64,000 bases of DNA from Rahnella sp. AA (GTDB lineage: Bacteria > Pseudomonadota > Gammaproteobacteria > Enterobacterales > Enterobacteriaceae): the NCBI RefSeq assembly GCF_002834385.1, contig NZ_PITQ01000001.1:124001-188000 (forward strand). The letters run 5' to 3'. Of the stretch, positions 1 through 64,000 are shown piece by piece (the first letter of the stretch is position 1; each line of letters begins with the position of its first letter). The translations under genes and the position numbers were made by a program. The notes beneath the pieces are model-generated. The model saw only the letters and a list, made by a program, of their open reading frames with translations, was not told where the DNA came from and ran no database searches.

Positions 1-738
1 CTGATGCTGCTTGGTCAATACAAACAAGAAAATGCCCGTTTGCGTGAACTGCTGGGATCACCGTTGCGCCAGGATGAGCACAAAATGGTGACGCAGGTAC
101 TGTCTACCAGTAATGATCCCTACAGCGATCAGGTCGTCATCGATAAAGGCAGCAACAATGGCGTTTATATCGGGCAACCGGTTATTAGCGACAAAGGCGT
201 TGTCGGTCAGGTTGTGGCCGTTGCCGCACTGACCAGTCGCGTACTGTTAATTTGTGATGCTTCACACGCGTTGCCGATCCAGGTGCTGCGTAATGATATC
301 CGCGTGATTGCAGCCGGCAGCGGTTGTGCCGACGATCTGCAGCTTGAGCATCTGCCAAGCAATACTGATATTCGTGTCGGTGATGTGTTGGTGACGTCCG
401 GTCTGGGCGGTCGCTTCCCTGAGGGTTACCCGGTCGGCGTGGTGTCTTCTGTCAAAGTGGACAACCAGCGCGCTTACACCGTTATTCAGGCTCGTCCTAC
501 CGCAGGGCTTCAACGTTTGCGTTATCTGTTGCTGCTGTGGGGTTCTGATCGTAATGGCGATCATCCGCTGCCGCCGGATGAAGTTCACCGCGTCGCCAAT
601 GAACGCCTGATGCAAATGATGCCACAAGTGTTGCCACAACCGGGGGATATGGGGCCACCTGCGCCTGTCCCTCCACCGGCCACCGGCACTGTGACCGGCC
701 CAGCCGGAGCGTCTCCTGCTGCGGGAGCGACGCAATGA
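1..738 (+). CDS. mreC: Rod shape-determining protein MreC (C-terminal part)
   Basis: MreC is the inner-membrane, largely periplasmic scaffold of the elongasome; it links cytoplasmic MreB to the peptidoglycan synthases through MreD, RodA and PBP2. The reading frame is open from the first base of the window, so the N-terminus with its membrane helix and most of the coiled coil is missing. What remains is the end of the coiled coil ([10 protein letters not shown]) and the double beta-barrel domain ([30 protein letters not shown]). The last 40 or so residues form a Pro/Ala/Gly-rich tail. The stop overlaps the mreD start by four bases (ATGA), so the two genes are translationally coupled. Confidence 0.97.
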
Positions 739-1223
739 ACAGCTACCGGAGCCACGGGCGTTGGATTATTTGGCTATCCTTCTTAATAGCCATGCTGCTG
801 CAGGTAATGCCGTGGCCTGAACAGATTTACATGTTCAGGCCATCATGGCTGATGCTGATCCTGATTTACTGGGTGATGGCGTTACCGCATCGCGTCAACG
901 TGGGCACCGGTTTCGTTGTCGGTTTTATCATGGATTTGATCCTGGGATCGACGCTGGGGATTCGGGCGCTGGCATTTGCCATCGCGGCCTATCTTGTAGC
1001 ATTCAAATTCCAGCTATTTCGTAATCTGGCGCTCTGGCAGCAGGCCCTGATTGTCATGGTCATTTCGCTGGCTGTGGATGTTATGGTGTTCTGGGGCGAG
1101 TTCCTGGTTGTGAATGTTTCATTCCGGCCTGAAGTTTTTTGGAGCAGCGCGGTTGACGGCATTCTGTGGCCGTGGCTGTTTTTGCTGATGCGTAAAATTC
1201 GTCGTCAGTTCGCTGTGCAATGA
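735..1223 (+). CDS. mreD: Rod shape-determining protein MreD
   Basis: MreD is a small polytopic inner-membrane protein of the elongasome and partners MreC. The 162-residue product has the family length and is almost entirely hydrophobic, with about five predicted membrane segments and a short basic C-terminus (RKIRRQF). The ATG lies inside the end of mreC as an ATGA overlap. The maf gene follows 7 bases after the stop, so mreC-mreD-maf-rng look like one transcription unit, as in E. coli. Confidence 0.97.
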
Positions 1224-1230
1224 GGATGTT

Positions 1231-1824
1231 ATGACCGCACTTTACCTTGCTTCCGGATCACCACGCCGCCGTGAATTACTGGCCTTGCTTGAACTGCCTT
1301 TTGAGCGCCTGGTGACCGAAGTGGCGGAAGAGCGTCAGCCTGATGAAGCACCGCAACATTACGTTTTACGGCTCGCAGAAGATAAAGCGAGAGCCGGCGT
1401 GGTGGTCGCAGCAGAAGATTTGCCTGTGCTGGGCGCGGATACGATTGTCGTCCTTGACGGTAAAGTGTTGGAAAAGCCGCGTGACGAAGCGCAAGCTGCT
1501 GTTATGCTTAAGGCATTGTCTGGCAGACAGCATCAGGTCATGACCGCCATTGCATTTGCTGACAGGCGAGATTGCCTCAATACGTTGGTTGTGACAGATG
1601 TCACCTTCCGTTCACTATCCTCCGAAGACATTGCACATTATATTCTGAGCGGTGAGCCCATGGATAAAGCGGGCGCTTATGGAATTCAGGGAAAGGGCGG
1701 TTGTTTCGTCCGTGAAATTCGCGGCAGTTACTATGCAGTTGTGGGGCTTCCTCTGGTGGAAACCCGGGAACTGCTAAATGAATTTTCTGCCTTACGCGAG
1801 CTTAGGAGAAAACATGACAGCTGA
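1231..1824 (+). CDS. yhdE: Maf-family nucleotide pyrophosphatase YhdE
   Basis: The Maf/YhdE enzyme hydrolyses dTTP, UTP and some modified pyrimidine nucleotides to the monophosphate and pyrophosphate, acting as a cytoplasmic house-cleaning enzyme. The 197-residue protein opens with the family signature [10 protein letters not shown] at residues 8-17 and carries the later conserved GADTIV and KAGAYGIQG motifs. The dTTP/UTP subfamily (YhdE rather than YceF) is inferred from position between mreD and rng. The 3' end overlaps the rng start by 11 bases, and the rng ribosome-binding site lies inside this gene. Confidence 0.95.
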
Positions 1825-3283
1825 ATTACTGGTCAATGTCACCCCGTCTGAAACCCGCGTGGCTTACATTGACGGTGGCATTTTGCAGGAAATCCACATT
1901 GAGCGTGAGACCAAGCGCGGGATTGCCGGCAACATCTATAAAGGGCGAATCAGCCGTGTCCTGCCGGGAATGCAGGCGGCGTTTGTCGATATTGGCCTTG
2001 AAAAGGCAGCCTTTTTACACGCTTCAGACATTATGCCGCACACCGAATGTGTGGCGCGTGATGAACAGAAAAATTTCCATGTGCGTGACATCGCAGAACT
2101 GGTGCATCAGGGGCAGGATCTGATGGTACAGGTGGTGAAAGACCCGCTGGGCACCAAAGGTGCGCGCCTGACGACGGATATCACTCTGCCTTCCCGCTAT
2201 CTGGTATTTATGCCTGGCGCATCACACGTGGGTGTATCACAACGCATTGAAAGCGAAGCAGAACGTGACCGCCTCAAACGTATTGTTTCAGAATATTGTG
2301 ATGAGCACGGCGGTTACATAATTCGCACCGCTGCCGAAGGCGTGGGCGAAGAAGAACTGAAACAGGATGCCGCCTATTTAAAACGCCTGTGGACCAAAGT
2401 CATGGAACGCAAGCGCCGCAATAAAACCAAGTGCAAGCTGTATGGCGAACTGGCGCTGGCGCACAGGGTGCTGCGTGATTTTGCCGGCGAGGCGCTGGAC
2501 CGCATCCGCGTTGACTCACGCCTGACGTATGAATTGCTGGTGGAGTTCACCAGTGAATACATGCCCGAAATGACCAGCAAGCTGGAGCATTACAGCGGCA
2601 AACAGCCAATCTTCGACCTGTTCGATGTCGAGAACGAGATACAGCGTGCGCTGGAGCGCAAGGTCGAGCTGAAATCCGGCGGCTATCTGATCATCGACCA
2701 GACCGAAGCCATGACCACCGTAGATATCAACACCGGTGCATTCGTTGGCCATCGTAATCTGGAAGACACTATCTTCAATACCAACACCGAAGCGACGCAG
2801 GCTATTGCCCGCCAGCTCCGGTTGCGTAATCTCGGTGGCATTATCATCATCGACTTTATTGATATGTCGAATGAGGATCACCGTCGCCGCGTGTTGCACA
2901 GCCTGGAGCAGGCACTGTCTAAGGATCGCGTGAAAACCGGCATCCACGGTTTCTCTGCACTCGGCCTGGTGGAGATGACCCGCAAGCGTACCCGCGAAAG
3001 CGTGGAGCACGTATTGTGCAGCGATTGTCCGACCTGTCACGCGCGTGGCACGGTGAAAACGGTCGAAACCGTCTGCTATGAAATTCTGCGTGAAATTGTG
3101 CGTGTCCATCATGCCTATGATTCTGACCGGTTCCTGGTTTATGCCTCTGCTGCGGTGGGGGAAGCTCTCAAGGGAGAAGAATCCCACGCACTGGCCGAAG
3201 TGGAAATTTTCGTCGGCAAGCAGGTTAAGGTGCAAATTGAGCCGCTCTACAGCCAGGAACAGTTCGACGTCGTGATGATGTGA
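1814..3283 (+). CDS. rng: Ribonuclease G
   Basis: RNase G is the shorter paralogue of RNase E. It matures the 5' end of 16S rRNA and cuts certain mRNAs at AU-rich single-stranded sites in the cytoplasm. The ATG at 1814 follows AGGAG at 1804-1808 and gives 489 residues, the E. coli length; an upstream in-frame ATG at 1778 would only add residues encoded inside maf. An S1 domain occupies roughly residues 39-128. The metal-binding aspartates are D304 (TVDINTG) and D347 (IIDFID). A Zn-link-like cysteine cluster (CSDCPTC) follows the catalytic part. Confidence 0.97.
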
Positions 3284-3381
3284 TCTGATGGCGACTGGCC
3301 TGAAGCATCAAGAAGTTAAAGGTTTCCATTGCCGTCTGTGCGGGTGAAAACCAGCATGGAATGGAAAACAAGGAGAGAGGT

Positions 3382-6300
3382 TTGAGGCGACTGCCCGGTA
3401 TTTTATTAACCACCAGCGCAACCCTTGTCGTGATAGTGGCTTTGGTGATCAGTGGCTTGCGTCTGGCATTGCCTCAGCTTACCCGCTTTCAGGATCAACT
3501 GGTCGGGAAGGTAGAGTCCGTGACGGGGGTGCCGGTTCAGTTGTCGCAAATCAGCGCCAGTTGGAAAACCTTTGGCCCGATCATGGAGATCCGCGGCCTT
3601 CAGGTGACATTGCCGGATTCAAAGTGGCAGGTGCAGCGCATCACGATGGCGCTGGACGTCTGGCAGTCATTGCTGCATCTGCGCTGGCAGTTCCGTGATC
3701 TGACCTTTTACAATTTACAACTGGATTTAAACAGCACGCTCGGTGGCGATGCTAATAAAGGCAACGGCATTCAGCCAAACCGCATCAGCGATATTTTCCT
3801 CAAGCAGGTTGACCATTTTGACCTGCGCAACAGCCGCATTTCCTTCATGACCCCTTCCGGCCCGCGTGCAGAATTTGATATTCCGCAACTGACCTGGCTA
3901 AACACCCATAACCGCCACCGTGCGGAAGGGCAGCTCAGCCTGTCTAGTTTTAACGGCCAGCATGGTGTTGTTCAGCTGCGTATGGATCTCAACGATACCA
4001 ATGGCCTGCTCAATAACGGAAAAATCTACCTGCAGGCTGATGATATCGACATGAAACCGTGGTTTAGCCGCTGGCTGAAGAACAATACCGGTCTGGAAAA
4101 TGCCAATTTCAGCCTCGCGGCATGGCTGACTGTGCGTAATGGCGATATTTATGCGGGCGATGCCTTACTGAAAAATGGTTCAGCAGTCTGGAAAAATGGT
4201 GACGATGAACACCGTCTGGACGTCGATAATCTGACTCTGCACGGCAACCGCCAGGGTAATGGCTGGCAGGTTGGGACGAAACAGCTGAATCTGAAAACAG
4301 ATGGCGTCGCGTGGCCGAAAGGCCGTCTTGATGTGCTTTATCTGCCGGAAAATAACGAATTCCTTGGCCCGTCTCAGGGCGAAGAACTGCGTGTTCGTGG
4401 TACAGACCTGCAACTGGAACGCTTAGGGCCGGTGATCCCGACGATTTCCTTCCTGACGCCAGCCCTGATGGCGCGTTGGCAGGATCTGAAACCCGCCGGG
4501 CATATCGACAGCCTTGCTGTGGATATTCCGCTCAGGCAGCCGGATCAGGCGCGTTTTGATGCGAGCTGGCACGATGTGAGCTGGCAACGCTGGGAATTGC
4601 TGCCGGGCGTCAATCATTTTAGCGGAAGCCTGAAAGGTAGTGTGGCGGGCGGCCAGTTAAGCGTTAATTTGCAGAACAGCCTGTTACCGTATGGCGAAAT
4701 GTTCCGTGCACCACTGGAGGTCAGCGCTGCAACAGGTACGTTTAACTGGGCAAACGGTAAGGATGGCTGGGCGTTGTGGGGCAAAGACGTTGACGTTAAA
4801 GCGAATGCGCTATGGGCGAAAGGCGATTTTCGTTACAACCAGCCGGCACAGGGCCAGCCCTGGCTGAATATACTCGCGGGTATCCGTCTGTACGACGCCG
4901 GGCAGGCATGGCGTTACTTCCCTGAGCCGCTGATGGGCCAGCATCTGACGAACTATCTGAGCGCCGCCATTCAGGCGGGGCAGGTCGATAATGCGACGCT
5001 GACCTTTAATGGTAACCCACATGATTTCCCGTTCAGGAAGAATGAAGGCCAGTTTGAAGTATGGGTACCGCTGCGCCATTCAACCTTCCAGTTTGAGCCG
5101 GAATGGCCTGCGCTGACGGATCTGGATATTGATCTCGATTTCCTCAACGATGGCCTGTTTATGAAGGCTGCACACACCAAACTGGGCAACGTTGATGGCA
5201 ATAATGTGGTTGCCAATATTCCTGACTATCTGAAAGAAAAACTATTTATCGATTCTGATCTGCAAGGGCAGGGTAAAGATATCGGTGATTATTTCATGAA
5301 TACCCCGCTGCATGACACGTTAGGGGCGGCTTTGCAGGAGCTGCAAATTGGTGGTGATGTGAATGGTCGCTTACATCTGGATATTCCGCTAAACGGCGAT
5401 CAGGTTCGTGCTTCAGGCGGCGTGACGCTTAACGACAACAGCCTGTTCATCAAGCCCTTGAGCAGTAAAATCAGCCATCTTAGCGGGCAGTTCAGCTATG
5501 ACAACGGGAACTTGCAAAGCAATCAGCTTACCGGAAACTGGTTCGGGCAACCTCTGAATGTGATGTTCAGCACCCGGGAACAACCGGATGATTTCAACGT
5601 TCAGGTTGGTCTGGATGCTAACTGGCAATTGTCAAAAATCCCCGGCCTGCCCGCCGCTGCCGCAAGTAAGATTTCAGGCGGAGCACCGTGGAAAGGGGAT
5701 GTGAATATCACCTTGCCGCATAAAGGAACGCCGACCTATACCGTCGATGTGAGCGCGGATTTAAAAGATGTAAGCAGTCACTTACCGGATCCTCTTTCCA
5801 AAAAAGCCGGGGGCGCATTGCCGCTGGTTGTGCACGCGAAAGGGGATATGCACAGTTTCAATCTGGAAGGTGTACTGGCTGGAAAAGACCATTTCAACAG
5901 CCTCTGGCTGCTGGGTAAACAGCTGAAACTGGATCGCGCATCGTGGCAGGCAAATACTAAAAAAACGCCGCCACTGCCAGATGACAGCAGCCTGACACTT
6001 CATCTGCCACCGTTAGATGGTGAAAGCTGGCTCGGCCTGCTGTCGCCGGATAAAGCGACTCAGGATACAAACAGTAAGCTGGCCGGTTTTAGTTTCCCGC
6101 ATCAGATCGTTCTGACCACGCCAGCTCTCACTCTGGGCGGGCAGGTTTGGAATGATCTGACCCTCAGCTCTGTTCAGGCGCGGCAGGGGATGGAAGTCAC
6201 GGCCAAAGGTAAAGAAATCGATGGCACGCTGAATATGAATGACAACGGTCCGTGGCTGGCGAATCTGAAATATGTCTATTTCAACCCGCAATGGACGGTG

Positions 6301-7209
6301 GCGGATGTCGCGGGCAGCGGTCAGCCATCGGGCAATCCGTTTGCAGCAGATAAAGTCTCGTTTGCGAACTGGCCAGCGTTGCAGATTCGCTGTGAAGCCT
6401 GCTGGTTCCTCGGGCAGAATTTCCGCAAAGTCAATGCTGACCTGACGCCGCAGGGCGATCAGCTGATGCTGCGCAACGGCCTGATTGACACCGGCGTGGC
6501 GCGGCTCGACGTACAGGGCGACTGGACGCAGAACGGGCAAGGTGAAAATACCGGCCTTAAAGGTAAGCTCAGCGGCAAAAATATTGAGCAGGCGATGTCA
6601 TTCTTTGGCGTGACCACGCCGCTGAAAGGCGCGCCGTTTGACGTGAACTTCGATCTCCACTGGAAATCAGTGCCATGGAAACCGGATGTCAGCACGCTGA
6701 ACGGCACGCTGAAAAACGATTTAGGCAAAGGGGAAATTGCGGATATTGGCGGCGGTCGCGCCGGGCAGTTGCTGCGCCTGGTCAGCTTTGATGCCTTGCT
6801 ACGCAAGCTGCGCCTCGATTTCAGCGATACTTTCGGGCAGGGCTTCTATTTCGATTCGATCAAATCTACGGCCTGGATAAAAGACGGTACGCTGCATACT
6901 GATGACCTGCTGGTCGACGGGCTGGCGGCCGATATCGCGATTACCGGCAAAGTAAACTTTGTGAATCAGCAACTGGATCTGGAGGCCGTGATTGCCCCAG
7001 AAATTTCAGCAACGGTCGGTGTCGCGACGGCGTTCGTGATAAACCCGGTGGTGGGTGTCGCGGTCTTCGCGGCCAGTAAGGTGCTGGCACCGCTGTGGAA
7101 TAAAATATCGCTGATCCGCTACCAGATTAGCGGCACCATTGCAGAGCCGCATATCAATGAAATTCTGCGCAAGCCCGTTGAACAGCCAAAAGCGGCCACA
7201 GCACAGTAA
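3382..7209 (+). CDS. yhdP: AsmA-like envelope phospholipid transport protein YhdP
   Basis: YhdP is a large inner-membrane-anchored periplasmic protein of the AsmA/bridge-like family that, with TamB and YdbH, carries phospholipid to the outer membrane. One N-terminal membrane helix is followed by more than a thousand residues of beta-rich repeats, then the conserved C-terminal region (GGGRAGQLLRLVSFDALLRK). I place the start at the TTG at 3382: AAGGAG at 3370-3375 ends six bases before it, and the resulting MRRLPGILL matches the E. coli N-terminus. An ATG at 3361 would add seven residues that overlap the ribosome-binding site. The product is 1275 residues. Confidence 0.93.
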   Translation: MRRLPGILLTTSATLVVIVALVISGLRLALPQLTRFQDQLVGKVESVTGVPVQLSQISASWKTFGPIMEIRGLQVTLPDSKWQVQRITMALDVWQSLLHLRWQFRDLTFYNLQLDLNSTLGGDANKGNGIQPNRISDIFLKQVDHFDLRNSRISFMTPSGPRAEFDIPQLTWLNTHNRHRAEGQLSLSSFNGQHGVVQLRMDLNDTNGLLNNGKIYLQADDIDMKPWFSRWLKNNTGLENANFSLAAWLTVRNGDIYAGDALLKNGSAVWKNGDDEHRLDVDNLTLHGNRQGNGWQVGTKQLNLKTDGVAWPKGRLDVLYLPENNEFLGPSQGEELRVRGTDLQLERLGPVIPTISFLTPALMARWQDLKPAGHIDSLAVDIPLRQPDQARFDASWHDVSWQRWELLPGVNHFSGSLKGSVAGGQLSVNLQNSLLPYGEMFRAPLEVSAATGTFNWANGKDGWALWGKDVDVKANALWAKGDFRYNQPAQGQPWLNILAGIRLYDAGQAWRYFPEPLMGQHLTNYLSAAIQAGQVDNATLTFNGNPHDFPFRKNEGQFEVWVPLRHSTFQFEPEWPALTDLDIDLDFLNDGLFMKAAHTKLGNVDGNNVVANIPDYLKEKLFIDSDLQGQGKDIGDYFMNTPLHDTLGAALQELQIGGDVNGRLHLDIPLNGDQVRASGGVTLNDNSLFIKPLSSKISHLSGQFSYDNGNLQSNQLTGNWFGQPLNVMFSTREQPDDFNVQVGLDANWQLSKIPGLPAAAASKISGGAPWKGDVNITLPHKGTPTYTVDVSADLKDVSSHLPDPLSKKAGGALPLVVHAKGDMHSFNLEGVLAGKDHFNSLWLLGKQLKLDRASWQANTKKTPPLPDDSSLTLHLPPLDGESWLGLLSPDKATQDTNSKLAGFSFPHQIVLTTPALTLGGQVWNDLTLSSVQARQGMEVTAKGKEIDGTLNMNDNGPWLANLKYVYFNPQWTVADVAGSGQPSGNPFAADKVSFANWPALQIRCEACWFLGQNFRKVNADLTPQGDQLMLRNGLIDTGVARLDVQGDWTQNGQGENTGLKGKLSGKNIEQAMSFFGVTTPLKGAPFDVNFDLHWKSVPWKPDVSTLNGTLKNDLGKGEIADIGGGRAGQLLRLVSFDALLRKLRLDFSDTFGQGFYFDSIKSTAWIKDGTLHTDDLLVDGLAADIAITGKVNFVNQQLDLEAVIAPEISATVGVATAFVINPVVGVAVFAASKVLAPLWNKISLIRYQISGTIAEPHINEILRKPVEQPKAATAQ

Positions 7210-7351
7210 TTCCCCTGCGACGGCGGCAGGAAACCTCGTTCGGGCTGTGTTAGGCTGTTAATAACCTTGTAACAATGGATTGTCTGGCGAGCTGGCGATT
7301 TATATCACGCCCGGCCCGCCGGATTTTCGTCTAAAAAGAGAGTGAACATCT

Positions 7352-8797
7352 ATGAGTCTGGCCTTAGTCAGTGAGCAGTTACTAACTGCTAATAATCTGA
7401 GTCATCAGGATCTGTTTTCCGTTTTGGGCCAGTTGTCTGAACGTCGCCTCGATTATGCCGATCTCTTTTTCCAGTCCAGTTTTCATGAAGCCTGGGTGAT
7501 CGAAGACAGCATCATTAAAGACGGTTCTTACAATATTGATCAGGGCGTTGGCGTCCGTGCGGTCAGTGGTGAAAAAACCGGTTTTGCTTACGCTGATCAA
7601 ATCACGCTCAATGCTCTGAACCAAAGTGCCAACGCTGCCCGCAGCATCGTGCGCGAGCAGGGGAATGGCAAAGCGCATACGCTGGGTGAAATCGCGTATA
7701 AATCCCTTTATTCACCACTCGATCCGCTGCAAAGCCTGTCGCGTGAAGCCAAAATTGACCTGCTGCACCGCGTCGACAAAATTGCCCGCGCTGTCGATAA
7801 ACGCGTGCAGGAAGTCAGCGCCAGCATTACCGGTGTCTATGAAACCGTGCTGGTCGCCGCAACCGACGGCACGCTGGCGGCAGATATCCGTCCGCTGGTG
7901 CGCCTGTCTGTCAGCGTGCTGGTCGAACAGGACGGTCGTCGTGAACGTGGTTCCAGCGGCGGCGGCGGTCGTGTCGGTTATGATTATTTCCTCGAAACCG
8001 TCAACGGTGAAGTGCGGGCCGAAGCCTTTGCCCGCGACGCCGTGCGTATGGCGTTGCTAAACCTGACTGCCGTGGCAGCACCTGCTGGCGGCATGCCTGT
8101 AGTGCTTGGCGCAGGCTGGCCGGGCGTGCTGTTGCACGAAGCGGTCGGGCACGGTCTCGAAGGTGATTTCAACCGTCGCGGAACGTCAGTCTTCAGCGGC
8201 CAGATGGGTAAACTCGTGGCTTCTGAGCTGTGTACGGTTGTTGATGACGGCACAATGCCAGGTCTGCGCGGATCGCTGGCCATCGACGATGAAGGCGTGC
8301 CGGGGCAATACAACGTGCTCATCGAAAACGGTGTGCTGAAAGGCTATATGCAGGACAAGCTGAATGCGCGCCTGATGGGCGTTGCGCCAACCGGTAATGG
8401 CCGCCGCGAATCCTATGCGCACCTGCCGATGCCGCGCATGACCAACACCTATATGCTGGCCGGCAAATCAACGCCGGAAGATATTATCAGCAGCGTGGAA
8501 TACGGCTTGTATGCACCGAACTTTGGCGGCGGTCAGGTCGATATCACCTCCGGCAAATTCGTGTTCTCCACCTCTGAAGCCTATCTGATTGAAAAAGGCC
8601 GCATCACCAAACCGGTGAAAGGCGCAACGCTGATTGGTTCCGGCATCGAAGCGATGCAGCAGATTTCCATGGTCGGTAACGATCTGTCCATCGATAAAGG
8701 CGTGGGCGTGTGCGGTAAAGAAGGTCAGAGCCTTCCGGTCGGCGTCGGTCAGCCGACCCTGAAACTGGATAATCTGACGGTGGGTGGTACGGCATAA
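7352..8797 (+). CDS. tldD: Metalloprotease TldD
   Basis: TldD is the catalytic half of the TldD-TldE(PmbA) protease, which degrades unfolded peptides, matures microcin B17 and affects the CcdA antitoxin. The 481-residue protein has the zinc motif HEAVGH at residues 262-267, embedded in [12 protein letters not shown]. Its partner gene pmbA is also in this window, at 20.9 kb, whereas the two are far apart in E. coli. The gene stands alone after a 142-base gap from yhdP and has its own terminator, so it is probably monocistronic. Confidence 0.97.
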
Positions 8798-8817
8798 ACT
8801 CAGATTTTTCAGTCATT

Positions 8818-8850
8818 AGTCTCCCTTTCACCGGGGAGGCTATTTATTTT
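8818..8850 (+). terminator. Rho-independent terminator after tldD
   Basis: Hairpin with arms 8818-8825 and 8834-8841 (core CTCCC/GGGAG, 8-base loop), followed by the T-rich stretch ATTTATTTT. It lies between the convergent tldD and aaeR genes and runs into the aaeR stop codon. Confidence 0.75.
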
Positions 8851-9794
8851 CCCGTCGGGTTCCACTGTGTCCCTTTTTTCCCCTGCCGGTAGCCCTGATA
8901 CACCTTGCTTACCCGTTTGAAATAGTCAGTCAGATAATCAATACAAACCTGCACTTTTAACGGCAGTTTGTCCTTTTCTGTGTACAGCGCGTAGACCGGT
9001 CTCGGGTCTGACTGATAGCTTCTGAAAAGAATTTCCACATCACCCGCGTTGATTTCCTCAATCACCCACATCAGCGGTACATAGGCGATGCCGACACCGG
9101 CTTTCAGCCAGCGGATCATGGTCTGCGAATCGTTGGTAACGAAGCGTCCCTGAGGCGTAATGCGTGTAGAAATGCCTTCAGGAGCAATAAGCTCAAACTC
9201 GCTGTCCGGGCGGACGCTGTATTCCAGCCACGAGAAATTCACCATATCGGCGGGCTTTTCCGGTGTACCGTGCTGTGCCAGATAGCTGCGCGCCGCGCAT
9301 ACCACCATTGGCATTGAGCCCAAACGGGTGGAAAACAGGCTGGAATCCTGCAACGCGCCTACGCGGATCACCACGTCCAGCCCGTCGGCTATTAAATCCG
9401 GTGCCGGAATACCGGTGACCAGATTCACCGTCAGGCCGGGGTATTCGGTCAGCATTTCAGCAGTCATCGCAGCAAGAACATTTTGTGCCATTGTCGATGA
9501 ACTGCCGATGCGCAACGTACCGGTTGGCGTGTTGTTAAAGGCGTACAATTGTTCATGCACTTCGCGAACGTCATGCAACATTTTCCGGCAGCCCTGATAA
9601 TAAAGTTTACCGGCTTCTGTCAGGCCGATACTGCGGGTGCTTCGGTTTAGTAGCTTGATTTGTAATTCATTTTCCAGTTTTGAAATCGTCTGGCTGATGG
9701 CGGAAACGCTCATCTCGAGGCGTCGTGCAGCCGCGGTAAAAGAACCGCTTTCCACCACCTGAGCAAAGATTGACATGCGTTTTAATCGGTCCAT
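8844..9794 (-). CDS. aaeR: LysR-type activator AaeR
   Basis: AaeR activates the aaeXAB efflux operon in response to aromatic carboxylic acids such as p-hydroxybenzoate. The 316-residue protein has an N-terminal winged HTH (SFTAAARRLEMSVSAISQTI, residues about 18-37) and a C-terminal substrate-binding domain. It is transcribed divergently from aaeX, the standard E. coli arrangement, which supports the assignment over other LysR members. A near-consensus CRP site lies just upstream of its start codon, so carbon-status control of aaeR is plausible but unproven. Confidence 0.93.
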   Translation of the reverse strand: MDRLKRMSIFAQVVESGSFTAAARRLEMSVSAISQTISKLENELQIKLLNRSTRSIGLTEAGKLYYQGCRKMLHDVREVHEQLYAFNNTPTGTLRIGSSSTMAQNVLAAMTAEMLTEYPGLTVNLVTGIPAPDLIADGLDVVIRVGALQDSSLFSTRLGSMPMVVCAARSYLAQHGTPEKPADMVNFSWLEYSVRPDSEFELIAPEGISTRITPQGRFVTNDSQTMIRWLKAGVGIAYVPLMWVIEEINAGDVEILFRSYQSDPRPVYALYTEKDKLPLKVQVCIDYLTDYFKRVSKVYQGYRQGKKGTQWNPTGK

Positions 9795-9808
9795 TGTTAA
9801 CTCTGGCT

Positions 9809-9830
9809 TAAAAGTGATTTAGATCACAGA
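9809..9830. promoter_or_regulatory. Putative CRP-binding site upstream of aaeR
   Basis: The sequence GTGATTTAGATCAC (9814-9826 region) is a near-perfect palindrome matching the CRP consensus core in both half-sites, with an A-rich left flank. Its near edge is 15 bases upstream of the aaeR start codon and about 250 bases from aaeX. It could repress aaeR or act on the divergent promoter. Binding is inferred from the motif only. Confidence 0.6.
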
Positions 9831-10080
9831 ATGTTGATTACTTGATAATAAGCACGCTAATATACTCATCCGGGCGATAAAACTCAGGTTTCTAATTTCC
9901 TGAATCAATGCTTACCTTCGCACACTTCCCTGGCAACCCCACAGTTCCACCGAGCATTTCCCAGTGAATTATTTATCTCCGGGGATGCGTGGCATTGCCT
10001 AAAATAATGAATAATGCGTGCGCGGGGCGAGCAGGTCTGCCCGTAGTCACTGCTGCTGGTAATAATGTAAGGAATTTTTG

Positions 10081-10284
10081 ATGAGTTTGCTTCCGGTAAT
10101 GGTGATTTTCGGATTGTCGTTTCCTCCGGTATTTTTTGAAATACTGCTGGCGCTGGTGGTGTTTTTCCTGCTCCGGCGGTTATTACAACCGACAGGGATA
10201 TATGACTTTGTCTGGCATCCGGCGTTGTTTAACACAGCTTTGTATTGCTGCCTTTTTTACCTGATCTCCTGCTTGTTCGTCTGA
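10081..10284 (+). CDS. aaeX: AaeX membrane protein of the aromatic acid efflux operon
   Basis: AaeX is a small inner-membrane protein (DUF1656) of unknown exact role, always encoded with the AaeAB pump. The 67-residue product has two hydrophobic segments and the highly conserved stretch [20 protein letters not shown] start at the ATG at 10081, preceded by AAGGA, rather than at the TTG immediately before it, because this reproduces the E. coli length and N-terminus. The aaeA start follows 7 bases after the stop. Confidence 0.95.
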
Positions 10285-10291
10285 GGCCGTT

Positions 10292-11227
10292 GTGAAAAAT
10301 TTTTCCATAAAAATAATACGTTATGTCATCACGCTGATCCTTGTCGTGCTGGCCGTCATCGCAATTTTCAAGGCCTGGGCGTTTTATACTGAATCGCCGT
10401 GGACCCGTGATGCCAAATTTACCGCTGACGTTGTGTCTATCGCTCCCGATGTCACCGGTCTGATTACCGATGTGCCGGTCATTGATAACCAGTTTGTGAA
10501 AAAAGAGCAGGTACTGTTCAAAATCGATCAGCCCCGCTATCAGCAGGCTCTGGACGAAGCGAGCGCTGACGTCGCTTATTATCAGGCGCTGGCCTCTGAG
10601 AAAAAACGTGAAGCCGGGCGCCGTGTGAAACTGGGCGTGCAGGCAATGTCGCAGGAAGAAATCGATCAGGCCAATAACGTCTTACAAACGGCTGAACATC
10701 AGTTAGCGAAAGCTCAGGCAGCGCGTGATCTGGCGGTACTGGATTTAGAGCGTACCGTGGTGGTTGCACCTGCTGATGGTTGGGTGACCAACCTCACGGT
10801 GCATCCGGGTAACTACATCAACCGGGGTTCTACGGCCGTGGCGCTGGTGAAGAAAAACTCTTTCTACATTCTGGCGTATCTGGAAGAGACCAAATTACCG
10901 GGCCTGAAGAAAGGTGACCGCGCAGAAATCACGCCGCTGGGCAGTAACCGCATCATGCACGGTACGGTAGACAGCGTTGCGGCTGCGGTGACCAACAGTT
11001 CTTCTTCTGCCGCGACCAATGGCCTGGCGACTATCGACAGCAACCTTGAGTGGGTGCGTCTGGCGCAGCGTGTGCCGGTTAAAATCCTGCTTGATGATGA
11101 AGACCAGCAACACCCTTATCCGGCAGGTACGACGGCAACCGTCGTGATTACCGGCAGTCATGATCGTAAACAAGATGAAGGTTCTCCGTTCCTTCGCCTC
11201 CTGCATCGTTTGAGAGAGTTTGGTTAA
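10292..11227 (+). CDS. aaeA: p-Hydroxybenzoate efflux pump membrane fusion protein AaeA
   Basis: AaeA is the periplasmic adaptor (HlyD/EmrA type) that couples the AaeB inner-membrane pump to an outer-membrane channel for export of hydroxylated aromatic acids. The 311-residue protein starts with GTG and has one N-terminal membrane helix, then a biotinyl-lipoyl-like half ([14 protein letters not shown]), a coiled-coil hairpin (about residues 85-150), the second lipoyl half ([15 protein letters not shown]) and a beta-barrel. The C-terminal HRLREFG is shared with the E. coli protein. aaeB follows after 10 bases. Confidence 0.96.
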
Positions 11228-11237
11228 GGCCGCAAAG

Positions 11238-13196
11238 ATGAATAGCGTACTTATCCCGCGCGTGCGTTTTGCCTGCAAGCTGACGTTCGCCATACTCGGT
11301 GCACTGGTGCTCGGGTTTTACTTGCAACTCGAAACCCCGCGCTGGTCTGCCATGACCGCGGCCATTGTGACCTCGGGGCCCGCGCTGGTGGCGGGTGGGG
11401 AACCTTTTGCCGGGGCTATTCGTCACCGTGGTTTCCTGCGTGTTATCGGGACGTTCATCGGCTGTCTTGCCGCGCTGGTGATTGTGATTGCCACCGCGCG
11501 CGCACCAGTTGTCATGCTGCTTTTATGCTGTATCTGGGCGGGTATCTGCACCTGGTGGTCCTCGCTGGTGCGGGTTGAAAACTCTTATGCGCTGGGACTG
11601 GCGGGTTATACCGCGTTGATTATCGTGGTCACGTCCGCCAGTACGCCGTTACAGACTCCGCAGTTTGCGGTTGAACGTTGCAGCGAAATTGTGATTGGGA
11701 TTTGCTGTGCGATCGTCGCCGACCTGCTGTTTTCTCCACGTTCTATCAAAAAAGATATCGACCGCGCGGTTAGCCAGCTGATGCTTGATCAGTTCGCGCT
11801 GATGCGTATTTGCGTGAATAACGCAACGAAAGAAGAAATAGATAAGTCGTGGAATAATCTGGTGAAAAGTACCACGGCCCTGAATGGGATGCGTAACAGC
11901 CTGATGATGGAATCATCCCGCTGGCAGCGCTGTAACCGTCGCCTGAAAGCATTGCATAGCACGTCGCTGAGCATGATCACGCAGGCGTGCGAAACTTACC
12001 TGATTATGCAAACTACGCCGGAGCGGCTTTCCCCTGAACTGAAAGAGATGTTCGATAAGCCTGCAGAAAACGTGGCGGATGTTCACCGCCGGCTCAAACA
12101 GTTGCGCCAGATCGTTGCCGGTATGCACAGTGATAACGTGCTGGTCACTGTCAGTGCGTGGGCGGGCGCAGGCACCCGTGCGTTGTTGTTGGTGAAAGGT
12201 ATTCAGACCAACAGCAGTATTAGCAGCATTGAAAGCAGTGTGCTGGATGGCGAGGTTGTCGTGCGGCCTGCGTCAGCCGAGCGCCATCATGCGATGGTCA
12301 ATGGCCTGCGGACGTTTATCGCCACGGCGATCGGTTGCCTGATGTGGTTGTGGACCGGCTGGACGTCAGGCAGTGGTTGCGTCGTCATTATCGCTGTTGT
12401 GACTTCGCTCGCCATGCGTACGCCGAACCCGAAAGGGATGGCGATGGACTTTATTGTCGGCATGCTGCTGGCGATACCGGTTGGCTCAATGATGTTCATG
12501 CTGATCATGCCCGCGACGCAGCAAAGCTTGTTCCTGTTATGTCTGATGCTGGGCATTTTTACTTTCTTTATTGGCATTGAGGTGACGAAACGGCGTCTTG
12601 GCATGCTCGGGCTGCTGGCGGGTACTATCAACATTCTGGTGCTCAGCAACCCGATGGTGTTCAACGTGACGTCATTTCTCGATAACGCGACAGGCCAGGC
12701 GATTGGGACTGTCATTGCGATGGCCGTATTGCTGATTGTTCGCGATAAATCTCGTGAAAAAACCGGCCGCACGCTGCTTAACCGCTTTATGAGCAGTGCG
12801 GTATCCGCGCTGACGACCAAAGCGTACCGCCGTCGGGAAAATCATCTTCCGGCGCTCTATCATCAGCTGAACCAACTGCTGGTGATGTTCCCGAATGACA
12901 TCGGGAAATACCGTCTGGCGTTGCAACTGATCATTGCGCATCAGCGCATGAAGATGGCAGAAATACCGGCCAGCGATGAGCTTTCGGCATTCCATAAGAA
13001 AATCCGTAACACGGCAGATCATGTGGTGTCGTCATCCGGTGAAGGTAAACGCACCTATTATTATCAGCGTTTGCTGAAGGAACTTGGCGAGTATCAGGAA
13101 AAGCTGGTCGAATATGATGCCCCGCTAAAAGTCACCGAACCGGTGCGGCGTCTGACGGATATGCTGCATCGTTATCAGCATTCATTTCTGGCCTGA
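11238..13196 (+). CDS. aaeB: p-Hydroxybenzoate efflux pump subunit AaeB
   Basis: AaeB is the inner-membrane pump of the FUSC/ArAE family that exports aromatic acids with AaeA, acting as a relief valve for toxic metabolites. The 652-residue protein has two blocks of about five to six membrane segments (near residues 10-160 and 360-500), each followed by a soluble domain. Landmarks are [26 protein letters not shown] and RTADHV. I choose the ATG at 11238; a TTG at 11220 would overlap the aaeA end. Terminal gene of aaeXAB. Confidence 0.95.
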
Positions 13197-13222
13197 CCGG
13201 AAGAGAATTAAAAAAATAGCGT

Positions 13223-13252
13223 GCCGGATAAATATCCGGCGTAAATTTCTTT
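13223..13252 (+). terminator. Probable terminator after aaeXAB
   Basis: A perfect hairpin GCCGGAT-AAAT-ATCCGGC at 13223-13240 sits 27 bases after the aaeB stop, followed by a moderately T-rich stretch (AAATTTCTTT). The short T run makes this a weaker call than the other terminators. Confidence 0.55.
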
Positions 13253-13666
13253 ACCTGATTTCATGTCTTCAGGCTCCTGGATACTTATCTAAGGATGATA
13301 ATTGTGTTGGAAGCATCGGCATTACCAAGTATTACCTATGCAAAAGGTCGGTTTTTTGAGTGACCCTGACCCAAATGCCATCCTGGGGTTAAATTCCTAA
13401 CCCTTAACGATATTGCTGATGACTTTGCAAAACGTAGTCCACGTAAAAAATAACTCAAGATTTTCAGAGTAAGTAGTTCAAATATTTATTGAAAATTATC
13501 ATTTTCAAACACCTGATGCACTGCATTGGGTGTTTGGGTATACCTCCGATGGGTATAATTCCTTGGTTAAGGAATGTCCTGATAACACTAATATATGTCC
13601 AGAACATTCCATTTTTTCTCTGATTTTAAGCAATCATATAGTGTATTTCTGAATTTTTATTAGAGG
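13253..13666. other. AT-rich intergenic stretch with inverted repeats
   Basis: I see no credible gene here; the longest in-frame stretches are about 20 codons. Base composition drops to clearly AT-rich. It contains two inverted repeats: CAAACACC / GGGTGTTTG (13506-13513 and 13528-13536) and ATTCCTT-GGTT-AAGGAAT (13558-13575). These could be transcription terminators or remnants of an inserted element. The stretch marks the left side of the accessory patch with the broken LysR gene and the MFS gene. Confidence 0.5.
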
Positions 13667-14571
13667 TTAGTTCGGCTCAAAAATGCCCGTTTCTGCAATG
13701 CTTAAAATGTGTTCTTTAATAAACATGACTCTTGGTTGGCGTAATGCGGATTCGTTCCAAACTAAATAAATATCGTTTTCAGGCATTTTTACACCGATAT
13801 TAATTTGTATAATCCTCCCTGCAGCGATCTCTTCCTGGCACAAGTATTCAGGCATAACGGTCCAGCCGCTATGTTCACGAATCATTCTTTCTACAATACG
13901 CAAGTCTGGAACTGTGATGGAGGCTTGCATATTGGTCACAGCTCCAAAAAGTTGCTGAAAAACTTCCCGGATTAATGGTAATTGTTCGTCATAGGCTATC
14001 AGAGGTAGGCTTTCTAATAATTTTGCTGTAACTTCTTTTTCTTTAAAATAAGTCGCCATTGTTGCTGAAGCCACGATTATAAGTTTCTCTTTCCCTATAA
14101 CTTTATACCCAAATTTTTGAGCATCAGGTTTTGATGTCGTTATTGCTATCTGGCTTATACCATCGTTCAAGCTTGCATATATTTTTTTCTATCTCCAGTA
14201 AGTAACTTAAATCTGAGTTCATTATGGACAACAGGCGAAAATAGCTTTGCGGATTTAGCCCAGAGTAGTTCTGCTGGGCCAATGATAGTAACAACACCAG
14301 ATATTTTTTTCCTCCGACCACGCATTAAGGTAAGTTTTGCTTCAATTGCATCAAGATTGTGACCAATATGCCTTGCCAGTTCATCGGCTTCAGCTGTAGG
14401 AATAACCCCATGTGATCGGCGGGTAAAAAGCACACTTCCTGTAAGTGATTCAAGAGAGTGAACATGTGAAGAGACAGCAGGTTGGCTTATGCCAAGTTGG
14501 TTTGCTGCTTTTGAAATTGACCCCGCCCGGTAAACATCGAGAAAACTGCGTAGTTGAACCAGGTAGCTCAT
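13667..14571 (-). pseudogene. LysR-family regulator, frameshifted at a poly-A tract
   Basis: Two minus-strand frames together make one LysR regulator of normal length (about 302 residues). The first (from the ATG at 14571) encodes the HTH (SISKAANQLGISQPAVSSHV) and the hinge, ending at a TGA at 14167-14169. The second, ending at 13667, continues with the substrate-binding domain (SQIAITTSK, ASITVPDLRIVERMI). The break is in a run of seven A residues (coding strand; 14182-14188 as T). One extra A would give GDRKKIYASLNDGIS and restore the full protein. It is either a real loss of function, a slippery tract, or a sequencing error. The gene is divergent from the MFS transporter, its likely target. 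Ligand unknown. Confidence 0.85.
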
Positions 14572-14592
14572 TTTATTTCCTAATGTTAACAA

Positions 14593-15090
14593 TATGTTGG
14601 TTAGTAGGTCTGTTTAATTTTGTGCCTTGCGATTGCTGGTCGTGAATTTATTTTTCAACTCATTTTAATTATACAATTCAATTAGTTATATTCTGATGTG
14701 ATTTCATTTCTGATTACAATTAATAATCAATAGACAGGTCTGGTGTTCAGTTTCAGTAGCATGGAAAAGATGTCTGTTTTTTAGGTGGGGAATATTTTCC
14801 CCTTCACAAAAATTAATTTTTATTGGTGTGAATGTGGTTTTTGTTCATTGAAATTCATCTCCTATATCGAAAAGTGCAGATCAGTCATGGAATCATGCAG
14901 AATAATTATCATATCCATAAGGTTTTCGGCTTAGTTGTATGTTGTACTCCTCACGCTATTAAAAACCACTGATATAATCATATATTAGTTCTCATCGAAA
15001 TTTTTATTATTATTGTTATACCACTATTCATAATACATTCCGGGATGTTGCCAGCGAGCAAAAGCCTTTTTACTTCCCGGGGATTTTAAA
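14593..15090. other. AT-rich divergent regulatory region between LysR and MFS genes
   Basis: About 500 bases, strongly AT-rich, with no credible gene on either strand. It must hold the promoters of both the LysR gene (leftward) and the MFS gene (rightward), and any LysR operator. I could not pick out a confident promoter or a clear T-N11-A operator pair. The composition contrasts with the flanking core genes and suggests horizontal acquisition. Confidence 0.45.
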
Positions 15091-16269
15091 ATGCCTCTTG
15101 TTATTTATGTTTTCTCTCTGTGCGCTTTCGCATTAGGGTTGACTGAATTTTTGGTTATTGGTTTGGTTTCTGTTATTTCTGCTGACTTGCATTCTTCCAT
15201 TGAATCAGTAGGGCTGACGGTAACGGCATATGCAATTGGGGCAACCATAGGTGCTCCTTTTTTGACGGCATTGACTTCAAAGTGGTCGCGTAAGACATTG
15301 ATGTTAGTAACAATGATTGTTTTTTCAGCTGGTAGTCTTGCGGCAACATTATCTATTAACATTCATATGATGTTGATTTCGAGATTTATTGCCGGTTTGG
15401 CCCACGGTCTGTTTTTGGCTGTCTCTGCCAGCGTGGCGATTCAGCTCGTTGTTCCCGAAAAGAGAGGCGCCGCAGTTGCCCGTGTATTTGCAGGGTTAAC
15501 GTTGGCTTTAGCATTCGGTGTGCCTTTGGGCACGTATTTGGGAAGTCTTATTTCGTGGCAGTCAAGTTTCATGTCGGTAACAATTTGTGGGATTATCGGG
15601 CTTTTGGGATTATTTTTCCTGATGCCTGATATTCAGGTAGAAAGTCCAGAGGGTATGGGAGAACCCTTAGACGCGTTAAGAAATATTTTTAATCCAACTT
15701 TATTGTTAGGTGCACTAATTACCGTTTTTGGGTATACAGGTGCATTTACTCTGTATACGTATATCTCTCCCCTGCTTTTAGAAATCACAAAGGTCAGCAT
15801 GCCCGTCGCAAGTTCTATGATGCTGATTTATGGTTTTTTTGCAGCTATTGGTAACATATTGGGTGGGAAATTATCTGATAGCCTGGGCGTAGATAAGGCA
15901 GTAGCCTGGATTATGCTGTCTCTTGCTCTAACGTTGGTGGGTATTAATTTCTTTGCCATGAACATGACTATTATGTGTATATTTATTGGGGGGATGGGGG
16001 CCATCTCATACGCTGCTGTTCCTGCTATGCAAACAAGGGTTATATCGATCGCTCATCGCTATGTGCCTGGCGCAGTTCCCGTCGCTTCAGGGTTGAATAT
16101 TGCCGGATTTAATTCCGGGATTGCATTGGGTTCTTTACTGGGTGGATTTATAATCACAACGGTTGGGATTCAGTATCTGGCAATTGGAGGAGCAGTGATT
16201 ACTTTTTCTGGTCTGCTGGTTCTTATACTTTTCCCTATATCTAAAAAGCCTGTGAGTAATGAAATCTAA
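15091..16269 (+). CDS. MFS transporter, DHA1-type drug/sugar efflux family
   Basis: The 392-residue protein is a 12-helix major facilitator. It resembles the AraJ/YdhP/PbuE-like branch of the drug:H+ antiporter-1 family, which exports drugs, sugars or purine derivatives. Visible landmarks are the first helix (FALGLTEFLVIGL), the loop 2-3 basic motif (SKWSRKTLML), and the antiporter-type motif in helix 5 (ALAFGVPLGTYLG). The codons are noticeably AT-rich against the neighbours, as in the intergenic regions around it. It is divergent from the frameshifted LysR gene, so it was probably under that regulator. The substrate cannot be told from sequence. Confidence 0.88.
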   Translation: MPLVIYVFSLCAFALGLTEFLVIGLVSVISADLHSSIESVGLTVTAYAIGATIGAPFLTALTSKWSRKTLMLVTMIVFSAGSLAATLSINIHMMLISRFIAGLAHGLFLAVSASVAIQLVVPEKRGAAVARVFAGLTLALAFGVPLGTYLGSLISWQSSFMSVTICGIIGLLGLFFLMPDIQVESPEGMGEPLDALRNIFNPTLLLGALITVFGYTGAFTLYTYISPLLLEITKVSMPVASSMMLIYGFFAAIGNILGGKLSDSLGVDKAVAWIMLSLALTLVGINFFAMNMTIMCIFIGGMGAISYAAVPAMQTRVISIAHRYVPGAVPVASGLNIAGFNSGIALGSLLGGFIITTVGIQYLAIGGAVITFSGLLVLILFPISKKPVSNEI

Positions 16270-16478
16270 ACGATCTCCCTTTTGCTCAAATGAAGTTTAG
16301 GTCTTATCGGTATTAACCGCATACCAGCAAATTATTACCTGGATTTTGGACAACACAAGATATTCAATCATCCATCCTGTTGAGCAGAGTGTGTATTGAG
16401 ACCGGCTGGTGAGCCTCAATACGTACTTTGTTTTGAAATAACATCGCGGGGGCGGCTTTAAGAACGGCCATTCCGTAT

Positions 16479-16498
16479 AGGGCTTTGCAGCCCTTTTC
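16479..16498 (+). terminator. Terminator downstream of the MFS gene
   Basis: Hairpin AGGGCT-TTGC-AGCCCT (16479-16494) followed by TTTTCT, about 210 bases after the MFS stop and just before the end of the convergent acetyltransferase gene. A second hairpin, GTATTGAG / CTCAATAC at 16393-16400 and 16415-16422, lies upstream without a T run. Confidence 0.65.
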
Positions 16499-16514
16499 TA
16501 TTGTGTTTCCCCAT

Positions 16515-17099
16515 TCATTCTTCAAACACCTCGCGATCTTTCGCCGTTATCTTACGTATAACCCGGCACGGTACACCTGCTGCGACAACATCCGGTGGAA
16601 TGGATTTTGTGACGACGCTGCCCGCACCAATCACGCTGTTACGGCCGATAGTGACACCCGGATTTACAATCACGCCAGTACCCAGCCAGACGTTATCTTC
16701 GATGACAACCGGCAGGGAAAACTGTTGCCCGGTGGCGCGGATTTCCGGGTCTATCGGGTGTCCGGCCGTCGCGAGTGTGACGTTCGGCGCCATCATCACG
16801 TTATCGCCAATGGTCACGGTGGCGTCATCGACCACCGTGAGATTGAAGTTAGCGTAAAAGTGATTGCCAATATGAATATGCGTGCCGTAAGCGACACGCA
16901 GCGGCGGCTCTATCCAGCAGGATTCTCCCAGGCTGCCCATGATATTTTTGAGCAGCCGCTGGCGTTTTTCCTCCTCGCACGGACGCGTGTGGTTGAAATC
17001 ATACACCCGCTCTTTTCCTGCCTGCCGCTCTTGCGGTAATCCTTCACCCATGTCTGTATACAGCTCGCCGATATTCATTTTTTCGCGCGTCGACATCAT
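16515..17099 (-). CDS. LacA/Maa-type sugar O-acetyltransferase
   Basis: A cytoplasmic left-handed beta-helix acetyltransferase that moves acetyl from acetyl-CoA to a sugar hydroxyl. The 194-residue protein has the N-terminal Mac domain (GKLYTDM-like GELYTDMGEGLP) and hexapeptide repeats (IGDNVMMAPNVTL, VIVNPGVTIG, NSVIGAGSVV), with the catalytic histidine in TAGHPIDPE. It is closer by eye to galactoside acetyltransferase LacA than to maltose acetyltransferase Maa (shared FYANFNLT, ATAGHP, PPDVVAAGVPCRVIR), but no lac genes are nearby. Two adjacent ATGs compete as start; AAGGA fits either. Confidence 0.88.
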   Translation of the reverse strand: MMSTREKMNIGELYTDMGEGLPQERQAGKERVYDFNHTRPCEEEKRQRLLKNIMGSLGESCWIEPPLRVAYGTHIHIGNHFYANFNLTVVDDATVTIGDNVMMAPNVTLATAGHPIDPEIRATGQQFSLPVVIEDNVWLGTGVIVNPGVTIGRNSVIGAGSVVTKSIPPDVVAAGVPCRVIRKITAKDREVFEE

Positions 17100-17187
17100 T
17101 TCTTCCTTTGCAAGATTAACGGGCCAATGCCTGCAGTTTACTCACCTGAAAAAGAAATGTGAACGTACGACAATTATCACCGCCTAA

Positions 17188-18786
17188 CTATGCGACACGG
17201 GTCTCACGAGGACGGCTAACCGATGTATCGTCTTCCTCTTCTTCCTGCGGGATTTCCAGTTTTTCATGCCCTGAAGCGATGCCCCAGTAATAGCAAACCA
17301 GCGTGACCACGACGACCAGTATCATATCCAGCGGGCTGGATATCGCTCCGGTTCCACCGTATGTACCGAAGTAAGACAGGATGAAAATAGCGACGTAATA
17401 TGCCAGAAGCCACCATGCGCTCTGCACATCGCGTTTGAAGTGCTGATCTTTCTTGCCAAATAATACATACGCCACCCACGCGATGACCAGTATCGGGATC
17501 AGCAATTCATTCACTGACCAGCCACTCCAGTAAACCAGCAGGGTGCTGGCTAAAAATGCCAGCGGACTGAGCAAACCGAATACGGGAAGTTTGAATGGAC
17601 GCTTCAGTGCCGGTAACCGTGAGCGCATAACACCTGCGTTGATTGGCCCCGGCATATAAGTGAATACGGTTGCGGAGGTAACTGCACCGATAAGCCCGCC
17701 CCAAACCTGGAATTCAGACGGCAGTGTCCAGGCGATGGCCAGTATCAGTGACAACCAGAGCGCACCGCGTGGCACGCCTGATTTCGGGTCAACTTTGGCG
17801 AAAACAGAGAACAGATGGCCGTTCTTCGCCCAGGCAAACAACACCCGCGACGCGCCGGCCAGATAAATATTCCCGGTGCCGGCAGGAGAAATAACGGCAT
17901 CGATCAAAATCAGGTTAATCAGCCAGGTAATCCCCAGGCTGCGTGCCAGATCGGCATACGGTGACTGGAAGATAGTTTTCAGACCGACCCAACCATGAGC
18001 GCTGAGAATGTCGGACGGCACTGCGCCCATGAAAGCGAACTGCAATAAAATATAGATAACAAAGCTGATGCCAATCGCGAGCATGATAGCGATCGGAATA
18101 TTGCGCTGCGGGTTTTTCGCCTCGCTGGCGAAATCGACCGCCTGTCGAAAGCCAAGGTACGCAAAAACGATACCCGCACCGGTCAGCGAGGAAAAGATCC
18201 CGTGTACACCGCCCGGCGCAGTCCCTGGCACGCGCAGATTGCCGCCGTGAAAATAGCCGAACAACGTCACAATCACCATCAGCGGTACAATGAATTTGAA
18301 CGTCGTGATGATGGTATTGATACGTCCGAAGAAACTGACGCTCCAGTAATTAAGCAGGAAAAAACACACCAGCAGAATGATTTGCATGACGAAGCCAAGA
18401 CCGGTCGGGCTGCCGTCGGTTTGCCCTAATGCCGGCCACCAGTACATTGCGTACTGACGCACCGCTTCCACTTCGACCCCTGCGGTGCTGGTGTACGCCA
18501 GCAGAGAGCTGACACCAATCACAAAGCCGACCACGTTGCCGTGTGTGTAATTTGGGTAACGCACAAACCCGCCTGCCCGCGGAATAGCTGCCGACAATTC
18601 AGCGAAGACCAACCCGATCAGCAACACCATTACGGCACCCAGCAGCCAGGCCCATCCGGTTAATCCGCCCGCGTAGCCGGAACTGGTCAGTGCCGCGTAC
18701 AACCATCCTGAGCCGATCATTGAGCCGACACCAAGTAAGGTCAGATCCACCAGGCCTAATTTTTTTTTCAAAGTCCCCTGAGTCAT
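17188..18786 (-). CDS. APC-family amino acid permease
   Basis: A 532-residue inner-membrane amino acid:proton symporter of the APC superfamily, with about 12-13 hydrophobic segments. The first helix carries the substrate-binding signature GVGSMIGSGWLYA, and FAYLGFRQAVDFASEAKNPQR is the conserved loop after helix 6. It resembles the aspartate-type symporters (YveA/AspT-like) more than GabP or the cationic permeases, but I would not name the substrate. The ATG at 18786 is preceded by AAAGAGGA; frame extension upstream is not needed. The C-terminus is a long acidic tail (EEEEDD). A strong CRP-like site lies about 120 bases upstream. Confidence 0.88.
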   Translation of the reverse strand: MTQGTLKKKLGLVDLTLLGVGSMIGSGWLYAALTSSGYAGGLTGWAWLLGAVMVLLIGLVFAELSAAIPRAGGFVRYPNYTHGNVVGFVIGVSSLLAYTSTAGVEVEAVRQYAMYWWPALGQTDGSPTGLGFVMQIILLVCFFLLNYWSVSFFGRINTIITTFKFIVPLMVIVTLFGYFHGGNLRVPGTAPGGVHGIFSSLTGAGIVFAYLGFRQAVDFASEAKNPQRNIPIAIMLAIGISFVIYILLQFAFMGAVPSDILSAHGWVGLKTIFQSPYADLARSLGITWLINLILIDAVISPAGTGNIYLAGASRVLFAWAKNGHLFSVFAKVDPKSGVPRGALWLSLILAIAWTLPSEFQVWGGLIGAVTSATVFTYMPGPINAGVMRSRLPALKRPFKLPVFGLLSPLAFLASTLLVYWSGWSVNELLIPILVIAWVAYVLFGKKDQHFKRDVQSAWWLLAYYVAIFILSYFGTYGGTGAISSPLDMILVVVVTLVCYYWGIASGHEKLEIPQEEEEDDTSVSRPRETRVA

Positions 18787-18904
18787 AGAATCCTCTTTAG
18801 GGTTGAATTTTTGAGAAGACGACAGAAACGTTCGCTGCCAAAAAAGGAATTGCACCAGCGTATGGATCCCGATGCAGTGAGGTATTGAGCATGAATCGTG
18901 CCAG

Positions 18905-18926
18905 TAGTGTGACTTACATCACGTTC
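18905..18926. promoter_or_regulatory. Putative CRP-binding site upstream of the APC permease
   Basis: TGTGA-CTTACA-TCACG at 18908-18923 matches the CRP consensus TGTGA-N6-TCACA in nine of ten core positions. It lies about 120 bases upstream of the permease start, a normal place for class I activation. Motif evidence only. Confidence 0.6.
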
Positions 18927-19244
18927 TGGCGCTGAGGGATAAAATCACACTGTGCTTATGGTTTGCATGCTATCTGATGGCGCAAAAAAAGCCTGAAGAG
19001 GGTCACATGGTGCACCTGCAGGGTGCAGGCGGGTGTTGTGATTGTGTGGTGTTTTATATAAATATCAGAATAAAAATCCACTGTAACTGAATGTTACAAG
19101 CATGGAACGCTGAAACCCTTTTGGCATCGCCTTCTTTTTTAGAGGCTATACTTACTACCCGTTCATGCTTTGTACGGCATCAATTACGAGGGTTTCCTGC
19201 ATCCGCCGTGATCAAAACGGTCAGTGCATCCTTTTATTCAGGAG

Positions 19245-19325
19245 CGGTTATCAGGAAATTTGTAACCCGGCTTTCCTGATAACCGGTTTTAGGAAACAAT
19301 AAACAGAACGGTTCGTTTCTGTTTA
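19245..19325 (+). promoter_or_regulatory. Two strong hairpins in the leader of the RNase gene
   Basis: The first hairpin has a perfect 14-base stem, CGGTTATCAGGAAA at 19245-19258 pairing with 19272-19285, a 13-base loop, then GTTTTAGG. The second pairs TAAACAGAA (from 19300) with TTCTGTTTA (to 19325) around an 8-base loop. It ends just before the AAAGGA ribosome-binding site and 16 bases before the RNase ATG. The first looks like a terminator with a short T run. Together they may limit read-through or translation of the RNase gene. No function is known to me. Confidence 0.5.
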
Positions 19326-19341
19326 TGTATAAAGGACGTCA

Positions 19342-19791
19342 ATGAAGGTATTTAACGGGTTGTACTTGCGTAATCTGATGCTGGCCGTGGCCGTTATACT
19401 GGGGCTGGCCGGTGTTGCCGGGCAAGTTGTCGCAAAATCGACATACAATCAGGGCACAATCGTTTCGGGCACCGATGAGCAAACGGTGGTGAGCTATTTG
19501 CGCCAAAATCACAGACTACCTGAATACTACATCACCAAGAAAAAGGCACGGGAAGCGGGCTGGGATGCGCGTGCAGGAAATCTGTGCGACGTCTTGCCGG
19601 GAAAAGCCATCGGCGGGGATCGTTTCTCAAACCGGGAAGGGCGTTTGCCGGCGGCTAACAAACGCGTATGGCGTGAGGCAGATATCAACTATCGCTGCGG
19701 ACGCCGCGGCGCTGACCGCGTGCTGTTTGCCAGCGACGGACTGATTTATGTCAGCCGTAACCATTATCAGAATTTTGTTCGGGTGGAGTAA
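19342..19791 (+). CDS. Secreted barnase-type guanyl ribonuclease
   Basis: An exported endoribonuclease of the barnase (N1/T1) family that cleaves RNA after G. The 149-residue precursor starts with a basic N-terminus and hydrophobic segment (NLMLAVAVILGLAGVAGQVVA), a signal peptide or anchor. The mature part aligns with Bacillus barnase across its whole length. All key residues are present: K66 (YITKKKA), E112 (READINY), R126 (ADRVLFASD) and H141 (NHYQNF). C82 and C119 could form a periplasmic disulfide. The barstar gene overlaps its stop by one base (TAATG), giving an enzyme-inhibitor pair. Target (self-defence, competition or nutrient RNA) is unknown. Confidence 0.9.
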   Translation: MKVFNGLYLRNLMLAVAVILGLAGVAGQVVAKSTYNQGTIVSGTDEQTVVSYLRQNHRLPEYYITKKKAREAGWDARAGNLCDVLPGKAIGGDRFSNREGRLPAANKRVWREADINYRCGRRGADRVLFASDGLIYVSRNHYQNFVRVE

Positions 19792-20090
19792 TGTCGATGA
19801 AAAAAGTGAGCTTCGATTTTAATCACATCCCGGATTTACCCGCATTCTACGGCGAGTTTGCCCGTCAGTTTGAACTGACCGACGAATTCGGCGCGAATCT
19901 GGACGCACTCTGGGACGAGGTGACCGGCGCAATAGCGCTACCGGTTGAAATTGATTTCTTAAATCTGAACGCAAGCCGCAAACGGCGCTTTGGTGCGTTG
20001 ATTCTGCTGTTTGAAGAGGCGGAAGAAGAACTGGAAGGCGAGCTGCGGCTGAACCTGCTGGAAAAACCTGCCGCGAAAGCGAAAGGGTAA
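19791..20090 (+). CDS. Barstar-family ribonuclease inhibitor (YhcO-like)
   Basis: A small acidic cytoplasmic protein of the barstar family that should bind and block the barnase-like enzyme encoded immediately upstream. The 99-residue product has the family core (LDALWDEVTGAIALPVEIDF) and the end motif FGALILLFEEAEEELEG seen in E. coli YhcO. E. coli keeps yhcO next to aaeB without a cognate RNase, whereas here the pair is intact. Start codons at 19791 and 19797 are both possible; the first gives TAATG coupling. It ends at a strong bidirectional terminator. Confidence 0.9.
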   Translation: MSMKKVSFDFNHIPDLPAFYGEFARQFELTDEFGANLDALWDEVTGAIALPVEIDFLNLNASRKRRFGALILLFEEAEEELEGELRLNLLEKPAAKAKG

Positions 20091-20095
20091 AAAGA

Positions 20096-20140
20096 AAAAA
20101 CCCGCCATTTCGGTGACTCATAAGGCGGGTTTTTATTTTA
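20096..20140. terminator. Bidirectional terminator between barstar and darP
   Basis: Stem CCCGCC (20101-20106) with GGCGGG (20124-20129), extended by an A run on the left and TTTTTATTTT on the right, so it works on both strands for the convergent genes. Confidence 0.9.
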
Positions 20141-20689
20141 GTCCTGGCCTTCAGCCAGTTCGCGCAGATACTGGAAAATCTGGCGGTAAGATTTTGGCGG
20201 CTTGTTCGTCGCTTTCTCTTTTTGCGCGTTGCGGATCAGCGCGCGAAGTTGCTGACGGTCAGCTTCCGGATAGAGAACTAAAACGGAAGGAATGACATCG
20301 TCGCCTTCTTCGACCAGACGGTCACGCAGCATTTCCAGTTTATGGAACAGCGAAACCTGCTGGTTGTGGCGGTTTTTCAGTTTATCCAGCGCGGTCTGGA
20401 TCGGCTCAACGTCACGGGAACGCAGCATTTTACCGATCAGCTGCATCTGGCGGCGACGGCCTTCTTTCTTGATCTTCTGCGCAAGATTGATGGCAGCGCG
20501 GAGATCTTCATCCAGCGGCAATTTGTCGAGCGAGTTATTACCCAGATCAACCATTTCTGCACCGAGATCTTTCAGCGCCTCGGCGTCACGTTTGATTTCA
20601 CTTTTACTGACCCAGATGATCTCATCATCTTCTTCGTTCGCGTTGTTATCCGGAACGTCGTCGTGCCAGTCGTCAATTTTCTTTGTCAT
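20138..20689 (-). CDS. darP: Ribosome maturation protein DarP (YjgA)
   Basis: DarP binds late 50S ribosomal precursors and promotes formation of the peptidyl-transferase centre. The 183-residue protein has exactly the E. coli length, an acidic N-terminus ([14 protein letters not shown]), and the conserved core [17 protein letters not shown] and [14 protein letters not shown]. It is divergent from pmbA, the same neighbour as in E. coli, so this small block has kept its order. Confidence 0.96.
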
Positions 20690-20899
20690 GGGCGCTTCCT
20701 CTTAACGAGGTAATCCTGTCAGTTTGATTGTGCTTTATTGCTTCGGCCGCATTATGCCACAGTCCTCTATATTCTGTTGCAACTTCGGTTTAACACTGTC
20801 GGACTGAAAGCGAAATTATGGCGAGTCTCTGTTAGACTCAAAGGTATTCGTTTTCATAAAGCAGTGTAGAACAATCCCTTTTATCTCATAAGCGATGGC

Positions 20900-22246
20900 A
20901 TGCCGATGAACGTAGTCAATCAAGTTGCGCAGCAGCGTAAAACCCTGGAACAGGCCGTATCTCAGGCACTGGAGCTGGCGAAAGCAGGCTCAGACGCCGC
21001 GGAAGTTGCGGTCAGCAAAACCACCGGTATCGGCGTCAGCACGCGTTTTGGCGAAGTTGAGAACGTAGAATTCAACAGCGATGGTGCGCTAGGCATCACT
21101 GTGTATTACCAGAACCGTAAGGGCAGTGCGTCTTCCACCGATTTAAGCCCGGATGCAATTTCCCGCACCGTGCAGGCTGCGCTGGATATCGCCCGTTATA
21201 CGTCACCGGATCCGTTCGCGGGCGTGGCGGATAAGGAAATGCTGGCCTTCGATGCGCCGGATTTGGATCTTTTCCACCCGGAAGAGCTGGATCCGGATCG
21301 CAGTATCGAACTGGCCGCGCGCGCTGAACAGGCCGCGCTGAAAGCCGATAAACGCATCACCAATACCGAAGGCGGCAGTTTCAACAGCCACTACGGCATC
21401 CGCGTTTTCGGCAACAGCCACGGCATGTTGCAGAGCTATTGCTCGACGCGTCACTCCATTTCTGCGTCGGTTATTGCCGAGCATGAAGGCGATATGGAAC
21501 GCGATTACGCCTATTCCATCGCCCGTAAAATGAGCGACCTGAAAGACCCTGAATGGGTTGGCGAAGAGTGCGCACGCCGCACGTTGTCGCGCCTGGCTCC
21601 GCGTAAGTTACCGACCATGCAGGCGCCGGTTCTGTTCGCGTCTGAAGTCGCGACTGGCCTCTTCGGGCATCTTGTCGGCGCGATCAGCGGCGGCAGCATT
21701 TACCGTAAATCGTCATTCCTGCTCGACAGCCTCGGCAAGCAAATTCTGCCGGAATGGCTGACCATTGAAGAGCATCCGCATCTGCTGCAAGGTCTGGCTT
21801 CGACGCCGTTCGACAGCGAAGGTGTGCGCACCGAACGCCGTGACATCGTCAAAGACGGCGTGCTGCAAAACTGGCTGATGACCTGTTATTCCGCGCGTAA
21901 GCTCGGTCTGCAAACCACCGGCCATGCGGGCGGCATCCACAACTGGCGCATTGCCGGTCAGGGTGACGACTTCGCCGGTATGCTGCGTAAGCTCGACAAA
22001 GGTCTGGTTGTTACCGAACTGATGGGACAGGGCGTCAGCGGCGTGACCGGTGACTATTCCCGCGGTGCGGCAGGTTTCTGGGTCGAGAATGGCGAGATCC
22101 AGTATCCGGTGAGCGAAATCACTATCGCCGGTAATCTGAAAGACATGTGGCGCAATATGGTTGCCATCGGCAGCGATATTGAAACCCGCAGCAATATTCA
22201 GTGCGGCTCCGTACTGTTGCCTGCGATGAAAATCGCCGGCGAATAA
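20900..22246 (+). CDS. pmbA: Metalloprotease subunit PmbA (TldE)
   Basis: PmbA/TldE pairs with TldD to form the heteromeric zinc protease needed for microcin B17 maturation; PmbA itself lacks the HExxxH metal site and shapes the substrate channel. The 448-residue protein shows no HExxxH but keeps [31 protein letters not shown] and [18 protein letters not shown]. The start is either 20900 or the ATG at 20906. It is monocistronic, with its own terminator about 14 bases after the stop. Confidence 0.96.
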
Positions 22247-22259
22247 TCCTGACTTAAAG

Positions 22260-22292
22260 GCAGCGATCGCCCGATCGCTGCTTCCTTCTTTA
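22260..22292 (+). terminator. Terminator after pmbA
   Basis: GCAGCGAT-CGCCCG-ATCGCTGC (22260-22281) followed by a pyrimidine-rich tail TTCCTTCTTTACTACC. The stem is strong and the T tract interrupted. Confidence 0.7.
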
Positions 22293-22408
22293 CTACCTTT
22301 CTTTACAAAAAATTCATCCCGTTTTCCTCTCTCTCAGCCTATTTTTATAAAGCCTTACAAGCAATGTCGTTTTAACTAACAAATAAATAACAATAGAGAG
22401 AAAAGAAT

Positions 22409-22795
22409 ATGCGCAAACAACTGATGGCGTTGGCGGTAATAGCCCTGTTAGGAAGCAGTACGGCGGTTCTGGCCGCAGATTTAGAAACGGACATGGACAC
22501 GATTGCCGATAACTACAGCAAAGTGCTGAAGACCAGCGATCAGGCAGAACTGACGACCAGCCTGGCGAACATGAAAGCGGCAGCGGAAGACGCGAAAAAA
22601 GCCACACCGCCGAAGCTGAAAGGCAAAGCGCCGGACAGCCCTGAGATTCAGGATTACCACAAGGGGCTGGATACGCTGATTGGGCAGATTGATTCGGCAT
22701 CAGCGTTGGCGAAAGCCGGCAAGGTAGATGAAGCGAAGAAAGAAGCCGAAGGGTTCAAGGCTACGCGTAATGAGAACCACAAGAAGTTTAAATAA
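22409..22795 (+). CDS. cybC: Soluble periplasmic cytochrome b562
   Basis: CybC is a four-helix-bundle periplasmic haem protein whose physiological electron partner is unknown. The 128-residue precursor has a signal peptide ending ...AVLA at residue 22. In mature numbering the haem ligands are both present: Met7 (residue 29, in ADLETDM) and His102 (residue 124, in ENHKKFK). The PPKL and SPEIQDYHKGLDTLIGQID stretches match the family. Position just after pmbA is the same as in E. coli. Confidence 0.95.
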   Translation: MRKQLMALAVIALLGSSTAVLAADLETDMDTIADNYSKVLKTSDQAELTTSLANMKAAAEDAKKATPPKLKGKAPDSPEIQDYHKGLDTLIGQIDSASALAKAGKVDEAKKEAEGFKATRNENHKKFK

Positions 22796-22802
22796 GCAGA
22801 TG

Positions 22803-22824
22803 GCCGCTGCTTGAGGCGGCTTTT
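22803..22824 (+). terminator. Terminator after cybC
   Basis: GCCGC (22803-22807) pairs with GCGGC (22816-22820) across an 8-base loop, followed by TTTT, seven bases after the cybC stop. Confidence 0.7.
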
Positions 22825-22894
22825 CATGCTGATAGCAGCGTAAGTTTCGGTTTCTCAATAACGGTTATCACATGGCCTTTCGCGCCGAAACCGA

Positions 22895-22923
22895 GCAGAG
22901 AGGAAAGTGCTTTTCCTCTCTGC
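22895..22923. repeat. Perfect 12-bp hairpin in the cybC-rnk gap
   Basis: GCAGAGAGGAAA at 22895-22906 pairs perfectly with 22912-22923 around a 5-base loop. No T run follows, so it is not an obvious terminator. It stands just outside the left arm of the large inverted repeat. Confidence 0.7.
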
Positions 22924-22941
22924 ACTCTCCTCGCTTTTTTT

Positions 22942-23308
22942 ACTGCGCGCTACCGCTGGCTGGCTATGTTTCAGTTGCCATAATTATTGCCGCGAAATCT
23001 TGCCGCTGCGCGGTTCCCTTACTCGGTTTCGAGCCATGGGTCTCGAAACTCTCGCTCGGCAAACTTTCTGAAAGCGGCTAGAGGCTTTTATAAAAGACAA
23101 AGTCATAGTGATTCTTAGATCAAAATTAGTGAGGTTGTGAATTAGAAAGTATCTGGCCGCTTTCAAAACGACGTCGAATGAGTGGTGAGAAACGGCGCGG
23201 GTCATTTTCGCGTTGGTTCGAACCCGAAGTGAGAGAACCGCGCAGCGGCGGCGTTTGCGGCACTAGCCGTAGTTGCTGAAACATAGTTAGCGAGCGACAG
23301 CGCGCAGT
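22942..23308. repeat. Long imperfect inverted repeat (about 140-bp arms)
   Basis: Four blocks on the left reappear inverted on the right in mirror order and spacing. ACTGCGCGCT is at 22942 and, inverted, ends at 23308. CTATGTTTCAG is at 22964 and 23276-23286. GCCGCTGCGCGGTTC is at 23002 and 23235-23249. GAAAGCGGC is at 23070 and 23156-23164. The first two gaps match within one base; the third differs by about 17. The arms enclose a 77-base AT-rich centre. There is no coding frame of note. It could be two inverted copies of an intergenic repeat or a non-autonomous mobile element. A separate 10-bp perfect hairpin (TAAGAGGCGC, 23327-23354) follows it. Confidence 0.75.
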
Positions 23309-23351
23309 GAAAGAGCCGGAGATTTTTAAGAGGCGCGGCGATAGGCGCCTC

Positions 23352-23450
23352 TTAAAGCCAGTGTGGGTGGCAACCCACGACCTTGACCTTAAAGCCAGTT
23401 TGGGTGGCAGCCCAAGGTTTTGACCTGGGTGGTAACTCAAGGTTGACAGT
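23352..23450. repeat. Tandem 37-bp hairpin repeats
   Basis: Two full 37-base units (23352-23388 and 23389-23425) share TTAAAGCCAGT-TGGGTGGCA-CCCA-TTGACC, and a shortened third begins at 23426. Each unit can fold on itself: GTGGG/CCCAC in the first, TTGGG/CCCAA in the second, TGGGT/ACTCA in the third. The changes between units are compensatory, which points to selection for the hairpin. They end just before the rnk stop codon. Confidence 0.75.
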
Positions 23451-23480
23451 AAAAGCCGCCATTGCAGCGGCCTCTGCAAA

Positions 23481-23891
23481 TTAACGCCGTAATTCCCCTG
23501 CCGCCTCCGGCTGATACAACAACTCCAGTACCTCGATCCGGCTGTCTTCTCCGTTCGGCATCTTCCATGTGATACTTCCACCCACGCGCAAGCCCAGCAA
23601 CGCTGCACCAAGCGGCGCCATCACGGAAAGCTGTTCGTTGCTGTCTTTCAGCGCCGCAGGATAGACCAGCGTACGGATGTGCTCTTCGCCTTCTTTACCT
23701 TCCGTAAAGCGAACCTTGCTGTTCATCGTTACCACGTCGGTCGGGATCTGCTCGGGCGGCAAAATCTCTGCGCGATCTAACTCTTCATTCAGTGCATCGG
23801 CCACCGGGCTGCTGGCAAAAGCCGGTTGCGCCAGCAGTGTATCTAGGCGTTCTGCGTCAAGTTCGCTGATGATCAGTGTCGGTTTACTCAT
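23481..23891 (-). CDS. rnk: Regulator of nucleoside diphosphate kinase Rnk
   Basis: Rnk is a GreA/GreB-fold protein that binds RNA polymerase through its C-terminal FKBP-like domain and influences nucleoside diphosphate kinase levels. The ATG at 23891 gives 136 residues, the E. coli length, beginning [17 protein letters not shown]. Conserved stretches are [27 protein letters not shown] and [13 protein letters not shown]. The frame stays open further upstream, but that part runs through a terminator hairpin and is leader rather than protein. Confidence 0.95.
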
Positions 23892-23949
23892 AACATTCTC
23901 CATGGTTCCTTTTGCATCACCCGCTTCATGCGTGTGGGGTGCCGGTCGG

Positions 23950-23986
23950 CAAAAAACAACACCCCCGCGGGTGAGCGCGGGGGTGT
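23950..23986 (-). terminator. Intrinsic terminator in the rnk leader (possible attenuator)
   Basis: ACACCCCCGCG (23959-23969) pairs perfectly over 11 bases with 23976-23986 around a 6-base loop. Read on the minus strand the stem is followed by TGTTTTTTGCC. It lies 59-95 bases upstream of the rnk start and in the same direction, so it would stop transcription before rnk unless bypassed. This is the geometry of an attenuator. Confidence 0.7.
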
Positions 23987-24290
23987 CAGTGTTCTGCATG
24001 TGTTCTTTGATACTAGGCACTCTTTAAGCGAAATGAAAGCGTTGTGAGGGAATTAATCCGCATTGCGAAAAATCCGATTACCAGTGAAATACGCTGCTAC
24101 AGGCGGTAATACTCAGTGATATGACGACTTAACTTTTTGTTTTGCGAATTAGATCTGCTCAGCTCACCGTATTTCCACTTCGAACTGGAAAAAGACCCTC
24201 TACACAGGAACTCTCTCCAGGGTTAGGGTAAAGACAGACGAAATCAACGGCTGAAAATAGAAAGTCAGGCAAGGAGAGAGGTAACCGCGA
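23987..24290. other. Divergent control region between rnk and the PRD operon
   Basis: About 300 bases with the presumed promoters of rnk (leftward) and of the accessory operon (rightward). No clear sigma-70 pair stands out. GGCAC-N5-AAGC at 24016-24029 has the spacing of a sigma-54 site but the wrong -12 bases. AAGGAGAGAGG at 24271-24281 is the ribosome-binding region for the first operon gene. Confidence 0.4.
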
Positions 24291-24641
24291 GTGAATAACG
24301 GAACCGCATCTGTGAAAAGTATCGGGCAGGCAGAATTGGAAGATGCTCCGGCGATAACAGAGAAAGTATTAAAAGATATTCAGGCGATGCAAAGTGCGAA
24401 GAATATCTACACCACAGATGTTCAGTTGCAGATGTTAACGTCACACGTTAAAGCCATGGTATTACGCTCAATCACTGGCGAACCATTGCCTGAAGTCGAA
24501 AAAGATTTATTTGACGAAATTTCTGATGAGTCCATGCAAATGGCAGAAGAAGTGGTCAGCTGGTTCGGAAATTTACCGATTGAGGAAGCCTATTTACTCT
24601 CGGTGCATTTCGAAGTCGCGAGAGACAACGAACCGAAATAA
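24291..24641 (+). CDS. Stand-alone PRD domain protein, first gene of accessory operon
   Basis: A 116-residue cytoplasmic protein that is essentially one PTS regulation domain (PRD), the module phosphorylated on histidine by PTS proteins in antiterminators and activators. Two histidines sit where PRDs carry them: H52 (LTSHVKAMVLR) and H106 (LLSVHFEVA), 54 residues apart. It has no DNA- or RNA-binding part. From memory it belongs to the EF_0829/AHA_3910 family, found only with the genes that follow; E. coli YhfY is a comparable small PRD protein. The start is GTG. It probably senses PTS state for the neighbouring transporter or regulator; that role is inference. Confidence 0.85.
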   Translation: MNNGTASVKSIGQAELEDAPAITEKVLKDIQAMQSAKNIYTTDVQLQMLTSHVKAMVLRSITGEPLPEVEKDLFDEISDESMQMAEEVVSWFGNLPIEEAYLLSVHFEVARDNEPK

Positions 24642-24687
24642 CCCTGATATTTGTTTTAACGAATTAACCAAACTGGAGATGTCAATT

Positions 24688-25053
24688 ATGGGACAAGTAT
24701 TAGTTGTGATCGGCGACCGTTTAGGTAAAGGCCAGAAAGTGGCAGCAGGCGTGGAAGCGGCTGGCGGAAGAGCCATTGTTGTCCCTGGTATGGCAGCAGA
24801 TATGAAACTTGGCGACGTGATGAAAGCAGAAGGCGCGACCTTCGGTATTTCCTTCTGCGGCAGCGGCGGCGCCGGTGCGATTACCGCACAAAACAAATAC
24901 GGATATAAAGCCAGGTACGGAATGCGTTCAGTGGATGAAGGTGTAACGGCAATTAACGAAGGCTGTCTGGTATTAGGGTTCGGATTTATGGATAAAGAAG
25001 AACTGGGTCAGCGTCTGGTTGAAGCTTATAACAAGAAGCATGGTCAGGCGTGA
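24688..25053 (+). CDS. Glycine-rich SFCGS-family protein
   Basis: A 121-residue soluble protein named after its motif SFCGSGGAGA (C57, then G58-G63). It starts with an alternating beta-strand segment (GQVLVVIGDRLGKG), suggesting a small Rossmann-like or EIIB-like fold. A cysteine at the start of a glycine-rich loop after a beta strand is also how PTS EIIB domains place their phospho-cysteine; that comparison is my inference. E. coli YhfU has a similar CNTGAGAA motif. I use the ATG at 24688 (TGGAG nine bases upstream) rather than 24679, which abuts the ribosome-binding site. The next gene overlaps by one base. Function unknown. Confidence 0.85.
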   Translation: MGQVLVVIGDRLGKGQKVAAGVEAAGGRAIVVPGMAADMKLGDVMKAEGATFGISFCGSGGAGAITAQNKYGYKARYGMRSVDEGVTAINEGCLVLGFGFMDKEELGQRLVEAYNKKHGQA

Positions 25054-25352
25054 TGAAGCAACAATTAACTACAACAGTTCGGGTTGAAGGAAAGGGCGAA
25101 AATAAGGCTGCCGCCTTTTCTTCCGCACTGAGTCAGGTTCAGAGGACGGTTCTCAAATCTTCGGCCAATAATGTCTTACTGCGCATCGAACCGCAGGACG
25201 TCAAGGTTATTACGGCCGAGGAATCAGTAAAAAGAGAAAAGTTTCTGTTCTTTTTTCTGGCCAGGGAAAGAAAGAGTTATTACGTGGCGTTAGACATTAC
25301 CGTCAACCTGACTGTTATTAATACGGAACAGGTAGTTTTTGTCACGAAATAA
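25053..25352 (+). CDS. DUF4312 family protein
   Basis: A 99-residue protein of unknown function, likely soluble or membrane-associated, with a basic middle (KREKFLFFFLARERKSYYVAL) and beta-rich ends. The ATG at 25053 overlaps the previous stop as TGATG, so translation is coupled. As I recall the family is DUF4312 (EF_0831/AHA_3912) and occurs only in this gene set. Its small size, charge and place directly before two membrane proteins suggest an accessory subunit of the membrane complex; this is inference. Confidence 0.82.
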   Translation: MKQQLTTTVRVEGKGENKAAAFSSALSQVQRTVLKSSANNVLLRIEPQDVKVITAEESVKREKFLFFFLARERKSYYVALDITVNLTVINTEQVVFVTK

Positions 25353-25384
25353 AAACGTTAGCTATAAATGACAAGGATATACTG

Positions 25385-26161
25385 ATGTTTTTAATTATTT
25401 TATTTAAGTCGCTTATTATCGGCGGACTGGTTGGCGTGGGGGTAGGTGCAGGTGCTGCACGTATGTTCCACGCGCCTACCGTGCAAGGGATGGGGGCTTT
25501 TCGTACTCTTGGGGAATTAAATTCCTGTGAAGGCGATCCGGCTTCGCATTTCTCATTTGGTCTGGGCTTCTTCTTTAACGCCTGGGCTTCTTCCGTTGCG
25601 GCGGGGTCTTTCACACAGGACGTCGACCACCGCATCATCCCTCACTGGGCGACCGCTGCCCTGATGTTCAAAAACCGCAATGTGGCTGAAACCATGCACG
25701 ACCCGCGCAAGATGGCGATTGCGGGCGGCATCATCGGCATGATTGTGGTGGCTTTCCTGAATACCACCGCGTCTGCGGTTCCTGCGGCTTTACAGGTGAC
25801 GGCGATTAAAGTGCTGGTGCCTGCGGCCAACCTGCTGGTGAACACCGTGATGCCCGTAATTTTCTGGCTGGCGGCAATCGATGCAGGACGTCGTTCCGGT
25901 TTCTGGGCCACCATTTTCGGCGGTCTGGCGCAGATGATTATGGGTAACGCCGTGCCAGGTCTGGTGCTGGGTATTCTGATCGGGAAAGGCGTTGAAGAAA
26001 GCGGCTGGAACCGCGTCACCAAAGTGATGATGGCGGCGATTATCGCGCTGTTCGCACTCAGCGGCTTCTTCCGCGGTTTCGACGTCAAACTGTTGCAGTC
26101 TTTCATGCTGGATGTTCCCGCGTGGCTGAACGGCATTCACAACTCACTCAGCGGCAAGTAA
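25385..26161 (+). CDS. DUF4311 family membrane protein (putative transporter subunit)
   Basis: A 258-residue polytopic inner-membrane protein with about five to six hydrophobic segments. The first is glycine-rich (SLIIGGLVGVGVGAGAARMF); later ones lie near residues 113-135, 138-165, 173-200 and 215-235. A conserved-looking polar loop between the first two holds GELNSCEGDPASHFSFG and VDHRIIPHW, rich in Cys, His, Asp and Glu, a possible substrate or metal site. It is not a recognisable PTS EIIC, MFS, ABC or APC protein. I recall it as DUF4311 (EF_0832/AHA_3913). With the DUF4310 gene next door it probably forms the uptake channel of the system. Confidence 0.85.
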   Translation: MFLIILFKSLIIGGLVGVGVGAGAARMFHAPTVQGMGAFRTLGELNSCEGDPASHFSFGLGFFFNAWASSVAAGSFTQDVDHRIIPHWATAALMFKNRNVAETMHDPRKMAIAGGIIGMIVVAFLNTTASAVPAALQVTAIKVLVPAANLLVNTVMPVIFWLAAIDAGRRSGFWATIFGGLAQMIMGNAVPGLVLGILIGKGVEESGWNRVTKVMMAAIIALFALSGFFRGFDVKLLQSFMLDVPAWLNGIHNSLSGK

Positions 26162-26173
26162 GGGAGCATGACA

Positions 26174-26821
26174 ATGGAAGAACAAGCCAAACGTGGTTTC
26201 TGGTACGCCGAGTGGTCGTTCCCGATCTTCGTCGGTCTGCTGTCCTCTGGCGTTTTCGCCGGGACGCACATGTATTACCTGTACGGCATTGGTGCTTTTA
26301 ACGAAGTGGCGTTTGTTTCGATGCTGCGTTCAGGCATGGATACCGGCGTGTATGGCGCGGTTGCGGCCTTCGGTGCCAGTTTCCTGTTTGCCCGCATTAT
26401 CGAAGGTTCGCTGGTCGGTATTCTGGATATCGGCGGCGCGATCCAGACCGGTATTGGTCTGGGCGTTCCGGCACTGTTGCTCGGCGCGGGGATTATCTTC
26501 CCGGTGGCGAACTTTGCCGCCTCACTGGTGACCGGCCTGATCCTCGGTTTAGCCGTGGGTTACATCATCATTCTGGCGCGTAAATTCACCATCAATCAGA
26601 GCAACTCCACCTACGGTGCTGACGTGATGATGGGTGCGGGTAACGCCTCCGGCCGTTTCCTCGGGCCGTTGATTATTCTCTCCGCGATGGCCGCGTCGAT
26701 TCCAATCGGCCTGGGTTCACTGCTTGGCGCGCTGGGCTTCTACCTGTGGCAGAAACCGATCACCGGCGGTGCCATTCTCGGTGCGATGGTGCTGGGCGCT
26801 ATCTTCCCGGTATCACTGTAA
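26174..26821 (+). CDS. DUF4310 family membrane protein (putative transporter subunit)
   Basis: A 215-residue inner-membrane protein with about six hydrophobic segments (near 13-35, 43-70, 78-103, 105-130, 160-185 and 190-213). It is glycine-rich within the helices (GVPALLLGAGIIFPVANF), as in transporters. AGNASGRFLGPL is a polar re-entrant-looking stretch. GGGAG at 26161-26166 fits the ATG at 26174; the ATG at 26168 would be only one base away from it. As I recall this is DUF4310 (EF_0833/AHA_3914), always paired with DUF4311. The two together are about the size of E. coli YhfT, an uncharacterised putative transporter; a common origin is speculation. Confidence 0.85.
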   Translation: MEEQAKRGFWYAEWSFPIFVGLLSSGVFAGTHMYYLYGIGAFNEVAFVSMLRSGMDTGVYGAVAAFGASFLFARIIEGSLVGILDIGGAIQTGIGLGVPALLLGAGIIFPVANFAASLVTGLILGLAVGYIIILARKFTINQSNSTYGADVMMGAGNASGRFLGPLIILSAMAASIPIGLGSLLGALGFYLWQKPITGGAILGAMVLGAIFPVSL

Positions 26822-26891
26822 GTACTTCAATAAGAAAGCAGTAATCAGGCGTCAGGATTTCTCTGGCGCCTGAGATTATGGAGAACGTCGT

Positions 26892-28025
26892 ATGTATGAC
26901 TTAATCATCCGACAGGCAAAAAGCACAGACGGCAGCCTGACTGATATTGCAATTCGGGGCGGCAAGTTCGCCGCCATCGGCACGCTGGCGCCCGACGCCA
27001 CCGCCCGCCAGACACTCGACCTCCAAGGCAAGGTTTACGCCAGCGCCGGTTGGATCGACTCCCACGTTCACTGTTACCCAAAATCGCCGATTTATCATGA
27101 CGACGCTGACCTGATCGGCGTGGCCTGCGGTGTCACCACCGTGGCCGATGCCGGAAGCACCGGTGCAAATGACGTCGACGATTTTTATAAGATTACCCTC
27201 GAGGCGAAAACCAACGTCTTTGCGTTTCTGAATATCGCCCGCACCGGCATTGTCACGCAGAACGAACTGGCCGATATGGCGCAGATCGACAAAGTTGGCG
27301 TGCGGGACGCCATTGCGCGCAACCCCGGTTTTATCATCGGGATCAAAGCGCGAATGAGCAGCAGCGTCGTCGGCCAGAACGGTATCAAGCCGCTGGTTCG
27401 CGCGAAAGAAATTCAGCAGGAAAATAATGATTTACCGCTGATGGTTCATATCGGGAATAACCCGCCGAACCTCGATGAAATCGCGGACTTGCTGACTTCC
27501 GGCGACATCATTACGCACTGCTATAACGGCAAACCGAACCGGATCCTGTCACCGGAAGGCGTGCTGCGCGATTCGATTAAACGCGCGCTGAGCCGTGGCG
27601 TGCTGCTCGATGTCGGGCACGGCAGCGCCAGTTTCAGTTTTGAAGTGGCAGAACTGGCCATCAGGCAGGGCATTTTGCCCCACACCATCAGCTCCGATAT
27701 TTACTGCCGCAACCGCATGAACGGGCCGGTTCACAGCCTGGCGACGGTGATGTCCAAATTCTTTAGCGTGGGCATGACGCTGACGCAGGTGATTGACTGC
27801 GTCACCTCTCACGCCGCCGATGCTTTACGCCTGCCTGCAAAAGGGCGTCTTGAAGTGGGCGCTGACGCCGATCTGACGCTGTTTGAACAGCGTTTTGCGC
27901 CGCAGGTGTTTGTCGATTCCGAAGGTCAGTCCGTGAAGGGCGAAAGTTTGCTGGTACCTCTGGCCGCCGTGGTCGCAGGTGTCACTCTGTTAACCGAAGA
28001 AGGGAAATCTGCTCATGTCTTCTGA
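26892..28025 (+). CDS. Amidohydrolase/deacetylase-family metalloenzyme
   Basis: A 377-residue cytoplasmic enzyme of the amidohydrolase superfamily with the full metal set: H58 and H60 (DSHVHCY), K152 (IGIKARMSS, position of the carbamylated lysine), H186 (MVHIGN), H209 (ITHCYNG) and catalytic D269 (SSDIYCRN). Two metals and hydrolysis of a C-N bond in a cyclic amide, ureide or N-acyl group are expected. The closest described relatives are the DgaF-linked amidohydrolase/dihydroorotase-like proteins (EF_0837/AHA_3915, from memory), with no confirmed substrate. The next gene overlaps it by 11 bases. It probably unmasks the amino group used by the PLP enzyme that follows. Confidence 0.9.
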   Translation: MYDLIIRQAKSTDGSLTDIAIRGGKFAAIGTLAPDATARQTLDLQGKVYASAGWIDSHVHCYPKSPIYHDDADLIGVACGVTTVADAGSTGANDVDDFYKITLEAKTNVFAFLNIARTGIVTQNELADMAQIDKVGVRDAIARNPGFIIGIKARMSSSVVGQNGIKPLVRAKEIQQENNDLPLMVHIGNNPPNLDEIADLLTSGDIITHCYNGKPNRILSPEGVLRDSIKRALSRGVLLDVGHGSASFSFEVAELAIRQGILPHTISSDIYCRNRMNGPVHSLATVMSKFFSVGMTLTQVIDCVTSHAADALRLPAKGRLEVGADADLTLFEQRFAPQVFVDSEGQSVKGESLLVPLAAVVAGVTLLTEEGKSAHVF

Positions 28026-29142
28026 ACAATCTTTGTATGAAAAATATCAGCTGAAACAGGTTATTAACGCGTCCGGTCGCATGACGGCGCTCGGGGTTTC
28101 CACGCCGCGTGAAGAGGTGGCGGCGGTGGTGAATACCGGCCTGAATCATTATTTCGAGATGAAGGATCTTGTGAACAAAACCGGTGCCTACATCGCTAAA
28201 TTGCTGAATGTCGAAAACGCGGTGGTGGTGTCCTGTGCGTCTGCCGGGATTGCGCAGTCGGTCGCGGCGGTGATTGTGAAAGATGATGCCTGGCTGCTGG
28301 AAAACCTGCACGCGGCGCCGCTGGAAATCCCTCACGACATCGTGCTGCCAAAAGGCCACAACGTGAATTTCGGTGCGCCGGTAGGCACGATGGTGACGAT
28401 GGGCGGCGGCAAAGTAGTGGAAGCCGGTTATGCCAACGAATGCTCTGCGGCGCAGCTTGCGGCCTGCATTACGCCACGCACGGCGGCCATTCTGTACATC
28501 AAATCCCACCATTCCGTACAGAAAAGCATTCTGTCCGTGGAAGAGGCGGCGCAGGTTGCCCGCGAACATAATCTGCCGCTGATTGTGGATGCAGCGGCCG
28601 AGGAAGACCTGACCTGTTATTACGAAATGGGTGCAGATCTGGTGATTTACAGCGGCGCGAAAGCCATCGAGGGCCCGACCAGCGGTCTGGTGCTGGGCAA
28701 AAAACAATATGTCGAATGGGTGAAGCTGCAATCCGGTGGCATCGGTCGTGCGATGAAAGTCGGCAAAGAAGGCATTCTTGGCCTGACGCAGGCGATTGAA
28801 AGTTACATCACGCTGCCGAAAACCACCGGGCAGGAAATGGTCGACAAAATGACGCCATTTATTGCCAGCCTGAATGAAATCAATGGCGTGACCGGCCGCG
28901 TAGTCTGGGACAGCGCGGGGCGCGATATCGCCCGTACCGAAATTACGTTCGATGAAGCAGTTCTGGGCTGGAAAACCAAAGCCATCGTGGACGCCATGAA
29001 AAACGGCGATATCGCCATTTACTTCCGTGGCTACCGCGCCAACGAAGGCAAGATTGAAGTCGACGTTCGCAGCGTGACGCCGCCGCAGCTCGCCATTGTC
29101 GCCGACCGTTTCAAACAACTTTTCAGTGGAGAGAAAGCATGA
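28015..29142 (+). CDS. DgaE-like PLP-dependent ammonia-lyase (SelA-like fold)
   Basis: A 375-residue fold-type I PLP enzyme of the SelA-like branch. Characterised DgaE of Salmonella turns D-glucosaminate-6-phosphate into 2-keto-3-deoxygluconate-6-phosphate plus ammonia; this enzyme likely does the same type of reaction. The Schiff-base lysine is K216 in YSGAKAIEGPTSG, and D192 (LIVDAAAEEDL) should bind the pyridine nitrogen. An early SCASAGIAQSVAA loop fits phosphate binding. It overlaps the amidohydrolase gene by 11 bases and the aldolase gene by four. Whether the substrate is glucosaminate phosphate or another amino acid sugar is open, because the Dga PTS genes are absent. Confidence 0.88.
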   Translation: MSSEQSLYEKYQLKQVINASGRMTALGVSTPREEVAAVVNTGLNHYFEMKDLVNKTGAYIAKLLNVENAVVVSCASAGIAQSVAAVIVKDDAWLLENLHAAPLEIPHDIVLPKGHNVNFGAPVGTMVTMGGGKVVEAGYANECSAAQLAACITPRTAAILYIKSHHSVQKSILSVEEAAQVAREHNLPLIVDAAAEEDLTCYYEMGADLVIYSGAKAIEGPTSGLVLGKKQYVEWVKLQSGGIGRAMKVGKEGILGLTQAIESYITLPKTTGQEMVDKMTPFIASLNEINGVTGRVVWDSAGRDIARTEITFDEAVLGWKTKAIVDAMKNGDIAIYFRGYRANEGKIEVDVRSVTPPQLAIVADRFKQLFSGEKA

Positions 29143-29879
29143 AGCTGACCCCAAATTTCTATCGTGACCGCGTCTGTCTGAACGTTCTGGCAGGGTCAAA
29201 AGACAATGCCCGGGATATCTACGAAGCCGCAGAAGGGCATGTGCTGGTCGGTGTGCTTTCCAAAAACTACGCGGATGTCACAAGCGCCGCCGCCGACATG
29301 AAGGAATATGCCGCGCTTATCGAAAACGCGCTGTCCGTAGGCCTGGGCGCGGGCGATCCGCGTCAGTCGCGGATGGTCAGCCAGATTTCCCAGCAGGTTC
29401 AGCCGCAGCATGTGAATCAGGTATTCACCGGCGTCGGCACCAGCCGTGCGCTGCTCGGCCAGAACGACAGTGTGGTCAACGGCCTGATTTCGCCGACCGG
29501 CAAAGCCGGTTTCGTCAAAATTAACACCGGGCCGCTGAGTTCCGCAGCCAGTGACGCGATTGTGCCGGTGGAAACTGCGATTGCGCTGCTCAAAGACATG
29601 GGCGGCAGCTCGGTGAAATATTTCCCGATGGGCGGCCTGAAAACCCGTGAAGAATTCGCTGCCGTGGCGCGTGCCTGTGCTGAACAGGATTTCTGGCTGG
29701 AGCCGACCGGTGGTATCGATCTGGAAAACTTCGAGCCGATTATGGAAATCGCGCTGGCCGCTGGCGTGACCAAAATCATCCCGCATATCTACAGCTCTAT
29801 TATCGACAGCGCGACCGGCAATACCCGTCCTGACGATGTGAAAACCCTGCTGGCCAGCGTCAAAAAGCTGATTGGCTGA
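29139..29879 (+). CDS. DgaF-like 2-keto-3-deoxy-6-phosphogluconate-type aldolase
   Basis: A 246-residue class I aldolase-like TIM-barrel protein. DgaF cleaves 2-keto-3-deoxygluconate-6-phosphate to pyruvate and glyceraldehyde-3-phosphate, feeding glycolysis. The likely Schiff-base lysine is K160 in SSVKYFPMGGL, the KDPG-aldolase-type motif; EPTGGIDLENF is the following phosphate-site region. Its ATGA overlap with the PLP enzyme gene means they are co-translated and act in sequence. It closes the catabolic part of the operon; the regulator gene follows after 128 bases. Confidence 0.88.
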   Translation: MKLTPNFYRDRVCLNVLAGSKDNARDIYEAAEGHVLVGVLSKNYADVTSAAADMKEYAALIENALSVGLGAGDPRQSRMVSQISQQVQPQHVNQVFTGVGTSRALLGQNDSVVNGLISPTGKAGFVKINTGPLSSAASDAIVPVETAIALLKDMGGSSVKYFPMGGLKTREEFAAVARACAEQDFWLEPTGGIDLENFEPIMEIALAAGVTKIIPHIYSSIIDSATGNTRPDDVKTLLASVKKLIG

Positions 29880-29955
29880 ACAGCCTGACGTCTTCTTTAT
29901 CGTGTAACATCATTGCAAAGTCATTTACTCAATGAATTAATAGATTATTAATATT

Positions 29956-29979
29956 GCCGGATACAAACAGGTATCCGGC
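29956..29979. promoter_or_regulatory. Inverted repeat upstream of the PRD regulator gene
   Basis: GCCGGATAC (29956-29964) and GTATCCGGC (29971-29979) form a perfect 9-bp inverted repeat with a 6-base loop, 28 bases before the regulator start. No T run follows. It could be an operator for autoregulation or an mRNA hairpin that lowers expression relative to the upstream enzymes. Confidence 0.5.
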
Positions 29980-30007
29980 ACTGGCATTTGGTATTCCAGG
30001 AAGAATA

Positions 30008-31927
30008 ATGGTGAGATTTCCCAATCAACGGCTGGCGCAATTGTTTGATGCACTGCAAACCGAGACCCTGCCTCAGGATGAGCTGGCAAAACGCCTGGCG
30101 GTATCGACAAGAACGGTGCGTGCTGATATCACTGCGCTCAATGAAATCATTGCCGGTTACGGCGCAACGTTTGTCCACAACCGGGGATGCGGATATCAGC
30201 TGCGCATCGACGATCAGGCGTTGTTTTCGTCGTTGCAGCAATCAACGCAACGTAAACCTAACCCGACGCCGCGCACCGCTGCGGAGCGGGTGAAGACGTT
30301 GCTGATCCGCTTTTTGACCTCAGCTTTTTCATTAAAGCTGGAAGATCTGGCCGATGAATGGTTTGTCAGCCGGGGAACCCTGCAAAATGATATGGCTGAG
30401 GTGAGAGAGCATCTGGCGCGCTATCACCTGAATATCGAAACCAAACCGCGATACGGCATGAAGCTGTTCGGTGCGGAACTGGCGATCCGTGCCTGTCTGA
30501 CCGATTTATTGTTCCAGCTCGATGCCGAAGAACAGGCTAACCCGCTGCTGAAGGCCGAAAGTCTGGAGCCGGAAGCGCTGGTTCCGTTAACGCGTTTCAT
30601 GCATCAGCTGCTGACGCAGTCTTCTATTCAGCTCACCGATGAAGGTGAGCAATATCTGATTCTTTATTGCGCCGTGGCGATCAAACGTATAACCGGCGGT
30701 TACCCGCTGACGGATTTTGATGCCGAAGACGGCGACCCGGCGGTGAAGCAGGTTTCTGTGCGACTGGCGGCAGAGCTGAAAAATCTGGTCGGAAAGGAAA
30801 TTCCGGCCTCGGAGGAGGCGTATCTGCGGGTGAATATTGCCGCGCGCCGGGTACAGAAAATTTTGCCGACGGACATTAACGCCGACGACGATGAATCGCT
30901 GGTTGATTACATTCTTTCGTACATCAATTCGCACTATAACTATGATTTGCAAGGCGATAAGCAGCTGCGTGCGGACCTGCTGACGCACATCAAAACCATG
31001 ATTACGCGGGTGAAATACCAGATTAATATCCCGAACCCGCTGCTGAGCAACATCAAACAGCATTATCCGATGGCGTATGACGTTACGCTGGCGGCGGTGT
31101 CGAGCTGGGGGAAATACACGCCGTACACGCTGAGCGAGAATGAAATTGGTTTTCTGGTGCTGCATATCGGCGTCGGGCTGGAGCGGCATTACAACATTGG
31201 CTACCAGCGCCATCCGCAGGTCATGCTGGTCTGTGATACCGGTAATTCGACCATCCGTATGATTCAGGCGCAGATTAACCGCAAATATCCGCAACTGGTG
31301 ATGAAACAGATCGTTTCGCTGCGCGATTACGAGCAACTGGAACACATCGACGAAGATTTTATTATCTCCAACGCCCGCATTACTGAGAAGAATAAGCCGG
31401 TGGTGGTGCTGTCGCCGTTCCCGACGGAATACCAGATGGAGCAGCTCGGCAAGCTGGTGCTGGTCGATCGCACCCGGCCTTATATGCTGGAAAAATTCTT
31501 CGATGAAAAACACTTTATGATCGTCAATGAGCCGATGACGCAGGCGGAGCTTTTCCGCCATGTGTGTTCGCAGCTTGAAGAGGAAGGGTACGTCGATCAG
31601 ACGTTTTACCCGTCGGTGGTGGAACGTGAGGAAATTATCTCGACCATGCTGGGCGAAGGTATTGCGCTGCCGCACTCGCTGGGTTTGCTGGCGAAGAAAA
31701 CCGTGGTTATCACGCTGCTATCACCGCAGGGCATTGCCTGGGGCGAAGGAGAAACGGCGCACGTGATTTTCCTGCTGGCGATCAGCAAGGCAGATTACGA
31801 AGAGGCGATGGCGATTTACGATTTGTTCGTGACGTTTGTGCGGGAGCGTTCGATGAGCCGGCTGCTGAGCAGTGAGAATTTTGAAAGCTTCAAGGCCATT
31901 GCGATCGATTGCCTTTCACGAATTTAA
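30008..31927 (+). CDS. PRD/EIIA-containing transcriptional regulator (MtlR/LicR-like)
   Basis: A 639-residue DNA-binding activator of the multi-domain PRD type. Domains in order: HTH (AKRLAVSTRTVRADI, 27-41), second HTH (about 90-150), PRD1 (about 190-290), PRD2 (about 295-400; H327 and H386), a GatB-like EIIB domain (C409 in LVCDTGNST) and a fructose/Ntr-type EIIA domain (H556 in IALPHS). PRD1 has C221 where its second histidine would be. Such proteins turn on a sugar operon when the PTS signals substrate presence and low glucose. The ATG at 30008 follows AGGAAG. It lies in the same direction as the operon it probably controls. The EIIA domain may be the only EIIA in the system. Confidence 0.9.
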   Translation: MVRFPNQRLAQLFDALQTETLPQDELAKRLAVSTRTVRADITALNEIIAGYGATFVHNRGCGYQLRIDDQALFSSLQQSTQRKPNPTPRTAAERVKTLLIRFLTSAFSLKLEDLADEWFVSRGTLQNDMAEVREHLARYHLNIETKPRYGMKLFGAELAIRACLTDLLFQLDAEEQANPLLKAESLEPEALVPLTRFMHQLLTQSSIQLTDEGEQYLILYCAVAIKRITGGYPLTDFDAEDGDPAVKQVSVRLAAELKNLVGKEIPASEEAYLRVNIAARRVQKILPTDINADDDESLVDYILSYINSHYNYDLQGDKQLRADLLTHIKTMITRVKYQINIPNPLLSNIKQHYPMAYDVTLAAVSSWGKYTPYTLSENEIGFLVLHIGVGLERHYNIGYQRHPQVMLVCDTGNSTIRMIQAQINRKYPQLVMKQIVSLRDYEQLEHIDEDFIISNARITEKNKPVVVLSPFPTEYQMEQLGKLVLVDRTRPYMLEKFFDEKHFMIVNEPMTQAELFRHVCSQLEEEGYVDQTFYPSVVEREEIISTMLGEGIALPHSLGLLAKKTVVITLLSPQGIAWGEGETAHVIFLLAISKADYEEAMAIYDLFVTFVRERSMSRLLSSENFESFKAIAIDCLSRI

Positions 31928-31935
31928 AATCTTAC

Positions 31936-32064
31936 TTATCCCCAAAATAGTTCGAGTTGCAGGAAGGCGGCAAACGAAGGAGTCCCGATGAGCTTACACG
32001 AGTAAGTGATTCGGGTGACTGAGCGCAGCCAACGCACCTGCAACTTGAAATATGACGGGGATTA
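31936..32064. repeat. ERIC element (enterobacterial repetitive intergenic consensus)
   Basis: About 129 bases with the ERIC landmarks: GAGTTGCAGGAAGGCGGCAA at the left, GAGCTTACA-CGAGTAAGTGA-TCGGGTGA in the middle, and CAACGCACCTGCAACTTGAA-TATGACGGGG at the right. The ends are inverted repeats (TTATCCCC and GGGGATTA). The right end runs into the stop codon of ptsO (32062-32064). It separates the accessory operon from the core ptsO-rpoN cluster and forms a large RNA hairpin in both transcripts. Confidence 0.92.
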
Positions 32065-32334
32065 GTCCTCGTCGAAACCGGAGTTGATGAGATTAACGAC
32101 GGCGGTCAGCGCCTGTTCTTCGTCGGGGCCGGTGGCTTCGATTTCAATCTGCTGGCCTTTCGGAGAATCCAGCATCAGCAGGGCGATCACGCTGCTGGCT
32201 TCCGCCTCAATGCCTGTGCCGTTGCGCAGCATCACTTCTGACTCAAAGCTCTGCACCAGTTCAAATAACTTCATCGCCGGACGGGCATGCATCCCTAACC
32301 GGTTTTTGATTTCTACCGTTTGTTTAACCGTCAT
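32062..32334 (-). CDS. ptsO: Nitrogen-PTS phosphocarrier NPr
   Basis: NPr is the HPr-like phosphocarrier that passes phosphate from PtsP (EI-Ntr) to PtsN, part of the regulatory PTS governing potassium uptake, envelope stress and amino-sugar metabolism. The 90-residue protein has the phospho-histidine H16 in [10 protein letters not shown] and the usual serine region near residue 46 ([11 protein letters not shown]). It overlaps the rapZ stop by four bases and is the last gene of the rpoN cluster. The E. coli neighbour yrbL is missing; the stop codon touches an ERIC element instead. Confidence 0.96.
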
Positions 32335-33185
32335 GATTTACGTTTTTCCAGCGTGCGATGGCGGGACTGGACGTTCTTCCCGCGGGAACGGAAATAGTCA
32401 GCCAGCTGTTCTGCGATATACACCGAACGGTGTTTACCGCCGGTACAGCCAATGGCGACGGTCAGATAGCTGCGGTTGTTGGTTTCCAGTGCGGGCAGCC
32501 ATTGTTCAAGGTAGCTGCGCGTCTGGTAGATAAAATTATGCACTTCGGTATGACGGTCGAGGAACGCGGCAACCGGTTTGTCGAGACCGGTCATCGGGCG
32601 CAGTTTCGGATCCCAGTGCGGGTTCGGCAGGAAGCGCACGTCGAAGACGTAATCTGCATCAATTGGAATGCCGTGTTTGAAACCAAAGGATTCAAAAACC
32701 ATAGTCAGTTCACGTTCGCGTTTGCCCAGAAGGCGTGTACGCAGCATTTCAGCCAGTTCGTGAACAGACATCTCGGAGGTGTCGATGATCAGATCCGCGG
32801 AAGAACGCAAAGGTTCAAGCAGATCAGCTTCTTCATCGATAGCACTTTCAAGGGACAGGTTTTTGCTGGAAAGCGGGTGCAGACGACGGGTGTCGCTGTA
32901 ACGGCGGATCAGGGTATTTCGGTCAGCATCGAGGAACAACAGCTGCGGCGAGAAGCTTTCCGGCAGCTGTGACATCGCATGTTCATAAACTTCCGGTGTT
33001 TCTGGCATGTTACGCACGTCAATGCTGACGGCCGCAGACGTATTACGCTCAACGAGGGTCTGGGCAAGCTGCGGCAGTAACACTACCGGCAGGTTATCCA
33101 CGCAGTAAAAACCCATGTCTTCTAATGCCCTAAGGGCAACCGATTTCCCGGAACCGGAACGGCCGCTGACAATCATCAGCACCAT
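32331..33185 (-). CDS. rapZ: RNase adapter protein RapZ
   Basis: RapZ senses glucosamine-6-phosphate and directs RNase E to the small RNA GlmZ, lowering GlmS synthesis when the metabolite is plentiful; it also activates the QseE/QseF system. The 284-residue protein has a Walker A motif at residues 8-15 (GRSGSGKS) and the C-terminal RNA-binding part ([16 protein letters not shown]), ending in a basic tail. Its start is 145 bases downstream of the ptsN stop. Confidence 0.97.
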
Positions 33186-33330
33186 GGTGTCACTCCCCTG
33201 GCATTCAGTGTTCAGAATTCGCTCATCCCGGCATTAACCGGGAACCATCATTGGTAAAATCGTGCCAGCCAAAAAGTGGCGGCTGGCTTAAACGGTATTG
33301 CGTAATTTGACTCAAAACAGGCCGGCGACT

Positions 33331-33801
33331 TTACTCGTTTTCGGTCATGATCTGAAAGAGTTCTTCGTCACTTTGCGCACCACGCAGGCGACGACACACC
33401 CCTTTATCTGCCAGTTTTTTTGCAACCAAAGACAGGGTATGTAAATGGGTTTTACATTGATCTGCCGGAACCAGCAAGGCAAAAAGCAGATCCACAGGCT
33501 GATTATCGATAGCATCAAAAGCGATCGGTTGATCGAGCTGGATGAATACCCCGACAGCGCGTAAAGTATCTTCTTCCAGCTTGCCGTGCGGGATAGCGAT
33601 CCCGGCACCGATCCCGGTGCTGCCCATGCGTTCACGGGTCAAAATGGCGTCGAAAATCACTTGTGGCGACAAATTTAATTGCCTGGCTGCCAGTTCGCTG
33701 ATGATTTCCAGCGCACGTTTTTTGCTGGCGCAATGAACGCCGCTTTTGGTGCATTCGGCATTAAGCACCGACGTTAATTGCATTGCAGTATCGTTAATCA
33801 T
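33331..33801 (-). CDS. ptsN: PTS-Ntr enzyme IIA (PtsN)
   Basis: PtsN is the output protein of the nitrogen PTS; unphosphorylated it controls TrkA and KdpD, and it binds other partners such as GlmS. The start at 33801 gives 156 residues beginning MINDTAMQLTSVLN, aligned with the E. coli start; a GTG at 33813 would add four residues without a better ribosome-binding site. The phospho-histidine is H72 in IAIPHGKLE. The C-terminus is slightly shorter than in E. coli. Confidence 0.95.
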   Translation of the reverse strand: MINDTAMQLTSVLNAECTKSGVHCASKKRALEIISELAARQLNLSPQVIFDAILTRERMGSTGIGAGIAIPHGKLEEDTLRAVGVFIQLDQPIAFDAIDNQPVDLLFALLVPADQCKTHLHTLSLVAKKLADKGVCRRLRGAQSDEELFQIMTENE

Positions 33802-33911
33802 GTCATCTTTCACTTTTGCGCTGTTTCACCCTTAAAGCTATATCGGCTCGTTTCCCGAAGGTCACAAGCCGATGCCCGAAGGTTTGTAGCACAGGGTTGG
33901 CTACATGAATA

Positions 33912-34199
33912 TCAGTGCTGTTTCAGTTTATCTTTATGTTTGTTCAGCTGGCGGGCCAGTTTATCAACCAGACCGTCAATCGCCGCGTACATATCCTGAT
34001 GTTCCGAGGTGGCATGCAACTCGCCTCCATTCACATGCAACGTTGCTTCCGCAACTTTCTGCACTTTTTCCACACTCAAAACCACATACACCTGATTAAT
34101 CCTGTCGAAATACTGCTCAAGCTTAGCCAGTTTCAGGGTTATAAATTCTCTCAGGGGGTCGGTTATCTCAATGTGATGTCCGGTAATGTTGAGCTGCAT
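33912..34199 (-). CDS. hpf: Ribosome hibernation promoting factor HPF
   Basis: HPF binds the 30S decoding site and, with RMF, drives formation of inactive 100S ribosome dimers in stationary phase. The ATG at 34199 yields 95 residues, exactly the E. coli short form, with MQLNITGHH, LAKLEQYFDRINQVYVVL and the basic C-terminus LNKHKDKLKQH. The open frame continues upstream to 34226 across the rpoN stop but has no family match there. Confidence 0.96.
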   Translation of the reverse strand: MQLNITGHHIEITDPLREFITLKLAKLEQYFDRINQVYVVLSVEKVQKVAEATLHVNGGELHATSEHQDMYAAIDGLVDKLARQLNKHKDKLKQH

Positions 34200-34222
34200 A
34201 ATGTCTTCCTTCTCTGTTGAGG

Positions 34223-35656
34223 TCAAACTAACTGTTTACGTTGGTTTGAGGGCGGGATGGACAAAGACTCTCGGTATTTGGCGACGGTCCGTCGTGCCAC
34301 CATAATTCCCTGATCGGAAAGCAGGGTGGCTAACTTACTGTCACTGAGCGGTTTTACAGGATTCTCCGCTGCGATTAATTTCTTCACCAGCGCCCGGATC
34401 GCGGTTGACGATGCCTCGCCGCCGCTGTCGGTACTGACATGGCTGGAGAAGAAATATTTAAGTTCGAAAATGCCACGCGGGCTGTGCAGGAACTTTTGCG
34501 TCGTTACGCGTGAGATTGTCGATTCGTGCATTTCCACGGCGCTGGCGATGTCGGCCAGTACCATGGGTTTCATGTACTCTTCACCTAACTCAAAGAACGT
34601 CTGTTGCTGCTCAACAATGCAGCGCGTCACTTTCAGCAGTGTGTCGTTACGGCTTTCCAGGCTTTTGATCAGCCATTTGGCTTCCTGCAAATTGCTGCGG
34701 ATAAACTGCCCGTCGCTGTCGCTGCGTGCGGAGCTCCCCATCGCAGCGTATTGCTGGTTGATCTTCAAACGCGGAATGCTGTCGGAATTCAGTTCCACTG
34801 TCCAGACTCCCGATACCTTGCGCACGAGCACATCCGGGATCACGTATTCGGATTCACCGGTATTGATCGACTGGCCCGGCCGCGGATCAAGAGACTGAAT
34901 CAGAAGCATGGCTCCTTTCAGTGTATCTTCTTTTAGCCGGGTTGAACGCATAAGTGCTCGGAAATCATGGTTTGCCAGCAAATCCAGATGTTCGCTGATG
35001 ATCAGACGGGCTTCGGCGATAAAAGGGGTGTCAGTGGCGTACTGAGAAAGCTGAATGAGCAGGCAGTCACGCAGATCACGCGCAGCGACACCCACCGGGT
35101 CAAAACGCTGAACGCGTTTCAAAACGGCTTCCACCTCCTCCATGCTGACGTTTTCGTCACCGATGCTTTCGAGGATATCGTCAAGAGAAACCGTCAGATA
35201 GCCGGTATCGTCCACGGCATCGACAATTGATGTGGCGATGGCGGCGTCAGTATCCGAAAACGGGGTCAGTTCAACCTGCCACATCAGGTAATCCTGAAGC
35301 GTCTGCGTGGTTTCGCCCTGATAAATCGGCAACTCATCATCGCTGTAATCGTTGCCAGTGCCGGAAGGTGTACCCGCGGTATAAATCTCGTCCCAGGTCG
35401 CGTCCAGCGGAAGCTCTTCTGGCATGTCTTTTTGCTCGAGCGCCTCGCGGGTGTCCAGACCTTCGCTGTCCGTGGTTTCTACCGCATCAATCTCATCATG
35501 CAGGTCAGTTTGTTCCAGCAGAGGGTTGCTCTCCAGCGCCAGTTGGATCTCCTGTTGGAGCTCAAGCGTGGACAATTGCAACAGGCGGATGGCCTGTTGT
35601 AACTGAGGAGTCATTGCCAGTTGTTGGCTGAGTCTGAGTTGCAAACCTTGCTTCAT
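34223..35656 (-). CDS. rpoN: RNA polymerase sigma-54 factor RpoN
   Basis: Sigma-54 directs RNA polymerase to -24/-12 promoters that need an AAA+ activator, covering nitrogen assimilation and other stress and transport functions. The 477-residue protein has the Gln-rich activator-contact region I (residues 1-50), an acidic region II, the core-binding domain, the HTH, and the C-terminal RpoN box [10 protein letters not shown]. It lies 102 bases downstream of lptB, the usual order. Confidence 0.98.
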
Positions 35657-35758
35657 ATCTTGGCTTTATTTCCGTTGATGAGTGAAAACGGCAACACTTC
35701 TGTCAGAGACGGCCTGTTTCAGTGTAGGTGGAAACAGGCAGGGTTCCGGCGGCACGGA

Positions 35759-36484
35759 TCACAGACGGAATTCTTCACCAAGATAAACACGTTTAACCTG
35801 TTCATCAGCAAGAATGTCGGCTGGCGTGCCGTGGGCGATCAATTTCCCCTGACTGACGATATACGCACGCTCACAAACATCGAGTGTTTCGCGAACGTTA
35901 TGGTCAGTGATCAGTACGCCGAGGCCGCTGTCACGCAAATGTTCAATGATTTTTTTGATGTCGATAACTGAAATTGGGTCAACACCGGCGAACGGTTCAT
36001 CCAGCAGGATAAACTTAGGGTTCGCTGCCAGAGCACGGGCAATTTCAACACGACGACGTTCACCGCCGGACAATGATTGACCGAGGTTATCGCGCAAATG
36101 GGAAATATGAAACTCTTCCATTAATTCGTTAGCGCGATCGTTACGCTGATCTTTAGTCAGGTCATCGCGGATTTGCAGAACGGCCATCAGGTTATCAAAT
36201 ACGCTGAGGCGGCGGAAAATGGACGCTTCCTGAGGAAGATAACCAATGCCGCGTCGGGCGCGGGTGTGCAACGGAAGGAGGCTGATGTCTTCATCATCGA
36301 TAACAATACGGCCTGCGTCGCGTTGTACAATACCGACGACCATATAAAACGTCGTGGTTTTACCCGCACCGTTCGGCCCTAATAACCCGACGATTTCACC
36401 TGAATTGACCATCAGGCTGACATCTTCAACGACCTTTCGGCCTTTGTATGCCTTGGCCAGATTCTCTGCGATTAATTTTGCCAT
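35759..36484 (-). CDS. lptB: LPS export ATP-binding protein LptB
   Basis: LptB is the ATPase of the LptB2FG complex that extracts lipopolysaccharide from the inner membrane and powers its passage to the cell surface. The 241-residue ABC protein has Walker A GPNGAGKT (36-43), the signature LSGGE (138-142) and Walker B with D162-E163 (ILLDEPFAG). It follows lptA by 6 bases. Essential in E. coli. Confidence 0.98.
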
Positions 36485-36490
36485 AAAATA

Positions 36491-37048
36491 TCAGTTACTC
36501 TTTTTGGTCGGCTGGCCGCCCGCGGCAGGCGCTTTTTGTTGCAACTGCGAAGGGACCAGAACGGTCGTCACACGGTTACCTTTATCACTAAAGGCTTCCA
36601 TTTGCTGTTTCTGCACCAGATAGGTAATACGGTCGCCTTTCACGTTGCTGTCGAGCTGTTCAAGGTAAGCGTTACCGGTCAGGGTTACGAGATCGTTTTC
36701 CACTTCATAGCGGACTTTCTGCGCATGGCCTTTCACCGGCTTGCCGTTGTCCTGCATCTGGTAGAACGTGACCGGATTGCCGTAACCTTCCACCACTTCT
36801 TTGCCGGATACGCCCTGAGGACGGATCACGACAACTTTATCGGCTTTTACCTGAATAGTGCCCTGATTGACCACAACGTTACCGGTGAAGGTAGCGGTGT
36901 TGGTGTTCACATCCAGCGCCTGATTGGCGGAATCAATGGTGATCGGCTTCGTCGTGTCGTCTTTTAATGCAAATGCCGGAATGCTGACGGCTAACAATGA
37001 GCTGACGATCAGGAGATTACGGATTTTATTTTTTGCTTTGAATTTCAT
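36491..37048 (-). CDS. lptA: LPS transport periplasmic protein LptA
   Basis: LptA forms the periplasmic beta-jellyroll bridge along which lipopolysaccharide moves from LptC to LptD. The 185-residue precursor has a signal peptide (LLIVSSLLAVSIPAFA, cut about residue 27) and the OstA-type repeats (ITIDSANQALDVNTNTATF, NVVVNQGTIQVKADKVVV). Its start overlaps the end of lptC by 23 bases, giving tight coupling. Confidence 0.97.
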   Translation of the reverse strand: MKFKAKNKIRNLLIVSSLLAVSIPAFALKDDTTKPITIDSANQALDVNTNTATFTGNVVVNQGTIQVKADKVVVIRPQGVSGKEVVEGYGNPVTFYQMQDNGKPVKGHAQKVRYEVENDLVTLTGNAYLEQLDSNVKGDRITYLVQKQQMEAFSDKGNRVTTVLVPSQLQQKAPAAGGQPTKKSN

Positions 37049-37595
37049 AAGAGGTCGTTACCTTTTCGATCAGCTCTGCTGTTTTATCACGCAGATTACC
37101 ACGCATTTTCATGCCGTTAGATGTAAAACCTGTTCCATAAAGCGTTACTTCATCATCAGAGGCAACGTCCTGTGTCGTCAGGTTAACCCGTGCATTATCC
37201 GTTTTGATTCTTTGCAACTGTGATGTCTCAGGTGTCAGGCTGTCTGCCTGCACATGCCCGTAAAGATAGAGCATTTTATCCTGAGTCAACTTGGCTTTAT
37301 CAGAACGTAGCACCCAGGTCGGAACTTTATTCTTGTCATACATGGTCGCTACCGGGTTGGTAAACCATGTCACCTGATCCGCGGTGTAATATTTTACCTG
37401 GTCGGAGACGAGTTTATACGTCAGGCTGCCCAGAGGGTCATACACCATCGTGACCGTGTGGGAACTTTGATAAGTCGGATCCTGATCGTTTACCGTCTGC
37501 GGGACGTCATTGCTGTTGTCAGACAATGACCAGCCAATCAGGACCAATACAATGGCTGTCAGTGCCAGAATAACCCAAAGTTTTGCTTTGCTCAT
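37026..37595 (-). CDS. lptC: LPS export protein LptC
   Basis: LptC is a bitopic inner-membrane protein that receives lipopolysaccharide from LptB2FG and hands it to LptA. The 189-residue protein has one N-terminal membrane helix (LWVILALTAIVLVLIGWSL) and a periplasmic jellyroll (GHVQADSLTPETSQLQRI). It overlaps kdsC upstream by four bases and lptA downstream by 23, in the compact kdsD-kdsC-lptC-lptA-lptB run. Confidence 0.97.
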   Translation of the reverse strand: MSKAKLWVILALTAIVLVLIGWSLSDNSNDVPQTVNDQDPTYQSSHTVTMVYDPLGSLTYKLVSDQVKYYTADQVTWFTNPVATMYDKNKVPTWVLRSDKAKLTQDKMLYLYGHVQADSLTPETSQLQRIKTDNARVNLTTQDVASDDEVTLYGTGFTSNGMKMRGNLRDKTAELIEKVTTSYEIQSKK

Positions 37596-38158
37596 ATCGA
37601 CAGCCCTTTGGCGTCCTCCAGCTTACCCTGTGCCAGCAGAATCAGGTCACATAATTCGCGTACTGCGCCACGACCCCCTGCAATACGGGTGACGTAATGT
37701 GCTTTGGGCAACAGAATGGGATGTGCATCCTGAACGGCGACCGAAAGCCCTGCTTCAGCCATCACCGGCCAGTCGATCAGGTCATCGCCGATGTAAGCCA
37801 CTTCTTCAGCCCGAAGAGACAGTGTATCTAACAGTTCACGGAAGGCCAAAAGCTTATCCGATTGCCCCTGATACAAATGGCGTATGCCCAGGGTTTTAGC
37901 GCGATCTTCCAGTAATTTCGCATTTCGGCCTGTAATAATCGCCACCTCAATGCCGGATGTCAGCAGGCAGCGAATACCATAACCGTCACGGACGTTAAAA
38001 CTTTTCAGCTCTTCTCCCTGATTTCCCATGTAGATCAGACCATCAGACATGACGCCATCCACATCACAAATCAGCAGGCGGATAGCTTGCGCTCGTTCAA
38101 GCACCTGGGTGCTGACCGGGCCGTAGCAGGTTTCCACCAGGGCTGGGCTATTACTCAT
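37592..38158 (-). CDS. kdsC: KDO-8-phosphate phosphatase KdsC
   Basis: KdsC removes phosphate from 3-deoxy-D-manno-octulosonate 8-phosphate to give KDO, the inner-core sugar of lipopolysaccharide. The 188-residue HAD-family enzyme has the nucleophile pair D32/D34 in LICDVDGVMSDG, and GDDLIDWPVM as the second metal motif. No cap domain is present, typical of this tetrameric subclass. 16 bases separate it from kdsD. Confidence 0.97.
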   Translation of the reverse strand: MSNSPALVETCYGPVSTQVLERAQAIRLLICDVDGVMSDGLIYMGNQGEELKSFNVRDGYGIRCLLTSGIEVAIITGRNAKLLEDRAKTLGIRHLYQGQSDKLLAFRELLDTLSLRAEEVAYIGDDLIDWPVMAEAGLSVAVQDAHPILLPKAHYVTRIAGGRGAVRELCDLILLAQGKLEDAKGLSI

Positions 38159-38174
38159 TCAGGGCATTCCTCAA

Positions 38175-39161
38175 TTAAACTACGCCAGCGCGCAGCATAT
38201 CGTGCATATGTAACACACCCAGCAACTGGTCACCATCGGCAACCATCACGCAGGTTATGTGTTTTTCCTGCATTAAATTTAGCGCATCGACCGCCAGAAG
38301 AGACGGACGGACACGAATACCACCGGTGGTCATCACATCGGCAATCGATGCGTTGTTGATGTTAACGCCCATATCAAAAATGCGGCGTAAGTCACCATCG
38401 GTGAAGATCCCTTCGATTCTCATCAAATCGTTACAGATTACCGTCATACCCAGGTTCTTGCGGGTAATTTCCAGCAGGGCGTCACGCAAAGAGGCATCGC
38501 GGCTCACGTGCGGGATTTCTTCGCCGGTGTGCATGATATCGCTGACGCGCAGTAAGAGCTTGCGACCCAGTGCTCCGCCGGGATGTGACAAGGCGAAATC
38601 TTCCGGGGTGAAACCACGGGCTTCGAGCAATGCAACGGCCAGCGCATCACCCATCACCAACACTGCGGTAGTGCTGCTGGTAGGTGCCAGGCCTAGCGGA
38701 CAGGCCTCTTTGGGAACACGCACGCAAAGGTGAACATCAGCCGCTTTGCCCATTGTGCTTTCCGGATTGGATGTCATGCAAATAAGTGTGATGTTCAGGC
38801 GTTTTAATACCGGGATCAGCCCCAAAATTTCGTGGGCTTCACCTGAATTGGAGATAAGGATCACCACATCCTGTTTCGACACCATCCCTAAATCGCCATG
38901 GCTGGCTTCACCCGGATGGACAAAGAATGACGGCGTGCCCGTGCTGGCAAACGTGGCGGCCATCTTACGACCAATGTGTCCTGATTTGCCCATTCCCATG
39001 ACGACGACTTTCCCTGCGCAGGCGAAGATTTTTTCACAGGCACGGGTGAAGTCACCGTTAATGTATTGATCTAACTGCTCAAGTCCTTCACGTTCTGTTT
39101 TTAGCACATCACGCCCGACGGCCTGAAAATCGAAGTCGGAGGCGAAGGTATAGTTAGCCAT
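38175..39161 (-). CDS. kdsD: D-arabinose 5-phosphate isomerase KdsD
   Basis: KdsD converts ribulose 5-phosphate to arabinose 5-phosphate, the first committed step of KDO synthesis. The ATG at 39161 (CAGGA upstream) gives 328 residues, the E. coli length. A SIS domain (GKVVVMGMGKSGHIGRK, PTSSTTAVLVMGDALA) is followed by two CBS domains (VSDIMHTGEEIPHV, EGIFTDGDLRR, DQLLGVLHMHDML). The ORF extends 15 codons further upstream into the yrbG end without support. Confidence 0.97.
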   Translation of the reverse strand: MANYTFASDFDFQAVGRDVLKTEREGLEQLDQYINGDFTRACEKIFACAGKVVVMGMGKSGHIGRKMAATFASTGTPSFFVHPGEASHGDLGMVSKQDVVILISNSGEAHEILGLIPVLKRLNITLICMTSNPESTMGKAADVHLCVRVPKEACPLGLAPTSSTTAVLVMGDALAVALLEARGFTPEDFALSHPGGALGRKLLLRVSDIMHTGEEIPHVSRDASLRDALLEITRKNLGMTVICNDLMRIEGIFTDGDLRRIFDMGVNINNASIADVMTTGGIRVRPSLLAVDALNLMQEKHITCVMVADGDQLLGVLHMHDMLRAGVV

Positions 39162-39180
39162 AGTCAGTTCCTGACAGAGT

Positions 39181-40158
39181 TCAGAAGGCAATGCTATCCG
39201 GTACAAGGAACAACACTGTCATATAGGCGATAAATCCACACAGTAATAGTGCGCCGGCTAAGTGGCCGATACGATGTTTGCGCATCAGGCATAGCCCGGA
39301 AAGCACGACACTGACCGCCAGCATGACCCAGTAATCGCGATGAAACGCATCCGGGTTAAATGAGCCTGGCGCAACCAGCGCGGGTAATCCCAGCACCAGA
39401 CAGGTGTTAAAAATGTTGGCCCCAATGATATTGCCCAGTGCGATATCATCTTCCCCTTTAATTGCCCCGGCAATAAAGGTCGCCAGCTCCGGCAAACTGG
39501 TGCCGATGGCGATGACGGTGAGGCCGATCACCAGTTCGCTGACACCAAAATAGCGGGCAATGACGGTACTGTTGTCGACAATCATGCCCGATGCCAGGGG
39601 CATGATGATAAAGCCCAGGGCCAGCCACAGAAAAGCGACGGTATTGCTACTGTCTTGTGGCAGTTCGGACATTTGCTCATACGTGAGTGTGTCCAGCCCC
39701 TCTTTTTCGGCTGCCCGGGCGATTTTTATCACCAGCATCATAAATACGGCGGCGCTCGCCAGCAGCAGAACGCCATCTAAGCGACTGAGTTCTCCGTCAC
39801 TTAACACAAAACCGCACAGCGCAGTGACCAGTAACAATAGAGGGAGTTCGCGGCGTAATATATCAGAACGAACGGAAAGTGGATGAATCAGGGCTGCACC
39901 GCCCAAAATCAGAAGAATATTAATGATATTCGAACCAATTGCGTTTCCAACAGCCAAATCCATCTGATCGTTGATGGCTGCCGTGGTGGAAACCACCAGC
40001 TCAGGAAGGGATATTCCGACACCGACGACGGTCATGCCGATCACCAGCGGAGGTATGCCCATCGAGCGTGCCAACACTGCGGCTCCGTACACCAGACGAT
40101 CGGCGGCGTAAACAAGCAGTAACAGGCCGACAATCATCAGTACGATAGCGAGAAGCAT
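39181..40158 (-). CDS. yrbG: Sodium/calcium exchanger family protein YrbG
   Basis: YrbG is an inner-membrane member of the cation/Ca2+ exchanger family; its physiological role in E. coli is unclear. The 325-residue protein has ten predicted helices in two inverted halves, each with an alpha-repeat motif: VGVGISLPELVVS and IAIGTSLPELATFIAGA. It is the first gene of the leftward run through kdsD to ptsO and is divergent from mlaF across a 308-base region. Confidence 0.94.
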   Translation of the reverse strand: MLLAIVLMIVGLLLLVYAADRLVYGAAVLARSMGIPPLVIGMTVVGVGISLPELVVSTTAAINDQMDLAVGNAIGSNIINILLILGGAALIHPLSVRSDILRRELPLLLLVTALCGFVLSDGELSRLDGVLLLASAAVFMMLVIKIARAAEKEGLDTLTYEQMSELPQDSSNTVAFLWLALGFIIMPLASGMIVDNSTVIARYFGVSELVIGLTVIAIGTSLPELATFIAGAIKGEDDIALGNIIGANIFNTCLVLGLPALVAPGSFNPDAFHRDYWVMLAVSVVLSGLCLMRKHRIGHLAGALLLCGFIAYMTVLFLVPDSIAF

Positions 40159-40466
40159 GAAACATCCTTTATTGGGTATAATGCGAGGTTCGTTGCCTTG
40201 TAAAGGCAGCCGATTCCTTCGTCAACATGAGCTAAGGCAACATTTTGTCTGAAAACGACGCCAGCAGGTTCCTGTATGTTAGACGATGAAGGCTTTTATT
40301 TTAAAATGGTAATTCATCGATTTTGACCATCTGTGGCAAAAAAGTAAATCGATGGCAACTTTGGTAACGAAACTGGGGTAAGTTTTTGTAAAAATACCAA
40401 AGTTATACGACACCCTATGCGGGTCAGACGTATTCTTAGCGAAAGCATTCCGAAGGAATAAACTGA
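40159..40466. promoter_or_regulatory. Divergent promoter region between yrbG and mlaF
   Basis: A 308-base non-coding stretch that must start transcription of the yrbG-kds-lpt run leftward and the mlaFEDCB run rightward. I do not see a gene in it. The mlaF ribosome-binding site is AAGGAATAAACTG just before the ATG at 40467. No promoter hexamers are clear enough to assign. Confidence 0.5.
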
Positions 40467-41270
40467 ATGAGTCAAAGCGAATCGAATCTGGTTGAGATCA
40501 AAGGCATGAGTTTTGTGCGCGGCGATCGTCCCATTTTTGAAGAGATAAACATGACAGTGCCACGGGGTAAGGTCACCGCAATTATGGGGCCTTCGGGGAT
40601 AGGCAAGACAACATTGTTGCGCCTTATCGGCGGGCAGCTTGCCCCTGACCGCGGCGAAATCTGGTTTGACGGGGACAATATCCCTGCGTTGTCTCGTCGT
40701 AAGCTGTACGAATCCCGCAAAAAAATGAGCATGTTGTTTCAGTCCGGTGCATTGTTTACTGACCTCACTGTGTTCGAGAATGTCGCGTTTCCGTTGCGTG
40801 AGCACAGTAAGTTGCCGGAAGAATTGCTGCGCAGCACGGTGACAATGAAACTGGAAGCGGTAGGCCTGCGGGGTGCCGGTGATCTGATGCCCGCCGAATT
40901 GTCGGGTGGGATGGCGCGCCGCGTTGCCCTGGCGCGTGCCATTGCGCTTGATCCTGAGCTGATTATGTTCGACGAACCTTTCGTGGGTCAGGATCCGATT
41001 ACCATGGGCGTGCTGGTCAAACTCATCGATGAGCTGAACCATGCGCTGGGCGTGACCTGTATTGTGGTTTCCCACGATGTGCCTGAGGTTCTGAGCATCG
41101 CAGATTATGCTTACATCGTTGCCGCACAGCGTGTGATTGCTGAAGGTACGCCAGAGGAGCTGCAAAATAATCCTGATCCGCGCGTTCGCCAGTTCCTCGA
41201 CGGTATTGCCGATGGACCGGTTCCTTTCCGTTTCCCTGCCGGTGATTACAAAACCGAGCTGCTCGGATGA
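40467..41270 (+). CDS. mlaF: Mla phospholipid transport ATPase MlaF
   Basis: MlaF is the cytoplasmic ATPase of the MlaFEDB complex, which keeps phospholipids out of the outer leaflet of the outer membrane. The 267-residue ABC protein has Walker A GPSGIGKT (41-48), signature LSGGM (145-149) and Walker B LIMFDEPFVG. The C-terminal extension (FRFPAGDYKTELLG) is the part that reaches over the partner subunit and contacts MlaB in the E. coli structures. Confidence 0.97.
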   Translation: MSQSESNLVEIKGMSFVRGDRPIFEEINMTVPRGKVTAIMGPSGIGKTTLLRLIGGQLAPDRGEIWFDGDNIPALSRRKLYESRKKMSMLFQSGALFTDLTVFENVAFPLREHSKLPEELLRSTVTMKLEAVGLRGAGDLMPAELSGGMARRVALARAIALDPELIMFDEPFVGQDPITMGVLVKLIDELNHALGVTCIVVSHDVPEVLSIADYAYIVAAQRVIAEGTPEELQNNPDPRVRQFLDGIADGPVPFRFPAGDYKTELLG

Positions 41271-41285
41271 TGGAGTTTTCTATTC

Positions 41286-42083
41286 ATGTTATTTGTTTTG
41301 AAAATAACTGAGGCGTTAGCCTCAGTCGGGCGTCGTGGGATAAACACCTGTGCGTCTTTCGGGCGCGCTGGCCTGATGCTCTTCAGGGCGCTGGTCGGTA
41401 AGCCACAGTTCGCAAGGCAATGGCCTCTGCTGGTTAAGCAACTTTACAGCGTTGGCGTGCTCTCTTTGTTAATCATTCTGGTCTCAGGCCTGTTTATTGG
41501 CATGGTGCTTGGCCTGCAGGGATATCTGATTTTAACCACCTACAGCGCCGAGGCTAGCCTGGGTATGATGGTGGCGCTTTCGTTGTTGCGTGAACTTGGA
41601 CCGGTCGTCACTGCCTTGCTGTTTGCGGGGCGGGCGGGGTCAGCACTGACCGCTGAACTGGGCCTGATGAAAGCGACCGAGCAGATCTCCAGCCTGGAAA
41701 TGATGGCGATTGACCCGCTGCGCCGCGTTGTGGCTCCGCGCTTCTGGGCGGGCCTGATTTCTATGCCATTGCTGACGGCGATTTTTGTTGCCGTTGGGAT
41801 CTGGGGCGGTTCGTTGGTGGGGGTGGACTGGAAGGGGATCGACAGCGGTTTCTTCTGGTCTGCAATGCAAACTGCCGTAGACTGGCGGACTGACCTGCTT
41901 AACTGCCTGATTAAAAGCCTTGTTTTCGCTATCACCGTGACCTGGATTGCGTTGTTCAATGGCTATGATGCGATACCGACGTCCGAAGGGATTAGCCGGG
42001 CAACGACACGTACTGTGGTGCATTCGTCACTGGCGGTGCTGGGATTGGATTTTGTGCTGACAGCACTGATGTTTGGAAATTAA
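41286..42083 (+). CDS. mlaE: Mla phospholipid transport permease MlaE
   Basis: MlaE is the integral membrane subunit; two copies form the lipid pocket under the MlaD hexamer. The 265-residue protein has an amphipathic N-terminal helix and five membrane segments, with [39 protein letters not shown] split over helices, and the C-terminal [14 protein letters not shown] identical to E. coli. 15 bases follow mlaF, 3 precede mlaD. Confidence 0.97.
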
Positions 42084-42086
42084 ACC

Positions 42087-42635
42087 ATGCAAACGAAAAA
42101 GAGTGAGATTTGGGTTGGCGCATTTTTAATCATTGCGCTGATTGCGATCGTTTTTCTGTGTCTCAAAGTGGCCGATATCCGTTCGATTGGCTCGGATCCG
42201 ACCTACCGTATTTCTGCGGATTTTGACAATATTGGCGGCCTGAAAAGCGGTTCACCAGTGAAAGTCGGCGGCGTAGTGATCGGCCGTGTCAGCAGTATTA
42301 CGCTGGATAAAAACTATTCCCCACGCGTGGAAATGGATATCGACCAGAAATACAACCAGATCCCGAGCACCAGTACGCTGGCGATCCGCACCTCTGGTTT
42401 GTTGGGCGAACAATTTCTGGCGCTGAATATTGGTTTTGAAGACCCGGACATGGGGACGACTATCCTTAAAAACGGTGGCGTTATTCAGGACACTAAATCC
42501 GCGCTGGTTCTCGAAGACCTGATTGGACAGTTCCTTTACAAGAGCGGTGACGGCAAGTCGGATACCAACACCGGCGGGGCGACGGCGGCACCAGCACCTG
42601 ATGCGAATACGGCTCCACAACCGGCTGCTCACTAA
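42087..42635 (+). CDS. mlaD: Mla substrate-binding MCE protein MlaD
   Basis: MlaD is a bitopic protein whose six MCE domains form a ring in the periplasm that passes phospholipid between MlaE and MlaC. The 182-residue protein has an N-terminal membrane helix, the MCE domain (about residues 40-117; [19 protein letters not shown]) and a helical extension with [12 protein letters not shown]. The C-terminal tail is Ala/Pro/Thr-rich ([19 protein letters not shown]) and probably disordered. Confidence 0.97.
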
Positions 42636-42676
42636 GCACTGGCTATCACGGATTCTCCATAAAAGAGGAAATAGAT

Positions 42677-43309
42677 ATGTTTAAACGTTTAGTTATCGCC
42701 GCGTTGTTGGTGGTTATGGCTCCGCTGGCCAATGCGGCTGTGGATAAAACTAACCCTTACAGCGTGATGAATGAAGCGGCGAATAAAACCTTCACTCGCC
42801 TTAAAACCGAACAGCCGAAAATTAAGCAAGACCCTAACTATCTGCGCCAGATCGTTCGCGATGAGCTGCTGCCGTACGTGCAGATTAAATACGCCGGTGC
42901 GCTGGTGTTAGGCCGTTATTACCAGCAGGCGACACCTGCCCAGCGTAATGCTTATTTCGCGGCGTTCTCTGATTACCTGCAACAGGCTTATGGTCAGGCG
43001 CTGGCCATGTACAACGGCCAGAGTTATACCGTGCAGCCCGAGCAGTCTTACGCAGGTAAAGACATCATCGCTATCCGTGTCACCATTACTGATCCCAATG
43101 GTCGTCCTCCCGTTCGCCTGGATTTCCAGTGGCGCAAAAACAGCATCACTAATGAGTGGCAGGCTTATGACATGATCGCCGAAGGCGTTAGCATGATTTC
43201 GACCAAGCAGAACGAATGGGCGGATATCTTGCGTCAGAAAGGTATTGATGGCCTGACTGCACGCCTGAAACAAGCTGCTGCCGAACCGATCACGCTGGAT
43301 AAACAATGA
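42677..43309 (+). CDS. mlaC: Mla periplasmic lipid chaperone MlaC
   Basis: MlaC ferries phospholipid across the periplasm between the MlaA-porin complex and MlaFEDB. The 210-residue precursor has a signal peptide ([16 protein letters not shown], cut after about residue 20) and the Tol-toluene-tolerance Ttg2 fold, with [16 protein letters not shown] and [23 protein letters not shown] as recognisable stretches. The stop overlaps the mlaB start by four bases. Confidence 0.97.
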
Positions 43310-43614
43310 GTGACGCATTGCGCTGGGAATCGCAGCCGCCGCGGCTAACGCTGCTCGGCGAACTGGATCGTGAAACGCTGGTGCCATTTTGGGATATCCG
43401 TAAGAAGCTGATGTCTGGCATCAATTGTCTGGATGTCTCCGGGCTGGAGCGCGTGGATTCTTCAGGTTTGGCGTTGTTAGTACACCTGCGTGAAGAAGCC
43501 AGCCAGCAAGGTGTGTCACTGGCGATTGCGGGTATTACCGACCGGCTGCATACACTGATTGCTTTATATAATCTTCAGGGCATTATCCCGACTGACTCAC
43601 TGGAAAATAAGTGA
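43306..43614 (+). CDS. mlaB: STAS-domain protein MlaB
   Basis: MlaB is a small cytoplasmic STAS protein that binds MlaF and is needed for assembly and ATPase activity of the Mla complex. The 102-residue product has the STAS core [21 protein letters not shown], with the serine pair at the position of anti-sigma antagonists. It overlaps mlaC by ATGA and ends the mlaFEDCB operon before a terminator. Confidence 0.95.
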
Positions 43615-43667
43615 ACAGTTACGGGAGGTTAGGTGGCGGGATGTAAATCGTTGCCTTAATGTCCACA

Positions 43668-43704
43668 AAGCCCCTGTGCGAAACTCTTCCTCAGGGGCTT
43701 TTTC
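43668..43704 (+). terminator. Terminator between mlaB and ibaG
   Basis: AAGCCCCTG (43668-43676) pairs with CAGGGGCTT (43692-43700), followed by TTTTTC. It ends the mla operon about 55 bases after the mlaB stop. Confidence 0.85.
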
Positions 43705-43774
43705 GTGGTTTAAGATTTGGTCCGATCCCTATAAGATATCGGGCTGTTATGATTCTTCAGAAGAATAGATCCCT

Positions 43775-44029
43775 ATGGAAACAAGTGAAATTAAAGATGT
43801 GCTGATGAACGCATTGGCACTGGATGAAGCACACATTACTGGCGATGGCAGTCATTTTCAGGCCATTGTCGTTGGTGCGATGTTTGATGGCATGAGCCGC
43901 GTGAAAAAACAACAGACCGTTTACGCGCCGCTGATGGAATACATCGCCGACAATCGAATTCATGCGCTGTCTATTAAGGCTTATACCCCGGAAGAATGGG
44001 CGCGTGACCGTAAACTGAGCGGTTTATAA
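43775..44029 (+). CDS. ibaG: BolA-family protein IbaG
   Basis: IbaG (YrbA) is an acid-inducible BolA paralogue that interacts with glutaredoxin GrxD and [2Fe-2S] cluster trafficking. The 84-residue protein carries [25 protein letters not shown] and the C-terminal [16 protein letters not shown]. The gene lies between mlaB and murA as in E. coli; the preceding terminator suggests it has its own promoter and is cotranscribed with murA. Confidence 0.96.
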
Positions 44030-44067
44030 GACTGCCGGAGTTCCGGCAGCTTCCTCGTATTTGCTAA

Positions 44068-45354
<1,287 letters not shown>

Positions 45355-45373
45355 TCTTTACGCCGCACGCAAT

Positions 45374-45409
45374 AAAAAAGCCGGAAGGGGAGACCTTTCC
45401 GGCTTTTTT
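45374..45409. terminator. Bidirectional terminator between murA and degS
   Basis: AAAAAAGCCGGAA (45374-45386) pairs perfectly with TTCCGGCTTTTTT (45397-45409); flanking A and T runs serve both strands. Confidence 0.93.
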
Positions 45410-45435
45410 CGTTATTTGTTCAGCGGGTACGGATA

Positions 45436-46503
45436 TCAGTGTTCAGGGTATTCCTGCACAGTAATCTGCAAGGTCAGTTTTTGCCCATCGCGTATGATTT
45501 CCACCGGAATAACAGTACCAGGACGCACTTCGGCAACCTGATCCATTGTCTCGATAGCGGAGACAGCCGGTTTGTTATTAACGTTAACAATCACATCGCG
45601 AACTTGCATGCCCGCATTTGCCGCAGGGCCATTTGGTGTCACCTCGTTAACGACAATCCCCTGTATACGATCCAACCCGCTGTTCGGGCCATGCAGAGGA
45701 GAAACCTCGCGCCCGCTGATCCCGATATAACCACGGATCACTCGGCCATCGCGTATCAGTTTGCCCATGACTTTGGTTGCCAGAGCCGTTGGGATGGCAA
45801 AACCGATCCCTTCAGGCGTCGCGCCATCGTTGCTCTGATCAAAGGACAGTGTATTAATTCCCATCAGCTCGCCCAGTGAATTCACCAACGCACCGCCGGA
45901 GTTTCCCTGGTTGATAGATGCATCTGTTTGCAGAAAATTTTGGCGGCCTGAAGGGCTAAGACCAATACGTCCGGTCGCGCTGATAATGCCTTGTGTGACG
46001 GTCTGCCCGAGGTTATACGGGTTACCGATAGCCATGACGACATCACCCACATGAGGGGTACGGCGCGGATTAATCGGGATCACAGGAAGATTGCCGGCGT
46101 TAATTTTCAGCACGGCCAGATCCGTGAGGCTGTCAGAACCCACCAGCAACGCTTCAAACACGCGGCCATCTTGCAGGGCCACGATGATTTGGTCGGCATT
46201 ATTGATAACGTGTTTATTCGTCAGGATATAACCGTTGTCATTCATGATCACACCGGATCCCAGCGTGCGAATAGCCAGCTCATTTTGAGAGCTGTTGCCC
46301 ATGTTGCGGTTGTATACGTTGACGACGGCAGGTGCCGCGTGGCGGACCCCTGCGTTATAGCTGACGGGTTCCTCGCTGTTCTGGGCGAAATTGTTATCAA
46401 AGAGCGGCTCTGTAATGTTTTTACGCAGCACAGGCACGGCGGCCAGCAAAATGCCGGCAACAATCAGGCCGATAACAGCGGATCTCAAAAGCTTAACAAA
46501 CAT
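45436..46503 (-). CDS. degS: Site-1 protease DegS
   Basis: DegS is the inner-membrane-anchored periplasmic serine protease that senses misfolded porin C-termini via its PDZ domain and makes the first cut in RseA, releasing sigma-E. The 355-residue protein has an N-terminal anchor (VIGLIVAGILLAAVPVL), the triad H98 (TNKHVI), D128 (LTDLAV), S202 (QGNSGGAL), and one C-terminal PDZ domain. It is 87 bases downstream of degQ. Confidence 0.97.
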   Translation of the reverse strand: MFVKLLRSAVIGLIVAGILLAAVPVLRKNITEPLFDNNFAQNSEEPVSYNAGVRHAAPAVVNVYNRNMGNSSQNELAIRTLGSGVIMNDNGYILTNKHVINNADQIIVALQDGRVFEALLVGSDSLTDLAVLKINAGNLPVIPINPRRTPHVGDVVMAIGNPYNLGQTVTQGIISATGRIGLSPSGRQNFLQTDASINQGNSGGALVNSLGELMGINTLSFDQSNDGATPEGIGFAIPTALATKVMGKLIRDGRVIRGYIGISGREVSPLHGPNSGLDRIQGIVVNEVTPNGPAANAGMQVRDVIVNVNNKPAVSAIETMDQVAEVRPGTVIPVEIIRDGQKLTLQITVQEYPEH

Positions 46504-46590
46504 GGATGTATGGGATGCGAGATGAAAAGTGACTGCAGAATAGCATGAGTTAACCGGACGCAGCAGTATCTGCGTCCGATTTTCAACCCT

Positions 46591-47961
46591 TTACGGCATG
46601 AATAAGTAGATATTTTGGCCTTTACGTACAATGCTCAGGGCAATCAGATCGGGTTTGCTTTCAAGGATTTTACGCAAAGCCGCCAGATTCTCGAGTGGCT
46701 CGCGGTTTACCCCGATAATCACATCGTCTTTCTCAAGACCAATCTGATCCGCTGGCGTGCCTTTTTTCACGTCATCAACATGTACGCCTTTGCCGTTTTT
46801 ATCGGTCGGGTCGCTCAGCGTGACGCCCTGAAGTGCCGGGTTGAGCTTCTCAATACTGACTTCTACCGCCGGGCTTTTATCCAGTGTGACGCTCACTGTC
46901 ACCGGCTTACCTTCGCGCAGCAAGCCAATCTGCATGGTGACGCCAGGGCCTGCGGTACCCACTTTCGCACGCAATTCCGCGAAGCTGCTCAGGGTTTTTC
47001 CCTGCAACGTGATCAGTACGTCACCAGGTTTAATGCCCGCTTTCGCCGCAGCAGAATCAGGCAGAACTTCGTTGACGAATGCTCCACGCTGGCTGTCCAG
47101 TTTAAATGCCTGCGCCAGTTCAGGTGTCATTTCACTGCCACGGATCCCCAGCAGGCCGCGCTTCACTTCACCGAACTCGATCAACTGGTGGCTTAGGTTT
47201 TTCGCCATATTAACCGGGATTGCGAAACCAATACCGACGCTGCCGCCCTGGGAAGAGATAATGGCGGTGTTGATGCCAATCAGCTCGCCTTTCAGGTCAA
47301 GCAATGCGCCACCGGAGTTCCCACGGTTAATCGAGGCATCGGTTTGGATAAAGTTTTCCAACCCTTCAAGATTCAGGCCACTGCGACCCAATGCCGAAAC
47401 AATTCCGGATGTGACGGTCTGGCCGAGGCCAAACGGGTTACCCACGGCAACGGCAAAATCACCGACGCGCAGGTTGTCGGAATCCGCCATCGTGATTTGG
47501 GTGAGATTTTTAGCATCAATCAGCTGAATCACGGCGATGTCGGATTGATCGTCTTTACCAATAAGTTTGGCTTTGTATTCACGGCCGTCATTAAGCTGAA
47601 CGCTGATTTTGTCTGCGTTATTCACCACATGATTGTTGGTGAGCACGTAACCTTTTGCTGCATCAATGATGACGCCAGAGCCCAGACCTTCAAACGGCTG
47701 CGGGCCGGGATTTGGTTCAGGATCTTGCTGGCCGAAGAAGAATTTATATTCCGGTGGTACATCTGCACTCGGTGGTTGGGTGCCGGATACCTGAACACCA
47801 ACTACGGCAGGCAAGACTTTCTCCAGCATCGGAGCAAGGCTTGGTAACGGTTGTCCCTGAACTTCCGTCGGTAAAGCAGCATTCGCCATAGGCGCAGAAG
47901 CGAAAGTTAATCCAAGGCTAACAGCTAACACACTGAGCAAATATGACTTTTTCTTCATCAC
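46591..47961 (-). CDS. degQ: Periplasmic serine endoprotease DegQ
   Basis: DegQ is a soluble periplasmic HtrA-type protease/chaperone for unfolded envelope proteins. The 456-residue precursor has a signal peptide (SVLAVSLGLTFASAPMANA), triad H111 (NNHVVN), D141 (QSDIAV) and S216 (RGNSGGAL), then two PDZ domains (starting about 260 and 370). The LA-loop is short (FFGQQDPEPNPGPQPF), which favours DegQ over DegP. Two adjacent ATGs are possible starts. Confidence 0.95.
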   Translation of the reverse strand: MMKKKSYLLSVLAVSLGLTFASAPMANAALPTEVQGQPLPSLAPMLEKVLPAVVGVQVSGTQPPSADVPPEYKFFFGQQDPEPNPGPQPFEGLGSGVIIDAAKGYVLTNNHVVNNADKISVQLNDGREYKAKLIGKDDQSDIAVIQLIDAKNLTQITMADSDNLRVGDFAVAVGNPFGLGQTVTSGIVSALGRSGLNLEGLENFIQTDASINRGNSGGALLDLKGELIGINTAIISSQGGSVGIGFAIPVNMAKNLSHQLIEFGEVKRGLLGIRGSEMTPELAQAFKLDSQRGAFVNEVLPDSAAAKAGIKPGDVLITLQGKTLSSFAELRAKVGTAGPGVTMQIGLLREGKPVTVSVTLDKSPAVEVSIEKLNPALQGVTLSDPTDKNGKGVHVDDVKKGTPADQIGLEKDDVIIGVNREPLENLAALRKILESKPDLIALSIVRKGQNIYLFMP

Positions 47962-48116
47962 GATAACTCTCTCGCTTTCTGTAATGGACGTCAGGTTTGG
48001 GCAATAGAACAGTGATTCACAGCACGGGAAGGATCAGGTCGGGAGAACGTCGCGTGCATGAAGCATACGACGTTTTGAGTACCGGCGCGGTGAACCGCAC
48101 CGGTTAATGACATCTG

Positions 48117-48518
48117 TTATTTACGAACAGGACGCTCGCCGCGCAGCAAGCCTGATGCGCCATCAGAATAATCACGTGGCATCTGGACCGGAACCTGATC
48201 GTTATCGGCTTCAGAGCCTGTCAGGCGGTAGTTGAACGGATTTTCCTGTTCTGGCATATCGGGCAGCAGGTTGTTGGAACTCTTTGCCATATGCTGATAA
48301 AGCTGGCGGTAATCTGTCGCCATGTTATCAAGCAACTCAGCGCTGCGGGCAAAGTGGCCCACCAGTTCCTGACGATATTCATCGAGTTCTGCTTTGCTTT
48401 TCTCCAGCTCGTTTTTCATGACTTGTTGATCACGTAATTTACGATTACCAAAGCGCATCGCTACCGCACCAATCGCGATACCGACCACTAATCCAATGAG
48501 CGCATACTCCCAGGTCAT
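48117..48518 (-). CDS. zapG: Cell division/envelope protein ZapG (YhcB)
   Basis: ZapG is a small inner-membrane protein with a cytoplasmic coiled coil that links cell division, elongation and envelope synthesis. The 133-residue protein has an N-terminal membrane helix (ALIGLVVGIAIGAVAMRFG), a coiled coil (residues about 30-65) and a low-complexity tail with NPFNYRLTGS. It is divergent from zapE across 285 bases, as in E. coli. Confidence 0.94.
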   Translation of the reverse strand: MTWEYALIGLVVGIAIGAVAMRFGNRKLRDQQVMKNELEKSKAELDEYRQELVGHFARSAELLDNMATDYRQLYQHMAKSSNNLLPDMPEQENPFNYRLTGSEADNDQVPVQMPRDYSDGASGLLRGERPVRK

Positions 48519-48803
48519 AATGACTCCTATTTTGACTTCGTTGTCCCGCAGGGCTTTTTCACGTAACTTTTATGACTTAACTTTTTTGGACAATAGTTTT
48601 AACGTAATTGTCACACGAATTCGTCATGCAATAGCTCCACTATAACCGTTAACCTTGTCAGAGTGGAATCCTGCCGGGAAAATCACTGCTCCCTGTCGTT
48701 TTTTTCATACACAGACGGCAGGGAAATGCGGCGAACCCACAGTAAAAAAGCGGCTAAACAACGTGAAAAACGTAAAATTTTTTTCTCAGGGACGTTAACT
48801 AAC

Positions 48804-49943
48804 ATGCAACCCAAATCACCCCTTATTCTTTATCAGAGTGCCGTTGATGCCGGAGAGTTCCAGCCGGATGCCGTTCAGCAGCAGGCCGTCGGTCAGCTTG
48901 ACGTTATTTATCAGGCGCTTTCCGCTTTGCCCGTTGCCTCGCCAGCCCCTGCTGCGCGCGGTGGCTTGCTGGGCCGTTTGTTCGGTAAAGCGCCGGTAAA
49001 AACCGCCCAACGCCCGGTTCAGGGGCTGTATATGTGGGGCGGCGTCGGGCGCGGTAAAACCTGGCTGATGGATTTGTTTTTCCACAGTCTGCCCGGTGAA
49101 CGCAAACTGCGCCTGCATTTCCACCGCTTTATGCTGCGTGTCCATGAAGAACTGACGCAGCTTCAGGGCCAGGAAGATCCGCTGGAAGTCATCGCCGATA
49201 AATTCAAAACCGAAACCGATGTTCTGTGTTTCGACGAGTTTTTTGTCTCGGATATTACCGACGCTATGCTGCTGGCGACGCTGTTGCAGGCGTTATTTGC
49301 GCGCGGCATCACGCTGATTGCGACGTCCAACATTCCGCCAGATCAGCTGTACCGTAACGGATTGCAGCGCGCACGGTTCCTGCCCGCCATTGATCTGATT
49401 AAGGAGTACTGCGATGTGCTGAATGTGGACGCGGGCATTGATTATCGTCTGCGCACATTAACGCAGGCGAATTTATGGCTGTCTCCGGCAGGTCCTGAAG
49501 CGACGGTTGCGATGCAAAGCATGCTGGGGAAACTGACCGGTAACCACAGCGGAGATTCTGGTGCTGAACCGGTGATGCTGGAAGTGAATCACCGGCCGTT
49601 GCAGGCGCTCGCGGCGGTAGACGGCGTTCTGGCGGTAGAATTCCATACCTTATGTGAAGAAGCGCGCAGCCAGCTCGACTATATTGCGCTGTCGAAAATC
49701 TACCACAGCGTGTTGCTGCATAACGTTCCTGTGATGGCTGCTGACAGCGAGAATGCGGCGCGGCGTTTTCTGGCGCTGGTCGATGAGTTCTACGAACGCC
49801 ATGTGAAACTGGTGATTTCAGCAGCGGTACCGATGTTTGAGATTTATCAGGGCGAGCGTCTGAAGTTTGAATATCAGCGCTGTCTGTCGCGCCTGCAGGA
49901 GATGCAAAGCGAGGAATACCTCAAACGTCCGCATCTGCCGTGA
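48804..49943 (+). CDS. zapE: Cell division ATPase ZapE
   Basis: ZapE is an AFG1-like AAA+ ATPase that destabilises FtsZ filaments and helps division under stress. The ATG at 48804 gives 379 residues, close to E. coli (375). Walker A is GGVGRGKTW (near 79-87) and Walker B VLCFDEFFVSD; LIATSNIPPDQLYRNGLQRARFLP split here is the sensor region. The open frame runs back to 48663 but without family similarity or a good ribosome-binding site there. Confidence 0.95.
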   Translation: MQPKSPLILYQSAVDAGEFQPDAVQQQAVGQLDVIYQALSALPVASPAPAARGGLLGRLFGKAPVKTAQRPVQGLYMWGGVGRGKTWLMDLFFHSLPGERKLRLHFHRFMLRVHEELTQLQGQEDPLEVIADKFKTETDVLCFDEFFVSDITDAMLLATLLQALFARGITLIATSNIPPDQLYRNGLQRARFLPAIDLIKEYCDVLNVDAGIDYRLRTLTQANLWLSPAGPEATVAMQSMLGKLTGNHSGDSGAEPVMLEVNHRPLQALAAVDGVLAVEFHTLCEEARSQLDYIALSKIYHSVLLHNVPVMAADSENAARRFLALVDEFYERHVKLVISAAVPMFEIYQGERLKFEYQRCLSRLQEMQSEEYLKRPHLP

Positions 49944-50054
49944 TTTTAGGTTGATTATTATTTGTTCGATTTGTGATATAAAAGCGTCTGTCGTTTTTGC
50001 AAGGCGAACCCTCCGGGCGACTTGAGGGAAATCTTTCTTTTTGTCGAAAAAGGG

Positions 50055-50084
50055 TTCGATCTTTGCAGAGGACTTCTCTATAAT
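50055..50084 (+). promoter_or_regulatory. Putative sigma-70 promoter of rplM-rpsI
   Basis: A perfect -10 hexamer TATAAT at 50079-50084 with TTCGAT 18 bases upstream (50055-50060). It leaves a leader of about 170 bases before rplM, where autoregulation by L13 would act. The remaining 318-base gap between zapE and rplM has no gene. Confidence 0.55.
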
Positions 50085-50246
50085 CTTGCGACCCCACGTT
50101 ACTACAAAGTTTTTTTCCCGAAACTTTATAAGTGCCAGCATTGGCTATTCGAAGGGGTAGGTTTGCTGGACGATGGTCGTGTGAACCTCAAATACTTATT
50201 TTATAAACAAGTAAGCGTTCGGGTGTTCGCCAACGTGTAACTTTAA

Positions 50247-50690
<444 letters not shown>

Positions 50691-50703
50691 TTCGGGATTA
50701 TAG

Positions 50704-51099
<396 letters not shown>

Positions 51100-51147
51100 T
51101 TTTCTGCTGCTTACGCAGCTCAGTGCTTCGGCACGAAAATCAGCGTC

Positions 51148-51177
51148 AAAAACCCGGTGTTTCACCGGGTTTTTTTA
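51148..51177 (+). terminator. Terminator after rpsI
   Basis: AAACCCGGTG-TTT-CACCGGGTTTTTTT; a tight GC stem with a seven-T tail. The rest of the 334-base rpsI-sspA gap holds no gene and presumably the sspA promoter. Confidence 0.93.
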
Positions 51178-51433
51178 TGCCTGTGATTCAGGCTTTCAGG
51201 AGAAAATGATCTCCTGACACACAATTCCCCATGAAATCGTCTCACCGTCCCCCACAGCCTGCTTAAAATCTGGTAAACTATCACACACTTTTGTGCCTAT
51301 TCGCCGAGCAGTTGACGTTGCCGCGCTTCCTGGCTGGGTTCGCCTTGCCTATGGTTGTCTATGAAACTACGGGACAAAAACTGCAGGCTGGCGATAACTC
51401 GCTGTAATATTCTAGATAAACTTGGAGGTTTTC

Positions 51434-52075
51434 ATGGCTGTCGCTGCCAACAAACGTTCGGTAATGACGCTGTTTTCCGGCCCGACCGACATTTTTAGCC
51501 ATCAAGTACGTATCGTACTGGCGGAAAAAGGTGTCAGTGTCGAGATCGAGCAGGTTGAGATGGATCACCTGCCGCAGGATCTTATTGACCTCAACCCGTA
51601 TCGCACCGTTCCAACGCTGGTCGATCGTGAGCTGACCCTGTTCGAATCCCGCATCATTATGGAATATCTTGATGAGCGTTTCCCGCACCCACCACTGATG
51701 CCGGTTTACCCGGTTGCCCGTGGCGAGAGCCGTCTGATGATGCATCGCATCGAAAACGACTGGTACTCTCTGATGCGTCAAATCGAACAAGGTTCTGCGA
51801 CCGAAGCAGATGCTGCGCGTAAACAACTTCGCGAAGAGTTGCTGGCGATTGCGCCAATTTTCTCTTATATGCCTTACTTCAAAAGCGAAGAGTTCAGCCT
51901 GGTTGATTGCTACCTGGCTCCGCTGCTGTGGCGTTTGCCAGAACTGGGTATCGAGTTGTCAGGTGCCGGTTCTAAAGAGCTGAAAGGCTATATGACTCGC
52001 GTCTTTGAACGTGATGCGTTCCTGGCTTCCCTGACTGAAGCTGAGCGCGAAATGCGTTTGCATACCCGAGGTTAA
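51434..52075 (+). CDS. sspA: Stringent starvation protein A
   Basis: SspA is a glutathione-transferase-like protein without GST activity that binds sigma-70 RNA polymerase, lowers H-NS levels and supports acid and starvation survival. The ATG at 51434, with GGAGG at 51424-51428, gives 213 residues starting MAVAANKRSVMTLFSGPTD. YLDERFPHPPLMPVYPVARG is the conserved surface pocket region, split here across two lines of the fold. sspB follows after 3 bases. Confidence 0.97.
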   Translation: MAVAANKRSVMTLFSGPTDIFSHQVRIVLAEKGVSVEIEQVEMDHLPQDLIDLNPYRTVPTLVDRELTLFESRIIMEYLDERFPHPPLMPVYPVARGESRLMMHRIENDWYSLMRQIEQGSATEADAARKQLREELLAIAPIFSYMPYFKSEEFSLVDCYLAPLLWRLPELGIELSGAGSKELKGYMTRVFERDAFLASLTEAEREMRLHTRG

Positions 52076-52078
52076 GGT

Positions 52079-52573
52079 ATGGAGATGACCGACATGACTC
52101 CGCGTCGCCCCTATTTGCTACGGGCTTTTTATGACTGGCTGCTAGACAACCAGTTAACTCCGCATCTGGTGGTTGACGTGACGATGCCTGGCGTGATGGT
52201 GCCGATGGAGTTTGCGCGTGACGGACAAATTGTTCTGAACGTTGCACCGCGTGCTGTCGGCAATCTCGAACTGGGCAACGACGATGTACGCTTCAATGCA
52301 CGTTTTGGCGGCGTACCGCGTAACGTTTTTGTCCCAATTGCCGCCGTTTTGGCCATTTATGCCCGTGAGAATGGTGCAGGTACCATGTTCGAACCTGAGC
52401 CTGCTTACGAAGCTGAAGGTGCCTTTGATGGCGATCTGAGCGTAGAAGAGCCGTCAGAGCCAACGATGTCAGTCATTGATGGCGATTTGCCCGATGTGGC
52501 TGAAGACGATTCGGATGACGAGCCGCCGACTCCGCCACGCGGTGGTCGCCCGGCACTGCGCGTTGTGAAATAA
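52079..52573 (+). CDS. sspB: ClpXP adaptor SspB
   Basis: SspB delivers ssrA-tagged proteins and some other substrates to the ClpXP protease. The 164-residue protein has the folded substrate-binding domain (TPRRPYLLRAFYDWLLDNQ) and a flexible acidic linker ending in the ClpX-docking tail RGGRPALRVVK. ATGs at 52079 and 52085 are both possible starts. It is cotranscribed with sspA. Confidence 0.97.
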   Translation: MEMTDMTPRRPYLLRAFYDWLLDNQLTPHLVVDVTMPGVMVPMEFARDGQIVLNVAPRAVGNLELGNDDVRFNARFGGVPRNVFVPIAAVLAIYARENGAGTMFEPEPAYEAEGAFDGDLSVEEPSEPTMSVIDGDLPDVAEDDSDDEPPTPPRGGRPALRVVK

Positions 52574-52600
52574 CACCGCGCTTGTCATCTCATCCGGCTA

Positions 52601-52630
52601 AAACCCTGCGTTGCTACGCGGGGTTTTTTA
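52601..52630 (+). terminator. Terminator after sspB
   Basis: AAACCCTGCG (52601-52610) pairs with CGCGGGGTTT across a 6-base loop, followed by further T residues. Confidence 0.88.
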
Positions 52631-52662
52631 TTGCCTGAATTTGGCCTCAGGCGTTCTCTTAC

Positions 52663-52691
52663 TCAATAAAAAAGGCCGCTTTCGCGGCCTT
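52663..52691 (-). terminator. Terminator after gltD (minus strand)
   Basis: AAGGCCGC-TTTC-GCGGCCTT at 52672-52691; on the minus strand the stem is followed by TTTTATTGAG. It ends the leftward gltBD operon. Confidence 0.88.
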
Positions 52692-52710
52692 CGTGAAGAA
52701 CAAAATGAAA

Positions 52711-54138
<1,428 letters not shown>

Positions 54139-57100
54139 TTACTGCGCTTGTACCCGCAGCTCAGCTGCGGAACGACTACGGTGACCCAACAATGCTTTGA
54201 CATCACTGGACTTCGGTTTTATCAGGGCAAATTTAGGCGCCCATTCCGGCCAGTTCGCCAAAATCTCTTCACCACGGGTCGATGCGGTCAACTGTACGTG
54301 TTCGATGATCAAACCGCGCAGATGCTCTTCATGGATAGCCAGGTCGGCCACTTCCAGGACTTCAACCAGTTCCGGGTTAACGCGTTTGCGGAATTCGCCG
54401 TCTTCATCGAGAACGTAAGCGAAACCACCGGTCATGCCTGCGCCAAAGTTAACGCCGGTACGACCCAGAACACACACAATACCGCCGGTCATGTATTCAC
54501 AACCGTTATCGCCGATGCCTTCAACCACGGTGATAGCACCGGAGTTACGCACCGCGAAACGCTCGCCCGCACGGCCAGCCGCAAACATCTTGCCGCCGGT
54601 TGCGCCATATAGACAGGTGTTACCGATAATGCTGGCTTCGTGGCTGCGGAACGCTGAACCGATTGGCGGACGAATCGCAATCCGGCCACCGGCCATGCCT
54701 TTGCCCACGTAGTCGTTCGCGTCACCGGTCAGCATTAAATCTACGCCGCCTGCGTTCCAGACGCCAAAGCTTTGACCTGCGGTGCCGTTAAAGTTAATAC
54801 GTACCGGATCTGCCGCCATGCCCTGATCGCCATGCTTTTCAGCAATCGCGCCGGACAATGTCGCACCGACTGAACGGTCAGTGTTGCGGATATCGAAGTA
54901 GAACGCTTTGCTCTGCTTAGAATCGATATGTGGCGCAGCCTGTTCCAGAATATCTTTGTTCAGCTGGCCTTTGTCGAACGCCGGGTTGCCTTCAGTGCAG
55001 TACACCGCTTTGCCTTCGTGCGGCGTCGCGGTTGCCAGCATCGCAGACAGATCCAGATTGTTTTGTTTCGCCGTGAAGCCATCCAGTTCGGTGAGCAGAT
55101 CGGTACGACCAATCAGATCCACCAGCTGGCTGACACCCAGTTCGGCCATGATTTCACGGGTTTCCTGCGTGATAAACTTGAAGTAGTTCGTCACACGTTC
55201 TGGCAGGCCGTGATAATGGTTACGACGCAGTTTGTCATCCTGAGTTGCCACACCCGTTGCGCAGTTATTCAGGTGGCAAATACGCAGGTATTTACAACCC
55301 AGCGCGACCATCGGGCCGGTACCGAAACCGAAGCTTTCAGCGCCCAGGATTGCCGCTTTGATGATGTCCAGACCGGTTTTCAGGCCGCCATCAACTTGTA
55401 AACGAATTTTGTGACGCAGGCCGTTAGCCACCAGCGCCTGCTGTGTTTCCACCAGGCCCAGTTCCCACGGACAGCCCGCGTATTTGACCGAAGACAGCGG
55501 GCTTGCGCCGGTGCCGCCGTCGTAACCTGCGATAGTGATCAGGTCTGCATACGCTTTCGCCACGCCGACCGCAATGGTGCCAACGCCCGGTTCTGAAACC
55601 AGTTTCACCGAAATCATTGCTTTCGGGTTGACCTGTTTCAAGTCGAAGATCAGCTGTGCCAGATCCTCGATGGAATAAATATCGTGGTGAGGCGGTGGAG
55701 AAATCAGGGTCACGCCCGGCACGGAATAACGCAGCTTCGCGATGTACGGCGTCACTTTGTCACCCGGCAACTGGCCGCCTTCGCCTGGTTTTGCACCTTG
55801 CGCCACTTTGATCTGAATAACGTCAGCATTCACCAGATACGCTGGCGTCACGCCGAATCGACCCGACGCTACCTGTTTGATGCGTGATACTTTATTGGTG
55901 CCGTAACGCGCAGGGTCTTCGCCACCTTCGCCGGAGTTAGAACGTCCGCCGATGCTGTTCATCGCTTCGGCCAGAGACTCATGCGCTTCAGGGCTTAACG
56001 CACCGATAGACATTGCCGCGGTATCGAAACGGGTAAACAGACCTTCAGCCGGTTCTACCTGATCAACCGGAATCGGCTGGCCTTTCGGCGTGACTTTCAG
56101 CAAGTCGCGCAGTGTCGCCACCGGGCGCTCGTTCACCAGTTTTGCGTAAGCTTTATAATCGTCGTAATCGCCGCTGTTCACTGCGGTTTGCAGCGTGGTG
56201 ACGACGTCAGGGTTGTACGCGTGATATTCGCCGCCGTGGACAAATTTCAGCAGACCGCCCTGATCCAAAGTTTTGCGTTTCAGCCAGGCGCGTTTGGACA
56301 GGTTCAGCAGATCCTGTTCAAAGTCGCTGTAACCGGCACCGCCTATGCGGCTGACCACGCCGTTGAAGCAGGTGTTGCACAAATCTTTCGCCAGGCCGAC
56401 GGCTTCAAACAGTTTCGAACAACGGTAAGAGGCGACGGTGGAAATGCCCATTTTGGACATGATTTTGTACAGACCTTTGTTGATGCCGTTACGGTAGTTC
56501 AGCATCACTTCACGGTATTTTTTCTCGATGACCTGCGAATCCACCAGCTTGGCCAGCGTTTCGTAGGCCAGATATGGATAAACCGCGGTCGCACCGAAGC
56601 CGATCAGCACGGCAAAGTGGTGCGGGTCGCGTGCGCTGGCGGTTTCAACAATGATGTTGGCGTCGCAGCGCAGGCTTTTTTCCACCAGACGCAACTGCAA
56701 CGCGCCGACGGCCATTGGCGCAGGAAGTGGCAAGCGGTTTGGTGCAATGTTGCGGTCAGACAGCACCAGCAGAACCGCGCCGTTACGCACTTTCTGTTCG
56801 CCTTCGTCACAGAGCTTCTGGACGAACTGCTCCATATTCTGCTCGGTCGGATCGTAAGTCAGATCCAGCGTTTCCGCTCGATAGTGTTTGCTGTCGAGCG
56901 TGGTCAGCTGTTTGAAATCAGACCACAGCAGGATTGGCGATTTGAAACTCAGACGGTGTGCCTGACCTTCAGCTTCGCAAAATACGTTCATTTCGCGGCC
57001 AATGCTGGTCGCCAGAGACATCACGTGCGCTTCACGTAGCGGGTCGATTGGCGGGTTGGTCACCTGCGCAAATTGCTGGCGGAAGTAGTCATACACGATG

Positions 57101-58596
57101 CGAGGACGGCTGGAGAGCACGGCAAATGGCGTATCGTCGCCCATTGAACCGACGGCTTCCTGACCGTTCTCACCCAACACGCGGATGATCTGATCTAATT
57201 CTTCGCTGCTGTAGCCAAACTGTTTCTGGAAGGTTTCCAGCGTGCTGTCATCGAGCTCGCGGCTGCCGACCTGATCTTCAGCCAGATCTTCAAACGGCAC
57301 CAGACGCTGAACGTTTTTCTCCATCCATTGCTTATAGGGATGGCGGCCTTTCAGGTCGTTATCCGTTTCTGCCGAGTGGTGGATTTTACCGCTGCGGGTA
57401 TCGATCACCATCAGTTCGCCCGGGCCAACGCGGCCTTTCTCAACGACTTCATCAGGCTGGTAATCCCAGATCCCGACTTCTGACGCGCAGGTGATCAGCT
57501 TGTCTTTGGTGATGACATAACGCGCCGGACGCAAACCGTTACGGTCGAGGTTACAGGCGGCGTAGCGGCCATCTGACATCACGATACCGGCCGGGCCATC
57601 CCACGGCTCCATGTGCATGGAGTTAAAGTCGAAGAACGCGCGTAAATCGTCGTCCATATCCGGGTTTTGCTGCCAGGCTGGCGGAACCAGCAAACGCATG
57701 GCGCGCAGCAAATCCATACCGCCGGCCAGGAACAGTTCCAGCATGTTGTCCAGCGAACTGGAGTCCGAGCCGGTTTCATTCACGAACGGTGAGGCGTCTT
57801 GCAGATCGGGGATCAGCGGCGTTTTGAATTTATACGCACGGGCGCGGGCCCACTGGCGGTTACCGGTGATGGTGTTGATTTCGCCGTTGTGCGCCAGATA
57901 GCGGAAAGGCTGAGCCAGTTGCCAGCGCGGTACGGTGTTGGTCGAGAAACGCTGGTGGAACAGGCAAATTGCTGATTCCAGGCGCAGGTCGGCCAGGTCT
58001 AAATAGAAGCGTGGCAGATCCGCAGGCATACACAGGCCTTTGTAGATCGTAACCACGTTGGAGAAACTGCACACATAGAAGTCTTTATCCTGAATGCGTT
58101 TCTCAATACGGCGGCGCGCCATGTACAGACGGCGTTCCATGTCACGCGGACGCCAGCCGGCGGGTGCGTTAACAAAAATTTGTTCGATACGAGGCAGGGA
58201 GGAAAGCGCGATTTCACCGAGTACGTCCGGGTTAGTCGGAACGTCACGCCAGCCCACCACGGACAGCGTCTCGTTTTGCAACTCTTCTTCAACAATGCGG
58301 CGGCTCGCCTCAGCTTCTTTTTCATCTTTGCTGAGGAACAGCATGCCGACGGCATAGTTCTTCGCCAGGCGCCAGCCGCGCTCTTCGGCAATCATGCGGA
58401 AGAAGCGGTCAGGTTTTTGTAAATGCAGGCCGCAACCGTCGCCGGTCTTGCCGTCAGCAAGGATCGCGCCACGGTGTTGCATACGGGCCAGTGCGTGGAT
58501 CGCGGTACGCACGACCTTATGGCTAGGTTCGCCTTCTATATGGGCGATCAGGCCGAAACCACAGTTGTCCCTCTCTTGGGATTTATCGTACAACAT
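54139..58596 (-). CDS. gltB: Glutamate synthase large subunit GltB
   Basis: GltB makes two glutamates from glutamine and 2-oxoglutarate, the high-affinity ammonium assimilation route with glutamine synthetase. I start at the ATG at 58596, preceded by GGGGAGG with 8-base spacing, giving 1485 residues; an upstream ATG at 58671 overlaps non-conserved leader. After processing the N-terminal nucleophile would be C12 (DNCGFGLIAHIEG). Domains: class II amidotransferase, central, FMN-binding synthase with the 3Fe-4S cysteines (CKYLRICHLNNC), and the C-terminal beta-helix (GGEYMTGG-like repeats). Confidence 0.96.
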   Translation of the reverse strand: MLYDKSQERDNCGFGLIAHIEGEPSHKVVRTAIHALARMQHRGAILADGKTGDGCGLHLQKPDRFFRMIAEERGWRLAKNYAVGMLFLSKDEKEAEASRRIVEEELQNETLSVVGWRDVPTNPDVLGEIALSSLPRIEQIFVNAPAGWRPRDMERRLYMARRRIEKRIQDKDFYVCSFSNVVTIYKGLCMPADLPRFYLDLADLRLESAICLFHQRFSTNTVPRWQLAQPFRYLAHNGEINTITGNRQWARARAYKFKTPLIPDLQDASPFVNETGSDSSSLDNMLELFLAGGMDLLRAMRLLVPPAWQQNPDMDDDLRAFFDFNSMHMEPWDGPAGIVMSDGRYAACNLDRNGLRPARYVITKDKLITCASEVGIWDYQPDEVVEKGRVGPGELMVIDTRSGKIHHSAETDNDLKGRHPYKQWMEKNVQRLVPFEDLAEDQVGSRELDDSTLETFQKQFGYSSEELDQIIRVLGENGQEAVGSMGDDTPFAVLSSRPRIVYDYFRQQFAQVTNPPIDPLREAHVMSLATSIGREMNVFCEAEGQAHRLSFKSPILLWSDFKQLTTLDSKHYRAETLDLTYDPTEQNMEQFVQKLCDEGEQKVRNGAVLLVLSDRNIAPNRLPLPAPMAVGALQLRLVEKSLRCDANIIVETASARDPHHFAVLIGFGATAVYPYLAYETLAKLVDSQVIEKKYREVMLNYRNGINKGLYKIMSKMGISTVASYRCSKLFEAVGLAKDLCNTCFNGVVSRIGGAGYSDFEQDLLNLSKRAWLKRKTLDQGGLLKFVHGGEYHAYNPDVVTTLQTAVNSGDYDDYKAYAKLVNERPVATLRDLLKVTPKGQPIPVDQVEPAEGLFTRFDTAAMSIGALSPEAHESLAEAMNSIGGRSNSGEGGEDPARYGTNKVSRIKQVASGRFGVTPAYLVNADVIQIKVAQGAKPGEGGQLPGDKVTPYIAKLRYSVPGVTLISPPPHHDIYSIEDLAQLIFDLKQVNPKAMISVKLVSEPGVGTIAVGVAKAYADLITIAGYDGGTGASPLSSVKYAGCPWELGLVETQQALVANGLRHKIRLQVDGGLKTGLDIIKAAILGAESFGFGTGPMVALGCKYLRICHLNNCATGVATQDDKLRRNHYHGLPERVTNYFKFITQETREIMAELGVSQLVDLIGRTDLLTELDGFTAKQNNLDLSAMLATATPHEGKAVYCTEGNPAFDKGQLNKDILEQAAPHIDSKQSKAFYFDIRNTDRSVGATLSGAIAEKHGDQGMAADPVRINFNGTAGQSFGVWNAGGVDLMLTGDANDYVGKGMAGGRIAIRPPIGSAFRSHEASIIGNTCLYGATGGKMFAAGRAGERFAVRNSGAITVVEGIGDNGCEYMTGGIVCVLGRTGVNFGAGMTGGFAYVLDEDGEFRKRVNPELVEVLEVADLAIHEEHLRGLIIEHVQLTASTRGEEILANWPEWAPKFALIKPKSSDVKALLGHRSRSAAELRVQAQ

Positions 58597-59468
58597 AACG
58601 TGAACCTCCCCAGGCTCTGCGAGACTCACACACCAAACGCGAGTGGACTTATTCACAGAGTTTATCCGCAATAGCGCGCACTCTTGCGGTGCGTTTATTG
58701 CCCGGACATCTCCGTCAAAGGCCTCTCGTGATGGTTCTCACAAGTGGTGGTTGACTTGTTTTAATGAGGGAGTCTTCAATTACTGCATAAATATGACGAG
58801 TTGCTCACCCGTCGAGATTGCTTCCAGCGGACTCCCAACTTAGCGAGAAAGCACAGACAGGTCAAATGGCGATTTAAGTTATATTAAAAGTGATATAAAG
58901 GCATTTAATTATATGAAAAATATACTAATTATGGCATTTTCATTGGCATATTTTCGATGTGGATACGCGCATAAAGTGTGAGCTGACTCACTATAGGAAA
59001 AGCTTAAGATCTCCGCACCGTGCTGGCAGACTCGTAATTACCAGTATTTTATACTGGAAAATGCTGACCCTATGCGGTTTGTCACTGTTTTTAACCTGAC
59101 AGTAATAATGTGTTAGTCCGGTATTTGTAATAAGAATTATTCATACTGCCATGAATGACTTTATTTGCAGTAATAATGAATAGTTATGCCTGCGCGAAAT
59201 GCGCCGAGGGGAAAGTAATTCGGATGATAAAAGGATAAAGATGTTGGGCGAACGGCAGTTGGCCGCGTTATCAGCTCAATAAAGCCGGCCGATATTAATA
59301 ATATCACCCTACAGAATAGTCAATAACTCTGCCCTTATTTCCTGCATTGCACCATGACAAGCCCTTACAAGGTGCATCTCACAAACTTTGTGCTCAATTC
59401 CTCCCCTGTTCTCACGCCGGGAATATTTTGCGGTATGATTCAGTCGACTTCGTTTTAAGGGAACCGTT
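58597..59468. other. Long divergent region between gltB and arcB
   Basis: About 870 bases with no credible gene. The part next to gltB should contain its promoter and Lrp/IHF-type control sites; 58860-58960 is strikingly AT-rich. A 13-codon frame at 59241-59282 has a ribosome-binding-like AAAGGATAAAG before it but nothing more to support it. The arcB promoter lies near the right end, where TAAGGGAACC forms its ribosome-binding site. Confidence 0.5.
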
Positions 59469-61811
59469 ATGAAGCAAATCCGGGTTTTAGCGCAGTATTA
59501 TGTCGATCTGATGGTCAAGCTGGGGCTGGTGAGATTCTCACTGTTGCTGGCGTCCGCACTGGTTGTACTGGCCATGATTGTCCAGATGGCAGTCACCATG
59601 CTCCTGCGCGGGCAGGTTGAAAGTATCGACGTTGTTCGCTCCATTTTCTTTGGTTTGCTGATTACGCCCTGGGCCGTGTATTTCCTGTCGGTGGTCGTGG
59701 AGCAACTTGAGGAATCACGCCAGCGTTTAGCGCGTCTGGTGGATAAGCTCGAAGAAATGCGCCACCGTGACCTCGAACTGAATCAGCAACTGAAAGACAA
59801 CATTACGCAACTGAATCAGGAAATTGCTGACCGTGTGAAAGCGGAAGAAGCCCGTCTTGCCGTGGTCGATAAGCTCAAACTCGAAATGCAGCACCGCGAA
59901 CAGGCACAAATCGAGCTGAGCCAGCAATCTGCATTATTACGCTCTTTCCTTGATGCTTCCCCTGACCTGGTTTACTACCGAAACGAAGATAAAGAATTCT
60001 CGGGCTGCAACCGTGCGATGGAATTGCTGACCGGCAAAAGTGAAAAACAGCTGATCGGTTTGACGCCCGATGATGTTTATACACCGGACATTGCCGAAAA
60101 AGTGGTGGAAACCGATGAGAAAGTTTTTCGTCACAATGTTTCCCTGACGTACGAACAATGGCTGGTGTACCCGGACGGGCGTAAGGCGTGCTTCGAGCTG
60201 CGCAAAGTGCCTTTTTATGACCGTATTGGTAAGCGACATGGCCTGATGGGCTTTGGGCGCGATATAACTGAGCGTAAGCGCTATCAGGACGCGTTAGAGA
60301 ATGCCAGCCGTGAGAAGACAACCTTTATCTCAACGATCAGCCATGAGCTGCGTACGCCGCTTAACGGCATTGTCGGGCTGAGCCGCATTCTGCTGGATAC
60401 CGAACTCGACAAAGAACAGCACAGCTACCTGAAAACCATTCACGTCAGTGCGATCACGCTCGGGAATATCTTCAACGACATTATCGAAATGGACAAAATT
60501 GAGCGCCGCAAAGTGCAGCTCGATAATCAACCGGTCGATTTTACCGAATTCCTCTCTGACCTCGAAAATCTCTCTGGCCTGCTGGCCCAGCCGAAAGGGC
60601 TGAAATTCATTATGGAACCGGATTTGCCGTTGCCGCGCAGTATTACGACGGACGGCACACGTTTACGCCAGATCCTGTGGAACCTGATTGGTAACGCCGT
60701 CAAATTCACCCGTGAAGGTGAAATTGTGCTGAGCGTTCATTACGAAGCCAACGACATGCTGCGTTTTGTCGTCCGCGACTCCGGGATGGGCATTCCACAA
60801 GATGAGCAGGATAAAATCTTTGCTATGTATTATCAGGTGAAAGATCAGAACGGCGGTAAACCTGCAACGGGAACCGGCATCGGGCTGGCTGTTTCAAAAC
60901 GCCTGGCACAAACCATGGGCGGCGATATTACTGTCAGCAGCGAGCCGGGCAAGGGGTCCTGCTTCACGCTGACCGTCCGTGCGCCAACGCTGGACGCGCC
61001 GGTCGCGGAAGTGGATGACGACGAGGATATGCCGCTGCCCGCGCTGCATGTGCTGCTGGTAGAAGATATTGAGCTGAACGTGATTGTGGCGCGTTCGGTG
61101 CTGGAGAAACTCGGGAACAGCGTGGAAGTGGCCATGAACGGCCATGATGCCCTGGAGATGTTTGATCCTGACGAATTTGATCTGGTGTTGCTGGACATCC
61201 AGTTGCCGGATATGACCGGGCTGGATATCGCCCGCAAACTGCGTAACGACTATGCGGGCAAACATCTGCCGCCGCTGATTGCGCTGACTGCCAACGTTCT
61301 GAAAGATAAAAAAGAGTATCTCGACGCCGGAATGGACGATGTGCTGAGCAAGCCGCTGTCCGTTACTGCGCTGACCGCCATGATCCAGCAGTTCTGGGAT
61401 CACCAGCCTGAAGTTTCCTCCGTAGTAGAAAAGGAACCTGCCGTAATGAAAAACAGCGAATCGTTGCTTGATACCGCCATGCTTGACCAGTACATCGAAC
61501 TGGTTGGGGCGAAACTGATTTACCAGAGCGCGGATATGTTTGAAAAGATGATGCCGGGTTATCTTGCGGTTCTCGATTCCAACATGACGGCGCGTGATCA
61601 AAAAGGTATTGCCGAAGAAGGGCACAAAATTAAGGGTGCGGCAGGGTCTGTTGGCCTGAAGCACTTGCAACAACTGGCGCAACAAATTCAGACGCCAACA
61701 CTACCGGCATGGTGGGATAACGTTCAGGAATGGGTTGATGAGCTGAAAGCTGAATGGCGCAATGATATACAGGTGTTGCGTGACTGGACGGCAAACGCTG
61801 AAAAAAAATAA
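59469..61811 (+). CDS. arcB: Aerobic respiration control sensor kinase ArcB
   Basis: ArcB is the tripartite sensor kinase that, under low oxygen, phosphorylates ArcA to repress respiratory genes; quinones oxidise it. The 780-residue protein has two membrane helices (about 22-45 and 57-78), a leucine-zipper-like coiled coil, a PAS domain with the redox cysteines C180 and C241, histidine kinase H292 (STISHELRTPLNG), receiver D576 (VLLDIQLPD) and a C-terminal HPt domain with H719 (EEGHKIKGAAG). All phosphorelay residues are intact. In E. coli elbB and mtgA follow; here only mtgA does. Confidence 0.98.
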   Translation: MKQIRVLAQYYVDLMVKLGLVRFSLLLASALVVLAMIVQMAVTMLLRGQVESIDVVRSIFFGLLITPWAVYFLSVVVEQLEESRQRLARLVDKLEEMRHRDLELNQQLKDNITQLNQEIADRVKAEEARLAVVDKLKLEMQHREQAQIELSQQSALLRSFLDASPDLVYYRNEDKEFSGCNRAMELLTGKSEKQLIGLTPDDVYTPDIAEKVVETDEKVFRHNVSLTYEQWLVYPDGRKACFELRKVPFYDRIGKRHGLMGFGRDITERKRYQDALENASREKTTFISTISHELRTPLNGIVGLSRILLDTELDKEQHSYLKTIHVSAITLGNIFNDIIEMDKIERRKVQLDNQPVDFTEFLSDLENLSGLLAQPKGLKFIMEPDLPLPRSITTDGTRLRQILWNLIGNAVKFTREGEIVLSVHYEANDMLRFVVRDSGMGIPQDEQDKIFAMYYQVKDQNGGKPATGTGIGLAVSKRLAQTMGGDITVSSEPGKGSCFTLTVRAPTLDAPVAEVDDDEDMPLPALHVLLVEDIELNVIVARSVLEKLGNSVEVAMNGHDALEMFDPDEFDLVLLDIQLPDMTGLDIARKLRNDYAGKHLPPLIALTANVLKDKKEYLDAGMDDVLSKPLSVTALTAMIQQFWDHQPEVSSVVEKEPAVMKNSESLLDTAMLDQYIELVGAKLIYQSADMFEKMMPGYLAVLDSNMTARDQKGIAEEGHKIKGAAGSVGLKHLQQLAQQIQTPTLPAWWDNVQEWVDELKAEWRNDIQVLRDWTANAEKK

Positions 61812-62706
61812 CCCCAGCCGAGGCCGGGGTGCGCGAATACAGCGCCAACACCAGGGAAAGAGGTAACCCACGATAGTTTTTAGGGTTCGGTTTTCGCAGG
61901 TCTTGGAATTCAGTCTTAAAGTCTAATACATCCTGTAGCAATCAACATAACAAATATAAGCAGAACTGTTACAACATTCATTAAAAACTGTGATGTAGAT
62001 TAGTCTTTGTCTATACAAAACATCAAGCCTTTATCGCAGGATTTTTGACATCATACAAATGATGCATGTTGATGTTGTTTTGGCGACATGCAATTTTGTT
62101 TATGGAACTGCCCAATCGCAGGGGGTTTTACCTGTGATTTTTCGGTTTTTCTGGCTATGGAACCGGTTGTTTAAAATTGAAATTTACATTCAACTTTATG
62201 TTATTTATTGTTTTTGTTGCATTTCCTTCATGCGGAGTACTCAAAGTCCAACTGCATGCAGATATTTATTTTAAGTGAAAAAATTTCACTTAGAGGAAAG
62301 CACTTTTTATCTTCCAAAAGAGCATTAACATTGCGTGTTTTTTGCTGTTTTCGGGTTCCTGATTTGACTTAGGGTGTGCGTCAGTTGTGGAATAATCGAT
62401 GAGAATTTATTCACTTTGAGAAAACGTATTCATAAGATTTGTTAATCTATTTTTTATCGTATCAGTTACAAAAAAAATACTTTTCTGTTGAAAATGCCAC
62501 CCGGCCTCAATGTTTGAAAATTTGAGTAAAATGATGGAACTCATTGATGATAATGATCAAAATGACATTTTAAATACTACATGTAAGCAAATGTTTTATC
62601 ACAATCGTTTAATTGTTAGCAATATTACTGATTCTATCGCTAGCCTGAATGACGGACTTATTATTGAGATTGATTAGATGGTCAGATGTGTTGTGGAAAG
62701 CGTTGA
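61812..62706. other. AT-rich gap between arcB and mtgA (elbB absent)
   Basis: About 895 bases, strongly AT-rich, in the place where E. coli has elbB (yhbL). I see no trace of an ElbB-like protein. It contains a GC hairpin right after arcB (ACCCC/GGGGT, 61811-61829), an inverted repeat AAGTGAAA / TTTCACTT (62271-62290) and a 55-codon frame listed separately. The rest shows no feature. Confidence 0.5.
62510..62677 (+). CDS. Possible small protein of unknown function
   Basis: A 55-codon frame starting ATG at 62510 (MFENLSKMMELIDDNDQNDIL...) and ending with DGLIIEID. It is acidic and would be helical. Against it: no strong ribosome-binding site, and the AT-rich surroundings give few constraints. 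In favour: a steady amino-acid mix and a length unlikely to be a shadow of another gene. I do not recognise it. Confidence 0.3.
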   Translation: MFENLSKMMELIDDNDQNDILNTTCKQMFYHNRLIVSNITDSIASLNDGLIIEID

Positions 62707-63429
62707 ATGAATAAATTTGCTGGAAAGGGCCTATTGCGTAAGCCATTTTTATGGCTGAAACGCGCTTTGATACTGTTACTCTGCTTATGGGTAGCGGGCA
62801 TCATTCTTTTTTCATTTTTACCCGTACCCTTCTCTGCCGTGATGATCGAACGTCAGGTTTCAGCCTGGCTTACGGGGGACTTTGGTTATGTTGCGCATTC
62901 CGACTGGGTGCCTATGGATGAAATTTCAGCGCCAATGGCTCTGGCCGTTATGGCGTCGGAAGATCAAAAATTCCCTGAACATTGGGGCTTTGATATGGAA
63001 GCCATACAGTCCGTACTCGATAAAGAGGGAGGGAAAATGCGCGGTGCATCGACTTTGTCGCAACAAACGGCCAAGAATTTATTCCTCTGGGACGGTCGTA
63101 GTTGGGTGAGAAAAGGGCTGGAAGCGGGGCTGACCGTGGGGATTGAAACGGTCTGGACAAAACGCCGTATCCTGACAGTTTATCTGAATATTGTTGAGTT
63201 TGGCGACGGTGTGTTTGGTGTCGAGCAAGCCGCTCAACATTTCTTCCATAAACCTGCCAGCCGCCTGACGGCTTCGCAGGCCGCATTGCTGGCTGCTGTA
63301 TTGCCGAATCCGCATCTGTTTAAGGTCAACGCGCCGTCGGCATACGTGCTACGCCGCCAGCAATGGATCCTGAGGCAAATGAGCCAACTCGGTGGAGAAT
63401 CTTTCCTGCAAGAACATAAGCTGCATTGA
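62707..63429 (+). CDS. mtgA: Monofunctional peptidoglycan glycosyltransferase MtgA
   Basis: MtgA polymerises lipid II into glycan strands at the division site without transpeptidase activity. The 240-residue protein has one N-terminal membrane helix ([19 protein letters not shown]) and the GT51 domain: catalytic E85 in [14 protein letters not shown], then [16 protein letters not shown] and [13 protein letters not shown]. Length matches E. coli. It is convergent with dolP. Confidence 0.97.
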
Positions 63430-63453
63430 ATTGTGCCCATTTTCGGGCGTAAA

Positions 63454-63483
63454 AAAGGACAGCATGAGCTGTCCTTTATGTTT
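63454..63483. terminator. Terminator between mtgA and dolP
   Basis: AAAGGACAGC-ATGA-GCTGTCCTTT (63454-63477), with an A run on the left and a TTTT on the right, so it can serve both convergent genes. A smaller hairpin GCCC/GGGC precedes it. Confidence 0.85.
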
Positions 63484-63494
63484 TAACGATGGGA

Positions 63495-64000
63495 TTATTT
63501 AACGTAAGTAAACGCCGTTGTGACGTGTTTAACGCCACTTACGCCCGCAGCAATACCCGCCGCTGATTTCCCTTCTTCCTGCGTGACCAGGCCGAGCAGG
63601 AACACTTCGCCATTCTCGGTCGTGACTTTAACGTTGGAAGATTTAACCGAATCGCTGGTCAGCAACTGAGAGCGAACTTTCGTTGTGATCCACGTATCGA
63701 CAGAGGCGGTGCCCATGCTGACCGGTTTGCCGGTGCGGATCTCGTTATACACTTCCGTTGCGCCTTCAACGCCCATCGCAATTTGTTTTGCACGGGAAGC
63801 CATATCCGCGGACGGTGCCTGACCGGTTAACAGGACTTTGCCCTGATACGCGGTGGCGACAATTCGGGCCTCGTCTTTCAATTGCTTATCTTTACTTACC
63901 GCGTTGGAAACACGCGCTTCCAGCGTGCTGTCATCAACCTGAGTGCCTACCGTTCGCGGGTCAGTGGTGGTTTTCGTTGCGACACCTGCCGCACCAACTA
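63495..64000 (-). CDS. dolP: Outer-membrane lipoprotein DolP (YraP), 5' end missing
   Basis: DolP is a sigma-E-dependent lipoprotein of two BON domains that sits at division sites and supports BAM and envelope integrity. The frame runs off the right edge, so the lipobox and signal peptide are missing; the visible part begins within VGAAGVATKTTTDPRTVGTQ and covers about 168 residues. BON1 spans DSTLEARVSNAVSK to NEIRTG; BON2 spans DTWITTKVRSQLLTSD to the end VTTAFTYVK. Confidence 0.95.
   Translation of the reverse strand, partial: VGAAGVATKTTTDPRTVGTQVDDSTLEARVSNAVSKDKQLKDEARIVATAYQGKVLLTGQAPSADMASRAKQIAMGVEGATEVYNEIRTGKPVSMGTASVDTWITTKVRSQLLTSDSVKSSNVKVTTENGEVFLLGLVTQEEGKSAAGIAAGVSGVKHVTTAFTYVK

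Follow-up and report, generated by a model that had tools for sequence, protein, structure and literature searches.

Which compound does a cluster of nine genes in Rahnella sp. AA take up and degrade, and by what kind of carrier does that compound enter the cell? The cluster lies in a stretch of 64,000 nucleotides, here called the window (GCF_002834385.1, contig NZ_PITQ01000001.1, positions 124,001-188,000 of the forward strand), and in the ORF list all nine genes are on the + strand within 24291..31927. The operon that they form probably imports an N-acetylated amino-sugar acid via a pair of membrane proteins unlike known transporters. We tentatively propose, as a reading nearly as likely to be right as wrong, that this catabolic operon acts on a 2-amino-2-deoxy aldonic acid with an N-acetyl group, N-acetyl-D-glucosaminate being the likeliest, and that the acid would enter as the 6-phosphate by coupling to the phosphotransferase system (PTS) and be converted to pyruvate and triose phosphate.

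Gene content and conservation

A sequence-only reading of this DNA had described a single catabolic operon of nine genes sharing one direction, with overlaps of 1, 11 and 4 bases, and had named its families after the EF_0829-0839 / AHA_3910-3917 cluster; these points were supported throughout. The overlaps join SFCGS to DUF4312, amidohydrolase to DgaE and DgaE to DgaF, respectively; the first is 1 base with the ATG at 25053 and 4 bases with the GTG at 25050, and the conserved methionine is that of the ATG. In HMM searches, the products of genes 1-8 exceeded curated NCBIfam cut-offs, and that of gene 9, the regulator, exceeded none and matched Pfam domains only. Seven EF-named families and TIGR01437, adjacent and all above their curated cut-offs, place the operon in the NCBIfam cluster. 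Rfam returned no family above its gathering score, and promoter-like sites were no more numerous than in shuffled sequence.

Among 80 loci in other genomes, 77 have all nine genes in the same order; the grouping is therefore not due to chance, and the co-occurrence of the families, for which the sequence-only reading had proposed a neighbourhood survey, is confirmed. Among the exceptions, two loci (L080 and L089) are cut by a contig end, and at the third (L044) the contig ends after a further 1.4 kb, in which the regulator has no match. Of 343 genomes sampled from the family to which the window belongs, 163 have DUF4311 above its cut-off. Weak DUF4311 matches at two loci (L009 and L010) come from a protein with a DnaJ-like end, which we take to be DjlA, and an apparent SFCGS-DUF4312 fusion at L041 is an out-of-frame reading. 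For the Bartonella plasmids the earlier idea of a set that moves together holds. In 62 of the 80 complete loci, however, pmbA is found at most 4.5 kb upstream, so that in the Enterobacterales the operon is mostly at one inherited place. Viral contigs held no relatives of the operon, nor did E. coli genomes searched by blastn with its first 4 kb as query.

An extra lactonase is frequent at operon loci, a feature missing from the sequence-only reading, as were the RpiB-like fold of SFCGS, the operator and the HPr-EI link described below. In the rest of the window's genome the operon lactonase has no close copy, the best match being 31%.

Enzymes and regulation

The enzymes look ordinary. The DgaE-family PLP ammonia lyase (28015..29142, +) scores 585 bits on TIGR01437 against a cut-off of 385, and the DgaF-type KDGP aldolase (29139..29879, +) has solved relatives, matches PF07071 and is above the cut-offs of NF047796 (387 bits vs 300) and TIGR03581 (400 vs 222), in support of the DgaE/DgaF-type pathway end proposed earlier. 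The lyase falls below the strict DgaE equivalog NF047797 (354 bits vs 600), and the window's genome has no second DgaE. It retains both His, the Lys and three Arg aligned with DGL Arg301/332/346, and its catalytic and phosphate-binding residues are present in 82 of 82 rows (H165 in 81 of 82), which suggests that its substrate should be phosphorylated. Phillips et al. docked phosphate near these same arginines of DGL (PMC9529869, in excerpt).

The amidohydrolase of the EF_0837 family (26892..28025, +; TIGR03583, 545 bits vs 432) is the proposed N-deacetylase. Its candidate metal ligands are invariant in 82 of 82 rows, and its relatives in the PDB are 8wzy, 2ics, 2ogj and 8je0. The group of 2OGJ is reportedly able to deacetylate R-configured alpha-acetylated acids. 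For 2OGJ itself the case has been made that it is no true dihydroorotase (available text of PMC12524618); the earlier statement that this enzyme has no known substrate was thus too pessimistic.

The last gene encodes a PTS-responsive regulator (30008..31927, +) with HTH_11, Mga, PRD (two stretches) and EIIA_2 domains by Pfam and an EIIB-like Cys loop. Its ORF is listed from a TTG at 29954, which is probably too early; the protein probably begins at the in-frame ATG at 30008, which precedes the HTH domain. H345 and H404 are present in 81 of 81 rows, C427 in 97.5% and H574 in 98.8%, and both the regulator and the small PRD protein encoded by the first gene retain PTS-type histidines. The palindrome TTTCCACTTCGAACTGGAAA (24172..24191, assigned to neither strand) is operator-like and probably the site of this regulator, a pairing that we infer. 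At 79 of the 80 genome loci its core, TTTCC-N10-GGAAA, lies upstream of the PRD gene at a distance of no more than 330 bp, and the same loci (1.6 Mb) contain only two further copies; the core is present in Bartonella, Aeromonas and K. pneumoniae, and the palindrome is the sole match with fewer than two mismatches in the window's genome.

Uptake and the proposed pathway

The DUF4311 (25385..26161, +; TIGR03580, 495 bits vs 301) and DUF4310 (26168..26821, +; TIGR03579, 390 bits vs 215) proteins each have five hydrophobic segments by a simple scan. They match no Pfam or NCBIfam family except their own and have no sequence relative in the PDB at E <0.5, in agreement with the earlier view that the pair lies outside the described transporter families. 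Three proteins precede them. The PRD protein (24291..24641, +; TIGR03582, 131 bits vs 69; PF00874) lacks a DNA-binding domain and has two conserved histidines, H52 and H106. DUF4312 (25053..25352, +; TIGR03578, 122 bits vs 90) has no hydrophobic segment by hydropathy and no PDB sequence relative at E <0.5. SFCGS (24688..25053, +; TIGR03577, 220 bits vs 141), with a conserved C57 in a CGSG loop, is predicted to have the fold of the RpiB/LacAB superfamily, its AF2 model (pLDDT 88.5) giving RpiB/LacAB as best matches by Foldseek and VIA-align. SFCGS resembles these isomerases in predicted fold and Cys loop, but it has no match to PF02502 at E 0.1 in Pfam, and in the sequence alignment I89 takes the place of H99 and the C-terminal Arg tail is absent; both His99 and the tail have functional roles in RpiB/LacAB. 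A role for SFCGS as an EIIB-like phospho-Cys protein was not supported, as the model matches RpiB/LacAB, although the absence of EIIB from the lists need not exclude it.

On the reading that we favour, an extra lactonase, where present, would convert lactone to acid outside the cytoplasm. The acid would be taken up by the DUF4311/DUF4310 pair, helped by SFCGS, DUF4312 and the small PRD protein, and would arrive in the cytoplasm as the 6-phosphate through coupling to HPr/EI; we infer the substrate, the phosphorylation on entry and the roles of these five upstream proteins. The amidohydrolase would then take off the acetyl group, and the DgaE-like lyase would release water and ammonia, leaving 2-keto-3-deoxygluconate-6-phosphate, which DgaF would cleave to pyruvate and glyceraldehyde 3-phosphate. 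Control would lie with the PRD/EIIA regulator, which would sense PTS phosphorylation and act at TTTCC-N10-GGAAA.

An HPr-EI fusion directly follows the operon on both Bartonella plasmids, and homologous fusions adjoin the PTS permease gene ptsG in both of the other records examined out of 232 that match, from Caballeronia and Azospirillum. The uptake module may represent a novel type of PTS-linked carrier. The HPr-EI fusion, the family assignments, the phosphate residues of the lyase, the PTS-type histidines, the kinship of the amidohydrolase with 2ogj and the lack of a kinase among the scanned common neighbours all argue for the PTS-coupled pathway. On the other side, no protein of the operon, DUF4310-4312 and SFCGS included, matches the EIIB, EIIC or EIID families in Pfam or NCBIfam; the AF2 model of DUF4311 with DUF4310 is too poor to give a fold (pLDDT 53, pTM 0.39); SFCGS resembles an isomerase, whose reaction would be needless in the scheme; and HPr-EI could serve the regulator alone. 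A bolder version, which we consider quite unlikely, would make the PRD, RpiB-fold, DUF4312 and DUF4311/DUF4310 proteins a new class of PTS-driven group translocator, with the small PRD protein replacing EIIA as phosphate carrier, the RpiB-fold protein replacing EIIB at the sugar, and yhf (YhfY, YhfU, YhfT) as a second branch.

PRD regulators respond to the PTS without being parts of transport, and the membrane pair may instead carry the free acid as an ion-driven secondary permease, with a kinase elsewhere on the chromosome and PTS elements that are regulatory only. We consider this alternative less likely than not. In E. faecalis a PfkB kinase lies 3' of the aldolase, with a normal PTS EIIC and MupG nearby, an arrangement that also counts against PTS coupling, and in the ong pathway an SSS carrier brings in the acid in free form (PMC9537276, in excerpt). 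However, no sugar kinase was found by a Pfam scan of representatives of 18 of the commonest neighbour clusters (ORFs at most 4.5 kb from the 80 complete loci) plus the lactonase, and none is annotated on the Bartonella HY406 plasmid, where HPr-EI adjoins the operon. The same lack of a common neighbouring kinase, with the phosphate-binding residues of the lyase kept, would also fit a system that takes up the sugar acid with its phosphate in place, much as UhpT does with hexose phosphates, and the yhf operon, of similar gene plan, seems to handle phospho-compounds (phosphotriesterase-related and phosphopentomutase genes). We regard this as very improbable, as a phosphate-antiport family is absent from the nine proteins (NCBIfam, Pfam) and HPr-EI on the Bartonella plasmids would be needless.

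The substrate is a separate matter. Another N-acyl amino-sugar acid or lactone, such as galactosaminate or a muramic-acid derivative, is rather unlikely; the lyase is under the strict DgaE cut-off and the E. faecalis version includes MupG_N/MupG_C (6-phospho-N-acetylmuramidase) and PTS EIIC, but the aldolase is over the DgaF cut-off and MupG is inside the operon at that one E. faecalis locus only. It is improbable that the system is specific to LPMO-oxidised chitin ends, as a phosphorylated counterpart of the ong pathway. Chitin LPMOs leave an N-acetylglucosaminate end (excerpt of PMC12017989), and Aeromonas has LPMOs but, at most, distant OngB/OngC matches (excerpt of PMC11653859); however, PF03067 is found in 42 of 165 operon genomes against 30 of 178 others (odds ratio 1.68, p = 0.063, uncorrected for tiny genomes or kinship) and is absent from the window's genome. 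This weak LPMO association also counts against the PTS-coupled pathway, as do the ong clusters reported for the same acid in some Klebsiella and Serratia (PMC9537276, in part).

Relation to known systems

Like the operon, the Salmonella dga system for D-glucosaminate ends with a DgaE-type lyase and a DgaF-type aldolase, and its DgaABCD proteins are a PTS permease yielding the 6-phosphate (PMC9529869 and PMC3844500, in excerpt). The operon differs in having an extra deacetylase and a lyase below the strict DgaE cut-off, and in lacking the mannose-family subunits DgaABCD among its nine proteins (NCBIfam/Pfam) and a sigma-54 activator; its aldolase meets DgaF NF047796. The ong cluster of Pseudoalteromonas (GlcNAc1A) resembles our proposal in proceeding by deacetylation and deamination to KDG-6-phosphate, but its acid is not phosphorylated first, entering by an SSS carrier with KdgK acting after OngC (available text of PMC9537276); the operon's deacetylase is TIGR03583 rather than OngB-type, and no SSS protein is among the nine. 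The yhf operon (E. coli, Cetobacterium) also combines a PRD protein, a small DUF2620 protein, a membrane protein (YhfT) and enzymes, although its enzymes differ. YhfY reaches 1.6e-6 on TIGR03582, below the cut-off; no significant sequence link joins YhfT to DUF4311/DUF4310 or YhfU to SFCGS, and YhfT was not accepted as a relative of the membrane pair (best HH-align E 0.0038, probability 8.7%). The E. faecalis locus departs from the operon by its extra EIIC, MupG and kinase genes and has no TTTCC-N10-GGAAA core. A role in amino-sugar breakdown was suggested for its EF0839, and Tn-seq data point to a part in fitness (PMC7701990, in excerpt). Urine induced a fragment that carries the promoter either of ef_0839 or of ef_2975, an identical copy (PMC2912369, in excerpt).

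The sequence-only reading had called the system undescribed. This stands for function, as the full-text literature (mainly open-access), searched by family and locus names, held no study assigning one to the operon; it does not stand for the families, which were already named, nor for the EF0839-amino-sugar link suggested earlier (PMC7701990, in part). Overall, that reading was supported on the operon, co-occurrence, pathway end, naming and the lack of family matches for the membrane pair, too pessimistic on the amidohydrolase and partly right on mobility and 'undescribed'.

These families are still named 'hypothetical' or 'unknown function', though DUF4311 is common in the window's family. 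If the transport module is PTS-driven, its permease architecture would, to our knowledge, lie outside the known PTS families. The reading that we favour supplies a testable substrate and a phosphorylate-first route, which the ong authors weighed and found unlikely in their organism (excerpt of PMC9537276). The Aeromonas study allows for further deacetylases and deaminases, and on this reading the operon's enzymes could be the ones in question (PMC11653859, as far as its available text goes).

Composition and co-occurrence of the operon

The operon comprises nine genes on the forward strand (24291-31927), in the order PRD, SFCGS, DUF4312, DUF4311, DUF4310, amidohydrolase, lyase, aldolase and regulator. 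Genes 1 to 8 score over the corresponding NCBIfam cut-offs: the small PRD protein (TIGR03582), SFCGS (TIGR03577), DUF4312 (TIGR03578), DUF4311 (TIGR03580), DUF4310 (TIGR03579), the amidohydrolase (TIGR03583), the DgaE-like lyase (TIGR01437) and the DgaF-like aldolase (TIGR03581/NF047796). Gene 9, the regulator, carries HTH_11, Mga, PRD (two stretches) and EIIA_2 domains. The sequence-only reading was right about the nine-gene set. The nearest named locus belongs to Rahnella laticis, with all nine proteins 95-100% identical; the G+C content of the operon is 53.7%, against 51.8% for the window.

That the families co-occur is borne out by two surveys. The first used DUF4311 as its anchor and took the best 80 of 498 confirmed relatives; of these loci, 79 have Enterobacterales names and the remaining one, L088, is labelled Xenophilus. 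All nine genes, with order kept, are present in 77. Two of the exceptions, L080 and L089, run off the ends of their contigs, and at the third, L044, no regulator match was found in the 1.4 kb remaining on its contig. Since this survey hangs on one family, a second one screened 343 genomes from the window's family for three families. DUF4311 was listed in 165 (172 with a match minus seven weak ones; 163 by the tool's over-cut-off count), SFCGS in 165 and the amidohydrolase in 164 (strong matches), and 163 genomes have all three together. The operon is rare in a whole-phylum sample (7 of 299 genomes).

Two irregular copies were seen. At L013 (6987-9441; Aeromonas caviae KAM479, a chromosome-sized record) the beginning of DUF4310 is fused in frame to the end of the aldolase, and amidohydrolase and lyase matches were not found; this reflects either a deletion within the operon or faulty assembly. 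The copy at L041 (9207-9866; Pantoea brenneri) has a broken SFCGS reading frame, and the palindrome core described below was not found before its PRD gene, possibly through decay of the copy or a sequencing error.

Genomic setting, transfer and regulation

We surveyed the 4.5 kb flanks of 80 complete loci (77 genome loci plus those of E. faecalis, Bartonella and K. pneumoniae). Upstream, pmbA lies within this distance in 62 and cybC in 45; downstream, members of the npr-rapZ-ptsN-hpf-rpoN-lptB group do so in 20-28. In the window these genes, whose names we assign from their sequences, occupy 32062-36484 on the opposite strand, directly downstream, so that the nitrogen PTS adjoins a PTS-regulated operon.

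DUF4311 occurs in six records of the plasmid collection. Two, from Bartonella, have replication and partition genes and look like true plasmids; the Klebsiella record examined is probably part of a chromosome, as it carries housekeeping genes such as mpl and fbp, and the Aeromonas record and a second Klebsiella record are of chromosome size. Plasmid-borne copy counts from this collection are therefore inflated, as the PLSDB records NZ_CP129856.1, CP125156.1, NZ_AP026896.1 and NZ_CP143580.1 are either chromosome-sized or contain housekeeping genes. The operon has therefore been passed down largely at a single site, while some lineages show genuine transfer; the proposal that the set moves as a unit holds for the Bartonella plasmids, but in Enterobacterales the operon mostly occupies one inherited position.

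These plasmids (L012 and L124, from Bartonella sp. HY406 and HY761; ~55 kb) carry the operon and an HPr-EI gene alongside type VI secretion genes, and both have an inverted duplication of rep/ParA genes; for HY761 the analysis covered the first 18.6 kb. That of HY406 also has TonB-receptor and ABC genes of siderophore type.

A near-perfect 20-bp palindrome (24172-24191) lies upstream of the PRD gene. In 79 of 80 genome loci (all but L041) its core, TTTCC-N10-GGAAA, lies no more than 330 bp upstream of the PRD gene; elsewhere in these loci (1.6 Mb) it occurs only twice. K. pneumoniae, Aeromonas and Bartonella HY406 have the core as well, and Bartonella HY761 has it once, shortly before the PRD gene; the E. 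faecalis locus lacks it, and its regulator lacks the EIIA domain. In an earlier scan, any palindrome of at least 16/20 occurred in 68 of 85 upstream stretches, compared with 9 of 85 single-base shuffles. We infer that the regulator binds this palindrome. Allowing up to two mismatches, the window's genome has one exact copy, here, and one copy elsewhere with two mismatches; this operon therefore seems to be the regulator's sole target. The two PRD histidines of the regulator are kept in 81/81 rows; 97.5% of rows have the EIIB-like Cys and 98.8% have the EIIA His.

Enzymes and candidate substrate

By its cut-off, the aldolase is assigned to DgaF. The lyase belongs to the DgaE family, although it falls under the strict DgaE cut-off (354 versus 600 bits). 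For Salmonella D-glucosaminate-6-phosphate lyase, docking placed the phosphate close to Arg301/332/346, and His162/His163 are close to the active site (PMC9529869). H165/H166 and R307/R338/R352 align with these residues and are kept in 82/82 rows, save H165 (81/82). Because these residues are kept, the substrate of the lyase should already be phosphorylated.

For the amidohydrolase, six candidate metal-binding residues, which we picked by motif, are invariant in 82/82 rows. Enzymes of the group of its relative 2ogj (cog3964) reportedly hydrolyse acetyl-(R)-mandelate and, weakly, N-acetyl-D-serine (Ornelas et al. 2013). As N-acetyl-D-serine matches the first three carbons of N-acetyl-D-glucosaminate, our guess is that the substrate would be N-acetyl-D-glucosaminate or its 6-phosphate. 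Relatives of the enzyme are 8wzy, 2ics, 2ogj and 8je0, of which 2ogj has been set apart from true dihydroorotases (PMC12524618).

N-acetylglucosaminate, which chitin LPMOs leave (PMC12017989), may be the operon substrate. PF03067 is found in 42 of 165 operon genomes versus 30 of 178 others (p = 0.063, with kinship and tiny genomes uncorrected), and none was found in the window's genome; because of this weak association and absence, the operon is not simply an LPMO partner. Aeromonas is reported to have LPMOs, with OngB/OngC matches distant or none (PMC11653859). Pseudoalteromonas is described as degrading N-acetylglucosaminate without phosphorylating it first, and the same source reports ong clusters in some Klebsiella and Serratia (PMC9537276), which speak against a unique role of the operon.

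A long ORF separates aldolase and regulator in 36 of 80 loci, and all 36 match a K. pneumoniae protein at identities of at least 59%. That protein and its counterpart at locus L015 are PF10282 lactonases. The N-termini inspected look signal-peptide-like by eye; if the enzyme acts outside the cytoplasm, this would suit an aldonic acid that begins as its lactone. The gene is absent from the window, with no close copy in its genome.

Uptake and its proposed link to the PTS

Pfam scans found no sugar kinase among the lactonase and proteins representing 18 of the most frequent neighbour clusters around the 80 complete loci. A lyase predicted to act on a phosphorylated substrate, with no kinase among these scanned neighbours, suggests that uptake is linked to the PTS; the alternative is that a kinase for the acid may be encoded elsewhere in the genome. 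The E. faecalis locus has as extras a PTS EIIC, a hypothetical protein and MupG, and a PfkB kinase after the aldolase. Both PRD histidines are kept in the small PRD protein although it lacks a DNA-binding domain. In both Bartonella plasmids the tenth gene encodes an HPr-EI fusion, whose relatives in Caballeronia and Azospirillum (the two examined of 232 matching records) adjoin ptsG, a PTS permease gene. In Bartonella the operon occupies the permease's position; HPr-EI may have a purely regulatory use.

The Cetobacterium yhf operon, to which a set in E. coli is related, runs PRD, DUF2620, YhfT, amidase, phosphotriesterase-related protein, two PLP enzymes and phosphopentomutase. YhfY scores under the cut-off on TIGR03582 (E 1.6e-6), and YhfU weakly on LacAB_rpiB (E 0.065) and NF006753 (E 0.0019), which we take to be of LacAB type; an RpiB-like fold of YhfU may be shared. 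Sequence comparisons gave no convincing similarity of YhfT to DUF4311/DUF4310 or of YhfU to SFCGS. The two systems are thus alike in their gene plan, and there is a hint that they share small proteins. The yhf operon at L096 (3436-10845) and L116 (4294-12657) shows this plan (PRD, small DUF2620 protein, membrane protein, enzymes).

The proposed uptake-and-breakdown role is partly supported and now sharper. The operon's families have been catalogued before and are not new as families, and amino-sugar breakdown was already suggested for EF0839 (PMC7701990). The uptake module is the most novel part of the operon.
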